Assembly (NCBI GenBank): GCA_903863255.1
Contig: CAIPBJ010000109.1
Location: forward strand, 1 to 52,021
Reading direction: 5' to 3'
From: an uncultured Methylophilaceae bacterium
GTDB lineage: Bacteria; Pseudomonadota; Gammaproteobacteria; Burkholderiales; Methylophilaceae
Length of the DNA: 52,021 bases
The position numbers and the translations under genes are program-made. Numbering within the stretch: the first letter of the stretch is position 1; every line of letters begins with the position of its first letter. The notes below the pieces were generated by a model. The model had not been told where the DNA came from. It was given only the letters and a program-made list of their open reading frames with translations, and did not search any database. Positions 1 through 52,021 of this stretch are shown in pieces.

Positions 1-381
1 ATTATCGGCATCCTGGCTGCCATCGCTATCCCAGCTTACAGTGATTACACAGCAAAGGCGCAAGCTTCTGAAACGTTCGTTACACTTGACGGTTTGAAAT
101 CAACGGTTGAAGCCGCCATGTCAGAGAATCCGGCAATAGCCAATTGTGGACTAACCGCTGTTCCAGCTGCCGGTAAATACTCATCCATGGCTGCATTACC
201 TACAGTTGCTGGTGGCGTATGTACTTTGACAGTAAAGATGAATGCTGCAGGGGTTAATACTGCTGTTCAAGGTACGACTGTGATCATGACTTACAACGCA
301 GCGACCGGTGCATTCCAGACTAGTCAAGCAGTTACCGCAGGTACGATGCCTGCCAAGTACCTCCCATCAGCCTGGAAATAA
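1..381 (+). CDS. Type IV pilin (major pilin-like), 5' end cut by the window edge
   Basis: The gene enters the window in frame 1 and ends with TAA at 379-381, so 126 residues are visible. The first residues ([20 protein letters not shown]) are the end of the hydrophobic alpha-1 helix and the start of the globular part of a type IVa pilin; the leader, cleavage site and FTLIE segment lie upstream. Two cysteines (in IANCGL and GGVCTL) could form the pilin disulfide. The protein is closely similar to the next gene along its whole globular part. Family role: after prepilin processing it polymerises into pili for twitching, adhesion or DNA uptake. Which of the two copies is the major subunit cannot be told from the sequence. 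Confidence 0.9.
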
Positions 382-436
382 TTTTTTATTGGGATAACTA
401 TCATTTATTACGTTAATTAACCTTGTTTGATAAATG

Positions 437-457
437 TCGCATCCGTCTTGGATGCGA
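437..457. other. Hairpin between the two pilin genes
   Basis: TCGCATCC (437-444) and GGATGCGA (450-457) form a perfect 8-bp stem with a 5-base loop in the 100-bp spacer between the pilin genes. No U-run follows on either strand, so it is not a standard terminator. It may reduce read-through or stabilise the 3' end of the first pilin mRNA, which would give unequal expression of the two pilins. That role is inference. Confidence 0.4.
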
Positions 458-482
458 TAAAAACAATAGAATTGAACTAAAA

Positions 483-935
483 ATGAAACGACACAATACA
501 CAACAGGGATTTACGCTGATTGAACTCATGATCGTCGTTGCGATCATAGGTATCCTTTCGGCGATTTTAGTAACCTTCTATATGGATTACACAGCCAAAA
601 CAGAAACGGCTGAAAGCTTTGTCACGCTCGATGGACTGAAGTCAACAATAGCCGGGGCGATGTCAGAAGACCCTGCAGTTGCCAACTGCGGCTTAACTGC
701 CGTTCCAGCTGCCGGTAAATACTCATCCATGGCTGCATTACCTACAGTTGCTGGTGGCGTTTGCACTGTAACGGTAACAATGAATAACGTCGGGGTAAAC
801 GCCAATGTCCAAGGGAAGACGGTAATCATGACCTACAATGCTGCTACCGGCGTGTTCCAAACCAGCCAGGCAATAACAGGGGGCACCATTGGCGGCGCAG
901 CAACATCGAAGTACTTACCGGTAGTATGGCGGTAA
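483..935 (+). CDS. Type IV prepilin, second tandem copy
   Basis: 150 codons. The ATG at 483 is chosen because it gives the classic short prepilin leader MKRHNTQQG followed by FTLIELMIVVAIIGIL; a TTG at 423 in the same frame would add 20 residues that do not look like a leader. Cleavage by PilD is expected after Gly9, with Phe as the methylated first residue and Glu5 of the mature protein present (FTLIE). The globular part repeats that of the gene just upstream, including both cysteines. Unlike that copy, alpha-1 reads LSAILVTFYMDYTAK instead of [15 protein letters not shown], so the usual Pro22 kink is missing. No good Shine-Dalgarno is visible; it may be expressed by read-through from the first pilin. 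Confidence 0.93.
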   Translation: MKRHNTQQGFTLIELMIVVAIIGILSAILVTFYMDYTAKTETAESFVTLDGLKSTIAGAMSEDPAVANCGLTAVPAAGKYSSMAALPTVAGGVCTVTVTMNNVGVNANVQGKTVIMTYNAATGVFQTSQAITGGTIGGAATSKYLPVVWR

Positions 936-1022
936 AAAGATATCGATCAAGTACCGAGTCGGTTTCTCAGAACAAGCATACTGCAACGCCCGCAATCAAT
1001 TCATTGCCATTATTACCATACG

Positions 1023-2102
1023 TTAATAGCGTCTTTTTCGCTTCAGGACGTGAACGTTAAACCCATGTTGAAGCAAGATAAAAGCCGCTGCAGCACTGCG
1101 TCGACCTGTTTGGCAATAAGTAAGGTATTCTTTTGATTTATCTAGACTGGATAACGATGCCCTAAGCTGATTAAGTGGAATATTGATGGCTCCGGGCATC
1201 GGATCATATTTGAATTCGGATGGAAACCTGACATCAATCCATATTGCACCTTGTTGAATTCTTTCGTTAGCATCGTCCAAGCTGATATCCATCAGAAGCG
1301 GTGCTTTCAGCAATTCCACAAAATCTGATTTTTTTAACTTAAGCAACGCACCTTTTGTATCCATTGTCACCGTTGCATTTCGCTTGGCATCTGAAACCAG
1401 AGCCTCTTCACCAAACGAATCACCCGCATGAAGCTTAGCCAGAAACTCCGGGGTCTTGCTGGATTGGGTCATTCGACTCACATTGGCGGTACCGCTTTCA
1501 ATAATATAAAAGAACTCGCCATCCGAGCCTTGCATGATAATGTTCTGTCCAGCCTCGACCTCCTCATAGACAACCCGACGAAACATCTCTTCGATGCTTG
1601 AGGAAGGCAGTCTGCTAAAGATACCGCTTTTCAATTTATCGATACCAAACATGTTGGTATTTCGCATCCATTCGGGGATCTGGTTGATTTCATTGCCGTA
1701 AGGCAATCGGTTACTCAAAGGCAGTTTATTTTCTGATTTTGCATTTGCCAGCTGATCCCAGGTCAACATGATATCCAGTAAATCCAGATCAATTCTGATA
1801 ATTTCAATCTCTGTCAAGGCAACGGTATCTTGAAGTGCCATTTTATAAGTATCAATGGCATATCGAGCAGGAGGCGTTCCTGCACGTAATATTTTCTTGG
1901 ATCCGTCTTTGAATCTAACGCCAAGGTCGCCTTTCACGAGGTACATGAATTGGGCATTATTCATTATATTCAGTCGCAAGGGATCAATTTCCTTGCTCAC
2001 TCGCTCTATGAAGCAAAGTCCAGCCAATTCTTTCTGGCGACTAACAGAGAGCGTCGAGATTGGCTCGAACTGACTTAACAAATCAGGATTGACGGATGAC
2101 AT
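1023..2102 (-). CDS. Cyclic nucleotide-binding / rhodanese domain protein
   Basis: 359 residues. Residues about 10-115 resemble a degenerate cyclic-nucleotide-binding (CNB) domain. Residues about 155-268 form a better one with the phosphate-binding cassette (GDSFGEEAL at 228-235, Arg241 in RNATV). Residues about 275-355 are a rhodanese domain with the loop CQTGRR (Cys330 as active-site cysteine). No HTH or kinase is present, so output is probably through the rhodanese or by protein contact. It starts 10 bp after the stop of the phosphodiesterase-like gene upstream on the same strand, which suggests a cAMP-sensing/degrading pair. Family knowledge: CNB-rhodanese fusions occur in proteobacteria, but their substrate is unclear. 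The ligand (cAMP or cGMP) cannot be assigned here. Confidence 0.85.
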   Translation of the reverse strand: MSSVNPDLLSQFEPISTLSVSRQKELAGLCFIERVSKEIDPLRLNIMNNAQFMYLVKGDLGVRFKDGSKKILRAGTPPARYAIDTYKMALQDTVALTEIEIIRIDLDLLDIMLTWDQLANAKSENKLPLSNRLPYGNEINQIPEWMRNTNMFGIDKLKSGIFSRLPSSSIEEMFRRVVYEEVEAGQNIIMQGSDGEFFYIIESGTANVSRMTQSSKTPEFLAKLHAGDSFGEEALVSDAKRNATVTMDTKGALLKLKKSDFVELLKAPLLMDISLDDANERIQQGAIWIDVRFPSEFKYDPMPGAINIPLNQLRASLSSLDKSKEYLTYCQTGRRSAAAAFILLQHGFNVHVLKRKRRY

Positions 2103-2112
2103 TTCTTATAGT

Positions 2113-2877
2113 CTACAATCTGAAAACTTGCCCATTTTCCAGGGCTTTAGCGTTTAATGAAGCTGCGGAAACTTTAATTTCATCCATGATCAGTTTTCGC
2201 TCATCGGGCTTGAGATGGGTAATGAAAATTTCGGATTCGTGCAGCAATTTCTTGAGCTCTTCAGTCAGAAGGGACGGACAAAGATGTTTGGATACCAAAG
2301 CCAGTTCTCGCTCAGCGTTACTGTAAGCAGTCTCTATGATCAGGTATTTTAGATTTTGAATCCGATTGATTTCTTCCCATAATTCATCACACTTTGTGGT
2401 GTCACCTGTGAAAACAAGGCTGGCTGATCCCGAGTCGATTCTGAAACCAACTGCAGGAACCACATGATTGACCGTCAATGGCGTAATATTCCGTTCATCG
2501 ATGCTGACAGTTTCACCCACTTTGATAGGACAGTACTGCAGAACTGGCGAATCGGCGTTGGGGATAAGGTTAAAATCAGGCCAAATCACCCAGTTAAAAA
2601 TATGCGATTTAAGCGCTTCGATCGTCCTATCGAGCGCATGAAGATAAATGGGCTTCGTGCGCTTTCCCATTACAGTATCCAATAAAAAAGGGATGGAAGT
2701 CACATGATCCAAATGAGAGTGGGTCAGAAAAATATGATCGATGCGACAAAGCTCTTCAAAGGATAAATCCCCCACACCTGTTCCAGCGTCGATCAGGATA
2801 TCCTCATCAAGTAGAAAGGATGTGGTACGAAGGTTACCACCCACCCCACCACTGCATCCAAGAACTTTTAATTGCAT
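2113..2877 (-). CDS. MBL-fold class II cyclic nucleotide phosphodiesterase-like protein
   Basis: 254 residues from the ATG at 2877, chosen because MQLKVLGCSGG begins the fold directly; an upstream in-frame ATG at 2931 would add 18 residues with no family match. Metal ligands are visible: THSHLDH (His53, His55, Asp57, His58), His138, Asp159 in FTGDT and His221. The N-terminal LGCSGG, the DAGTG at 30-34 and the THSHLDH motif fit class II 3',5'-cAMP phosphodiesterases, which hydrolyse cAMP to AMP with two metal ions. A generic MBL hydrolase is the alternative. The downstream CNB-rhodanese gene starts 10 bp after the stop, which supports cyclic-nucleotide turnover. Confidence 0.78.
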   Translation of the reverse strand: MQLKVLGCSGGVGGNLRTTSFLLDEDILIDAGTGVGDLSFEELCRIDHIFLTHSHLDHVTSIPFLLDTVMGKRTKPIYLHALDRTIEALKSHIFNWVIWPDFNLIPNADSPVLQYCPIKVGETVSIDERNITPLTVNHVVPAVGFRIDSGSASLVFTGDTTKCDELWEEINRIQNLKYLIIETAYSNAERELALVSKHLCPSLLTEELKKLLHESEIFITHLKPDERKLIMDEIKVSAASLNAKALENGQVFRL

Positions 2878-3050
2878 AACAAGTAATGCGCTTTCCCGAT
2901 AAGACAGCATCGTAATAATGGGGAGTTCCAACGGTTCAGGAATCTCATTGAATTCATATTCATTTTAAAAAGTAACCTCATCGAAGCATATATCAAAACA
3001 TCTTGATTTAATAGCAAGCTAGGACGTTCTTAATTATCTTGAGACTGTAA

Positions 3051-3079
3051 TTGTGTCAAAATACATGGGATTCAATAAT
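3051..3079 (+). promoter_or_regulatory. Possible sigma70 promoter of the esterase gene
   Basis: TTGTGT (3051-3056), a 17-base spacer, then AATAAT (3074-3079). The -10 has 5/6 consensus bases and the -35 only 3/6. It would start transcription about 10 bases before the ATG at 3097, giving a very short leader. Weak evidence. Confidence 0.3.
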
Positions 3080-3096
3080 AATATAAATTGCTAACA

Positions 3097-3756
3097 ATGA
3101 AAAATTTAGAATACCTGGAAATTCAATCGTCTGACAATATCGACTCATCCGTAATCTGGCTGCATGGACTTGGAGCGGATGGTTACGATTTTGAGCCCGT
3201 TGTACATGAGCTTGGCATGCCCTCCACCCGGTTTATTCTGCCGCATGCCCCCTACCGTCCAGTTACATTGAATAACGGTTATGAAATGCGTGCATGGTAC
3301 GACATCCTTGGGCTTTCCATTGGAACCCCTCAGGATGAAAAGGGAATCACCGAATGTTCCCAACAAATCGAATCACTCATCGGCATGGAGATGTCGAGAG
3401 GCATACCAGGCAATAAAATAATACTTGCCGGATTTTCGCAAGGAGGAGCCATGGCGCTCCATACGGCTATCCGCTTCACCGAACGTCTAGGCGGCATTTT
3501 GGGTCTGTCAACCTACTTGCCACTAAGTTCGCATGTCGCAAAAGAGAGAAGCAAAGAGAATCAGGCCATCCCGATTTTTATCGCTCACGGCACTTTTGAT
3601 ACCGTAATTGAACTATCTAGATGTAAACAATCCATGGATGTGCTTGAACAACTAAATTATTCGTTAGAGTTTCATGAATACGCGATGGCGCATTCGCTTT
3701 GTAAACAAGAAATCGGCGATATCAGGAATTTTTTGATAAAGAATTTGGGTTCTTAA
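3097..3756 (+). CDS. Phospholipase/carboxylesterase family serine esterase
   Basis: 219 residues from ATG 3097; a TTG nine bases earlier is also in frame. This is an alpha/beta hydrolase with nucleophile Ser114 in GFSQGG, acid Asp168 (GTFD) and His199 (MAHSL), and the oxyanion-loop motif WLHGLGADG at 21-29. These are hallmarks of the Pseudomonas EstB/acyl-protein thioesterase group, which hydrolyses short-chain esters or thioesters in the cytoplasm. There is no signal peptide. It stands upstream of xseB-ispA-dxs with a 45-bp gap, so it may be co-transcribed, but no functional tie is evident. Confidence 0.9.
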   Translation: MKNLEYLEIQSSDNIDSSVIWLHGLGADGYDFEPVVHELGMPSTRFILPHAPYRPVTLNNGYEMRAWYDILGLSIGTPQDEKGITECSQQIESLIGMEMSRGIPGNKIILAGFSQGGAMALHTAIRFTERLGGILGLSTYLPLSSHVAKERSKENQAIPIFIAHGTFDTVIELSRCKQSMDVLEQLNYSLEFHEYAMAHSLCKQEIGDIRNFLIKNLGS

Positions 3757-3784
3757 CGGAATGGCCAGATGATTTTGGTATCGA

Positions 3785-3803
3785 ATAGGTTAAAATAACC
3801 TAT
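3785..3803 (+). promoter_or_regulatory. Perfect hairpin covering the xseB start codon
   Basis: ATAGGTTA (3785-3792) and TAACCTAT (3796-3803) are perfect complements around a 3-base loop AAA. The A and T of the xseB ATG (3802-3804) lie in the 3' arm, and the only Shine-Dalgarno-like AGG (3787-3789) lies in the 5' arm. Folding in mRNA would hide both. An 8-bp stem with a tri-loop could also be a DNA operator. The sequence is directly visible; the regulatory role is inference. Confidence 0.5.
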
Positions 3804-4038
3804 GACTGAAAATTCACATTCAACCGATATTAATTTTGAAAATGCACTGAAAGAATTGGAATCCATCGTGGCGCAGATGGAATCCAATCAACTTCCCTTA
3901 GAAGAATCGCTTTCAGCATTTAGACGAGGGACAGAACTGCTTCAGGTTTGCCAAAAGAAATTATCCGAAGTTGAACAACAAGTCCGTATCTTGAACGATG
4001 CCAATCAACTCCAACCTTATACCGATACCAATGAATGA
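3802..4038 (+). CDS. xseB: Exodeoxyribonuclease VII small subunit
   Basis: 78 residues, the usual size. NFENALKELESIVAQMESNQ and LPLEESLSAFRRGTELLQVC match the two-helix XseB core. With XseA it forms exonuclease VII, which degrades single-stranded DNA from both ends; XseB coats the XseA coiled coil. xseA is not in the window, as is common. Its 3' end overlaps ispA by 8 bp, so the two are translationally linked. The start codon sits inside a perfect hairpin (3785-3803), which may keep the small subunit level low. Confidence 0.95.
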   Translation: MTENSHSTDINFENALKELESIVAQMESNQLPLEESLSAFRRGTELLQVCQKKLSEVEQQVRILNDANQLQPYTDTNE

Positions 4039-4921
4039 TTTCCAAACTTGGGTTCATGCTAAGCAGCAGCGAACAGAACATGCGCTCGAAAGCACCCTCC
4101 CGACCCCTGAAATAGCACCTCATATCCTTCATGAAGCCATGAGATATGCTGTAATGGGCGGTGGCAAACGTATACGGGCTCTTCTTGCGTATGCCTCAGC
4201 CGAGTTTTGTGGGGTACCTGCCGAGCAGGCTGACAATGCAGCTTCAGCGGTAGAACTCATCCATGCTTACTCCTTAGTTCATGACGACCTGCCCTGCATG
4301 GACGACGATGACTTACGCAGAGGCAAACCCTCTTGTCATAAACGGTTTGACGAAGCAACGGCATTGCTGGTTGGAGATGCTCTCCAAAGCCTCGCGTTCC
4401 AGATAATCAGTCAACCTATCGAAGGTATTGAGCCTGACATCCAGCTCAAAATGGTGCATCTCCTCGCCACCGCCAGTGGCTCTCGCGGCATGGCGGGTGG
4501 ACAGGCAATAGATCTTGCGAGCATTGGGAAGAACCTTAATCAGACCGAGTTGGAGCATATGCATATTCATAAAACGGGTGCCCTAATTCGCGCTTCCGCT
4601 TTGCTAGGGGTCTACTGTTCGAATCAAACGAATTCTCAGAAGATACATGCTGTCGACCAATTTGCTCAATCGATAGGGCTGGCCTTTCAGGTTGTGGACG
4701 ACATTCTGGATAATGAAGCAGACACAAAGACGTTGGGGAAGACGGCTGGCAAGGATGCTGAGAGCAACAAACCTACCTACGTGACAATTCTAGGGATCGT
4801 TCGTGCAAAAGAATTGGCTTCCGAACTATTTAATCATGCGATAGAACCCCTGGTTCAGTATGGAAGTGAATCCGATCGTTTAATCCACCTCGCCAAGTTT
4901 ATTACACAGCGTAACTTTTAA
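4031..4921 (+). CDS. ispA: Polyprenyl (geranyl/farnesyl) diphosphate synthase
   Basis: 296 residues from ATG 4031; longer in-frame starts inside xseB are unlikely. First aspartate-rich motif [14 protein letters not shown] (Asp85-Asp92, the two-residue insertion typical of bacterial short-chain FPP synthases), GKRIR at 45-49, and second motif DDILD at 223-227. It condenses IPP with DMAPP/GPP to farnesyl diphosphate, feeding ubiquinone, undecaprenyl phosphate and hopanoid synthesis. It overlaps xseB by 8 bp, and its stop shares a base with the dxs start (TAATG at 4919-4923). The xseB-ispA-dxs arrangement is a standard proteobacterial operon. Confidence 0.97.
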
Positions 4922-6765
4922 TGTACCCTTTACTCGACAAGATCAATTCACCCTCACAATTACGTGAACTAGACCGCAAACAGTTAACCGAGCTTGCTGA
5001 GCAACTCAGGACGTTCCTTGTAGACAGCGTATCGCAGACCGGCGGTCATTTATCTTCCAATCTTGGCGTGGTCGAACTGACCATCGCTTTGCATTACGTG
5101 TTTAATACTCCGGAAGACAGAATAGTATGGGATGTTGGTCATCAAACCTACCCTCACAAGATACTGACTGGCCGACGTGAATCGATGTCCAATCTGCGAA
5201 AACCTAACGGCATAGCCGGCTTCCCACGCAGAAATGAGAGCGAGTACGACACGTTCGGCACGGGCCACTCCAGTACATCGATCTCGGCAGCATTAGGTAT
5301 GGCGATTGCTGCAAAAATAGAGGGCTCCGAGAGACGTTCGATAGCCGTGATTGGTGACGGAGCCATGACCGCGGGAATGGCTTTTGAAGCCCTGAACAAT
5401 GCCGGAGCCATGGATGCCAACCTGCTTGTGATACTCAATGACAATGACATGTCCATATCACCTAATGTCGGGGCACTTCAAAACTATCTGGCTAAACTAT
5501 TATCCGGACGTCTTTACACAACGGTAAGAAGGTCAGGAGAGAAGGTCTTGGGGGTCATGCCAGCAGTTCTGGAATTTGCCAAACGTACAGAAGAACACGT
5601 AAAGGGCATGGTAACGCCTGGAACGCTCTTTGAAGAATTCGGGTTCAACTACATTGGGCCAATCGATGGCCACAATATGGACACCTTGCTTACCACCTTG
5701 AATAACATCCGGAACCTAAAGGGAATGCAATTCCTTCATATTGTGACTCAGAAAGGCCACGGTTTCGGACCTGCCGAGGCAAATCCGGGTAAATTCCATG
5801 GTGTGGGTAAATTCAACCCTAGCAATGGTGATTCGATCCAGATAACCAATAAAAAGACTTACACCCAGGTGTTTGGTGAATGGTTGGTCGACATGGCAGA
5901 AAGTGACGCTCGTTTAATTGGGATAACACCCGCCATGTGCGATGGCTCTGGACTCAACGCATTTGCAGAAAAGTTTCCCAATCGATACTTCGACGTGGGT
6001 ATTGCTGAGCAACATGCGCTTACCTTTGCAGCAGGTCTTGCTTGCGATGGCCTTAAGCCAGTCGTTGCAATCTATTCGACTTTTTTACAACGTGCTTATG
6101 ATCAGTTAATACATGATATCGCGCTCCAGAGCCTTCCTGTTTTATTTGCCATCGACCGAGCGGGTCTGGTTGGGGCAGACGGACCCACTCATGCAGGAAG
6201 CTTTGACCTGAGTTACCTTCGATGCATACCCAATATGGTCATTATGACGCCAGGCAATGAAAATGAGTGCAGACAGATGTTGTACACGGGGTTCATGCAT
6301 AATGGGCCCGCGGCTGTCAGGTACCCACGGGGAGGCGGGAATGGGACAACCATCGACCAGCCAATGAGTCTTATACCCATTGGGAAAGGTGAAATATGCA
6401 GAAACGGAAAGAAGGTAGCCATCCTGGCTTTTGGCAGCATGCTCACCCCCGCCTTGGAGGCATCTGAAAGACTCGATGCAACAGTTGCCAATATGCGGTT
6501 TGTCAAACCAATCGACAAAGCGTTGATAAGCGAACTGGCTTCCTCGCACTCACTGATAGTCACGATAGAGGAGAACTCAGTCATGGGTGGAGCCGGGGCA
6601 GCGGTCTTGGAAGTTTTACAAGAAGTGAATTCAAAAACAGACTGCCTGGTGCTTGGTCTACCTGATCATTTCATTGAGCACGGCGTGCATGAAACCATGT
6701 TGAAAGATTGTGGTCTCAACGCTGATGGGATCGTTTCTTCGATTGAGAAAAAAATATCCCAGTAG
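4921..6765 (+). CDS. dxs: 1-deoxy-D-xylulose-5-phosphate synthase
   Basis: 614 residues, normal length. TPP-binding GDGAMT at 145-150 with the downstream [10 protein letters not shown] at 113-120, and the catalytic Glu in [15 protein letters not shown]. It condenses pyruvate with glyceraldehyde 3-phosphate to DXP, the first step of the MEP pathway and a branch to thiamine and pyridoxal (pdxA lies further on in the window). It starts on the last base of the ispA stop, so the first MEP enzyme and the first prenyl-chain enzyme are made together. Confidence 0.98.
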
Positions 6766-6811
6766 TATACTCAACTATTATTGTTACAAAAAATTTGATA
6801 CTGGAAATTGC

Positions 6812-7618
6812 ATGAATACTGTGAATACACTGCCCATAGAAGATGTGCAGAACACCCCTGACGTAAGGCATTTGGCCATTGATAAAGTAGGAATTAAATC
6901 CATTCGCCACCCTGTGAAAGTAAAGGATAAATCCGGGGGCGTTCAGCATACCGTAGCGATGTTTGATATGTACGTGCATCTACCTCATAATTTCAAGGGT
7001 ACTCACATGTCTCGTTTCGTAGAAATCCTCAATATGAATGAAAGAGAAATTTCTATCGAGTCGTTTGAAACGATTTTGAACGAAATGGTCAAACGGCTTG
7101 AAGCACAGTCAGGTTATGTGGAAATGCGATTCCCTTATTTCATTAACAAGTCCGCGCCTGTTTCCGGAGTAAAAAGTTTACTGGACTACGAAGTCAGTTT
7201 CATTGGCGAGATCAAAAACGGGAAATTCGACATTACAGTAAAGGTTCTTGTCCCTGTGACCAGTCTTTGCCCCTGTTCCAAGAAGATTTCGGATTACGGT
7301 GCACACAATCAGCGTTCCCATGTAACAGTAACAGCCCTGATCAATGACTTCATATGGGTGGAAGACATCATCCGAATGGTAGAGGAACAAGCATCGTGTG
7401 AATTATATGGCCTGTTAAAAAGACCGGATGAGAAATACGTGACCGAGCGCGCTTACGACAATCCGAAATTCGTAGAAGATATGGTGAGAGACGTGGCAGC
7501 AAGATTAAACGAAGAGAGTCGCATCGTTAAATTTATTGTCGAATCCGAGAATTTTGAATCCATTCATAATCACTCGGCTTATGCCTTGATAGAGAACGAC
7601 AAACGTTTAAGTCACTAA
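6812..7618 (+). CDS. folE2: GTP cyclohydrolase IB (FolE2)
   Basis: 268 residues from ATG 6812 with a GGAAA-type site upstream; longer starts run into the dxs end. Conserved features are the catalytic-cysteine region [18 protein letters not shown] (151-168) and RFPYF at 106-110. FolE2 (COG1469) converts GTP to 7,8-dihydroneopterin triphosphate for folate and, in methylotrophs, the tetrahydromethanopterin branch. It is the metal-flexible alternative to zinc-dependent FolE and is often under zinc control elsewhere, but I see no obvious Zur box here. It follows dxs by 46 bp and may be read from the same transcript. Confidence 0.96.
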
Positions 7619-7640
7619 CATATTAACTGAACGCGGGAGC

Positions 7641-8291
7641 CTAGTACTTCTTTGTAAGCGTAAGAGCGATCCCGTCTCGCTTCATGTCCAATCGGTTAAG
7701 GGCGCTCATTCCCAGCAGGACCAGCGAGGGAGATCCTCCCTCCAGCACGACCCCATCGACCTGGTGAAGAACAAGTGAGCCGATCCTTACAGTGGCTATG
7801 GTCACTCGATGGGCCTTCGCATTCCCATTGGCCGTTTGGACTAAAATGGCTTCTTCATTGTTATAAGCTATTCCTGCGCGCTTTGCATCAATCTCATTCA
7901 TAGCAATGGTTGTCGCACCCGTATCGACAAGAAACTGGACCATTGTGTTGTTCAGGAACCCTTCAGTTACATGATGCCCCGATGCATCCGCGTAGAGCGT
8001 GGCTGACTCCAGTTTCGTAGCACTCCCCATCACCGATGCGGCCTGACCCATGGCTAGCTGCTTTCTTTTTCCTTCAATCTCAACTACAGCTTTCTGACTA
8101 TCGGCAGCAATTAGCTTAACGCCTTCCTTTGACGTCTGGCCGACGGAGAGCGTTTGAGGTTTACCGTTATCGATAATAAGGACCGCCTTGTCTGTAAAAA
8201 GACCGATGACATTCACTTCCGTTTCGGACAAGGCATATCCGGAAAACAACGTTAAGATACTGAGCAATATCAAGTTGAGTACATTCTTCAT
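7641..8291 (-). CDS. Secreted retropepsin-like (clan AA) aspartic protease
   Basis: 216 residues from ATG 8289-8291. A signal peptide is present at 1-22 (MKNVLNLILLSILTLFSGYA), so it is periplasmic or membrane anchored. The active-site motif is VDTGATT (Asp123), flanked by GFLNNTMVQFLVD, with the second hydrophobic segment LVLLGMSALNRLD near the C-terminus. This matches the TIGR02281-like bacterial retropepsin family, which dimerises because each chain carries one DTG. The N-terminal half is an unassigned domain. Its start overlaps the stop of the MFS gene upstream (ATGA, 8288-8291), so the two are translationally coupled. The substrate is unknown. Confidence 0.85.
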   Translation of the reverse strand: MKNVLNLILLSILTLFSGYALSETEVNVIGLFTDKAVLIIDNGKPQTLSVGQTSKEGVKLIAADSQKAVVEIEGKRKQLAMGQAASVMGSATKLESATLYADASGHHVTEGFLNNTMVQFLVDTGATTIAMNEIDAKRAGIAYNNEEAILVQTANGNAKAHRVTIATVRIGSLVLHQVDGVVLEGGSPSLVLLGMSALNRLDMKRDGIALTLTKKY

Positions 8292-9454
8292 ACTATTTGG
8301 CTCCCGGCTGGTTTGTCGATCTTTGGCGCAAGCCAAGCATAGAGGAGGCAACCTATTAATGCAAACGAAGCGGATAATGTGAACGTCCATCCCGACCCGA
8401 CCGATTCCCATGCATAGCCGCTGATGACGGTCCCAAATGTACCGCCCATGCCATAAGAAACGCTTGTATAAAGCCCCTGACCTTTAGATTGGTGCTTGCC
8501 CTTGAAGTATTGATGCGTCAAAGCCACTGCAGTTGCATGATAGGTTCCAAAGGTAGCCGCATGAAGGCATTGAGCGATCAAGATGAGCGTCCAGAAACTC
8601 ACACCCCAGCCAATCAGGTTAAATCTTACAAAACCCAAAAATAAACTGCATATCATGATGTTCCGTAAACCAAAACGACCTGTTAATTTTGGCATCACGA
8701 GAAAGATCAGGATTTCACAAATCACCCCTAACGCCCATAACCATCCAACCTGACTTTTTGTATAGCCATGGTCAACCAAATAGATCGAGTAGAAGGTGTA
8801 ATACGCCCCATGCGCTGCCGCCATCATGAAACAAGCCGCAAGCAAGGCGAGAACCTTGGGTTGCCTCATGATGCTGAAGAGATGCAGCTCATCCTGGGCA
8901 TGATAATGAATTTGGGGTTCGGGAATGCGGTAAGAAAAAGCGTAAACCATGATGAGCAAAGCAAGTACGACCCATAACAGGGTGTGGATCGGTGAAAAAT
9001 CCAGTACGTAACCCAACCCGATAACAGCCAGGATAAATCCGATTGAGCCCCACATCCTAATGTGACCGTATCGATCAAAACTATCACCAAGATGACCTAA
9101 AGTAACAGCCTCGATAAGCGGAAGTGAAGCACTCCAGAAAAAACTCAATACCAGCATGACTGCAAACAGCCAAAAATAGGAATTGCCAAAAAAAACGCCC
9201 GCATAAGAGAGCAGACTAAGGCCAGCAAGCCATTGAATGAGATGCACACGCCTGCCGGTATGGTCAGCGACCCAACCCCAAAGACCAGGAGCAAATATAC
9301 GTGCCACCTGAAACAGCGACATCAGCACCGCGATCTGGAATGGGTTGAATAGCAGTGACTTGAGATAAAGACCCCAGAATGGGGTAAACGCACCTACAAA
9401 ACCAAAGTAGGCAAAATAGAACAGTGAAAGTCTCCAGTAAGGAAGTTGCTTCAT
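8288..9454 (-). CDS. MFS transporter, HcaT/LacY-like
   Basis: 388 residues with about 12 hydrophobic segments, beginning MKQLPYWRLSLFYFAYFGFVG and lacking a signal peptide. The cytoplasmic loop GWVADHTGRR after TM2 is the MFS A-motif equivalent. The N-terminal pattern (YFAYFGFVGAFTPFWGLYLK) and overall length fit the MFS_1-like group that includes HcaT (3-phenylpropionate) and related uncharacterised permeases. The substrate cannot be deduced. It lies 16 bp after aroC and is coupled to the protease gene downstream. Confidence 0.85.
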   Translation of the reverse strand: MKQLPYWRLSLFYFAYFGFVGAFTPFWGLYLKSLLFNPFQIAVLMSLFQVARIFAPGLWGWVADHTGRRVHLIQWLAGLSLLSYAGVFFGNSYFWLFAVMLVLSFFWSASLPLIEAVTLGHLGDSFDRYGHIRMWGSIGFILAVIGLGYVLDFSPIHTLLWVVLALLIMVYAFSYRIPEPQIHYHAQDELHLFSIMRQPKVLALLAACFMMAAAHGAYYTFYSIYLVDHGYTKSQVGWLWALGVICEILIFLVMPKLTGRFGLRNIMICSLFLGFVRFNLIGWGVSFWTLILIAQCLHAATFGTYHATAVALTHQYFKGKHQSKGQGLYTSVSYGMGGTFGTVISGYAWESVGSGWTFTLSASFALIGCLLYAWLAPKIDKPAGSQIV

Positions 9455-9470
9455 AAAACCCGAACTGGGT

Positions 9471-10556
9471 TTATATTTTAGGTGTGACGCATTGGACGTC
9501 CGCGCACTGAGCCCTGTGACGAAGTGCGTGATCCATCAAGACCAGTGCCATCATTGCTTCAGCAATTGGTGTGGCACGAATACCGACACAAGGGTCATGT
9601 CGGCCGGTAGTTTGCATTGTAACTTCATTACCCTGCTTATCGATGGATTGGCGACCTTGAGGGATGCTTGATGTGGGCTTCAAGGCCATGTGAACCAGAA
9701 TATCCTGTCCAGATGAGATGCCTCCTAGAATACCGCCGGAATTATTCGTCACGAAGCCTTTCGAGGTCAATTCATCGCTATGAACCGATCCGCGTTGCGA
9801 GACGCTTGAAAACCCTGCCCCGATCTCCACCCCTTTTACGGCGTTAATACTCATCATCGCATAGGCCAACTCTGCATCAAGCCTATCGTATACGGGCTCA
9901 CCCCAACCCACGGGCACGCCCTGGGCTACGACTGAAATTCTGGCCCCCACAGAATCACGCTCGGCCCGAATCTTGTCAAGGTATTCTTCAAGCATCGGAA
10001 CAATGGTTAGATTGGGCGAGAAAAATGGATTCTGGTCTATGCAATCCCATGACTCAAATGGAATGGCTATCTCGCCCAATTGGCTCATGAATCCCCGGAT
10101 GGTGACACCGTAGCGTTCCTTAAGCCATTTTTTTGCTATGGCTCCTGCAGCAACCCGAACGGCGGTCTCCCTTGCACTTGAGCGCCCGCCGCCGCGATAA
10201 TCGCGAATGCCGTATTTCTGGAAATACGTATAATCTGCATGCCCAGGCCTAAAGGTCTCCGAAATCGTCCCGTAATCCTGACTTCTCTGATCCTCATTCT
10301 GAATGATAAACCCGATAGGCGCCCCAGTTGTTCGCCCCTCAAACACGCCTGAGAGAATTTTTACCGTGTCCGACTCCTTACGCTGGGTAACGTGTCTTGA
10401 TGTTCCAGGTTTACGGCGGTCCAGATCAATTTGCAAATCTGCCTCGCAAAGACTTAAACCCGGAGGGCATCCATCCACTATCCCTCCAATGGCAGGCCCA
10501 TGAGATTCACCAAATGAAGTAAGCGTAAACAGGGTGCCGATCGTATTGCCTGACAT
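9471..10556 (-). CDS. aroC: Chorismate synthase
   Basis: 361 residues. ATG 10556 ([20 protein letters not shown]) is preferred over an ATG 48 bases upstream because the family starts here and an AAGAGAT site precedes it. Signature motifs: GESHG near the start, RSSARETA, and GVEIGAGF. It uses reduced FMN to eliminate phosphate from EPSP, giving chorismate for aromatic amino acids, folate and ubiquinone. The upstream minus-strand gene is a glutamine amidotransferase 48 bp away. Confidence 0.98.
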
Positions 10557-10604
10557 GATAAATCTCTTGTGTATTTGAATGGATTCAATTTTACCACAAG
10601 GCAA

Positions 10605-11315
10605 TCAATCGGTTTTAAGCCCTTTAATCCAATTAGTATAAACCGAGCGTGCCAGTTGGTTCAGGGCAGTCACCCTGGCATCAAGATCGCTCTGGATCTC
10701 ATCCAGATCCTGCACGCCAGGACTGGAGATAGATTCGATCACTTCATTTTTACCCGTTTCACACCAGACCCTCACCATTTCCTCAGTCATCTCAACATGG
10801 CACTGAAACGCAAGGTGCTTGCCTAGTGAGTAGGCCTGGTTCTCACAATGCCGGCTCGAAAGCAGGTGCGTTGCATTGGGTGGCAAACTGAAGGTCTCCC
10901 CGTGCCAGTGAAAACTCAAAAATCCATCGATGTCTCCAAACCAGTTCTGCGCTTCCTGACTCTTCGCGACAACAACCTCTCCCCAGCCTATTTCCTTCAC
11001 AGGATTCGCCCCGACAACACCACCCAGGGCCTTGCTCATCAACTGGCCACCAAGACAATGCCCAAGAACAGGAATATCCTTATCTACGGCCTCTCGAATC
11101 AAGCCAAGAACTGGAGGTATCCAGGATAAGTTATCATTCACACTCATTGGCCCCCCCATGAAAACAAGACCACTGAAATTCGACGCACTGTCCGGAAGCG
11201 CCTCACCTTTATCGATCCTTACTTCGCACCATGGAATGTCATTCTGCTCCAAAAAAGTGCCAAGATAACCGGCCCCTTCTGTTCTTGCATGGCGGAAAAC
11301 CACAACTGGTTTCAT
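10605..11315 (-). CDS. Class I glutamine amidotransferase domain protein (GuaA-N-like)
   Basis: 236 residues. Nucleophile Cys in GHCLGGQL, His and Glu in CHVEMT, and the oxyanion motif GGPMSVND. This is a free-standing GATase1 of the COG0518 group, not a full GMP synthase (no ATP-PPase domain). Proteins of this type hydrolyse gamma-glutamyl amides or provide ammonia to a partner, but a partner is not evident here. A strong AAGGGG site lies 5 bases before the ATG at 11315. It lies between rluE-like and aroC on the minus strand and is probably co-transcribed. Confidence 0.88.
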   Translation of the reverse strand: MKPVVVFRHARTEGAGYLGTFLEQNDIPWCEVRIDKGEALPDSASNFSGLVFMGGPMSVNDNLSWIPPVLGLIREAVDKDIPVLGHCLGGQLMSKALGGVVGANPVKEIGWGEVVVAKSQEAQNWFGDIDGFLSFHWHGETFSLPPNATHLLSSRHCENQAYSLGKHLAFQCHVEMTEEMVRVWCETGKNEVIESISSPGVQDLDEIQSDLDARVTALNQLARSVYTNWIKGLKTD

Positions 11316-11341
11316 TAAATCCCCTTATTTTCAAAAAAAAA

Positions 11342-11872
11342 TCATATAACTCTATAGGTACCAAGCAAAATATTATCCAATGTATACGGACCAATCGAAT
11401 AACGTATCAAACGCAAGGTTGGAAATCCTATTTTCGCAGTCATTCTTCTAACCTGCCTATTCTTTCCCTCACTGATACCCATTTCCAACCAAGTCGTCGG
11501 TATCGCCTTTCTCTCCCGGATGGGAGGATCCCTTTCCCAGAGAATTCCAGGCTCTTCGATAATTTTGACTTTTGCCGGTTTCGAGATAAAGTCTCCCAAA
11601 TCCAAGCCCTGGGAAAGTGGCACCAAATCTGCTTGACATGGTGCACCCTCGACTTGAACCCAATATGTTTTTATTTCTTTGTGTTTTGGGTGTGCAAGAC
11701 GATGCTGCAGCGCCCCATCATCGGTTAAAATGAGCAGGCCTTCGCTGTCTGTATCAAGACGGCCGGCAGCATAAACATTAGGAATATCGATATAATCCTT
11801 AAGCGTAGGATGGGTTTCGTGAGCACTGAATTGGCAAACAACACCATAGGGTTTATTAAACAATACCAGCAT
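11342..11872 (-). CDS. rluE: RluE/RsuA-family rRNA pseudouridine synthase
   Basis: 176 residues, short and without an S4 domain, as in RluE. The catalytic motif GRLDTDSEGLLILTDDG holds the essential Asp, and GKNRQVRRM is the second RsuA-family motif. The E. coli homologue makes pseudouridine 2457 in 23S rRNA. It starts 27 bp from icd on the opposite strand, so its promoter must overlap the icd start region. Confidence 0.88.
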   Translation of the reverse strand: MLVLFNKPYGVVCQFSAHETHPTLKDYIDIPNVYAAGRLDTDSEGLLILTDDGALQHRLAHPKHKEIKTYWVQVEGAPCQADLVPLSQGLDLGDFISKPAKVKIIEEPGILWERDPPIRERKAIPTTWLEMGISEGKNRQVRRMTAKIGFPTLRLIRYSIGPYTLDNILLGTYRVI

Positions 11873-11899
11873 TTTCTCAATTAATTAGGATGTAAGCGA

Positions 11900-13138
11900 A
11901 TGTCTTCAAAAATAGTACTACCAAAGTTCGGCGAAAAAATTACGTTTAATTCAGATAACAAATTGAACGTGCCTGACAACCCCATTATCCCATTTATTGA
12001 AGGAGATGGTATTGGAATCGATATCACGCCCCCGATGATTAACGTAGTGGATTCAGCTGTCCTAAAAGCTTATGGCGGAAAAAAACGCATCGCCTGGATG
12101 GAAGTCTATGCCGGTGAGAAATCCACGAAGATCTATGGTAACGACACCTGGCTATCGGATGAAACGATGCAGGCGCTTAAGGACTACGTTATTTCTATAA
12201 AAGGCCCCCTCACCACCCCTGTTGGAGGCGGGATTCGTTCTTTGAACGTCACACTTCGCCAGGAACTGGACCTCTACGTTTGTCTAAGGCCTATTCAGTA
12301 CTTCACAGGCGTGCCAAGCCCAGTCAAACATCCTGAAAAAACCGACATGGTCATTTTCCGCGAAAATACAGAGGACATCTATGCCGGCATCGAATGGGCT
12401 GCAGGTTCCAATGAAGCCAAAAAAGTCATCGCTTTTCTTGGGGAGATGGGCGTACTTAAAAAAATCCGCTTCCCGGAATCTTCCGCCATCGGGATAAAAC
12501 CCGTATCCAAGGATGGCAGTCAACGACTGATTCGCAAGGCGATCCAGTATGCGATCGATAATAACAGGAAGTCTGTCACGATCACTCATAAAGGCAACAT
12601 CATGAAATTCACCGAAGGTGGTTTCAAGACTTGGGGATACGAACTGGCTAAAGAAGAGTTTGGGGCAGTGGAAATCGATGGCGGCCCTTGGTGCAAACTT
12701 CCGAATGGCATCATTATAAAAGATTGTATCGCCGATGCTTTCTTACAGGAGATCCTGCTGCATCCATCGGATTACGATGTGGTTGCCGCGCTTAATTTGA
12801 ACGGGGATTACATGAGTGACGCTTTAGCCGCACAGGTTGGAGGAATAGGCATCGCTCCAGGTGCCAATCTATCGGACAACGTGGCAATGTTCGAGGCAAC
12901 GCATGGCACCGCACCAAAGATAGCAGGAAAGAACCTTGCAAATCCAAGCTCGCTTATTTTATCTGCCGAGATGATGCTAAGGCATTTAGGCTGGACAGAA
13001 GCAGCCGACTTGATAATAAAAGCCGTTGCTAAAGCGATCGCTTCGAAGCGCGTGACGATTGACTTCTCATCTCAAATGGTTGGCGCCACGCAAGTTGGCA
13101 GCTCCGAATTCGGGGATGAAATTATCAAGAACATGTAA
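11900..13138 (+). CDS. icd: NADP-dependent isocitrate dehydrogenase
   Basis: 412 residues, close to the E. coli length of 416. Typical segments: [16 protein letters not shown], the substrate/phosphorylation loop [44 protein letters not shown] and [14 protein letters not shown]. It oxidises isocitrate to 2-oxoglutarate. In methylotrophs with an incomplete TCA cycle it mainly supplies 2-oxoglutarate for nitrogen assimilation and NADPH. An AGGA site lies 9 bases before the ATG. It faces cspA with a shared hairpin between them. Confidence 0.97.
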
Positions 13139-13146
13139 AAAAATAA

Positions 13147-13172
13147 AACGGCTCGTATGAATACGAGCCGTT
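13147..13172 (-). terminator. Intrinsic terminator between icd and cspA, best for cspA
   Basis: AACGGCTCGTA (from 13147) pairs with TACGAGCCGTT (ending 13172) around a TGAA loop. On the minus strand the stem is followed by TTTTATTTTTTT, a clear U-tract, so it should stop cspA transcripts. On the plus strand only TTAAAT follows, so it ends icd less efficiently unless it works as a barrier. Confidence 0.85.
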
Positions 13173-13203
13173 AAATGAAGACTTAAAAACTTAATTGCTT
13201 AAG

Positions 13204-13407
13204 TTAGGCCTTCTGAATGTTTGAAGCCTGTTTGCCTTTTGGGCCTTCGGTAACATCAAAACTTACACGCTGACCTTCTTTAAGACTCTTGTAGCCAGAC
13301 TCTACAATCGCGGAGAAGTGCGCGAATAAATCGTCACCACCATCATCCGGGGTAATGAAGCCAAAACCCTTGGAATCATTAAACCACTTTACTGTACCTG
13401 TTGCCAT
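13204..13407 (-). CDS. cspA: Cold shock domain protein, CspA family
   Basis: 67 residues, the whole being one cold-shock OB fold. RNP1 reads KGFGFI and the RNP2 position LFAHFSAI, with WFN upstream. It binds single-stranded RNA/DNA and melts mRNA structure. A strong AAGGAAG site precedes the ATG. A sigma70-like promoter at 13519-13547 would give a leader of about 105 bases, in line with the long regulated leaders of csp genes. Whether it is cold-induced or constitutive cannot be told. Confidence 0.97.
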
Positions 13408-13734
13408 CTCTTACTTCCTTGCTAAAACAAAGGGGAGGCGCCCCCAAAAGTTTGTACTTCAAGAACTCGAGTCGGTAGTGCCGGCTACATTGACCTCGAA
13501 CTGCAAACGCCTTTGCGCTTTTTACGTGGGTTGAGGTAATAAGTCAAGGCTTTTTTTAATTATTGTTAAAAATTGTAACGTTTTGTATCTTTTCGTATCA
13601 AAAAAGGTGCCCAAATGGGTATATCGAAGTATCTAATACTGGGGTATCCTTTACAAAAAAAGGACGAGAGTGCATCATCTGCATTATCAGCAATTGCGTA
13701 TTATGAAATTACAGAGAAACCACAATTAAGTTAA
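13408..13734. other. Divergent cspA-pilB intergenic region
   Basis: 327 bases without a gene. The cspA side holds its promoter and leader, including GGGGGCGCC-CTCCCC-type complementary runs just above the cspA Shine-Dalgarno. The pilB side holds five GTATC/GTATA words beginning at 13585, 13595, 13619, 13629 and 13644, two pairs being exactly 10 bases apart, and a weak TTGTAA-N17-TATCAA promoter at 13573-13601 (4/6 and 4/6). No convincing sigma54 element was seen. Confidence 0.5.
13519..13547 (-). promoter_or_regulatory. Sigma70-like promoter of cspA
   Basis: On the minus strand TTGACT (13542-13547) is followed by an exact 17-base spacer and TAAAAA (13519-13524). The -35 has 5/6 and the -10 has 4/6 consensus bases. 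The predicted start near 13512 leaves a leader of about 105 bases. Confidence 0.5.
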
Positions 13735-15450
13735 ATGGCAGCGACTTCACTATCTAGCAAACTGAGCGGCTTGGCTCGACTTCTTGTACAAGAGAAACTT
13801 TTGACAGAAGACGAGGCCAATGCAATCCAAACTCAAGCCAACACCTTAAAGAATTCTTTCATTACACAAGTCATCCAAAGCAAGAAGCTTTCGGCCATGA
13901 AGATTGCTGAGGTCGCCTCGACTGCCTTTGGCCTGCCGCTTTTTGACCTGAATGCACTCAGCCCGGATCATAAATCAGCGAAAAGCATCGATTTCAAGTT
14001 GATGCAGAACAGCCGCATCATGGCCCTTCAAAGCAGGGGCAACTCACTATTCGTCGCCATATCCGACCCCACCAACATGCATGCGCTGGATGATGTTCAG
14101 TTTCAGGTTGGCATGGCCTTATCACCTATCGTCGTAGAGGATGATAAGCTCGGAAAATGGATCGACAAGATCGCGGAGAGCCAGGACACATCCTACATGC
14201 CTACTGACGATGACTTTGAACTGGATATTCAAAGTCCTGAAGCAGCCAGTGCAGAAGCGGATAGCCAGGCCGAGGTCGAAGATGCACCCGTAGTAAAATA
14301 CATTCAAAAAATCTTGCTGGATGCGATCAATCAGGGCGCGTCCGATATTCATTTCGAACCTTATGAGAAGTTCTACAGGATCCGTTATCGCATTGACGGG
14401 ATCCTGCGTGAGATAGGCCAGCCTCCCTTAGCCATCAAGGAAAAAATGGCCTCGCGTATCAAGGTGATATCCAGTCTTGATATTGCCGAGAAACGCATCC
14501 CGCAGGACGGACGCATGAAACTCAAGCTTTCGGCAACGCGTAACATCGACTTTCGGGTAAGTACCTTACCGCTCATCAATGGTGAAAAAATCGTTATGCG
14601 GATTCTTGATCCAAGCAGCGCCACGCTTGGAATTGAAGCACTCGGTTACGAACCCGAACAAAAAGAAGCCTTGTTAAGTGCCGTATCACGGCCCTATGGA
14701 CTTGTTCTGGTTACAGGACCAACCGGATCCGGTAAGACTGTGTCGCTTTATACCTGTCTTAATATACTGAACAATCCCAAGGTAAACATTTCCACCGCAG
14801 AGGATCCTGCTGAAATCCCGCTTCCCGGGATCAACCAGGTTAACGTAAACGATAAGCAAGGCCTGACATTTGCTGCTGCATTGAAGTCCTTCTTAAGACA
14901 AGATCCAGACATCATCATGATCGGTGAGATTCGTGACCTTGAAACGGCCGACATGGCCATCAAAGCCGCTTCAACCGGTCATATGGTATTGTCTACGCTG
15001 CACACGAACGATGCACCGTCTACGCTGACCCGACTGATGAACATGGGTGTAGCCCCGTTTAACATCGCATCGGCTGTCTCCCTCATCACGGCTCAGCGTC
15101 TTGCCCGCAAACTTTGCAAGAATTGCAAGATCCCATTAAATGTTCCTCATGAAGCACTACTAGGGGTCGGCTTCAATGAGTCGGACCTGGATGGTAGCTG
15201 GCAATTGTATGGGCCAAACGAAGATGGATGTGAATTATGCAATTCGGGTTATAAAGGACGGGTCGGTATCTATCAGGTCATGCCAGTGTCGGATGAAATG
15301 AGCAGGATCATCATGAAGAACGGTACGGCACATGACATAGCCGATCAGGCAAAGAGAGAAGGAATAAAAGACCTAAGGCAGTCCGGGCTACTAAAGGTAA
15401 AACAGGGACTTACCTCAATAGCCGAAGTCGAAGCTGTGACGAATGAATAG
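13735..15450 (+). CDS. pilB: Type IV pilus assembly ATPase PilB
   Basis: 571 residues. An N-terminal MshEN-type domain (about 10-150), then a linker rich in acidic residues, then the secretion ATPase. Walker A GPTGSGKT (328-335), the Asp-box/Walker B region DPDIIMIGEIRD (390-401) and His box STLHTNDAPSTLTR. Cys461 and Cys464 with CELCNSGYKGR form the tetracysteine zinc site of PilB/GspE proteins. It powers pilus extension at the inner membrane. pilC follows 30 bp later; pilD, usually third in the cluster, is absent here. The Shine-Dalgarno is weak. Confidence 0.97.
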   Translation: MAATSLSSKLSGLARLLVQEKLLTEDEANAIQTQANTLKNSFITQVIQSKKLSAMKIAEVASTAFGLPLFDLNALSPDHKSAKSIDFKLMQNSRIMALQSRGNSLFVAISDPTNMHALDDVQFQVGMALSPIVVEDDKLGKWIDKIAESQDTSYMPTDDDFELDIQSPEAASAEADSQAEVEDAPVVKYIQKILLDAINQGASDIHFEPYEKFYRIRYRIDGILREIGQPPLAIKEKMASRIKVISSLDIAEKRIPQDGRMKLKLSATRNIDFRVSTLPLINGEKIVMRILDPSSATLGIEALGYEPEQKEALLSAVSRPYGLVLVTGPTGSGKTVSLYTCLNILNNPKVNISTAEDPAEIPLPGINQVNVNDKQGLTFAAALKSFLRQDPDIIMIGEIRDLETADMAIKAASTGHMVLSTLHTNDAPSTLTRLMNMGVAPFNIASAVSLITAQRLARKLCKNCKIPLNVPHEALLGVGFNESDLDGSWQLYGPNEDGCELCNSGYKGRVGIYQVMPVSDEMSRIIMKNGTAHDIADQAKREGIKDLRQSGLLKVKQGLTSIAEVEAVTNE

Positions 15451-15480
15451 TTGAAACAATCATTGGAAGAAACCTAACAT

Positions 15481-16692
15481 ATGGCCGCAAATGATAAAAA
15501 AGAAATGACCTACGTTTGGGAAGGCGTAGATAAAAAGGGCAAAAAAGTTAAAGGTGAAATAAAGGCCACCGGCGATACTTTTGTCATGGCCACCTTGAGA
15601 CGACAAGGTTACTCAAGCATCAAGATAAAGAAACAGAGCGGATTCCAAAAATCCGGAAAAGTCACCGAGAAGGATGTCACCCTCTTCACAAGACAGCTTG
15701 CAACGATGATGAAAGCTGGCGTTCCGCTTCTGCAATCCTTTGACATCGTGGGTAAAGGGCACTCAAATCCCGCTGTTGCAAAACTGCTTGGGGACATCAA
15801 AGCTGACGTTGAAACGGGAAGCAGTCTAAGCCAGGCTTTCAGAAGATACCCGCTTTACTTCGATGCCCTTTATTGCAATCTGGTAGGCGCCGGTGAACAA
15901 GCAGGTATTCTTGATTCCCTTCTGGATCGACTTGCAACCTACCAGGAAAAGATCCTTGCCATCAAGAGCAAAATCAAATCCGCCCTCTTTTATCCAGCAT
16001 CCATCATTGTGGTTGCATTCATAATCACCGCTGTCATCATGATATTCGTCATCCCAGCCTTCAAGGAGCTGTTCAGCAATTTTGGAGCGGATTTGCCGGC
16101 ACCCACTTTGATCGTGATGGCCATGTCAGATTTCTTTGTCCAATACTGGTGGGCAATCTTTGGAGGAATTGGCGGAGGAGTCTGGTTTTTCTTGTACAGC
16201 TGGAAGCGTTCTGAAAAAATGCAATACACGTTAGATCGACTCTTCCTGAAAATGCCCGTATTTGGGGAACTCATCAGAAAAGCGACCATCGCGAGATTCG
16301 CTCGAACGCTCGCAACCATGTTCACCGCTGGTGTCCCTCTGGTCGAAGCGCTTGACTCGGTAGCCGGCGCGGCTGGCAACAGGGTCTATTATGATGCGAC
16401 AAAGAAAATTCAAAGTGAGATCAGCACGGGTACAAGCTTGACCGTAGCCATGCAAAACGTCTCAGTTTTTCCTAATATGGTGATACAGATGGTCGCCATT
16501 GGTGAAGAATCCGGCGCACTCGACGACATGCTATCCAAAGTCGCGGATTTCTATGAGGCAGAAGTCGATGATGCGGTTGAGGCACTATCCAGCCTCATGG
16601 AGCCAATGATCATGGTGGTACTGGGCGTACTGATCGGCGGACTCGTCATTGCGATGTACATGCCGATATTCAAGATGGGTTCAGTCGTATAA
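15481..16692 (+). CDS. pilC: Type IV pilus inner-membrane platform protein PilC
   Basis: 403 residues with two repeated T2SF domains (about 70-195 and 270-395), each starting from the pattern FTRQLATMMKAGVPLLQSFD or FARTLATMFTAGVPLVEALD. Three membrane segments follow: about 170-195, 215-240, and the C-terminal 375-397. The N-terminus (YVWEGVDKKGKKVKGEIKA) is typical. PilC anchors PilB and guides pilin insertion. It shares an operon with pilB and ends before a strong hairpin. Confidence 0.96.
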   Translation: MAANDKKEMTYVWEGVDKKGKKVKGEIKATGDTFVMATLRRQGYSSIKIKKQSGFQKSGKVTEKDVTLFTRQLATMMKAGVPLLQSFDIVGKGHSNPAVAKLLGDIKADVETGSSLSQAFRRYPLYFDALYCNLVGAGEQAGILDSLLDRLATYQEKILAIKSKIKSALFYPASIIVVAFIITAVIMIFVIPAFKELFSNFGADLPAPTLIVMAMSDFFVQYWWAIFGGIGGGVWFFLYSWKRSEKMQYTLDRLFLKMPVFGELIRKATIARFARTLATMFTAGVPLVEALDSVAGAAGNRVYYDATKKIQSEISTGTSLTVAMQNVSVFPNMVIQMVAIGEESGALDDMLSKVADFYEAEVDDAVEALSSLMEPMIMVVLGVLIGGLVIAMYMPIFKMGSVV

Positions 16693-16694
16693 GG

Positions 16695-16723
16695 AATGTT
16701 CCCCTGCCTGGCAGGGGAACATT
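16695..16723. terminator. Hairpin between convergent pilC and dsbC
   Basis: AATGTTCCCCTGC (16695-16707) pairs perfectly with GCAGGGGAACATT (16711-16723) around a CTG loop: 13 bp, GC-rich. There is no clear U-tract on either side. Its place between the ends of two facing genes supports a bidirectional terminator or 3'-end stabiliser. Confidence 0.6.
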
Positions 16724-16740
16724 GATTCAAAGTTTGCTGC

Positions 16741-17469
16741 CTATTTTTTCTGGCTATCCGAATTATTACCGGCCATGGCTTTCTCGATCTCTTCAGCAGG
16801 ATACGCTCCCAGCATTCGATGGCCATCGGCAAAAATAAGCGTCGGAGTACTTGCTACGCCTAATTTCTTTGCCAACGCAGCGATATCATCAATCGGCGTA
16901 GGGCAGGTATTGGCGTTCTTTGCCAATTGACCGTTTACAACCCAGTCAGTCCAGGCTTTTGAACGATCTTCCGCACACCATATCACTTTAGACTTATTGC
17001 TTGCGTCTGGGTGAAGCTGGTCGATTGGATACAGGAATGTATAGATCGTGACGTTGTCGATCTTGGAAAGCTCATTCTGCTCAAGCCGCTTGCAGAATGG
17101 ACAGTCCGGGTCTGAGAACACCGCAATCTTACGGGAACCGTTTCCTTTGACTACCTTAATGGCTTTTTCCAGTGGCAATGAAGAAAAATCAACTTTGGTT
17201 AACTCGGCCAAACGGGCTGCCGTGATGTCACTTTTGGTTTTCGTATCCAGCAGATGGCCATCCGCTATAAAGAAAGTAAACTTCTCATCGGTATAAATGA
17301 TCTCTCCACCCAAAAACACCTCATACAACCCGCCGTAAGGCGTCTTTACGATGCTTGTCACCTGCACCTTAGGATAAGTCGCTTCTATTTGTTTGCGCAG
17401 ACTCGCTTCGTCTGCCATTGCATCGCCAATCAAAAACAATCCCAGCAACGCAGTTAGTATTCTTTTCAT
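16741..17469 (-). CDS. dsbC: Periplasmic thiol:disulfide interchange protein DsbC
   Basis: 242 residues with a signal peptide at 1-19 (ending AMA). An N-terminal dimerisation domain (about 20-85) is followed by a thioredoxin-like domain with the active site DPDCPFCK, and a cis-Pro loop in ASTPTLIF. It isomerises wrong disulfides in the periplasm. LptD, encoded in this window, needs correct disulfides, so it is a plausible client. It is the last gene of the amgK-to-dsbC operon, 27 bp after the ubiquinone monooxygenase, with a good AAGGA site. Confidence 0.93.
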   Translation of the reverse strand: MKRILTALLGLFLIGDAMADEASLRKQIEATYPKVQVTSIVKTPYGGLYEVFLGGEIIYTDEKFTFFIADGHLLDTKTKSDITAARLAELTKVDFSSLPLEKAIKVVKGNGSRKIAVFSDPDCPFCKRLEQNELSKIDNVTIYTFLYPIDQLHPDASNKSKVIWCAEDRSKAWTDWVVNGQLAKNANTCPTPIDDIAALAKKLGVASTPTLIFADGHRMLGAYPAEEIEKAMAGNNSDSQKK

Positions 17470-17496
17470 TTACATTCCTTTTACATAAAAATTTGT

Positions 17497-18666
17497 TTAG
17501 CTGGCCTGTTCCATCAGCCAGCGCTTTATAACGTTCTGCTTGTTAAGGAGCGCCATCCCTTTAATGCCTAATCTTCTGATAAATGTCACATCACTTGAGA
17601 ACAGCCAGTAAAGTCCGTGCGTAAGTGCTCCTAAACCTAGCATATCCGACTTTCTTTCCCTTTCATACCGACGTAGCACGATGTCATCGCCAATCTCCTC
17701 AAAACGCTTTCTTTGATCAAGGGTTCTCGACAACTCGATCACGTCCCGAAATCCAAGATTAACGCCTTGACCAACCATAGGATGGATCTGATGCGCCGCA
17801 TCGCCGACAAGCACCAGTCTATGCCCTATCAGTCTATCAGCCGTTTGTTTCACTAATGAGAAAACTGCAGGTGACGTCATGGCTTTTAAACGTCCACATT
17901 GCCAATGACCGGCTTCCGCTACTTTATTTGCAAGCGAGGCCAGATCATCAGCAAGTAATTCATCACTTTTGGCAGTTGACCAAACCATCGATATCCGATT
18001 ACCGGACAAAGGCAACCAGGCCAGGATACCGTCCTCACGGAACCACTGACGGGCAATGGAATGATGAGGCAACTCGGTTTCGAAATTCGCAACCACCCCT
18101 TTATGATCATAAACATGCAGGCTCGTTCCAATCCCGCACTGTTTACGAACCCAGGATTGACCTCCGTCCGCGGCGATCACCAGCTTTGCCTCAAGTGCCC
18201 GTTTATCGTTCAGGGTCAGCAAGGCCACGTCATCATTTATTTCCAAATCCAGGCATTCGGAACCGGTAAGAATGGTCACTCCCAATTGAGACATCCGGTC
18301 CCAGGCGGCCTTAAGCAGCTGGTTGCTCTCGAGGATAACGCCAAGATCCTTGGTGTTGTTTTCGTATGCGTCGAACACCAAGGGTCTTGAAGAGTGACTG
18401 TCGCCCCAAATTTGCATTTTCTGAATAGTGCATATCCGATCAGCATCCGTCCCTTGCCAAACGCCAATTTCCTCAAGCCAAGCAACGTTGTTCGGGCTGA
18501 TTGCATAGATACGTTGATCCCAGTTGGCCAGATCATCATAAACCGAAAGATCAGGATCGTGCCTATCGACCATGACGACCTTGAAACCCTTGAGCGCCAT
18601 CGCCACGGCAGCGGACGCTCCGACCAGCCCCCCGCCGATTACCATAATGTCGAATGTGTTATTCAT
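17497..18666 (-). CDS. UbiH/UbiF/Coq6-family FAD monooxygenase
   Basis: 389 residues. FAD-binding GGGLVGAS at the N-terminus and the second flavin motif GDAAHQIHPMVGQGVNLGFRD, the signature of ubiquinone hydroxylases. It is the second such enzyme in tandem with ubiH and would hydroxylate another ring position (C5 or C6, as UbiI or UbiF/UbiM do). Sequence alone does not fix which position, so I give no symbol. Its ATG overlaps the ubiH stop (ATGA, 18663-18666). An oxygen-dependent step is implied. Confidence 0.9.
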   Translation of the reverse strand: MNNTFDIMVIGGGLVGASAAVAMALKGFKVVMVDRHDPDLSVYDDLANWDQRIYAISPNNVAWLEEIGVWQGTDADRICTIQKMQIWGDSHSSRPLVFDAYENNTKDLGVILESNQLLKAAWDRMSQLGVTILTGSECLDLEINDDVALLTLNDKRALEAKLVIAADGGQSWVRKQCGIGTSLHVYDHKGVVANFETELPHHSIARQWFREDGILAWLPLSGNRISMVWSTAKSDELLADDLASLANKVAEAGHWQCGRLKAMTSPAVFSLVKQTADRLIGHRLVLVGDAAHQIHPMVGQGVNLGFRDVIELSRTLDQRKRFEEIGDDIVLRRYERERKSDMLGLGALTHGLYWLFSSDVTFIRRLGIKGMALLNKQNVIKRWLMEQAS

Positions 18667-19829
18667 CCATGACTTCCAAAACTCATTTTGCTTACTATTT
18701 TTCGCTTTACGGAAGGCAACAGGTCAAGAATCCCCAATCCCAATCCGCGAATGACCGACAGACCCAATATCTCGTTTGAAAAGACATTTACAAGGAAATC
18801 CGTGAATATCAAACCGTTCCTGGTATCCGATTTTCTTCCATTCCGGTATTCCTGCAACATGGATTCCGAACCTATCAGTTCGTCAGGTGTGTCGAGGATC
18901 TTTTGTGCCAATTCGTATGCGTCGCGCAAGCCAACATTAAAGCCCTGGCCAGCGACGGGATGCATCGTCTGCGCCGCGTTACCGATCACCGCCAAATGCG
19001 GTGCAGTCACTGGGTCGAGGTAAGAAAGCTTCAGTGGAAAGGTGATTCGCTTCCCAATTTTTTTAAAGTTTCCGACCCTGTCCCCAAAGTGGTGATGCAA
19101 TCGTCTGAGAAACGTTTCATCATCGAGCAGCATCAAAGATTCAATCTCTTCATGTTTGCCTGTCCATACAAGCGAAAAGTCACGCTTTCCATTTGGCAGC
19201 AGAGCGACCGGGCCCATCGACGTAAAACGCTCGTAAGCTACATTATTGTGTGGAAGTTCACATTCGACCTTGCTCACGATCGCATCATGTCCATAACTCT
19301 TGGTTTCACGCCTGATACCCGGAATATCTCGCAAGCTTTTACCACCGTCTGCCAGGACCAGAAGTGGCGTCTCCATCTTGTGTTCCGTCCCTTCATAAAG
19401 GAATGTGAGGGAAGCATTCGCTGAAGAGGGAATGATCTCCAGCGCCTCGGCCCCATAACGTGCCGTGACCGTTCTGCATTTAGACAGCCCCATATCCAGA
19501 GCCTTGCATAGATTACCGTAACTTAGTACATATCCCAGAGCTGGCAGCCCATGTTCTTCGGCTTTGAGTAAACTTCGCCCAAAACTTCCCCTCTGCGAGA
19601 TATGAATCGAATTGATTGGAGTGGCCTCCTGCATCAACTCATCCCAAACGCCTAGCCTCTCAAGAATAAGCCGCGTGCCGTAAGAGAGCGCGAGCGCCCT
19701 TTGGTCTGCGTATGCCGCGCCCTTTGAACGGGCCTCGAGCAAAGTCACACTTCGCCCCCCCAACTGCAAGGCCAATGCCAACACGGAACCAACCGGGCCA
19801 CCCCCAACCACCAATACATCAGGATTCAT
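18663..19829 (-). CDS. ubiH: 2-octaprenyl-6-methoxyphenol hydroxylase-type FAD monooxygenase
   Basis: 388 residues from ATG 19829, which overlaps the pepP stop as ATGA like its neighbours; an in-frame ATG at 19841 (four residues longer) is possible. FAD motif VLVVGGGPVGS, QRALALSYG and GNAAQTMHPVAGQGFNVGLRD. The GNAAQ.MHPVAGQG form is characteristic of UbiH rather than UbiF. It hydroxylates a ring carbon of the prenylated phenol on the way to ubiquinone. pepP next to ubiH is a conserved proteobacterial order. Confidence 0.93.
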   Translation of the reverse strand: MNPDVLVVGGGPVGSVLALALQLGGRSVTLLEARSKGAAYADQRALALSYGTRLILERLGVWDELMQEATPINSIHISQRGSFGRSLLKAEEHGLPALGYVLSYGNLCKALDMGLSKCRTVTARYGAEALEIIPSSANASLTFLYEGTEHKMETPLLVLADGGKSLRDIPGIRRETKSYGHDAIVSKVECELPHNNVAYERFTSMGPVALLPNGKRDFSLVWTGKHEEIESLMLLDDETFLRRLHHHFGDRVGNFKKIGKRITFPLKLSYLDPVTAPHLAVIGNAAQTMHPVAGQGFNVGLRDAYELAQKILDTPDELIGSESMLQEYRNGRKSDTRNGLIFTDFLVNVFSNEILGLSVIRGLGLGILDLLPSVKRKIVSKMSFGSHG

Positions 19830-21130
19830 CGTTGCATCCATGACTCGATCTCAGCTATCTCCTTTGGAGCATCGCCCGTAATGATTTCGCATCCGTCAGA
19901 CGTGACTAAGGCATCGTCTTCGATCCTTATCCCTATATTCCAGAAGTGCTCGGGTACGTTCTCAGCTGGCCGGACATAACACCCCGGCTCCACCGTCAAC
20001 GTCATCCCGGGTTGCAGTCGCCTCCAGCTTCCTTCTTTATCCTTGTATTCACCCACATCATGGACATCCAGCCCAAGCCAGTGTCCGGTCCTATGCATGT
20101 AGAACTGACGGTAACTGCCTGTCTCCCTGACCTCTTCCGGAGAGCCCTTGCATAAGCCAAAATCAATGAACCCACGAATCAGTGTATCCAGAGCAGCCTC
20201 ATGCGGGTCATTCCAACGGTAATCGGGATGCACTTTCGCGATGGCGGATGCCTGGGCGGCCAACACGAGTTCGTAGAGATCCTTTTGTGGGGAAGTGAAC
20301 TTTCCGCTGATTGGAAATGTTCTTGTGATGTCCGATGCGTAACCGTCAAGTTCGCACCCAGCATCGATCAGTAAAAGTTCGCCTTCTTTCAAGATCGCGT
20401 TGTTCGCGTTGTAATGCAAGGTACAGGCGTTCGGTCCACTTGCCACGATCGAGGTATACGCAGGAAATTGAGCACCCTTCCTGTAGAATTCATGCAGGAA
20501 CTCGGCTTCAACCTCATATTCCATCATGTTAGGCTTAGTGAACCTCATGGCCCTTCTATGCGCCCCGGCAGCGATCGCAGCCGAACGTTTCATTATTTCA
20601 ACCTCATGCGAAGACTTGAACAGGCGCATTTCATCGACAAGCTTTAGAACGTCAACGACCTCATCGGGGGCACTCAGCCCGCTTCTACCCTGGGACCGTA
20701 AATTTTTAAGCCAGACCGTGAGTCGTTCGTCCATATCAGGATTGGATCCGAGACTGTAAAAAAGCCTTGGCTGATCCGAAAGAAGCGCATAGGCAATCTC
20801 ATCAAACTTACTCAGGGGGTATGCTTCATCCATCCCGAATTCTTTCAAAGCACCGGAGGGGCCATGCCTGAATCCATCCCATATCTCCCTTTCCATGTCC
20901 TTGTCTCGACAAAAAAGAATACTCTTTGGATCGCTTCCAGAAACCAGTACAAGGATAGATTCCGGTTCAGGAAAGCCGGTAAGATAATAAAAGTGGCTAT
21001 CGAAACGGTAGGGATAATGGCTATCACGGTTCCTTGTCGCCTCTGGAGCCGTAGGTATGATGGCAACGCCCTCCCCCATGGCCGCCATCAGTTTCAAGCG
21101 TCGCGTATTAAATTCTTTTTGATTCAACAT
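19826..21130 (-). CDS. pepP: Xaa-Pro aminopeptidase (aminopeptidase P)
   Basis: 434 residues. N-terminal AMP_N domain, then the pita-bread metallopeptidase fold. Dinuclear Mn ligands are visible: Asp in LLIDAGCELDG and SDITRTFP, His in HRTGHWLGLDVHD, Glu in TVEPG and in IRIEDD. It removes the N-terminal residue of peptides with proline at position 2. Its start overlaps the end of murU by 23 bp, and its stop overlaps ubiH. Confidence 0.96.
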   Translation of the reverse strand: MLNQKEFNTRRLKLMAAMGEGVAIIPTAPEATRNRDSHYPYRFDSHFYYLTGFPEPESILVLVSGSDPKSILFCRDKDMEREIWDGFRHGPSGALKEFGMDEAYPLSKFDEIAYALLSDQPRLFYSLGSNPDMDERLTVWLKNLRSQGRSGLSAPDEVVDVLKLVDEMRLFKSSHEVEIMKRSAAIAAGAHRRAMRFTKPNMMEYEVEAEFLHEFYRKGAQFPAYTSIVASGPNACTLHYNANNAILKEGELLLIDAGCELDGYASDITRTFPISGKFTSPQKDLYELVLAAQASAIAKVHPDYRWNDPHEAALDTLIRGFIDFGLCKGSPEEVRETGSYRQFYMHRTGHWLGLDVHDVGEYKDKEGSWRRLQPGMTLTVEPGCYVRPAENVPEHFWNIGIRIEDDALVTSDGCEIITGDAPKEIAEIESWMQR

Positions 21131-21800
21131 GCTTTTCTTTCAATTCTTCATTGATCAGTTTCAACCGTTCAGGTGTGCCTATGTCGCTCCATACACCTGA
21201 ATATTTCTCCGCACTCACCCATCCATTCAAGATAGCCTTTGTTAAAATCGGTGCCAATCTGGCAGCGTGGCCCGGCAATATCCCGTCAAAAAGAGCAGGT
21301 TCGTACACCCCTATTCCCGAAAACGTAAGTTTCAGCCCTTGATTGGATGATAGTTCGCCATTCGAATAAAAAAAATCACCTTCCAGATGATGTTCCGGGT
21401 TATCAACCATAACAAGGTGTGCCTTCCTGTCCTTTAACGAAACATCTTTCAAATGACCGAAATCCATATCCGTAAAGATATCTGCGTTAACCACAAGAAA
21501 GGGGCCGTCTCCCAGGAGTGCAAGCGCATTAGCGATGCCCCCCGCCGTTTCAAGGGCATTCACTTCAGCACTGTACGTTATGGACAACCCCCAACGCGCT
21601 CCGTTCCCAACTGCATCCTCAATTTGCTTCCCAAGGTAGGCATGGTTTATGACTATCTCCTTGAATCCTGCCCTGGCAAGGTTCTCAAGATGCCAAACAA
21701 TTAACGGCTTTTCCAGCACTTCCAGAAGCGGCTTTGGCAAACGGTCAGTCAGGGGTCTCATTCTCTCACCCCGACCGGCCGCCAGAATCATGGCCTTCAT
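21108..21800 (-). CDS. murU: N-acetylmuramate alpha-1-phosphate uridylyltransferase
   Basis: 230 residues from ATG 21800, which shares one base with the amgK stop (TGATG). Nucleotidyltransferase motif LAAGRGERMRPLTDRLPKPLLEV, metal Asp in VVNADIFTD. The pair with amgK identifies it as MurU, which turns MurNAc-1-phosphate and UTP into UDP-MurNAc. This recycling route bypasses the fosfomycin-sensitive MurA step in pseudomonads and other bacteria. Without amgK next door it would only be called a sugar-1-phosphate nucleotidyltransferase. Confidence 0.92.
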   Translation of the reverse strand: MKAMILAAGRGERMRPLTDRLPKPLLEVLEKPLIVWHLENLARAGFKEIVINHAYLGKQIEDAVGNGARWGLSITYSAEVNALETAGGIANALALLGDGPFLVVNADIFTDMDFGHLKDVSLKDRKAHLVMVDNPEHHLEGDFFYSNGELSSNQGLKLTFSGIGVYEPALFDGILPGHAARLAPILTKAILNGWVSAEKYSGVWSDIGTPERLKLINEELKEKHVESKRI

Positions 21801-22807
21801 CAAAAGGTATACCCAGCTTTAATCTGTCTGCCCTCAAGATGATCCAGCAGTCGCAGCATAGGCCTCAACTCGATGTATCGCTCGCATACTTTTCGTAAAT
21901 AGTCCATAACCAAAGGCATATCCTTCAGGTACGCATCCTTACCATCACGATAATTCAATCTTGCAAAAATTCCGAGGACTTTTATATGCCTTTGCGCACC
22001 CATCCATTCAAAATCCCTATAAAAATCTGCCACATCGTCCGGAACCGGCAAGCCAAACTTCTTGGCCGTCTGCCAATACCGGATCACCCAATCCAGTACC
22101 TGGCTCTCATCCCAGCTTATATAGGCGTCTTTAAGAAGCGATACAAGGTCATAAGTGATGGGGCCGTACAACGCGTCCTGATAATCCAATATGCCGGGGT
22201 TTTGCTCATGTTCGCCATAACATACCATCAGGTTCCTGGAATGGTAATCGCGATGCACAAAGACACGCTTTTGGGCAAGTATATTGGCATTAAGCAAGGC
22301 CATGGTGTTCTGCAGGGTCTCCGATTGCTTTTGATTTAACGAGACATTGAGATGTTTTGAAACATACCAGTCCGGGAAAAGTTGCATTTCCCGGTTAAGC
22401 AATGTCTCGTCATAAGGCGGCAGGACATCTTCAACCGACGCCATTTGCATTTTAATGAGCGCCATGCTTGCATCCCGGTACAACTGGTTCGCTGTATCCT
22501 CATTAAGGGCTTGCAGATAGGTCGTGTTGCCAAGGTCCGTCAACAGCAAGAACCCATCTTCACTATTTTCAGCCAGCACCCTTGGCACGTTCACCCCGGC
22601 TTGCAACAAAAGCCTGGAAACTTTGATAAATGGTCTGCAGTCCTCCTGCGGAGGCGGGGCATCCATCGCGATCAATGAGGAGCCATCATCGAAAGACAAT
22701 CTGAAGTAGCGTCTAAAACTGGCATCTGCCGATGCGGGGGCGATCGAATAGTCCCGGCCTTCAAGCACTTTCGCTAACCACTCATTTAAAAATTGTAATC
22801 TTAGCAA
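21800..22807 (-). CDS. amgK: N-acetylmuramate/N-acetylglucosamine anomeric kinase
   Basis: 335 residues from a TTG at 22805-22807 with GAGAA at a good distance; no ATG is available near the family start. Aminoglycoside-phosphotransferase fold: catalytic loop VHRDYHSRNLM and metal motif LDYQDALYGP. AmgK phosphorylates MurNAc at C1 for MurU. It is the first gene of the six-gene operon amgK-murU-pepP-ubiH-ubi-dsbC and is divergent from lptD, so wall recycling and LPS export share a 175-bp control region. Confidence 0.92.
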   Translation of the reverse strand: MLRLQFLNEWLAKVLEGRDYSIAPASADASFRRYFRLSFDDGSSLIAMDAPPPQEDCRPFIKVSRLLLQAGVNVPRVLAENSEDGFLLLTDLGNTTYLQALNEDTANQLYRDASMALIKMQMASVEDVLPPYDETLLNREMQLFPDWYVSKHLNVSLNQKQSETLQNTMALLNANILAQKRVFVHRDYHSRNLMVCYGEHEQNPGILDYQDALYGPITYDLVSLLKDAYISWDESQVLDWVIRYWQTAKKFGLPVPDDVADFYRDFEWMGAQRHIKVLGIFARLNYRDGKDAYLKDMPLVMDYLRKVCERYIELRPMLRLLDHLEGRQIKAGYTF

Positions 22808-22982
22808 TTAATTTCTCACAATAGTTATTAAAAACAAACCACTAGACAGGGTCATGTCAAAACCAACCCATCCAACCTAAAATGGCAATTCAAGATTTGG
22901 ATTGATTAAAGCGTGATTTTATGCGATTTTATCACCCATAAAAGAATCACGCGCTTTCTCTTTAAAGTTCGCAAAATATACC
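22808..22982. promoter_or_regulatory. Divergent amgK-lptD control region with leader hairpin
   Basis: 175 bases between two genes that both start with TTG. On the lptD side GCGTGATT (22911-22918) is the exact complement of AATCACGC (22945-22952), so the lptD leader could fold with a 26-base loop; CTTTCTCTTT follows. I looked for the sigmaE pattern (GAACTT-N16-TCTGA) expected for lptD-surA and did not find a good match. Promoters were not resolved. Confidence 0.4.
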
Positions 22983-25559
22983 TTGAAAAGTTATCTCATC
23001 ATTTTACTCGCCGCCCCTATTGTATTAGCAATGAGTGTGGTTCATGCAGAGGAGCCCCTAACGGGCAACGACTCTGAAAAGGCGACTTCTACCGCAACCC
23101 CTGCGCTTGAGCTCAATCTCGATCACGATATCGTCGGCAAGCCCGATCTTCCGCCACCGGTTCGCAAGCCGACTTTTCGAATCAAACTCCGCATGAGCAG
23201 GAGCATTGAGAATTTCGAGTCCCTAAACGACCAAACTGCAACGAGCACCAACACGGTCGATGATGCCTACATTGACGATGCGACTGCAAAAGCGGGTGGC
23301 GCCGTCATCATCGAAGCAGACAAAATGGAGATCTATCTTGACCGTTCGATGAAAGCCATCGGGAATGCATCCTTGATAGAAGGTAACCAGACGATACAGG
23401 GCGATATGATCGACTTCGACAAGTTAAGCAAGGAGCTCCATGTAGTCGGCAATGCAGAAATCGAGAGCCAAGGCAACGTCGTAAAAGGTCCGGAACTTCG
23501 CCTCAACATGAGCGACAACACGGGAGACATGAAAGATGCGACGTTTACAATGGCAAAACAAGCCTCCAAACCTAAAAAGAATTCTTCTGAAGTCAACAAG
23601 GATTATGCTTACGGTCAATCCAATATCTCGAATGTGAATCCGGTAAACGACCAGACTTCCGATCTTGAAAAGAGCCCTAAGATCCCGGACGAGAACAACG
23701 AGAGCAGCGATAACCAGACCTCACAAAAGCCAGCCGCAAGGGGCGATGCAAAAGATCTCTTCTTCGAGGGCGAGTCCAAGAAACGTCTCAAGGATGCACG
23801 ATACACCACTTGTTCCGCTGATTCGGATGACTGGTACATCAAAACAGGATCCCTTGAGATAGACGATGATACGAAAACGGCGGTTGCTAGAAATGCAACC
23901 GTTGAATTCAAGAATGTTCCCATCTTATATACGCCCTGGATCAACTTTCCTTATGCTAACCAGCGTAAGAGCGGCCTCCTTGCCCCCACCTTTGGCACGA
24001 CCAGCCGAAGTGGTATCGAACTATATGAGCCATTTTACTGGAACATCGCGCCGGACATGGATGCCACGCTTGGAACCCGTTACTTAAGTAAACGTGGGAT
24101 GCAGTACCTCGGTCAGTACCGCTACCTCGGGGAAAGGTACGGCGGCATCGATGCTCTTGAATACCTTCCAAGCGACAGCAGCAGCGGAAGAAGTCGTTTC
24201 TATTATGCTTTCAAGCACCAGCAAACGTTTGGGAATGGCTGGGGATTCAACTTCGATGTTGAAAGAGTTTCGGATGATCAGTATTTTTCCGACTTGTCCA
24301 CGCACATCATCACGACAAGCCGGGTTAACCTTCCTCAGCAATTGAACATTGCGTACAGCAATCCTACATGGCAATTCAACGGCTTGATTCAGAAATTCCA
24401 GACTCTGGATGGCATCTCCTTCCCATACGAACGACTGCCTCAACTCAGCCTGAACGGAAATAAGGATTGGGGGATCTACAATCTGGATGTAAAAAACCAG
24501 TGGACGCATTTTGATATCGATCCGGTGGCGCCGCAGACATTTGTTACTGGCAACCGATTCAACACCTACCCGAGCATCAGCATTCCGCTTGCAGAACCCT
24601 ATGGTTATTTCACGCCAAAAATAGGCATGAACTACACCAGTTACAACCTGAACAACATTGGGACTTCAGGACTTCCCAAGACCGACACACGCTCCGTTCC
24701 GATTTTTAGCCTGGACAGCGGGTTGTTCTTCGATAGAAAAATTCAGGTTGGCAGCAACAGCTATACTCAAACTCTCGAGCCACGCGCATTTTATGTCTAT
24801 ATTCCCTATCGCGATCAATCGAACCTGCCTGTCTTTGATAGTGCCGAAGCAGACTTGAATATTGGAACGCTGTTTCTTGAAAACAGGTTCACCGGCACTG
24901 ACCGTATCAACAATGCAAACCAAATCAGTCTAGCAATGACTTCCCGACTGATCGATTCAACAACGGGGGAACAACGATTGGCAGCGACTTTAGGTCAGCG
25001 ATATTACTTTACAAGTGAAAAGGTTGAATTGCCTGGTATTCTTCCCAATACAAGCTTGTCTTCGGACATCCTGGCGGCAGTAACGGCCAAACTCATAAAC
25101 AAGTGGAATGTCGATTTCGCCTGGGAATTCAATACAAACAATGGCGATATCATCCGAACCAACATTGGTACACGTTATAATCCCGAACCAGGAAAGGTTT
25201 TAAACCTAAGTTACCGGTATACCCAAAACTCGCTCGAGCAATTTAATATATCCGGGCAATGGCCTCTGGGCCAGAGCTGGTATGGGATCGGACGTTATAA
25301 CTACTCGATTCAGGATCATCAACCGATTGAAGCCATCGCCGGTATTGAGTATGATGCTGGCTGCTGGCAAACGCGAACAGTGATACAGAGGGTATCAACA
25401 GCGACCGCAACTGCGAACTATGCAATATTTATACAGCTCGAGCTAGGCGGGTTGGCCTCGATCGGGTCGAATCCGAAAACATTAATTAATCGTGCTGTCC
25501 CTGGCTACACCAGCTCAGGCTTGTTACCTGAAAATTACAGACAAGAATACAATGAATAA
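22983..25559 (+). CDS. lptD: LPS-assembly outer-membrane protein LptD
   Basis: 858 residues from a TTG start; the signal peptide (1-22, ending VHA) supports this start. OstA/LptA-like jelly roll at about 105-190 and 255-320, then the beta-barrel to the C-terminus. Residues about 192-256 are a hydrophilic Asn/Ser/Lys/Glu-rich insertion within the N-terminal domain. Only two cysteines are seen in the mature protein at the usual places, Cys277 (TTCSAD) and Cys794 (AGCW), where E. coli has four; one inter-domain disulfide remains possible. With LptE (also in this window) it inserts LPS into the outer leaflet. surA overlaps its 3' end by 8 bp. Confidence 0.96.
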   Translation: MKSYLIILLAAPIVLAMSVVHAEEPLTGNDSEKATSTATPALELNLDHDIVGKPDLPPPVRKPTFRIKLRMSRSIENFESLNDQTATSTNTVDDAYIDDATAKAGGAVIIEADKMEIYLDRSMKAIGNASLIEGNQTIQGDMIDFDKLSKELHVVGNAEIESQGNVVKGPELRLNMSDNTGDMKDATFTMAKQASKPKKNSSEVNKDYAYGQSNISNVNPVNDQTSDLEKSPKIPDENNESSDNQTSQKPAARGDAKDLFFEGESKKRLKDARYTTCSADSDDWYIKTGSLEIDDDTKTAVARNATVEFKNVPILYTPWINFPYANQRKSGLLAPTFGTTSRSGIELYEPFYWNIAPDMDATLGTRYLSKRGMQYLGQYRYLGERYGGIDALEYLPSDSSSGRSRFYYAFKHQQTFGNGWGFNFDVERVSDDQYFSDLSTHIITTSRVNLPQQLNIAYSNPTWQFNGLIQKFQTLDGISFPYERLPQLSLNGNKDWGIYNLDVKNQWTHFDIDPVAPQTFVTGNRFNTYPSISIPLAEPYGYFTPKIGMNYTSYNLNNIGTSGLPKTDTRSVPIFSLDSGLFFDRKIQVGSNSYTQTLEPRAFYVYIPYRDQSNLPVFDSAEADLNIGTLFLENRFTGTDRINNANQISLAMTSRLIDSTTGEQRLAATLGQRYYFTSEKVELPGILPNTSLSSDILAAVTAKLINKWNVDFAWEFNTNNGDIIRTNIGTRYNPEPGKVLNLSYRYTQNSLEQFNISGQWPLGQSWYGIGRYNYSIQDHQPIEAIAGIEYDAGCWQTRTVIQRVSTATATANYAIFIQLELGGLASIGSNPKTLINRAVPGYTSSGLLPENYRQEYNE

Positions 25560-26877
25560 AATGCATCTTATAAAACAGCACCTTTACCTGGCATCGTTCA
25601 TGATGTTCGGTGTCTTCCTGTCGTTTCTCGCCGATGCCGAACCGCAGCCGGAAATCCAGAAAATGGATCGAATCATTGCGATAGTCGATCAGGGCGTCAT
25701 TACCGAGAACGAACTAAGTGAGAAAGTCAGGACGGTTACCGCACAATTCCAGAAACAGGGTACAGAATTGCCTCCTCCCGATGTTCTTGAGAAACAAATC
25801 CTCGAACGCATGATAAATGACCGCGTTCAATTGCAGTATGCCGCACAAACCGGACTTCGCGTTGATGACACGCAGCTTGACAAGACGATCGAGCGAATCG
25901 CAGAACAGAACAAAATGGATATGCCAACCTTCAAAAAGGAACTGGCTGATGACGGCATAGTTTTCCGGAAGTTTCGTGAAGACATCCGAAACGAAATCCT
26001 GCTTGCCCGTCTTCGCGAGCGTGAAGTCGAGAACAAGATCAACGTGACTGAGTCTGAAATTGATAATTTTCTTACTTCTCAATCCACAAACCAATCGAAT
26101 GATGAATATGAACTATCCCATATTCTGATACGAACAAAAGAAGACAGCTCCCCTTCTGATATACAGAAACTCCGAGAAAAAGCGGAAGAAGCACTGAAAG
26201 AATTGCAATCAGGCAAGGACTTCGCACAGGTTTCAGCCAGTCTTTCCGATGCCCCAAACGCGCTTGAAGGTGGAAAATTGGGATGGAAGACTGCCGCGCA
26301 GATCCCCTCGCTGTTTCTTGATGCTGTAAAGACATTGAACCCTGGCGACTTGACCCCCATATTGAGAAGTCCTAACGGATTCCATATCCTGAAAGTAACC
26401 GACCGCAGGGGAGGTTCATCCCCGCTTGTGGTTGGTCAGACCCATGTCCGCCATATCTTAATCAAGCTGAGTGAGATCGTCTCGGAAAAAGATGCCATCA
26501 CGCGTATGGACCGAATTCTTGAACGTTTGGACAATGGCGAGAATTTTGCGGATTTGGCCAAGCAATATTCAGAGGACGGCTCGGCCTCGAATGGAGGGGA
26601 TCTTGGTTGGGTCAATCCTGGCGAAACAGTTCCGGAATTCGAGAAAGTCATGAACTCTCTGAAACCGGGCGATGTCAGCGTACCTGTTAAGACGCCCTTT
26701 GGTTACCACATCATTCAGGTGATTGAACGTCGCTCGCAAGACATGACCAAGGAATCAGCTCGAATGAAAGCAAGGCAGGAAATTCGTGCCCGCAAGTCCG
26801 ATGAAGCCTATCAGGACTGGGTTCGTCAACTTCGGGATCAAGCCTTTGTTGAATTGCATCTGGAAGACAAATATTAA
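25552..26877 (+). CDS. surA: Periplasmic chaperone / peptidyl-prolyl isomerase SurA
   Basis: 441 residues from ATG 25552, overlapping lptD by 8 bp; ATG 25561 just after the lptD stop is an alternative. Signal peptide at 1-25. SurA N-domain (DRIIAIVDQGVITENEL), then two parvulin domains starting near ELSHILIRTKE and HVRHILIKLSE, each with the GGxLGW/GGDLGWV loop. It escorts outer-membrane proteins, LptD among them, to the Bam complex, which explains the linkage. The C-terminal helix is short. Confidence 0.97.
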   Translation: MNKMHLIKQHLYLASFMMFGVFLSFLADAEPQPEIQKMDRIIAIVDQGVITENELSEKVRTVTAQFQKQGTELPPPDVLEKQILERMINDRVQLQYAAQTGLRVDDTQLDKTIERIAEQNKMDMPTFKKELADDGIVFRKFREDIRNEILLARLREREVENKINVTESEIDNFLTSQSTNQSNDEYELSHILIRTKEDSSPSDIQKLREKAEEALKELQSGKDFAQVSASLSDAPNALEGGKLGWKTAAQIPSLFLDAVKTLNPGDLTPILRSPNGFHILKVTDRRGGSSPLVVGQTHVRHILIKLSEIVSEKDAITRMDRILERLDNGENFADLAKQYSEDGSASNGGDLGWVNPGETVPEFEKVMNSLKPGDVSVPVKTPFGYHIIQVIERRSQDMTKESARMKARQEIRARKSDEAYQDWVRQLRDQAFVELHLEDKY

Positions 26878-26895
26878 TTACTGGAAGTCGGTCAA

Positions 26896-27891
26896 GTGAC
26901 TCGACCTTTGCCACGCATTGTCGTCACAGCAGGCGAGCCGGCAGGTATTGGCCTTGATCTTTGCGCGATGCTTGCCAGCCATCCTATTCCTGCCGAAATC
27001 ATCGTCATTGCAGATAATGATGCGCTCGTTCAAAGAGCAAACTTGCTGGGGTTGAAGGTTCAAACCAGACAAGCTGACTTTAATGTGAATCCCAGGCAGC
27101 ATAAGGGAGATGGATCCCTCTTGATGCTGCATCAACCTGTAAACGAACAAGTTATAGCCGGTACGCTCTCGGCCGCGAACAGCCAATACGTCCTTAAATC
27201 CTTAAACTGCGCCGTCGAAGGCTGCCTGAATGGATTGTTCGATGCGATGGTAACTGCACCCGTTCATAAGGGAGTGATTAACCAAGCTGGCATTCCGTTC
27301 AGCGGCCATACTGAATTCCTTGCCGAACTCACACATACTGAAAATGTCGTGATGCTGCTCGTTGGGGGAGGGATGCGTGTTGCCCTTGTCACCCGGCATA
27401 TGCCATTAAGTCGAGTCAGCCAGGCAATCACACCGGAGCTTTTGGAAGTGACCATCCGGATCCTCAACGAGGATCTTAAGACCAAGTTCGGGATCGATAA
27501 ACCGGTCATTTTCGTTGCTGGGCTGAATCCGCATGCAGGTGAAAATGGCTATTTGGGAACTGAGGAAATAGAAGTAATCAACCCGGTACTGGAAAGACTC
27601 CGGCTAGAAGGAATCGATCTTATCGGCGCCTTGCCTGCCGACACGATGTTCTCTCAGAAAAACATGAAAACGGCAGATGCCTTTTTAGCGATGTATCACG
27701 ACCAGGGACTGGCCGTATTAAAGCACGCCAGCTTTGGCGGGGGAGTCAACGTGACACTGGGACTGCCCATCATTCGAACATCCGTTGATCACGGAACCGC
27801 ATTGGAACTGGCCGGCAAGGGCAACATTGAAATTGGAAGCTTATTGAGCGCCATTCAACTTTCAATTGAGCTGGCCTATCGAAAGCAATGA
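26896..27891 (+). CDS. pdxA: 4-hydroxythreonine-4-phosphate dehydrogenase
   Basis: 331 residues from a GTG at 26896 with GGAAG upstream. VVTAGEPAGIG at the N-terminus, metal-binding His in FSGHTEFLA and MYHDQGL, and GLNPHAGENG are PdxA signatures. It oxidises 4-phosphohydroxy-L-threonine for pyridoxal phosphate synthesis with PdxJ. Its stop overlaps the rsmA start (ATGA, 27888-27891). lptD-surA-pdxA-rsmA is the standard proteobacterial order. Confidence 0.97.
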   Translation: MTRPLPRIVVTAGEPAGIGLDLCAMLASHPIPAEIIVIADNDALVQRANLLGLKVQTRQADFNVNPRQHKGDGSLLMLHQPVNEQVIAGTLSAANSQYVLKSLNCAVEGCLNGLFDAMVTAPVHKGVINQAGIPFSGHTEFLAELTHTENVVMLLVGGGMRVALVTRHMPLSRVSQAITPELLEVTIRILNEDLKTKFGIDKPVIFVAGLNPHAGENGYLGTEEIEVINPVLERLRLEGIDLIGALPADTMFSQKNMKTADAFLAMYHDQGLAVLKHASFGGGVNVTLGLPIIRTSVDHGTALELAGKGNIEIGSLLSAIQLSIELAYRKQ

Positions 27892-28649
27892 GGCACGTAC
27901 CCAAAAAACGGTTTGGTCAGAATTTCCTTAACGACCAAGCCATCATCAACAGCCTAGTCCATGCCATCGCACCGAAAGCGGATGATGCAATGGTCGAGAT
28001 CGGACCAGGGCTAGGGGCCCTTACCCAACCCCTTATTCAGACGCTCAGTCACCTTCATGTCGTTGAAATCGACCGTGACATCATCGAATGGATGCAGAAA
28101 TTCTATCCTAAGGATAAAATCAGTATCCATAACATCGATGCCCTGAAGTTTGATTTCTCCTCTATCGGTGAAAAGATCCGGGTGGTCGGTAATTTACCTT
28201 ATAACATTTCCACTCCGATCCTGTTCCACCTGCTGGACAAAGTTGACAATATTATCGACATGCATTTCATGTTACAGAAAGAAGTGGTCGAAAGGATGGT
28301 CGCCTCCCCTTCCAGCCCAGAATACGGAAGGCTTTCCGTTATGCTCCAATACCGTCTCCAGATGGAATACCTGATGACCGTCCCACCCGACGCATTCGAC
28401 CCCCCTCCAAAGGTGGAGTCCGCATTTGTACGCTGCATTCCGTACTCATCCCTCCCCTTCCCTGCAAAAGATGAACCCCTTTTCAGCAAGATCGTTACCT
28501 CTGCCTTTGGTCAAAGAAGGAAGACGCTGCGGAACACATTGAGAAATTATCTAAATGATGAAGATTTTGTGAAACTGGGCATCGACTCACAACTTCGTGC
28601 GGAAAACTTGGGAGTAGAACAATTTGTGGCTATTGCAAATTCTCTAGCC

Positions 28650-28652
<3 letters not shown>
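27888..28652 (+). CDS. rsmA: 16S rRNA dimethyladenosine transferase RsmA (KsgA)
   Basis: 254 residues. FGQNFLND, the SAM motif VEIGPGLGALT and catalytic NLPYNIS. It dimethylates A1518 and A1519 of 16S rRNA (E. coli numbering) late in 30S assembly. It overlaps pdxA by 4 bp. Its own stop codon TGA forms the TG of an extended -10 promoter for adk. Confidence 0.98.
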
Positions 28653-29365
<713 letters not shown>

Positions 29366-29390
29366 TTTCAACAGGATTTTCTTGATTCTA

Positions 29391-29420
29391 TAGCCTGCTT
29401 TTTGCAGGCTAATTTTTTTT
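29391..29420 (+). terminator. Rho-independent terminator of adk
   Basis: TAGCCTGC (29391-29398), loop TTTTT, GCAGGCTA (29404-29411), then a run of eight T. This is a textbook intrinsic terminator. Confidence 0.95.
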
Positions 29421-29460
29421 ACGGCTGCTATGTAGCAAAGCAATTAACCATTGTTCAAGG

Positions 29461-29466
29461 TATAAT
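29461..29466 (+). promoter_or_regulatory. Likely -10 element of the leuS operon
   Basis: A perfect TATAAT 37 bases before the leuS ATG and after the adk terminator. No good -35 lies 16-18 bases upstream. A three-codon open frame (ATG AAC GCC TAA, 29488-29499) lies in the leader but holds no leucine codon, so it does not look like an attenuator peptide. Confidence 0.4.
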
Positions 29467-29491
29467 TTGATAACTCCAACCATTTTTATGA

Positions 29492-31957
<2,466 letters not shown>

Positions 31958-31966
31958 AGTTCCAGC

Positions 31967-32476
31967 ATGAAGCTTTCTAGGGTCGGTATATTATTTCTGA
32001 TGATGATGTTGGCCGCCTGCGGATTCGAACTTCGAGGAATAGCTGACCTTTCCTTCAAGAACCTCTACATCCAGGGTCCAACGCTCTCGATTAGCAAGGG
32101 TCTTAAAAAGGCTCTCAAAATCAATGGGGTCAATATTGTGGAAGACCCTGCAAAAGCTGAGCTTTTTATGGAAACGATCAGTGATAGCACAGAAAAGAGG
32201 ATTCTGTCACTAAATGGTACGGTCGGTACCGTTCGGGAGTTTGAGTTGTTCTACCGGGTAAGTTTTCGCTTGCGTGATCCAGCAAGCGAAACATGGGGAA
32301 AGGTACAGACGATCGAAGAAAGAAGGGATTTTTCTTATACCGATAGTGAGTTGCTGGCAAAATCCTATGAGGAACTGTTCCTTTATGACGATATGAGGAC
32401 AGAGGCTTTACGCGAAATCATGCGTCGACTTGTCGTCCAGAAACCGTCAAAAAGAGTCACCGAGACTACCGAGTAA
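31967..32476 (+). CDS. lptE: LPS-assembly lipoprotein LptE
   Basis: 169 residues. Lipoprotein signal peptide with lipobox LAAC (Cys18) followed by GFELRG, the typical LptE start. LptE plugs the LptD barrel and binds LPS. Its presence here confirms that a full outer-membrane LPS translocon is encoded in the window. holA follows after 3 bp. Confidence 0.95.
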   Translation: MKLSRVGILFLMMMLAACGFELRGIADLSFKNLYIQGPTLSISKGLKKALKINGVNIVEDPAKAELFMETISDSTEKRILSLNGTVGTVREFELFYRVSFRLRDPASETWGKVQTIEERRDFSYTDSELLAKSYEELFLYDDMRTEALREIMRRLVVQKPSKRVTETTE

Positions 32477-32479
32477 GCA

Positions 32480-33499
32480 ATGCGATTGGCTGCTCATAAG
32501 ATTAAAGACCATCTCAGTCAGGGCATCAAACCAGTTTATGTATTAGCTGGTGAAGAGCCGCTTTCACAAAAAGAATGCCTGGATGCCATCCGCTCCTCGG
32601 CAAGATCCCATGGCTACTCTGAACGAACCAGCTTGGTGATCGATCGTTATTTCAATTGGCAACAGCTGGATAACTTCAGCCAGTCGATATCGCTCTTTAC
32701 TACATTGAGACTGCTTGAGCTTAATTTTCAATCTTCAAAACCCGGCGTGGAAGCCGTTAAGGCATTAACCAAACTTTTTGAGCATCCCATACCTGACACG
32801 TCGGTAATCATCATCCTTCCAGAATTGGATTGGCGTGATCAAAAAACGGAATGGTATAAACTTTTCGAATCGTCGAGTGTTTTTATATTACTTGAAGACG
32901 TTCCTTTCACGAAGCTACCGGAATGGATCGCAAACCGACTCGCCATTCAAAATCAGGAAACCGACCGTGAGTCGCTTGATTTTATTGCAAACCAGGTTGA
33001 GGGTAATCTTCTGGCTGCAGATCAGGAAATTCAGAAACTTGGCCTACTCTATCCAACTGGGAAGATTTCCAGAAGCGATGTTCGTAATGCCGTCCTGAAC
33101 GTATCGCGCTTCGATGCGTTTCAGTTAACCGAAGCGGTCTTTCTGGGTGACGTTGGAAGAACGATACGAATATTAAATGGTCTTCAGGATGAAGGGGTTC
33201 AGCCTATTGCTGTCATGAACCCAATATTATGGTCGATCAAACCAATGATAAAAGTTAAGCAGGCACTCACCAACGGGGAAACGTTAGCGAATGCTTTAAG
33301 CCAATTGAAAATATTTGGTGAACGTCAAAACCTCATCAAAGCTGCGGTTACACGGCTCAGTCTGCGTCAATTGCTTGCAGCCCATGCAAAACTGGCTGAA
33401 ATCGACAAGACGGCAAAAGGATTGCTCAATGGCGATGCCTGGCTTGAAATATCAAGGCTTTGCTTTGGATTGGCCAGAATTCAGATAAAAAGAGGGTAA
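32480..33499 (+). CDS. holA: DNA polymerase III delta subunit
   Basis: 339 residues, usual length. VYVLAGEEPLSQKECLDAIR and the C-terminal helical collar domain fit HolA. It opens the beta clamp as part of the clamp loader. It lies between lptE and proA and is probably part of the leuS transcript. Confidence 0.95.
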   Translation: MRLAAHKIKDHLSQGIKPVYVLAGEEPLSQKECLDAIRSSARSHGYSERTSLVIDRYFNWQQLDNFSQSISLFTTLRLLELNFQSSKPGVEAVKALTKLFEHPIPDTSVIIILPELDWRDQKTEWYKLFESSSVFILLEDVPFTKLPEWIANRLAIQNQETDRESLDFIANQVEGNLLAADQEIQKLGLLYPTGKISRSDVRNAVLNVSRFDAFQLTEAVFLGDVGRTIRILNGLQDEGVQPIAVMNPILWSIKPMIKVKQALTNGETLANALSQLKIFGERQNLIKAAVTRLSLRQLLAAHAKLAEIDKTAKGLLNGDAWLEISRLCFGLARIQIKRG

Positions 33500-33507
33500 G
33501 ATAAGTA

Positions 33508-34764
33508 ATGGACATTAAAAAATACATGCACGAACTGGGTATAAAAGCCAAAGACGCTTCGCGATCGATGGCCAAGGCTTCGACTAACACCAAAAACCAG
33601 TCGCTGCTCCTGATCGCGTCAGCAATTCGCCGCGAGAAAGCCTCCCTTCTGGAAGCGAACCTCAAAGACATGACGGCAGCTAAAGCGAATGGTTTAGAAT
33701 CCGCCCTGCTAGACAGGCTTGCATTAAGCGAAAAATCGATTGAAGCAATGGCGGAAGGACTGGAGCAGATCGCCAGTCTTCCTGATCCGATAGGCGAAAT
33801 GTCGGATTTCAAGTTCCGCCCTTCCGGGATCCAGGTAGGGAAAATGCGCGTTCCACTCGGCGTGATCGGCATCATTTATGAAGCCAGGCCAAATGTCACA
33901 GTCGACGCTGCCGGCCTATGTATCAAATCTGGTAATGCATGCATTCTGCGAGGAGGCGGGGAAGCCTTTCATTGCAACCAGGCATTGGCGAAACTGGTTC
34001 ATGAAGGATTGGAAGGCGCCGGACTTCCCAAGGAGGCCGTTCAGGTAGTCGAAACCACTGACCGGGCAGCGGTAGGCGAATTGATCACACTTAAGGAATT
34101 CGTCGATGTCATCGTGCCGAGAGGCGGGAAAGGGCTTATTGAGCGCATCAGCAACGAGGCCCGAATCCCGATTATCAAACATCTGGATGGGAACTGCCAT
34201 GTTTACATCGATGAAGAAGCCGATCTTGGCAAGGCCACAGCCATTGTCGAAAACTCCAAGACACAACGATTCGGGACCTGCAATACGGCCGAATCGCTCC
34301 TTGTTGCCAAAAATATTGCAGCCGAAGCGCTTCCAAAATTGGCTGCCATGTTAAGCGCAAAAGGAATAGAGATTCGCGGATGTCCAGAAACATGCCAGCT
34401 TGTCGCGGAAGCAATACCCGCAACGGAAGAAGATTACTTCACGGAGTACCTGGACGCGATCATTTCATGCAAAATCGTAAGCGGTATCGATGAAGCAATC
34501 GACCATATCAACCATTATTCGTCACAACATACCGAATCCATCGTGACTGAAAACTACACGCATGCCCGTCGTTTCCTTCGCGAAGTCGATTCGAGCAGCG
34601 TCATGGTGAATGCGTCCACTCGATTTGCTGACGGATTTGAATATGGACTTGGCGCAGAGATCGGCATTTCAACCGACAAACTGCACGCGAGAGGGCCGGT
34701 CGGACTGGACGGATTGACTTCGTTGAAATACATCGTACTTGGGGATGGTCAGGTTAGAGCATAA
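33508..34764 (+). CDS. proA: Gamma-glutamyl phosphate reductase
   Basis: 418 residues of the aldehyde dehydrogenase superfamily. Catalytic Cys in FGTCNTAES, with [14 protein letters not shown] and the end motif [19 protein letters not shown]. It reduces gamma-glutamyl phosphate to glutamate semialdehyde for proline. GGGTAAG gives a good ribosome site. nadD starts 2 bp after its stop. Confidence 0.98.
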
Positions 34765-34766
34765 AG

Positions 34767-35405
34767 ATGATAGGTATACTGGGCGGTACGTTCAACCCTG
34801 TCCATAATGGGCATCTCTATCTGGCTGAAAGGCTCATCAAGGAACTGGATTTGGATGAGATTCGCTTCGTCCCTTCCTTTTCCCCGCCGCATAAATCAAA
34901 TTACCTTGCTTCGCCTCAGGATCGCTTGGCTATGGTTCAGCTCGCGATTCAGAATCATGCCGGATTCAAACTGGATGAACGTGAAATCGTTCGAGGCGGG
35001 ACATCCTACACGATCGATACTTTACAATCCTTACGCATCGATTTAGGCATGAAATCAAGCCTGTGCTGGATATTGGGGTCTGATGCCTTCCAGCATTTGG
35101 ATTCCTGGCATTGCTGGCGAGATCTTCTTGAATATTGCCACCTTCTTATTGTTAACCGTCCTAACAATCCATTCTTGGGTACCTTATCATCCGAATTGAG
35201 AAGAATGAAGGATAGGCACCTTGCCTCCTCCCTGGATCAATTAAAATCGAGTCCGTCAGGCTTCATAGGACAACTGGAAATCGATGCGCTGGATATATCC
35301 TCAACCGAGATTAGGAACGCAATAAAAGCGAATCGAACAACCGACGGCTGGTTACCTCCCAACATTATCGACTATATCAAAACCAGGAATCTTTATTCCT
35401 CTTAA
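34767..35405 (+). CDS. nadD: Nicotinate-nucleotide adenylyltransferase
   Basis: 212 residues. GGTFNPVHNGHL holds the nucleotidyltransferase HxGH, and SSTEIR is the C-terminal motif. It adenylates nicotinate mononucleotide for NAD synthesis. In many betaproteobacteria rsfS and rlmH follow nadD; here the next gene is a xoxJ homologue after 207 bp, so that conserved run is broken. Confidence 0.97.
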   Translation: MIGILGGTFNPVHNGHLYLAERLIKELDLDEIRFVPSFSPPHKSNYLASPQDRLAMVQLAIQNHAGFKLDEREIVRGGTSYTIDTLQSLRIDLGMKSSLCWILGSDAFQHLDSWHCWRDLLEYCHLLIVNRPNNPFLGTLSSELRRMKDRHLASSLDQLKSSPSGFIGQLEIDALDISSTEIRNAIKANRTTDGWLPPNIIDYIKTRNLYSS

Positions 35406-35612
35406 AAAATGATATGAAAACTCATGATAATCCTTAACCCCATATAATTAAACCGCACTAACTGAAACTTTCACTCTCGTGTAGAGTCATAAGTAATGAT
35501 CCCCATAGGACTAGTTGAGAATTTGTTTTGATCCTTTTCTAACATGACTTTTGATTGGGCCCTATGGATTTAGAAATCAAATACCCATTTAATGCAATCG
35601 GACGGATAGACC

Positions 35613-36482
35613 TTGAAAATATCGAAAATTCATAAAGTAGCAATCATTCTTTCGCTTTCAGTCATGACCCAGTTAGTTCAGGCTGGAGAAGCTGAGGATT
35701 ACCTCGATAGCGGGGCTCCGGGACTCCCAATGGCGACGGAAGAACCCGGCGTATTCCGAGTCTGTGCACCGAAAGACAATCTGCCTTTTTCCAATGAAAA
35801 TGGTGAAGGCTTTGAAAACAAGATAGCTGAACTAATAGCAAATGACCTTGGTAAGAAGTTGCAGTACATGTTTTGGTATGATCGCCAAGGTTTCTATCGT
35901 AACACCTTGAATGCGCATCGATGCGATGTCGTAATGGGAACCGGTTCCGACGTTGACATGACGCTTAACTCCATCCCATATTATCGCTCGGGTTATGTCT
36001 TCATCTACAAGAAAAGCAGTGGCTATAACATCAAGGATTACGACTCCCCAGACCTTCAGAAAGCAAAGATTGGCGTGATCATGGAATCACCACCCACCCG
36101 CCCGCTTTCTGATAAGGGACTCCTAAACAACAGCAGACCCTATCGTATCCAACGTGATCTGGACTTGCCTCCAAGTTTCATGATTGACGATCTGGTCAAA
36201 GGTGACATTGATGTAGCCATTGCTTGGGGGCCGATAGGCGGTTATTACGCCAAACAGGCAAAAGAAGAAATGGTCGTTGTCCCGGCACCCGAGTACGCTC
36301 AGGTAAACGTACATGGTAAGGAATATTGGAATATATCGATCGGAGTGCGTAAAAAAGAAAAAGAACGTATTGCCATGATCAACGATGTATTGACACGCAG
36401 AAAAGCAGATATTGACAAAATATTGGACGACTATGGTATCCCGCATGTTCCTATCGTTCCGGATGACAAGATTGGAAACTGA
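35613..36482 (+). CDS. XoxJ/MxaJ-like periplasmic quinoprotein dehydrogenase-associated protein
   Basis: 289 residues from a TTG at 35613; the signal peptide (1-24, ending VQA) supports it. The body is a periplasmic solute-binding fold with RVCAPKDNLPFSNENGEGFENKIAEL-type and RNTLNAHRCDVVMG segments, the hallmarks of the MxaJ/XoxJ family. These proteins sit beside methanol dehydrogenase genes and are thought to help activate or assemble the PQQ enzyme, not to import a solute. Here no xoxF, xoxG or mxa gene is in the window, so it is an orphan copy. It is followed by a clear terminator, so it is monocistronic. Confidence 0.85.
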   Translation: MKISKIHKVAIILSLSVMTQLVQAGEAEDYLDSGAPGLPMATEEPGVFRVCAPKDNLPFSNENGEGFENKIAELIANDLGKKLQYMFWYDRQGFYRNTLNAHRCDVVMGTGSDVDMTLNSIPYYRSGYVFIYKKSSGYNIKDYDSPDLQKAKIGVIMESPPTRPLSDKGLLNNSRPYRIQRDLDLPPSFMIDDLVKGDIDVAIAWGPIGGYYAKQAKEEMVVVPAPEYAQVNVHGKEYWNISIGVRKKEKERIAMINDVLTRRKADIDKILDDYGIPHVPIVPDDKIGN

Positions 36483-36490
36483 TTGAAGGT

Positions 36491-36535
36491 CTGCATGACC
36501 TAGTGAATCGACCTGGGTCATGCAGTCATTTCTCA
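36491..36535 (+). terminator. Terminator of the xoxJ-like gene
   Basis: CTGCATGACCTAG (36491-36503) pairs with CTGGGTCATGCAG (36513-36525), 13 bp with one T-G wobble and a 9-base loop, followed by the T-rich TCATTTCTCATT. It lies 8 bp after the stop. Confidence 0.65.
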
Positions 36536-36634
36536 TTCCACCTGGAAGACTAAACTTTTTCGGTCCGAATGTCTGACCGTGTGATTTGTTAGGTATAGTG
36601 ATATCTTGAATACCATGACGTTTAGAAAGATATT

Positions 36635-37867
36635 TTGAAGCACACCTTCAGGTCACTTGCTGGAAAAGACTTTAGATATTATTTCTTCGGACAAGTTGTA
36701 TCCCTCATTGGCACATGGGTCCAGCAGGTTACACTTTCCTGGATCGCATACAGGATAACCGGTTCGCCATTCCTGCTTGGTGTTGTCGCCTTTTCAGGTC
36801 AGATACCCATGCTGCTTGCCACTCCATTAGGCGGTCTTCTTGCAGACCGTTTCAGCAAACGAAAAATCCTTCTATGGACCCAGGTTTTTGAAATGATCCT
36901 GGCCGTGATGCTTGCCATCGTCGCATGGCAAGACAGCTTCAACGCATGGATTCTGATCTCATCCTCCGCTTTACTTGGATTATCGGGTGCGATTGAGATG
37001 CCATCCCGATAAGCGATCATAACCGAGATCATTCATGATAAAAGCGTATTATCCAATGCCATTGCCTTAAACTCGTTGACGTTCAACTCTGCGCGTCTTA
37101 TCGGCCCTGCCATAGCCGGCCTGACTTTAGCAGTATTTAACGAGCCTGTTTGCTTTGCGATCAATGCGGTTTCCTATATTGCAGCCATCATCACTCTACT
37201 TAAGATCCGATCGGCAAAACCATCTGTCAAACGTTCCTCCGGTTCTTTGCTGGAAGCCTTGGATTATTTTAGAGCGTTTCCTCCTGCACGCTGGTTCGTT
37301 ACTACCGTGGCCGTTACAAGCATCTGTATCTCTCCATTCATGACCTTTATGCCGGTATATGCTAAGGATATCTTCAAGGGCGGTCCTGACCTTCTAGGTA
37401 CGCTTCTCGGCGCATCCGGCGCAGGGGCGTTATCGGTCTCCATTTATATTGCGAACAGGAAGTCGATTGAAGGTTCAGGCAAACGGATTGTACTAGCCAG
37501 CCTGGTGGGAGGAATGGCATCCATTTGCTTTGCTTACAACCTATTTCTGTCACTGGCTCTGCCGCTTCTTCTTGTTTCAGGCGGGGCATTCATCATGAGC
37601 GTCACGTCCTGCAACATTCTTCTTCAGACACTTGTGCCTGAGAATCTCCGGGGCCGCGTCATGGCACTTTACATGATGTCATTTGTCGGGATGCTGCCTA
37701 TAGGAAGTCTCTTATATGGCAGTCTGGCCAAATATATTGGCAGCGTTAAACCTGTTTTTGTCATCGCCGGAGTCATTTCATTAGCCTATGCTTGTTTATT
37801 AATACGAGTGATGCCGAATATCAGAAAGCTTTCCCTGGAAGCATTGAATTCAGACAAACTTGGTTAA
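36635..37867 (+). pseudogene. MFS exporter (EntS/DHA3-like) interrupted by one in-frame stop
   Basis: From a TTG at 36635 the frame gives 125 residues with the MFS A-motif GGLLADRFSKRK and stops at TAA 37010-37012. The same frame then continues without any indel for 285 more codons (AIITEIIHDKSVLSNAIALN..., ARLIGPAIAG) to TAA 37865-37867. In this family EMP(A/S)RQA is usual at this place, so a CAA glutamine codon changed to TAA explains the break. All else is intact, including the last membrane segments, so the change is recent, an assembly error, or a leaky stop. Restart at TTG 37076 would give only the C-terminal half. Substrates of intact relatives include siderophores and drugs; not assignable here. 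Confidence 0.85.
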
Positions 37868-37977
37868 CGTAACGTTTCCCGCCTCAGATCCCTTCACACT
37901 TTTCCATCGACACTTCAGCACGTTATATTTCGTGAATTAGTGTTTCTTTATGCTCTTTATCTTGAAATTGAACGGAT

Positions 37978-38004
37978 TAAAGTCAGTGCATAATCGCCCC
38001 GTAA
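37978..38004 (+). promoter_or_regulatory. Possible FliA (sigma28) promoter of the chemoreceptor gene
   Basis: TAAAGTCA (37978-37985), 11 bases, then CCCCGTAA (37997-38004). The flagellar sigma28 consensus is TAAAGTTT-N11-GCCGATAA; this matches 6/8 and 5/8 at the exact spacing. Chemoreceptor genes are common sigma28 targets. The leader would be about 90 bases. Confidence 0.35.
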
Positions 38005-38099
38005 TAGATGGATTCCCATTGCTTAATGGCGAAGACTGATTAATGAAGAAACCATGTTTATGCAAACGTGGATTTTGAAATGCTTGGAGCGAGATCAAT

Positions 38100-41000
38100 A
38101 TGAAAATTAACCTGCCAGTTACTAACAATGAGGTTCTTTTTGAAGATACCGAGTTCATGGTTACCCGAACCGACCTCAAAGGAATCATCACGCACGTCAA
38201 TCAGGACTTCATCAAGATCAGCGGTTTCAGCGAATCGGAGCTCATTGGGAAAAGTCATAATGTAGTGCGCCATCCTGATATGCCGGAGGAAGCATTTAAA
38301 GACCTGTGGGCGAACCTAAAAGAAGGAAAACCCTGGGAAGGATTGGTTAAGAATCGCTGCAAAAATGGTGATTTCTATTGGGTGAACGCCAATGTGACCC
38401 CATTTTCAGAGAACGGTAAATTAGCAGGATACGTCTCAGTAAGAAGGAAGCCCGCCAGGGAATCGGTCATTGAAACCTCAAAGGCCTACCAGTTATTCAA
38501 AGATGGCAAGGCTGATGGACTTATCATCAAGGACGGTAAGGTAGTCCGTCAATCGCTTGGCAACAAGCTCTATGACTTCATAAGCAATATCAACGTCGCA
38601 ACCCGTTTATACGGGATCATCGGTCTCGGCGTCATCCTGGCATGTGCATTGACAGGATTAGGTCTCTTAGGACTTTCAAAGGCCAACGACAGTTTGGATT
38701 ATGTCTATCATGGATGCATGGAACATGCAGCTAAACTGACGAGCATCTCTAAGTCCATGCTGAATATTGAAGCTCAACTTTTTAATATCGCAGGCGAGAC
38801 CCAGGTTGTGAATGGACCTGGCGGTAAGAAAAGTATCGTTTTGAACAAGGAAGTCGCAAACGAGGTCGTTCCGGTGATCGATAAAGAAGTTGCTAACATT
38901 TCCAACGTTTGGAAAAACTACCTGGCAGGAGACATGTTGCAGGACGAGAAAGATCTGGCCAAAAAGGTTGGTGACTCACGCGAAAGATTTTTAATTAACG
39001 GAGTCAATCCTGCGCAAATCGCTATTCGTAATCTCAATGCCGAAGAAACCATGCGGTATGCTGACAAGATGCCTGAACTTTATCAGGCTGCAGACAAAGA
39101 ACTTCAATCGTTGATCGATTATCAGTATAAGGTAGCCAATCAGGAATATAAAAGAAGCCTGGACCAGTACAAACTGACCAGACTCGTCTCATTTGCAGCC
39201 TTGGGATCAGCCATTGTGGTTCTATTCTGGCTTGGCCTGATCGTGATTAAAGCCATCACGAGACCATTGAAGCGATCCATCGAGATATTTGAAGATATAT
39301 CCCGAGGCAAACTGGACTCTTCGATCAAGGTACATGGAAACAATGAGCTAAGCAGGGTGTTGTTCGGGCTCAAGTCGATGCAGACAAACTTTGGTGCCGA
39401 CCTTAAGGCTCAGCAAGATTTAGGCGAAAAGATAAAGGATCAATCCGTGAGATTCGAAGGTCAACTGGCGGCCATCAATAAATCCACCGGCATGATCGAA
39501 TTCGATATTGATGGCAAGATACTGGATGCCAATGATCTCTTCCTCAAAGCTGTTGGCTACTCTCTAAATGACATCCTGGGTAAGAACCACAGTATCTTTG
39601 TTGAAGGAGCTTATGCTGCAAGTCCTGAATATCGCAAACTCTGGGAAATGCTGAATGAAGGTAAAGCCGTTACTGGACAATTCAAGCGATATGGCAATGA
39701 CGGCAAAGAGATCTGGCTGGAGGCTTCCTACAATCCTATATTGGACAGGAACGGCAAACCTTACAAAGTTGTGAAATATGCCACAGACATCACTGAGAAT
39801 AAAATCAGGAACGCTGACTTCGAAAGTCAGATTGAAGCAATCGGCAAGACACAGGGCGTCATTGAACTGGGGCTTGATGGAAAAGTACTGAAAGCGAACG
39901 AGGTTTACCTCAATATGCTCGGCTACAAGGAAGAAGAGCTGATCGGTCAGCATGTAAGTATCGTTCTCGATCCTAATTTTGCCAGAAGCGAAGCCTACAA
40001 GACACTTTGGGATAGGTTAGTGGCTGGCGGGAGCGATGCAGGCCAGTACAAGCGAATTGCCAAAGACGGTAGGGAAGTCTGGATTCAGGCCTCCTATAAT
40101 CCGATACGGGACATCAACGGAAAGACATGCAAGATCGTGAATTTCACAATTGATATCACGCAACAGAAACTGATCGCTACTGACAATGCCAGTCAGCTCT
40201 CAGCAATCAACAAGATTCAGGGGGTTATTGAATTTGACCTTAATGGTGTCATTCTTAACGTAAATGATAACTTTGCAAAGGTAACAGGCTATAGCAAAGA
40301 TGAAATCGTCGGCAATCACCACAGCATGTTCGTTGAGTCATCCTATCGTTCAAGTCCAGAATACAAATCATTCTGGGAACAGCTGGGACGAGGCGAAGCC
40401 CAATCCGCTCAATATAAGCGTATTGGAAAAGATGGAAGGGAAATCTGGCTTCAGGCAAGCTACAACCCGATCCTGGATTTAAACGGCAAAGCGTATAAAG
40501 TCATAAAGTATGCCACAGACATAACACAACAGATAACAGCCTCCAAAGCTCTGGCCAGCGCGGTTAAGGAAACCCAGGAGGTCGTTTCCTCAGCCAAAGC
40601 CGGTGACTTGACGCTTCGCATTCCGATTGAAGGTAAGACCGGCGAGATCATGAATCTCTGCGAGGGAGTGAATTCACTGGTTGAGAACATGGCGACCATT
40701 ATCAAGCAGATCAAGGAGGCCGGCGAAACGATCACGACGGCTGCAAACGAGATATCAATGGGCAACAGCGATCTTTCCTCACGTACAGAGACACAGGCAT
40801 CCTCTCTTGAGGAAACGGCATCCAGCATGGAAGAGCTGGCATCCACGGTCAAACAAAATGCGGAGAATGCAAAACAAGCAAACGTCATGGCTTCAGCAGC
40901 ATCAAACATTGCTGAAAAAGGCGGTACTGTGGTAAGCCAGGTGGTCGAGACGATGTCAGAAATCAGCAACAGCTCCAAAAAGATCGAGGACATCATATCG

Positions 41001-41609
41001 GTCATCGATGGCATTGCCTTCCAAACCAACATCCTTGCATTGAATGCTGCCGTTGAGGCAGCAAGGGCCGGGGAACAGGGGCGTGGGTTTGCGGTGGTCG
41101 CTGGAGAAGTAAGGAATCTGGCGCAAAGATCGGCATCCGCGGCCAAAGAGATCAATCAGCTCATCTCGGACTCCTTGCAAAAAGTCGATATCGGAACGAA
41201 GCTGGTTCAGCAAGCTGGTGAAACAATGTTTGAAATTGTCACCTCTGTTAAGCGGGTCACAGATATAATGGGAGAAATAACAGCTGCATCGGTGGAACAA
41301 AGTTCAGGCATTGACCAAGTCAATAATGCCATCACACAGATGGACGAAGTGACTCAACAAAATGCCGCATTGGTTGAAGAGTCAGCAGCTGCAGCAGAGT
41401 CCATGGTGGATCAGGCAAATCAGCTCATGGAAAAAGTAACCTTGTTCAAAGTTGACGAAAAGGACCAAGCTGGAGCAAAGGTTCCCAGAGTCTCACAAAA
41501 CAGGCAAGTCAAGCCTTCGAATGAAAAATTTGTACCTAAACCCCTAGCCTCAAGACCTCAACCCTCTTATAAGACTGGCACGGATGATGGGGACTGGGAA
41601 GAGTTCTAA
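38100..41609 (+). CDS. Methyl-accepting chemotaxis protein with four PAS domains
   Basis: 1169 residues. An Aer-like N-terminal PAS (about 8-115) in the cytoplasm, TM1 at about 171-192, a periplasmic helical region at 195-360, TM2 at about 362-384 and HAMP at 385-440. Three tandem PAS units follow at about 451-572, 573-694 and 695-816, then a second HAMP-like stretch. The signalling hairpin centres on [21 protein letters not shown] and [15 protein letters not shown]. The C-terminus ends GDWEEF, like the NWETF-type CheR/CheB tether of high-abundance receptors. PAS domains may bind FAD, heme or metabolites; the first resembles energy-taxis sensors. No che genes are in the window. Confidence 0.93.
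39450..40547 (+). repeat. Three tandem 366-bp PAS-coding repeats in the chemoreceptor
   Basis: Units start at 39450, 39816 and 40182, each 366 bp (122 residues). Each runs from (E/A)xQLxAIxKxQGVIEFD through GYSxxEIxGxxHSxFV, SPEYKxxW, [21 protein letters not shown] to ATDITQ. The period is exact, with no indels, which indicates internal duplication. The third unit and the first share the strongest wording at the end (KYATDIT). Confidence 0.85.
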
Positions 41610-41628
41610 GTGTATGGAAGAACAGAAA

Positions 41629-41790
41629 ATGAAAAAAAAGCCGACCGGCTTACTTAAACTGGTTGTAGATAATACAAATAAAAACGCCAATGAAACAGGT
41701 GTGCCTGAAGATTCCCATCAGGCCAACCTGGAAAGGTTCCTTAACAAGATCTACAGCGACATTGAAAACAGCAAAAAACTGGAGAAGTAA
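41629..41790 (+). CDS. Small hypothetical protein after the chemoreceptor
   Basis: 53 residues from ATG 41629, chosen because GGAAG lies 8 bases upstream; an ATG at 41614 would add five residues. It begins 19 bp after the chemoreceptor stop and is probably on the same mRNA. The product is hydrophilic with a basic N-terminus (MKKKPTGLLKLVV) and a helical charged C-terminus (NLERFLNKIYSDIENSKKLEK). No signal peptide or known domain is seen. A role in chemotaxis is possible only by location. Confidence 0.55.
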   Translation: MKKKPTGLLKLVVDNTNKNANETGVPEDSHQANLERFLNKIYSDIENSKKLEK

Positions 41791-41840
41791 AATTTGATAG
41801 CCGTTGCCAAGTAGAGAAATATCCGGCTTTCAAATCAAGT

Positions 41841-42179
41841 TCAGGCTTTTTTGAGGAAACACGCTTTCAACATAAAGTTTCCCGAATCCATTTTACAGTC
41901 GACTTCATGATCACCGCCAACCAGACGGATACTTTTAACCTTCGTACCCATTTTTAAAGTAATCGAGGATCCTTTAACCTTCAGGTCCTTAATTAGTACG
42001 ACCGAATCGCCATCTTTAAGTATGTTTCCGTTCGAATCCCTGACTGATAGTTCTGTTTCCGATAACTCTGGAACGTCCTGGTTCCATTCATGCCCGCAAT
42101 CGGCACAAACAAAATTAGCGCCATCCAAATAGGTGTTTTCCATTGAACATACTGGACAGGAAGGAGGAGTGAAAGACAT
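41841..42179 (-). CDS. yjdM: YjdM/PhnA-like zinc-ribbon protein
   Basis: 112 residues from ATG 42179 with GGGAT upstream; an ATG 15 bases earlier lacks a ribosome site. Zinc ribbon CPVC (Cys8, Cys11) and CADC (Cys25, Cys28), then an SH3-like domain with DGDSVVLIKDLKVKGSS. It is the family once named PhnA; despite the name it is not a phosphonate hydrolase, and its function is unclear. Confidence 0.92.
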   Translation of the reverse strand: MSFTPPSCPVCSMENTYLDGANFVCADCGHEWNQDVPELSETELSVRDSNGNILKDGDSVVLIKDLKVKGSSITLKMGTKVKSIRLVGGDHEVDCKMDSGNFMLKACFLKKA

Positions 42180-42217
42180 TTTTGTGGATCCCATACACGA
42201 ACTAAAGCTTGAGTATA

Positions 42218-42249
42218 AACGATTCAGAATAGCCTCATCCTGAATCGTT
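42218..42249 (-). terminator. Hairpin after prc
   Basis: AACGATTCAG (42218-42227) is the exact complement of CTGAATCGTT (42240-42249) with a 12-base loop, about 35 bases past the prc stop on its strand. There is no U-run, so it is either a weak terminator or an mRNA end stabiliser between prc and yjdM. Confidence 0.4.
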
Positions 42250-42282
42250 CAAGTATTTCTACGTAGGTTGTTTACTGATTTT

Positions 42283-44421
42283 CTATTGAATCGTATAGGT
42301 GGTATTCGTTTTAAGCAACCCGACCTCGTCACTCAGAATGTGCGCAGCTTCATTCAGCAGAACATCTTTCGTGTTCTTGATTGCTTTCTCCAATGCCAGA
42401 TCATCCTCTATTTTACGTTCATTGGACATCAGTCCGTCGTCCTGCTGCATTGTGGCTGAATCAGTCTTATTAGCCTTAACTTTCTTCAGGCCGTTGTCGC
42501 CGCTACTATCCTCTCTTGATGAAAGTTTTGCTATTCTTGCATCCCGCTCTTTCTGACGTTCAGCGTAATTAAGGGAGATCGAATTCTTTTTACGTTCATT
42601 CGACATATCAGCGACATCTTTCAGCAAGTACTGATAATCCTTATCCTTTGACACCCTTGCATCATGGCTTGCATTCAGTTGGGGCAATATGGATTTCAGA
42701 TCAAATACCGGTTTGTAATCAGCAGGTTTGATCTGGGTCCAGGGCAACGGGTTTGAAAAGGTGGATTCGCCCACATTCTCATCGTCACTCAATACTGGGA
42801 AATTGATGTCGGGACTCACACCTTTCAACTGGGTCGTTCCCCCATTTATTCGGAAGAACTGGGCGATCGTCATTTTAAGTTCCCCGAATTTTGGCTTATC
42901 GTTCTTTGCGATCTGGTCGAGATCGACTACTGTCTGAACGGTGCCTTTTCCAAAACTGTTCTCTCCGATGATGATCCCTCTGCCGTAGTCCTGGATCGCT
43001 GCTGCAAAGATTTCGGATGCGGATGCAGATGACCTGTTTATCAATACACCCATCGGACGATCCCATTCGACGCCGGTATTTGTGTCAGAATCGACCTTGA
43101 TGTTACCTTTTGAATCACGTTCCTGCAAAACAGGTCCCTGATTGATAAACAATCCCGTCAGATTCACGGCTTCTTCCAATGAGCCGCCACCGTTGTTTCT
43201 TAGATCAATAAGAAGACTGTCGACATTGTCACTCTTAAGCTCTTTTAAAAGCTTGGCAACATCACGTGAGGCACTTTTATAATCGGTATCGCCCTTGGAC
43301 CGGGCAGCAAAATCCTCGTAGAAAACCGGCAACGTGATGATTCCGATACGGCGCGTGACGTTGCCATCCTTGACCTCGATAATGGACTTCTTCGCATCCT
43401 GCTGTTCCAGGCTGATCTTCTTCCTGATAAGCGGTATAAAAACATGTTTTCCATCCTGGCCAGCTTCTGCAGGCAAGATCTCAAGTACGACAGTTGAATC
43501 CGTCGGGCCTCGAATAAGATCGACTGTATCATCCACGCGCCAACCCGTCACATCCACAATTGTCGACTTGTCACCTTGACCTACGCCTATGATACGATCC
43601 CCTGTCTTCAATTTTCCAGATAGTGCTGCAGGGCCGCCCGGCACGAGTTCACGAATCACGGTATATTCGTCCTTCTCTTCAAGCATCGCGCCGATACCAT
43701 CCAGGGAGGATTTCATCGTGATTGCAAATTCCTCGGAGGCATGAATGCCAAAATAGTTGGTATGGGGGTCTATAGATAACGTATAAGCATTCATGAAGGC
43801 TTGGAATGCATCCTCGCTTTTCAGTCTGCCCAGCCCTTTCAAAGAAGTTTCATAACGTTTATCGAGTGTTTCAACGATACTCTTATCGTTCTTTCCTGCC
43901 AGTTTTAATCTTAACCAATCGTTCTTTACCCGCTTCTGCCACAATTCATTCATTTCATCATCGGTTTTTAACCATGGCCCTTTGTCGCGCTCAAAGGTGT
44001 AACTTTCACTTTTCGTAAAATCAAACCCTTGTTTCAATAAGGAACGGGCATAGGTAAAACGCTCGGCTATGCGTTGCTTGTAAAGGTTGAAAATATCAAA
44101 TGGTATGGTAAGGTCCTCTTTGAATATCGAGTCATCCAAAAGGGTTTGGGCGGCAGAGAACCTATCGATGTCCGATTGCAAAAAGAACACTTTCTCTTTA
44201 TCAAGCGATTTAATGTATTCATCAAAAATTCTTTTTGACTGAGCATCGTCAAGTGCATTGGGTTTGTAGTGATAACGTGTAAGGATCTCAGCAGACAGAT
44301 GAGCGGCCTCCCCCTGCTCCTTTGACGGGAAAATAGGTTGATCGGGCAAAGTTGAATCAATTGAAGCTGCCTGGGCAATGCCTAGAAAGGTCAGAAGGAC
44401 CAGGAAATAAAATTTTTTCAT
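42283..44421 (-). CDS. prc: Carboxy-terminal processing (tail-specific) protease Prc
   Basis: 712 residues, a full-length Prc/Tsp. Signal peptide at 1-18 (ending AQA). N-terminal helical domain, PDZ domain around GIGAMLEEKDEYTVIRELVPGGPA, S41 protease domain with catalytic Ser in NRSSASASE and Lys in NSFGKGTVQT, and a C-terminal DUF3340-type region rich in Lys/Asp. It trims or degrades periplasmic proteins such as penicillin-binding protein 3 and MepS in E. coli, usually with NlpI as adaptor; NlpI is not seen here. Confidence 0.96.
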   Translation of the reverse strand: MKKFYFLVLLTFLGIAQAASIDSTLPDQPIFPSKEQGEAAHLSAEILTRYHYKPNALDDAQSKRIFDEYIKSLDKEKVFFLQSDIDRFSAAQTLLDDSIFKEDLTIPFDIFNLYKQRIAERFTYARSLLKQGFDFTKSESYTFERDKGPWLKTDDEMNELWQKRVKNDWLRLKLAGKNDKSIVETLDKRYETSLKGLGRLKSEDAFQAFMNAYTLSIDPHTNYFGIHASEEFAITMKSSLDGIGAMLEEKDEYTVIRELVPGGPAALSGKLKTGDRIIGVGQGDKSTIVDVTGWRVDDTVDLIRGPTDSTVVLEILPAEAGQDGKHVFIPLIRKKISLEQQDAKKSIIEVKDGNVTRRIGIITLPVFYEDFAARSKGDTDYKSASRDVAKLLKELKSDNVDSLLIDLRNNGGGSLEEAVNLTGLFINQGPVLQERDSKGNIKVDSDTNTGVEWDRPMGVLINRSSASASEIFAAAIQDYGRGIIIGENSFGKGTVQTVVDLDQIAKNDKPKFGELKMTIAQFFRINGGTTQLKGVSPDINFPVLSDDENVGESTFSNPLPWTQIKPADYKPVFDLKSILPQLNASHDARVSKDKDYQYLLKDVADMSNERKKNSISLNYAERQKERDARIAKLSSREDSSGDNGLKKVKANKTDSATMQQDDGLMSNERKIEDDLALEKAIKNTKDVLLNEAAHILSDEVGLLKTNTTYTIQ

Positions 44422-44686
44422 TCAGAAGCCTTAAATAATTTCAAAAACCATTAATGTTCATTAAAAATAGTGTTTTTTTCACTCTACCAAGAATCGATTT
44501 CAAAAGACAGTCGTTGTAAAGGATTGTCAATTGTATGATTAGGAGTCTATTTGCTGCAAACTTGTTCCCCAGATTATCAATTAATAAGTCAAACTTGAAG
44601 CCCGATTGAATGCAATAAGTCCACGTCAACAAAAAACAGGCCGAGAATTCATGCTTTACATTGAGTTAGAAACCATGACAAACCAA
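44422..44686. other. prc-bioD intergenic region
   Basis: 265 bases holding the 3' end of the biotin operon and the prc promoter, both on the minus strand. On that strand TACAAT near 44532-44537 is a fair -10 with a poor TTGCAG-type -35 at 18 bases; TTGACA just after it has no matching -10. I see no clear terminator for bioD. A 63-codon minus-strand frame (44441-44632) lacks a ribosome site and is not called. Confidence 0.3.
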
Positions 44687-45343
44687 TTATAAATTCTTAA
44701 ATACCGGCACCTGTCCAAGCTTTACTTCTGAAATACATGGGGCTGAAATTCGTTCTTTCAAGCATAACACGTTCTCCTCGTACATCTCCATTGCAGGATC
44801 AATCTGGTTTGCAACCCAGCCAGCCAGCTTGAGTCCACGAGATTGAATTGCCTCGACTGAAAGCAAAGCATGATTAATGCATCCCAATCTTATTCCGACG
44901 ACAAGTATCATTGGCAAATCCATCTTAATGGCAAGATCGGCTATCGTTTCGCGATCATTCAATGGGACAAGAACCCCCCCGGCCCCCTCTACGATGACAA
45001 CATCTGCAAGTTCGCTTAAACAATCGTAGGCCTCGATTATTTTGTCGCAGGAGATAGCCACTCCTGATAAGCCCGCTGCCAGGTTCGGGGCGACTGGCTG
45101 CGGAAATGAATAAGGATTAACCCATTCCAGAGAAGCGTTAACATTACCGGCTGAGGAAAGTTTAATCACATCCTCGTTCCTGTATTCTGTCGAATGACTT
45201 TCAATTCCTGCCGAAACGGGCTTCATTCCAACGGACTTCAGTCCAATTGAGGAAAAGTGTTTCAAAAGAGCACAGGCAATATAAGTCTTACCGACATTGG
45301 TATCGGTTCCCGTAATAAAGAAAGCTTTGATCATCTTTTTCAT
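44687..45343 (-). CDS. bioD: ATP-dependent dethiobiotin synthetase
   Basis: 218 residues. P-loop TGTDTNVGKTY at the N-terminus, and VVIVEGAGGVLVPL. It carboxylates 7,8-diaminopelargonic acid to dethiobiotin. Its ATG overlaps the bioC stop (ATGA, 45340-45343). It is the last gene of the operon. Confidence 0.97.
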   Translation of the reverse strand: MKKMIKAFFITGTDTNVGKTYIACALLKHFSSIGLKSVGMKPVSAGIESHSTEYRNEDVIKLSSAGNVNASLEWVNPYSFPQPVAPNLAAGLSGVAISCDKIIEAYDCLSELADVVIVEGAGGVLVPLNDRETIADLAIKMDLPMILVVGIRLGCINHALLSVEAIQSRGLKLAGWVANQIDPAMEMYEENVLCLKERISAPCISEVKLGQVPVFKNL

Positions 45344-46206
45344 CGCCTATGAAAGATGATTGGAGTGGATCCGTCATCCATGCGTACCCTATTATTCTTT
45401 TTCCATGCATGTCCATATACGACCTCGTACGTTGCAGGGAGTTTTCCATCCAGTCTGAACCTTTCGTAATTCTCCTGCAGTTTACTCAGGAATCCCTTCC
45501 CTTCAAGACCTCTTCCTCTGCCTTCAGTAGCGTTATGAGCGCCTATGGACTTGATGTCACGCAGGAGATCGATGACATTATCGTAAGTAAGCGTGTATCG
45601 CTCCACATCCAGGACGGGAGCATGGAATCCGGCCCGAATCATGGCATCCCCAATATCATGCATATCAATAAACCGGCTTACATGGGTATGTCCATTGTCT
45701 GTGGCAGCTCGCAATTCCTTCAGCGTGTCTGGACCAAGCGTCGTGAACATGAGAAGCCCTTCCGGCTCAAGCACCCGATGAATCTCATTGAAAGCTTCAT
45801 CAAGGTTATTGCACCATTGCAAAGCAAGGTTTGACCAGACTAGACCGGCACCTTGATCAATCAATGGGATTCTTTCCAGATCTCCGCATATTTCAAAGGA
45901 TTTGCTCCAGCCCAGCATGCGTTTTAGCTTGGGTGTCTGATTTCTAGTCTTTTTAAGCATGTTCATGGAAATATCAAGTGAGATCAGCATGCTTTCCTTG
46001 AATCTGCTTCTCAATCCGCTAACCGCATATCCTGTGCCGCAACCGGCATCAAGAATCTTATCCGGCTGAATTTTCACGAGATTCAGTCTATTGAGCATTT
46101 CATCGCACACGTTTTTTTGAAGTATTGCTGAGTCATCGTATGTATCGGCTGCCCGGTCGAACGAGTTCCTGACTCTTCTTTTGTCTAATCGGTATTGATC
46201 CGTCAT
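45340..46206 (-). CDS. bioC: Malonyl-ACP O-methyltransferase
   Basis: 288 residues. The N-terminus RRVRNSFDRAADTYDDSAILQ is typical of BioC. SAM motif I ILDAGCGTGYAVSGLR, and VWSNLALQWCNNLDEA. It methylates malonyl-ACP to disguise it as a fatty acid primer for pimeloyl synthesis; BioH later removes the methyl. It overlaps bioH and bioD by ATGA junctions, so the three are translated in a chain. Confidence 0.97.
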   Translation of the reverse strand: MTDQYRLDKRRVRNSFDRAADTYDDSAILQKNVCDEMLNRLNLVKIQPDKILDAGCGTGYAVSGLRSRFKESMLISLDISMNMLKKTRNQTPKLKRMLGWSKSFEICGDLERIPLIDQGAGLVWSNLALQWCNNLDEAFNEIHRVLEPEGLLMFTTLGPDTLKELRAATDNGHTHVSRFIDMHDIGDAMIRAGFHAPVLDVERYTLTYDNVIDLLRDIKSIGAHNATEGRGRGLEGKGFLSKLQENYERFRLDGKLPATYEVVYGHAWKKNNRVRMDDGSTPIIFHRR

Positions 46207-46973
46207 GCTTGTGCCAGAAATTTTTTAGTGAGCTCAATGAACTTGTCCGCATGCGATAAGAAAGGCGCATGCGAGGCTCCAGGTATCAGACACAAATCCG
46301 TTGAGGCACGGGCATTCTCTTTCATCCATAGTGCAGCCTCCTTTGGAGCCAAAGTATCGCGTTCACCATGAATCAACAGCATCGGACAAGCGATCGTAAC
46401 GAAGTCGTCCCTTAGGTCATTATTCAAGAGAATATCCAATGCTGACATTAATCCATTTTCATTAGGGATGGGTCTTTCTTCGAAGCTCTTACGCAACACT
46501 CTGATTATTTGTCTTGCATCTTTTGCACCCATGCATTGCAATGTTAGAAACTTGAAAAGTGTCTCGTGGTAATCCGTTCTCATCTGTTCGGCAAACTTCC
46601 TAAAAACACACTCATTGATCCCGTTTCCCCATTTTTCGTCCTGATTGTTCACAAACCGAGGGGACGAGCCTGTTAAAATTAATCTTTTAACCTTTTTCGA
46701 TAAAGCTAAACGCATAGCGACCAACCCACCCATCGACCAACCGCATACATTGACTGAGTCAGGGATGAGGTTGGTTATTTCCGAGACGATTCTTTCCAAG
46801 TTTAGGGGATGAATCTCATGGCTGAATCCCATGCCAGGAAGATCAATCAAAATCAGTTCATAGTCTTCTTGAAGTTTCTCCGCGATGGGATCCCACACCG
46901 CACTGTTCATTCCCCATCCGTGAATCATCAAAAGCGATTCACCATTCCCCACCTTTCTATAAGCCAGATCCAT
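46203..46973 (-). CDS. bioH: Pimeloyl-ACP methyl ester esterase
   Basis: 256 residues of an alpha/beta hydrolase. Oxyanion region HGWGMNSAVWD, nucleophile Ser in GWSMGG, Asp in HGERDTLAP, His in GASHAPF. It cleaves pimeloyl-ACP methyl ester, ending chain elongation before BioF. Its location inside the bio operon supports BioH over other esterases. It starts 2 bp after the bioF stop. Confidence 0.95.
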   Translation of the reverse strand: MDLAYRKVGNGESLLMIHGWGMNSAVWDPIAEKLQEDYELILIDLPGMGFSHEIHPLNLERIVSEITNLIPDSVNVCGWSMGGLVAMRLALSKKVKRLILTGSSPRFVNNQDEKWGNGINECVFRKFAEQMRTDYHETLFKFLTLQCMGAKDARQIIRVLRKSFEERPIPNENGLMSALDILLNNDLRDDFVTIACPMLLIHGERDTLAPKEAALWMKENARASTDLCLIPGASHAPFLSHADKFIELTKKFLAQA

Positions 46974-46975
46974 AT

Positions 46976-48145
46976 TTAAAGCAATTTCTCTGCTTGTTTT
47001 AGGGCGCTTATCAAGCGATGGATATCATCCAAAGAATGGGAAGCCGATATCGATACCCTTAGTCTCGATGATCCTTGAGGAACAGTAGGAGGTCGAATAG
47101 CTGGCACCAGAATCCCTGATGAAAGCAAATACTCACTTAGACTTAAAGCCTTTTCGTTACTACCGACAACGATAGGCTGAATGGCAGTCCGAGATGGCGA
47201 CAACCTCCATTCCTTTAATCTGCATTCCTTTTGAAATGTTTCAATTAAGTGAAAAAGATGGGTCCTGCGTTGGGGTTCGTTTCTAACAAGTTGAATGGCT
47301 TCGATAACTGCAGATGCCAAAGCTGCCGGACTTGCCGTCGTATAGATATAGGTTCGAGCCGTTTGCATCAAATATTCGATTATGAGGGGATCACCTGCAA
47401 CAAATGCGCCTGCAACACCAAACGACTTTCCAAGGGTTGCCATATAGATGATTCGTGAGGATGCTTTTGCAAAGTGCTCAAGTATTCCCCTGCCATTTGC
47501 ACCCATGACTCCAAAACCATGGGCATCATCCAATAAGAGATAAGCGTCATGAAGGTCACACAACTGAAGCAGTTCAGGTAGAGGCGCAATATCCCCATCC
47601 ATGCTGTAAACCGCATCGACAGCAACGATCTTATTTTTTGCAGTACTCTTTGTTAAGAACCCTTCCAAAGCAGTCAAATCATTATGACCGAAACGATGCA
47701 ATTTTGCTCGCGATAAGATTGCCGCATCATTCAGTGAAGCATGGTCAAGCCTGTCTGAGAATACAGCATCGTTTCTTCCAAGGAGTGAACTTAGCACACC
47801 TAAATTAGCCATGTACCCACAAGAAAACAACAGCGCGCGAGGCAATTTGACGAAATCCGCCAAAGCCATCTCAGCCTCGTGATGCAACCTGTGATGACCA
47901 GTCAACAGATGCGAGGCGCCGGTTCCGACCCCGGCCTGGCTCACTCCCTCACAAAATGCCGCCTTTAACGAATCATGGCTGGCCAGCCCTAAATAATCGT
48001 TACTGCAAAACGACAAATATTCCCGACCTTCCAGCGTGACGCGGGCGCCTTGAGCACCATCGATCATGCGCCGATTTCTCAAAAGGCCCTGACGCTCGCG
48101 CTGTTCTAACTCAGCACTTAACGCTGCCATCATAGGAGTTGTCAT
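46976..48145 (-). CDS. bioF: 8-amino-7-oxononanoate synthase
   Basis: 389 residues, fold type I PLP enzyme. CSNDYLGLASH near the start, LLLDDAHGFGVMG, and the PLP lysine in ATLGKSFGVAGAF. It condenses pimeloyl-ACP with alanine. ATG 48145 is taken; ATGs five and six codons later are possible. It lies 34 bp after bioB. The next enzyme, DAPA aminotransferase BioA, is not encoded in the window. Confidence 0.97.
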   Translation of the reverse strand: MTTPMMAALSAELEQRERQGLLRNRRMIDGAQGARVTLEGREYLSFCSNDYLGLASHDSLKAAFCEGVSQAGVGTGASHLLTGHHRLHHEAEMALADFVKLPRALLFSCGYMANLGVLSSLLGRNDAVFSDRLDHASLNDAAILSRAKLHRFGHNDLTALEGFLTKSTAKNKIVAVDAVYSMDGDIAPLPELLQLCDLHDAYLLLDDAHGFGVMGANGRGILEHFAKASSRIIYMATLGKSFGVAGAFVAGDPLIIEYLMQTARTYIYTTASPAALASAVIEAIQLVRNEPQRRTHLFHLIETFQKECRLKEWRLSPSRTAIQPIVVGSNEKALSLSEYLLSSGILVPAIRPPTVPQGSSRLRVSISASHSLDDIHRLISALKQAEKLL

Positions 48146-48179
48146 ACCAAAGGTAGCATTTATCGAATAATGTTTATGA

Positions 48180-49166
48180 TTAGATCGGATGAATGCCTAA
48201 TTTAGAAAAAAGCCTTTTATCCGCTTCTGCTTCTGGATTACCGGTTGTCAGTAATTTATCGCCATAGAAAATAGAATTGGCCCCCGCTATAAAGCAAAGC
48301 GCCTGGATGCTTTCACTCATGCTTTGTCTTCCTGCAGACAGCCTAACGAAACTTCCCGGGATGGTGATCCTTGCAACCGCGATGGTACGAATGAATTCCA
48401 GGGGATCAAGTTCCTCAGTCCCATGGAGAGGGGTGCCTTCAACTTGTGTAAGCAGATTGATAGGTACACTCTCGGGCGGCCTTTCCATATTGGCCAACTG
48501 GGCAATCAAACCGCATCGTTCCATCCGGCTTTCACCCATCCCAACGATACCGCCACAACAAACGTTGATATCCATCTTCCGAACTCGTTCGAGCGTCTCA
48601 AGCCTGTCCTGATAGGTTCTGGTCGTAATAACATCGCCGTAGAACTCTGGCGACGTATCCAAGTTATGGTTGTAGAAATCAAGACCGGCTTCCTTAAGTT
48701 TCTCCGCCTGACCGTCCTTCAGCATGCCTAATGTTGCACACGTTTCCAGCCCCATGGACTTGACTTCTGCAATCATCTTCAAGACCGGCTCCAGGTCCTT
48801 GTCTTTTGGACTGCGCCATGCAGCACCCATGCAAAAACGGCTTGCACCATTCGCTTTTGCCGCTCGTGCAGCTTCAAGGACTTCATCCAACTGCATCATT
48901 GGCTCGTTCTGAACATCAGTATGATATCGAGCGGCTTGCGGGCAGTAACCGCAATCTTCGGAACAACCTCCTGTCTTTATGGACAAGAGTGTGCTCACCT
49001 GGACTGCATTTGGATCGAAATTCTCCCGGTGAATAGTTTGTGCCTTGTATATTAGGTCACTAAACGGCAATTCATATAATGCAAGTATTTCTTCGATACT
49101 CCAACGTCCCATTGAAGGGTCATTCAATTTTTTTTCAAGTGCCCGCACGTTAATAACCGTTTCCAT
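48180..49166 (-). CDS. bioB: Biotin synthase
   Basis: 328 residues from ATG 49166 with AAGGA 6 bases upstream. Radical-SAM cluster CSEDCGYC (Cys68, Cys72, Cys75), and further conserved segments [25 protein letters not shown] and SAGRQSM. It inserts sulfur into dethiobiotin. Its start shares a base with the stop of the membrane protein gene upstream (TGATG at 49164-49168), so it depends on translation of that gene. Confidence 0.98.
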
Positions 49167-49561
49167 CAATTATCCTTTACAAAGTCCATCGTTTTCCAGG
49201 GTTCTCTTTTTGCTCGCAGAATATCTCGAATACCTAAAGGTATAACGACCAATATGGCAATTCCCCAGATGATCAGGATCAAGTGCATCCACCCACCGAC
49301 TGCTTTCGATATTTGCGGACTGAAATTTAAAATAACAACTAAGGATCCCACCAATCCGTAAAATCGGTATCCTGAAAAACGAATGAACTCTTTTATTTTG
49401 TCATTGGGATGATTCGCCGCCGCCGCATAAACGAAGATGGACGCAGCTATCCATAACAGCATTGGTATAACGAGAGGCAAAAGCAACACAGCGATGCAGG
49501 AGAAAAAAGAGAAGCTTTGAGCCGCTCTCATTTGCTCCTTCGGGGTGATCGTATTTGACAT
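49166..49561 (-). CDS. Unknown small membrane protein heading the biotin operon
   Basis: 131 residues, not recognised. Three or four hydrophobic segments: about 18-48 (long, ending FVYAAAA), 67-82 and 90-114, with a short charged tail [13 protein letters not shown]. The N-terminus [15 protein letters not shown] is hydrophilic with no signal peptide. It lies directly after the bio promoter/operator and is coupled to bioB by TGATG, so it is the first gene of the operon. It shows no likeness that I can see to the biotin transporter BioY (larger, with about six segments). Possible roles such as transport or membrane tethering of a biotin enzyme are speculation. Confidence 0.7.
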
Positions 49562-49576
49562 GAAATATTAACAAGT

Positions 49577-49630
49577 AGGATATGTTGACATTATACATTG
49601 TCAACCAATCGGCCACCAAATAAATTACAA
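49577..49630 (-). promoter_or_regulatory. Promoter and operator-like sites of the biotin operon
   Basis: On the minus strand TTGACA (49599-49604), a 16-base spacer and TATCCT (49577-49582) form one candidate promoter; a perfect TATAAT (49590-49595) with TTGGTG 18 bases upstream is another. A perfect inverted repeat GTTGACA-N8-TGTCAAC (49584-49605) overlaps both. On the minus strand there is also TTGTAATTT-N15-GGTTGACAA (49598-49630), which resembles the BirA box TTGTAAACC-N14/16-GGTTTACAA: 8/9 in the right half and 6/9 in the left. Repression by BirA with biotinyl-AMP would fit, but is inference. Confidence 0.5.
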
Positions 49631-49854
49631 CTGATTAAATATTAATCATAATTGACGGCCGCATTCATCCAGACCAACTAATTACTGTTGTAGGGAATTT
49701 TAAATAATGCTTTTTTAGCATTCTCAAATGCTTTTTGCTGGGCATAAGTTGCTTGATTGTGTCTATAAAATAACTAATGTAGTAATCATCCTTAACAAAT
49801 ATGAACCTTAAAGCGAGCATAAAATAAATAATGATCGAAATAAGATACAATATA

Positions 49855-49883
49855 TTGACATACGTCTTAAAGCCTGCTAAAAT
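49855..49883 (+). promoter_or_regulatory. Sigma70 promoter of hipBA
   Basis: TTGACA (49855-49860), exactly 17 bases, then TAAAAT (49878-49883): 6/6 and 5/6 consensus bases. Predicted start near 49890, about 40 bases before the hipB ATG. Confidence 0.75.
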
Positions 49884-49888
49884 GAACC

Positions 49889-49905
49889 TATAATCAATCA
49901 TTATA
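49889..49905 (+). promoter_or_regulatory. Inverted repeat at the hipBA start site, candidate HipB operator
   Basis: TATAAT-CAATC-ATTATA (49889-49905) is a perfect 6-bp inverted repeat with a 5-base centre, placed on the predicted transcription start. HipB represses hipBA in E. coli through TATCC-N8-GGATA repeats; spacing and TAT..ATA ends are comparable here. Binding is inferred. Confidence 0.5.
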
Positions 49906-49929
49906 AAGATAATGAAGGAATAAACGATC

Positions 49930-50271
49930 ATGAAGGTAACCCAGTCTGCTGCATTGAATTCAGAATTAATGGCAGAAGCTAAAGAATTTGGTATGAAATT
50001 ATCGCGCTTTAGAATCGCCAGAGGTATCAAACAAGCTGAAGCTGCTCTGCGTGCAGGGTTGAGCAGAAATACTGCTTACAGGATGGAAAGTGGAGATCCT
50101 GGAGTCGCATTCGGCCAAATACTTAGATATGTCAATGCGATCGCCCCAGGAATTACTCTTTTGCAAATAATGTCTGAATCTGATCCGGCTTTAGCTGCGC
50201 TAAGCTATCGTGAACGCACAAAACGTGTTCGAGATTTAAGTCAGAGTGAAATAGAGGAGTTGGATTTTTAA
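49930..50271 (+). CDS. hipB: HipB-like XRE-family antitoxin
   Basis: 113 residues. Central helix-turn-helix (about 23-77): LSRFRIARGIKQAEAALRAGLSRNTAYRMESGDPGVAFGQILRYV. The hydrophilic C-terminal tail ends LSQSEIEELDF, which could contact HipA. It would neutralise HipA and repress the operon. Its stop overlaps the hipA start (TAATG, 50269-50273), typical of antitoxin-toxin pairs. The N-terminal extension of about 22 residues is longer than in E. coli HipB. Confidence 0.9.
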   Translation: MKVTQSAALNSELMAEAKEFGMKLSRFRIARGIKQAEAALRAGLSRNTAYRMESGDPGVAFGQILRYVNAIAPGITLLQIMSESDPALAALSYRERTKRVRDLSQSEIEELDF

Positions 50272-51623
50272 TGGAAAAAGAATCGAAGTTAGGGGTTTTT
50301 TCCTATTTGGATGGATGGGAGCCCTCTGGAATATTGACTATGAACGAGGATAATACACAGGTATTGTCCTCGGCTTTTAGTTATGGGTCAAAATACTTGG
50401 ATAGGATTAATGCTATTGAGATTGACCCAGTTAGCTTAAGTTTGAATGATAAAGCTGGGATAAAACATAAGGCATTAAATCCTTTTGGTGGTATGACGTA
50501 TTTTGGAGGAATACGAGATGCTGCTCCTGACTCATGGGGCCGTCGAGTTATCGAATCTAAATTAAAAGCTCCGCCAGACTCTTTGAATGAATCAGTATAT
50601 TTGATACATGCAGGCAGCAATAGAGTGGGTTCGCTAGACATAAGATCATCAATCAATGATAAACCTAGAGAAGGTGAGGTAAACTGGGCAAACCTTGAAT
50701 ACTTAATGGAAGCTGCAGCACGCATTGATGAAGGGTTGCCAATTCCCGCAAGCCTTGAGGTGGTCTACGCGAACGGATCTGCGCTTGGCGGAGGACGACC
50801 AAAAGCGTCTATTCGGGATGAGTTAGGAGTTCAATACCTTGCAAAATTTAGCGGGGTTAAAGATCCATATTCAATTCCAGATATTGAGATGGCTACCATG
50901 AGATTAGCTTCAATATGCGGATTAACGGTTCCTGCCGTCAGAGTTGTTCAGCTAGGCACTAAAAGAGTTATGATGATTCGTCGCTTTGACCGCTATTTTT
51001 CAAAAGGTCAGCAATCGCTAAACATGACTGAGATGCTGACAAGTATGCCGGGTACCGGATACATGGAAAAAAGACTACCCTTCGTGAGCGGCCTCACAAT
51101 GTTAAATTGTCATGAGTCAGATTCACCAAAAAAATCGTATTCAGATCTGGCATCTGCTATAAAAAAACATTGCCATACTTCGGTTATTAAAGATGATCAA
51201 CGAGAATTATATGGAAGGATGATCTACAACATATTGGTGAGTAATGATGATGATCATCTTAGAAATCACGGTTTCGTATTAGATCCAAACATTAAAGGCT
51301 GGAGACTAAGTCCACTTTACGATGTTATGCCACGGCCAAGTTTAGCTTATGATCGCAACTTGCATTTGAGCATTGGTGATCACGGACGCATGGCGACTAT
51401 TAATAATGCCCTAACGTCACATGTTCTATTTGATCTATCTTTAGAGGCCGCAGAAGAGATAGTTGATCGAATCTACAAGCACGTCCGCGAATGGAAGGTT
51501 TATTTCGAAAGCTTTGGCGTGCAAGAAAAAGACATTAAATTGATTGATTCAGCATTTCGGAAAATGGATGATATTCGAAAAAATGAATATAAAACAAAGA
51601 CGAAACATGGACTTAAATATTAA
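50271..51623 (+). CDS. hipA: HipA-family serine/threonine kinase toxin
   Basis: 450 residues, full length. HipA_N domain with FGGIRDAAPDSWGRRV (78-93). Gly-rich loop GSALGGGRPKAS (169-180), where Ser170 corresponds in place to the autophosphorylated Ser150 of E. coli HipA. Catalytic NDDDHLRNHG (325-334) with Asp327 and Asn332, and metal motif PLYDVMP (Asp351). E. coli HipA phosphorylates glutamyl-tRNA synthetase and causes growth arrest; the target here is unknown. GAGGAG gives a strong ribosome site within the hipB end. All catalytic residues are present, so it is probably active. Confidence 0.95.
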   Translation: MEKESKLGVFSYLDGWEPSGILTMNEDNTQVLSSAFSYGSKYLDRINAIEIDPVSLSLNDKAGIKHKALNPFGGMTYFGGIRDAAPDSWGRRVIESKLKAPPDSLNESVYLIHAGSNRVGSLDIRSSINDKPREGEVNWANLEYLMEAAARIDEGLPIPASLEVVYANGSALGGGRPKASIRDELGVQYLAKFSGVKDPYSIPDIEMATMRLASICGLTVPAVRVVQLGTKRVMMIRRFDRYFSKGQQSLNMTEMLTSMPGTGYMEKRLPFVSGLTMLNCHESDSPKKSYSDLASAIKKHCHTSVIKDDQRELYGRMIYNILVSNDDDHLRNHGFVLDPNIKGWRLSPLYDVMPRPSLAYDRNLHLSIGDHGRMATINNALTSHVLFDLSLEAAEEIVDRIYKHVREWKVYFESFGVQEKDIKLIDSAFRKMDDIRKNEYKTKTKHGLKY

Positions 51624-51653
51624 TGTCGCAGCGATTCATTAACCTAACCACAA

Positions 51654-51683
51654 AATGACTGTTTTAATAACAGCCATTTTTTA
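51654..51683 (+). terminator. Rho-independent terminator of hipBA
   Basis: AAATG-A-CTGTT (51654-51664), loop TTAAT, AACAG-C-CATTT (51670-51680) with one mismatch, then T to 51683. It lies about 30 bp after the hipA stop. Confidence 0.8.
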
Positions 51684-52021
51684 TCTAAAAAATCACTAAA
51701 AATAGGAAATAAGCATCTTATGCTCAAAAATGTGAGGAATAAATCAGTTTATGGTCACAAAGTGAATGATTTTTGGTCACAATTGATTAAGTAACTTATT
51801 GATTTAATTGCGGCTAGCATAACTTAATTGTTAATTCCTACAACTGTTGGAATATCGACTTGAAAGAACTTCGATATGACGATACTCCAACCAATTCCAA
51901 CTGATATAAAAATCAGCGCATTTTCGCCAAAAGTTGAAATTTTAACTTTGGGTCTGAATTTTCTTTTTATTTTATTTCAACACATTGATTATACGTAGTT
52001 ATTCTGTGTTTTAATTTTTTC
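51684..52021. other. AT-rich non-coding end of the window
   Basis: 338 bases without a convincing reading frame. It holds two copies of TGGTCACAA 22 bases apart (51752-51760 and 51774-51782) and an imperfect inverted repeat GTTGGAATATCG / CGATACTCCAAC (51846-51857 and 51880-51891, one mismatch) with a nested ATATCGA/TCGATAT pair (51852-51858, 51871-51877). The last 60 bases are T-rich. It may be the edge of a mobile or remnant element. Confidence 0.4.

Follow-up and report, generated by a model that had tools for sequence, protein, structure and literature searches.

What does a small membrane protein do at the head of a biotin operon? In the window, the whole 52,021-nucleotide stretch of Methylophilaceae DNA analysed here, an ATG-started open reading frame for 131 residues (49166..49561, minus strand) is followed on the same strand by bioB, for biotin synthase (48180..49166; TIGR00433, 413 bits against a cut-off of 225), bioF, for 8-amino-7-oxononanoate synthase (46976..48145; TIGR00858), bioH, for pimeloyl-ACP methyl ester esterase (46203..46973; TIGR01738), bioC, for malonyl-ACP O-methyltransferase (45340..46206; TIGR02072), and bioD, for dethiobiotin synthase (44687..45343; TIGR00347), each above its curated NCBIfam cut-off. 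The stop codon of the first gene (TGA, 49168-49166) and the bioB start (ATG, 49166-49164) form TGATG at 49164..49168 on the minus strand with base 49166 in common, which bears out the sequence-only reading of this gene as the first in the operon and directly joined to bioB. The frame is not a chance one, because homologues 29-71% identical to it keep both the frame and its place in many families. The absence of bioA, also remarked on in that reading, holds for the cluster but not for the genome, where a copy above cut-off lies on another contig (G000:C97:2662-3909, 526.7 bits).

The sequence-only reading had not recognised the protein as a biotin gene product, and the profile libraries agree. 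Against Pfam and NCBIfam the window protein gives weak matches only, all below the cut-offs, its sole Pfam match being YIF1 (12.3 bits, far under the cut-off of 27.6), and the best E-values of 33 alignment members are 0.0054 and 0.0056. The protein shares the character of a small helical membrane protein with YIF1, DUF1467 and DUF4870, but the best E-values to these among the 33 members are 0.0054, 0.02 and 0.029, respectively. A profile search of PDB sequences returned one designed protein at E 0.91 and nothing else, Foldseek of the structural model against the PDB reached a best E of 1.8, VIA-align gave a best Z of 7.7 to unrelated helical bundles, the level of generic helical bundles, and a fold search of a viral structure set with the model found no match. 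Titles and abstract openings of the literature matches listed hold no description of this gene. The family is thus an undescribed one in Pfam, in NCBIfam and among the literature matches listed.

AlphaFold2, given 79 alignment rows, models the protein confidently as a four-helix bundle (mean pLDDT 96.2, pTM 0.86) with long helices at residues 7-26, 31-49, 54-79 and 91-119, a short helix at 81-87 and short strands at both ends. Three or four hydrophobic segments had been counted from the sequence; the model favours four, while hydropathy on its own picks out residues 13-50 (TM1-2) and 86-116 (TM4), and no 19-residue window over TM3 exceeds 1.6. Each sequence has on average 8.5 lysines and arginines at the 51 positions taken as cytoplasmic, compared with 0.7 at the 19 external ones. 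The positive-inside rule therefore predicts both termini and the H51-P52-N53 loop on the cytoplasmic side, the orientation in which the protein is predicted to lie in the membrane. Conservation peaks in the loop at 50-53 (0.87), drops to 0.36 in the outer stretch 80-90 and to 0.35 at the N-terminus, the two least conserved parts, and is higher in the cytoplasmic half than in the other half (0.59 vs 0.51, p = 0.03). Seven residues are invariant in the 33 members (S41, H51, P52, R66, Y68, W99 and W122); in 79 members S41, P52 and Y68 remain so and twelve more columns are conserved at 90% or above, with no cysteine among the invariant or near-invariant columns of either alignment.

Linkage to bioB is strong. 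A search of 149 relatives from the order, own genome included, found a homologue in 44 and bioB (E 1e-40 or better) in 133; the 57 matches in these 44 genomes include 43, one per genome, that immediately precede bioB in the same orientation. In the remaining carrier (G022, 75% complete) the sole copy runs to the contig end, and no bioB passes the threshold. At the larger order-level loci, bio-linked copies are followed, in this order, by bioB, bioF, bioH, bioC and bioD as far as the contigs reach. A class-wide sample yielded a homologue in 55 of 369 genomes, or 54 without the window's own, and bioB lies directly downstream in 49 of the 54 (28/29 in one set read, 21/25 in the other); of the rest, G215, an assembly of 500 contigs, has a copy that ends at the edge of a contig and lacks a bioB match above the cut-off, and G216, G346, G268 and G383 have bioB elsewhere in the genome. 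Order and class together thus give 92 of 98 genomes with bioB directly downstream on the same strand, four unlinked and two at a contig edge. Thirty-four family labels carry the gene, with linkage to bioB in 32 (f170 is unlinked, f117 cut off). In a collection of named genomes searched with one peptide pattern, bioB is next in 77 of the best 80 of 146 relatives, the other three being extra copies in Methylophilaceae; the named carriers include Methylovorus, Methylobacillus, Candidatus Methylopumilus, Sulfuricella, Sulfuriferula, Thiobacillus and Sideroxydans. A spread beyond the class finds no support, as the carriers in a phylum-wide sample (3/398 genomes, one the window's own) all belong to the window's order.

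The junction is tight as well. Among 134 homologous loci, duplicates included, the gene overlaps bioB in 72 and lies 0-30 bases from it in 53, hence 125 of 134 within that spacing, with the bioB start taken nearest the upstream stop, a choice that favours overlaps. For a predicted membrane protein that falls below every family cut-off and whose coupling to bioB holds for most carriers across the class, a role in the biotin pathway is well supported, and the earlier argument that so tight a coupling to bioB should mean a common pathway appears sound on this gene-order evidence.

An operator-like promoter upstream had also been proposed, and a candidate BirA operator, TTGTAATTT-N15-GGTTGACAA, is present upstream of the operon at 49598..49630 on the minus strand. 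Its right half is perfect and its left half agrees at 6 of 9 positions, 15 of 18 letters in all of the BirA half-site consensus; 4 of 1000 shuffles of the 300-base upstream stretch score as well. The BirA of the same genome has an N-terminal HTH_11 domain (51.5 bits, cut-off 25), and this DNA-binding domain together with the upstream site suggests that the operon belongs to the BirA regulon. Scores of at least 14/18 occur at 16 of the order's 42 bio-linked loci other than the window, at 18 of 29 class-level loci, 11 of them with a perfect TTGTAAACC half, and at one of the 16 loci whose copy is not at the head of a bio operon (three of these 16 are contigs counted twice). They occur at 3 of 58 loci of the named collection, all three Methylophilaceae; the 58 come mainly from Thiobacillus- and Sulfuricella-type genomes with some Methylophilaceae, so the consensus used does not fit the Thiobacillus-/Sulfuricella-type loci. 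Many of the Thiobacillus-type loci among L210-L244 have another spaced motif upstream of the gene, a candidate variant BirA operator at about -61 in which a TGTTCAA-like part is followed by TTTGACAG.

Which part of the pathway the protein serves is best read from genomes in which bioF lies apart from bioB. In five of them (G305, G416, G509, G222 and G452) the gene and bioB adjoin with no bioF, bioH, bioC or bioD match in the 14-kb locus; bioF lies about 30 kb away in the first three and on another contig in G222 and G452, and in G452 the pair is flanked by genes that by eye look like those for a ribosomal protein and mnmG. The sequence-only reading had offered a membrane partner of biotin synthase, a small transporter or a sensor; the partner fits best, because these five genomes keep the gene with bioB and have bioF elsewhere, the transporter stays a rival, and nothing found points to a sensor. 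The linkage to bioB, the control site, the coupling, the bioB-only pairing and the presence of bioF in 13 of 13 carriers tested, picked mostly for unusual loci, lead us to a helper of the BioB step that would be made when biotin is short. We tentatively propose, at a little under an even chance, an accessory role for the protein: set in the inner membrane and controlled by BirA, it would assist the last step of the pathway, from dethiobiotin to biotin.

Two class-level genomes, G174 and G319, have a strongly divergent BioB. Its mean difference is 67%, whereas the other class-level loci, with these two counted in their means, reach 37-41%; it has glycine at the position of E. coli BioB Cys97 and in this resembles the type II enzymes of anaerobes. 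The membrane protein gene still stands in front of it, its product differing by 65% against 50-59% elsewhere and lacking R66, while bioC and bioD are ordinary and the divergence of bioF and comF is slightly raised. We count the retained position and the raised divergence in favour of a tie to BioB, and the loss of R66 against it. At these loci (L275 in G174, L274 in G319) bioB was apparently swapped in place, with the gene in front of it kept. G319 also has a second copy (L278, G319:C12), which matches in two pieces and has no bio gene match nearby. A mirror-tree comparison of the protein with BioB gives a partial correlation of 0.58 over all loci; without G174 and G319 it is 0.26 with bioB against 0.40 with bioF, and we reject it as general evidence for BioB, which is singled out only with those two genomes in.

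Residue losses vary among the loci. In G268 and G383, whose copies precede bioC and are not linked to bioB, H51, R66, W99 and W122 are lost together, which favours a tie to BioB. Against it, the other two unlinked genomes, G216 and G346, keep the invariant residues, and single replacements occur beside bioB, H51 by asparagine in L256 and W99 by glycine in L269.

The survey of neighbourhoods that the sequence-only reading had called for is strongly positive among carriers, but that reading also held that absence beside bioB in close relatives would count against it, and this is partly what is seen: within the own family the gene is present in 36 of 83 bioB-bearing genomes and absent from 47, so biotin synthesis does not in general depend on it. 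A BioB tree of 66 rows implies at least eight changes in its presence, only two of which are forced by well-supported branches. No replacement gene was found among open reading frames of at least 70 codons in 20 gene-less loci that we read.

The order search also returned 14 matches that do not head a bio operon, one of which is the cut-off G022 match, leaving 13 copies, 12 of them from one family; one, in G042, lies near the bio operon on the other strand. Nearly all invariant residues are kept in these 13, so BioB alone does not explain those residues. The tree nests the copies among bio-linked ones, albeit with few columns, many forks unresolved and a very long L055 branch, and linkage to bioB therefore looks ancestral. 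Eight of the 13 (L038, L040-L044, L048 and L055) have oxidase-type or TonB-receptor genes as neighbours: TonB receptors, with copper/haem receptors as their nearest families though far below those cut-offs, beside L042, L043, L044, L055 and, by eye, L040; COX1, COX2, SCO1 and Rrf2 beside L041 (Pfam) and L038 (by eye); and a thioredoxin-like gene with a COX1-like fragment below cut-off beside L048. For the others, neighbours named by eye are LysR-type regulators at L045-L047, an efflux set at L036, and at L080 both a comF-like gene and the bio operon.

Helpers of BioB have a precedent. Passages of PMC11099021 describe BsaP (Rv1590), the biotin synthase auxiliary protein of actinobacteria, as bioB-linked, mostly downstream of bioB, and needed for the activity of its BioB in vivo and in vitro; it has three conserved cysteines that likely hold an Fe-S cluster, and the BioB it serves is without one [2Fe-2S] ligand, the equivalent of Cys128 of E. 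coli BioB. As far as those passages describe it, BsaP resembles the present protein in being bioB-linked in part of the bioB-bearing bacteria and in having no known fold, help to BioB being shown for BsaP and proposed here, but our protein has no conserved cysteine, has four membrane helices and is encoded upstream. The Cys128-equivalent ligand is present in 193 of 193 aligned BioB rows, duplicates and gene-less genomes included. A helper of the BsaP type as there described is accordingly rejected, since conserved cysteines are lacking and the BioB partners keep the ligand tied to BsaP; a role that may be comparable to BsaP, exercised by a different kind of protein, is our best reading.

The main rival, and the strongest, is an importer. 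A small inner-membrane carrier of biotin or dethiobiotin would be induced by biotin shortage, with BioB using the imported dethiobiotin, a proposal we judge unlikely although it would suit the BirA-like operator, the four-helix size and the pairing of the gene with bioB without bioF nearby. Importers controlled by BirA exist, YigM for biotin among them, and like YigM and BioY the protein would be a membrane component of a biotin regulon; unlike BioY, it has four helices in 131 residues, and the window protein has no match to BioY (PF02632) up to E 10. BioY has no match in the own genome, and the 4 of 149 relatives that have it all lack the gene, which leaves the carriers without a BioY importer and counts in favour of an importer of this family; with 4/149 only, BioY co-occurrence is uninformative as a clue to who needs the gene. 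Five of the 13 non-heading copies adjoin TonB receptors, which usually work with inner-membrane carriers. A passage of PMC9561691 says that the route by which dethiobiotin enters cells is unknown, which we count in favour of an importer. Against it, the most conserved loop is predicted to be cytoplasmic and the outer loop 80-90 is variable, and no transporter fold matches above generic helical bundles, a point that weighs little. The carriers tested, mostly those with unusual loci, also have bioF without exception, whereas importers often persist in strains that have lost the pathway.

The neighbours of the duplicates would suit a general membrane factor for metalloproteins, concerned with metal supply, insertion or protection, that serves BioB here and copper, haem or oxidase systems through the duplicates. 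COX1, COX2, SCO1, Rrf2, the copper/haem-like TonB receptors and the thioredoxin-like gene all fit this, as do the nesting of these copies in the tree and the retention of nearly all their invariant residues, but the conserved residues, with one histidine, no cysteine and no methionine, form no recognisable metal site, 5 of the 13 copies have other neighbours by eye, and the preponderance of one family tells against it too; we regard it as quite unlikely. A partner of the early pathway, acting with BioC or BioH on the pimeloyl part, or of the whole operon and first by history, is harder still to credit: bioF, bioH, bioC and bioD do follow bioB in most loci read far enough, and G268 and G383 have the gene before bioC without bioB, yet the copies before bioC are those that lost four invariant residues, and the five genomes above keep the bioB pair with none of the other four genes matched in their loci. 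Least probable, and in our view a slim chance, is a leader gene that acts only through its translation and membrane insertion, which would set the output of BioB or place the message at the membrane, with little function for the protein. The frequent overlap with bioB is what such a leader would show, but the conservation of residues in many families and the confidently modelled fold show selection on the protein itself.

For the accessory factor of the BioB step, the proposed sequence of events would run as follows. When biotin is scarce, BirA would leave the operator, and the membrane protein would be made just before BioB from the same message by coupled translation. Inserted as a four-helix bundle, it would have its two ends and the highly conserved H51-P52-N53 loop on the cytoplasmic side, as the model and the positive-inside rule predict, where it would most likely contact BioB, or what BioB needs, improving its working under some conditions. 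BioB is an oxygen-sensitive iron-sulphur enzyme that is treated as soluble; the protein might, for example, hold BioB at the membrane and, since the enzyme loses its iron-sulphur clusters while working, help with their protection or renewal. This docking at the cytoplasmic face with cluster protection or renewal is the form of the accessory role that we favour, and with it the presence of duplicates near oxidase and metal genes would make sense too. The protein would be an aid rather than an essential part, because many relatives are without the gene. The BioB of the window has its cluster ligands at 7 of 7 positions checked and so does not look dependent on a helper, which speaks against the proposal. 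A bolder version, in which many beta- and gammaproteobacteria have their BioB working at the inner membrane, where a dedicated BirA-regulated four-helix protein docks it and helps to maintain or renew its clusters, and in which duplicates were recruited to do likewise for oxidase and metal-uptake systems, we think rather improbable.

Low turnover of BioB limits biotin production, and to our knowledge it is poorly understood how living cells renew the cluster that BioB sacrifices. The family described here provides a concrete gene with which to study this step, and the close relatives without it are natural controls.

The surroundings of the operon also differ among relatives. A divergently oriented comF-like gene, named by eye and in one case a fragment, adjoins bioB in 14 of the 20 gene-less loci. 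With the ComF of a relative as query, the own genome gave no match in a search run without a positive control. At the site where many of the relatives read have the comF-like gene, the window instead has a HipB/HipA-like toxin-antitoxin pair with HTH and HipA_C domains (49930-51623, plus strand), divergent from the biotin operon.
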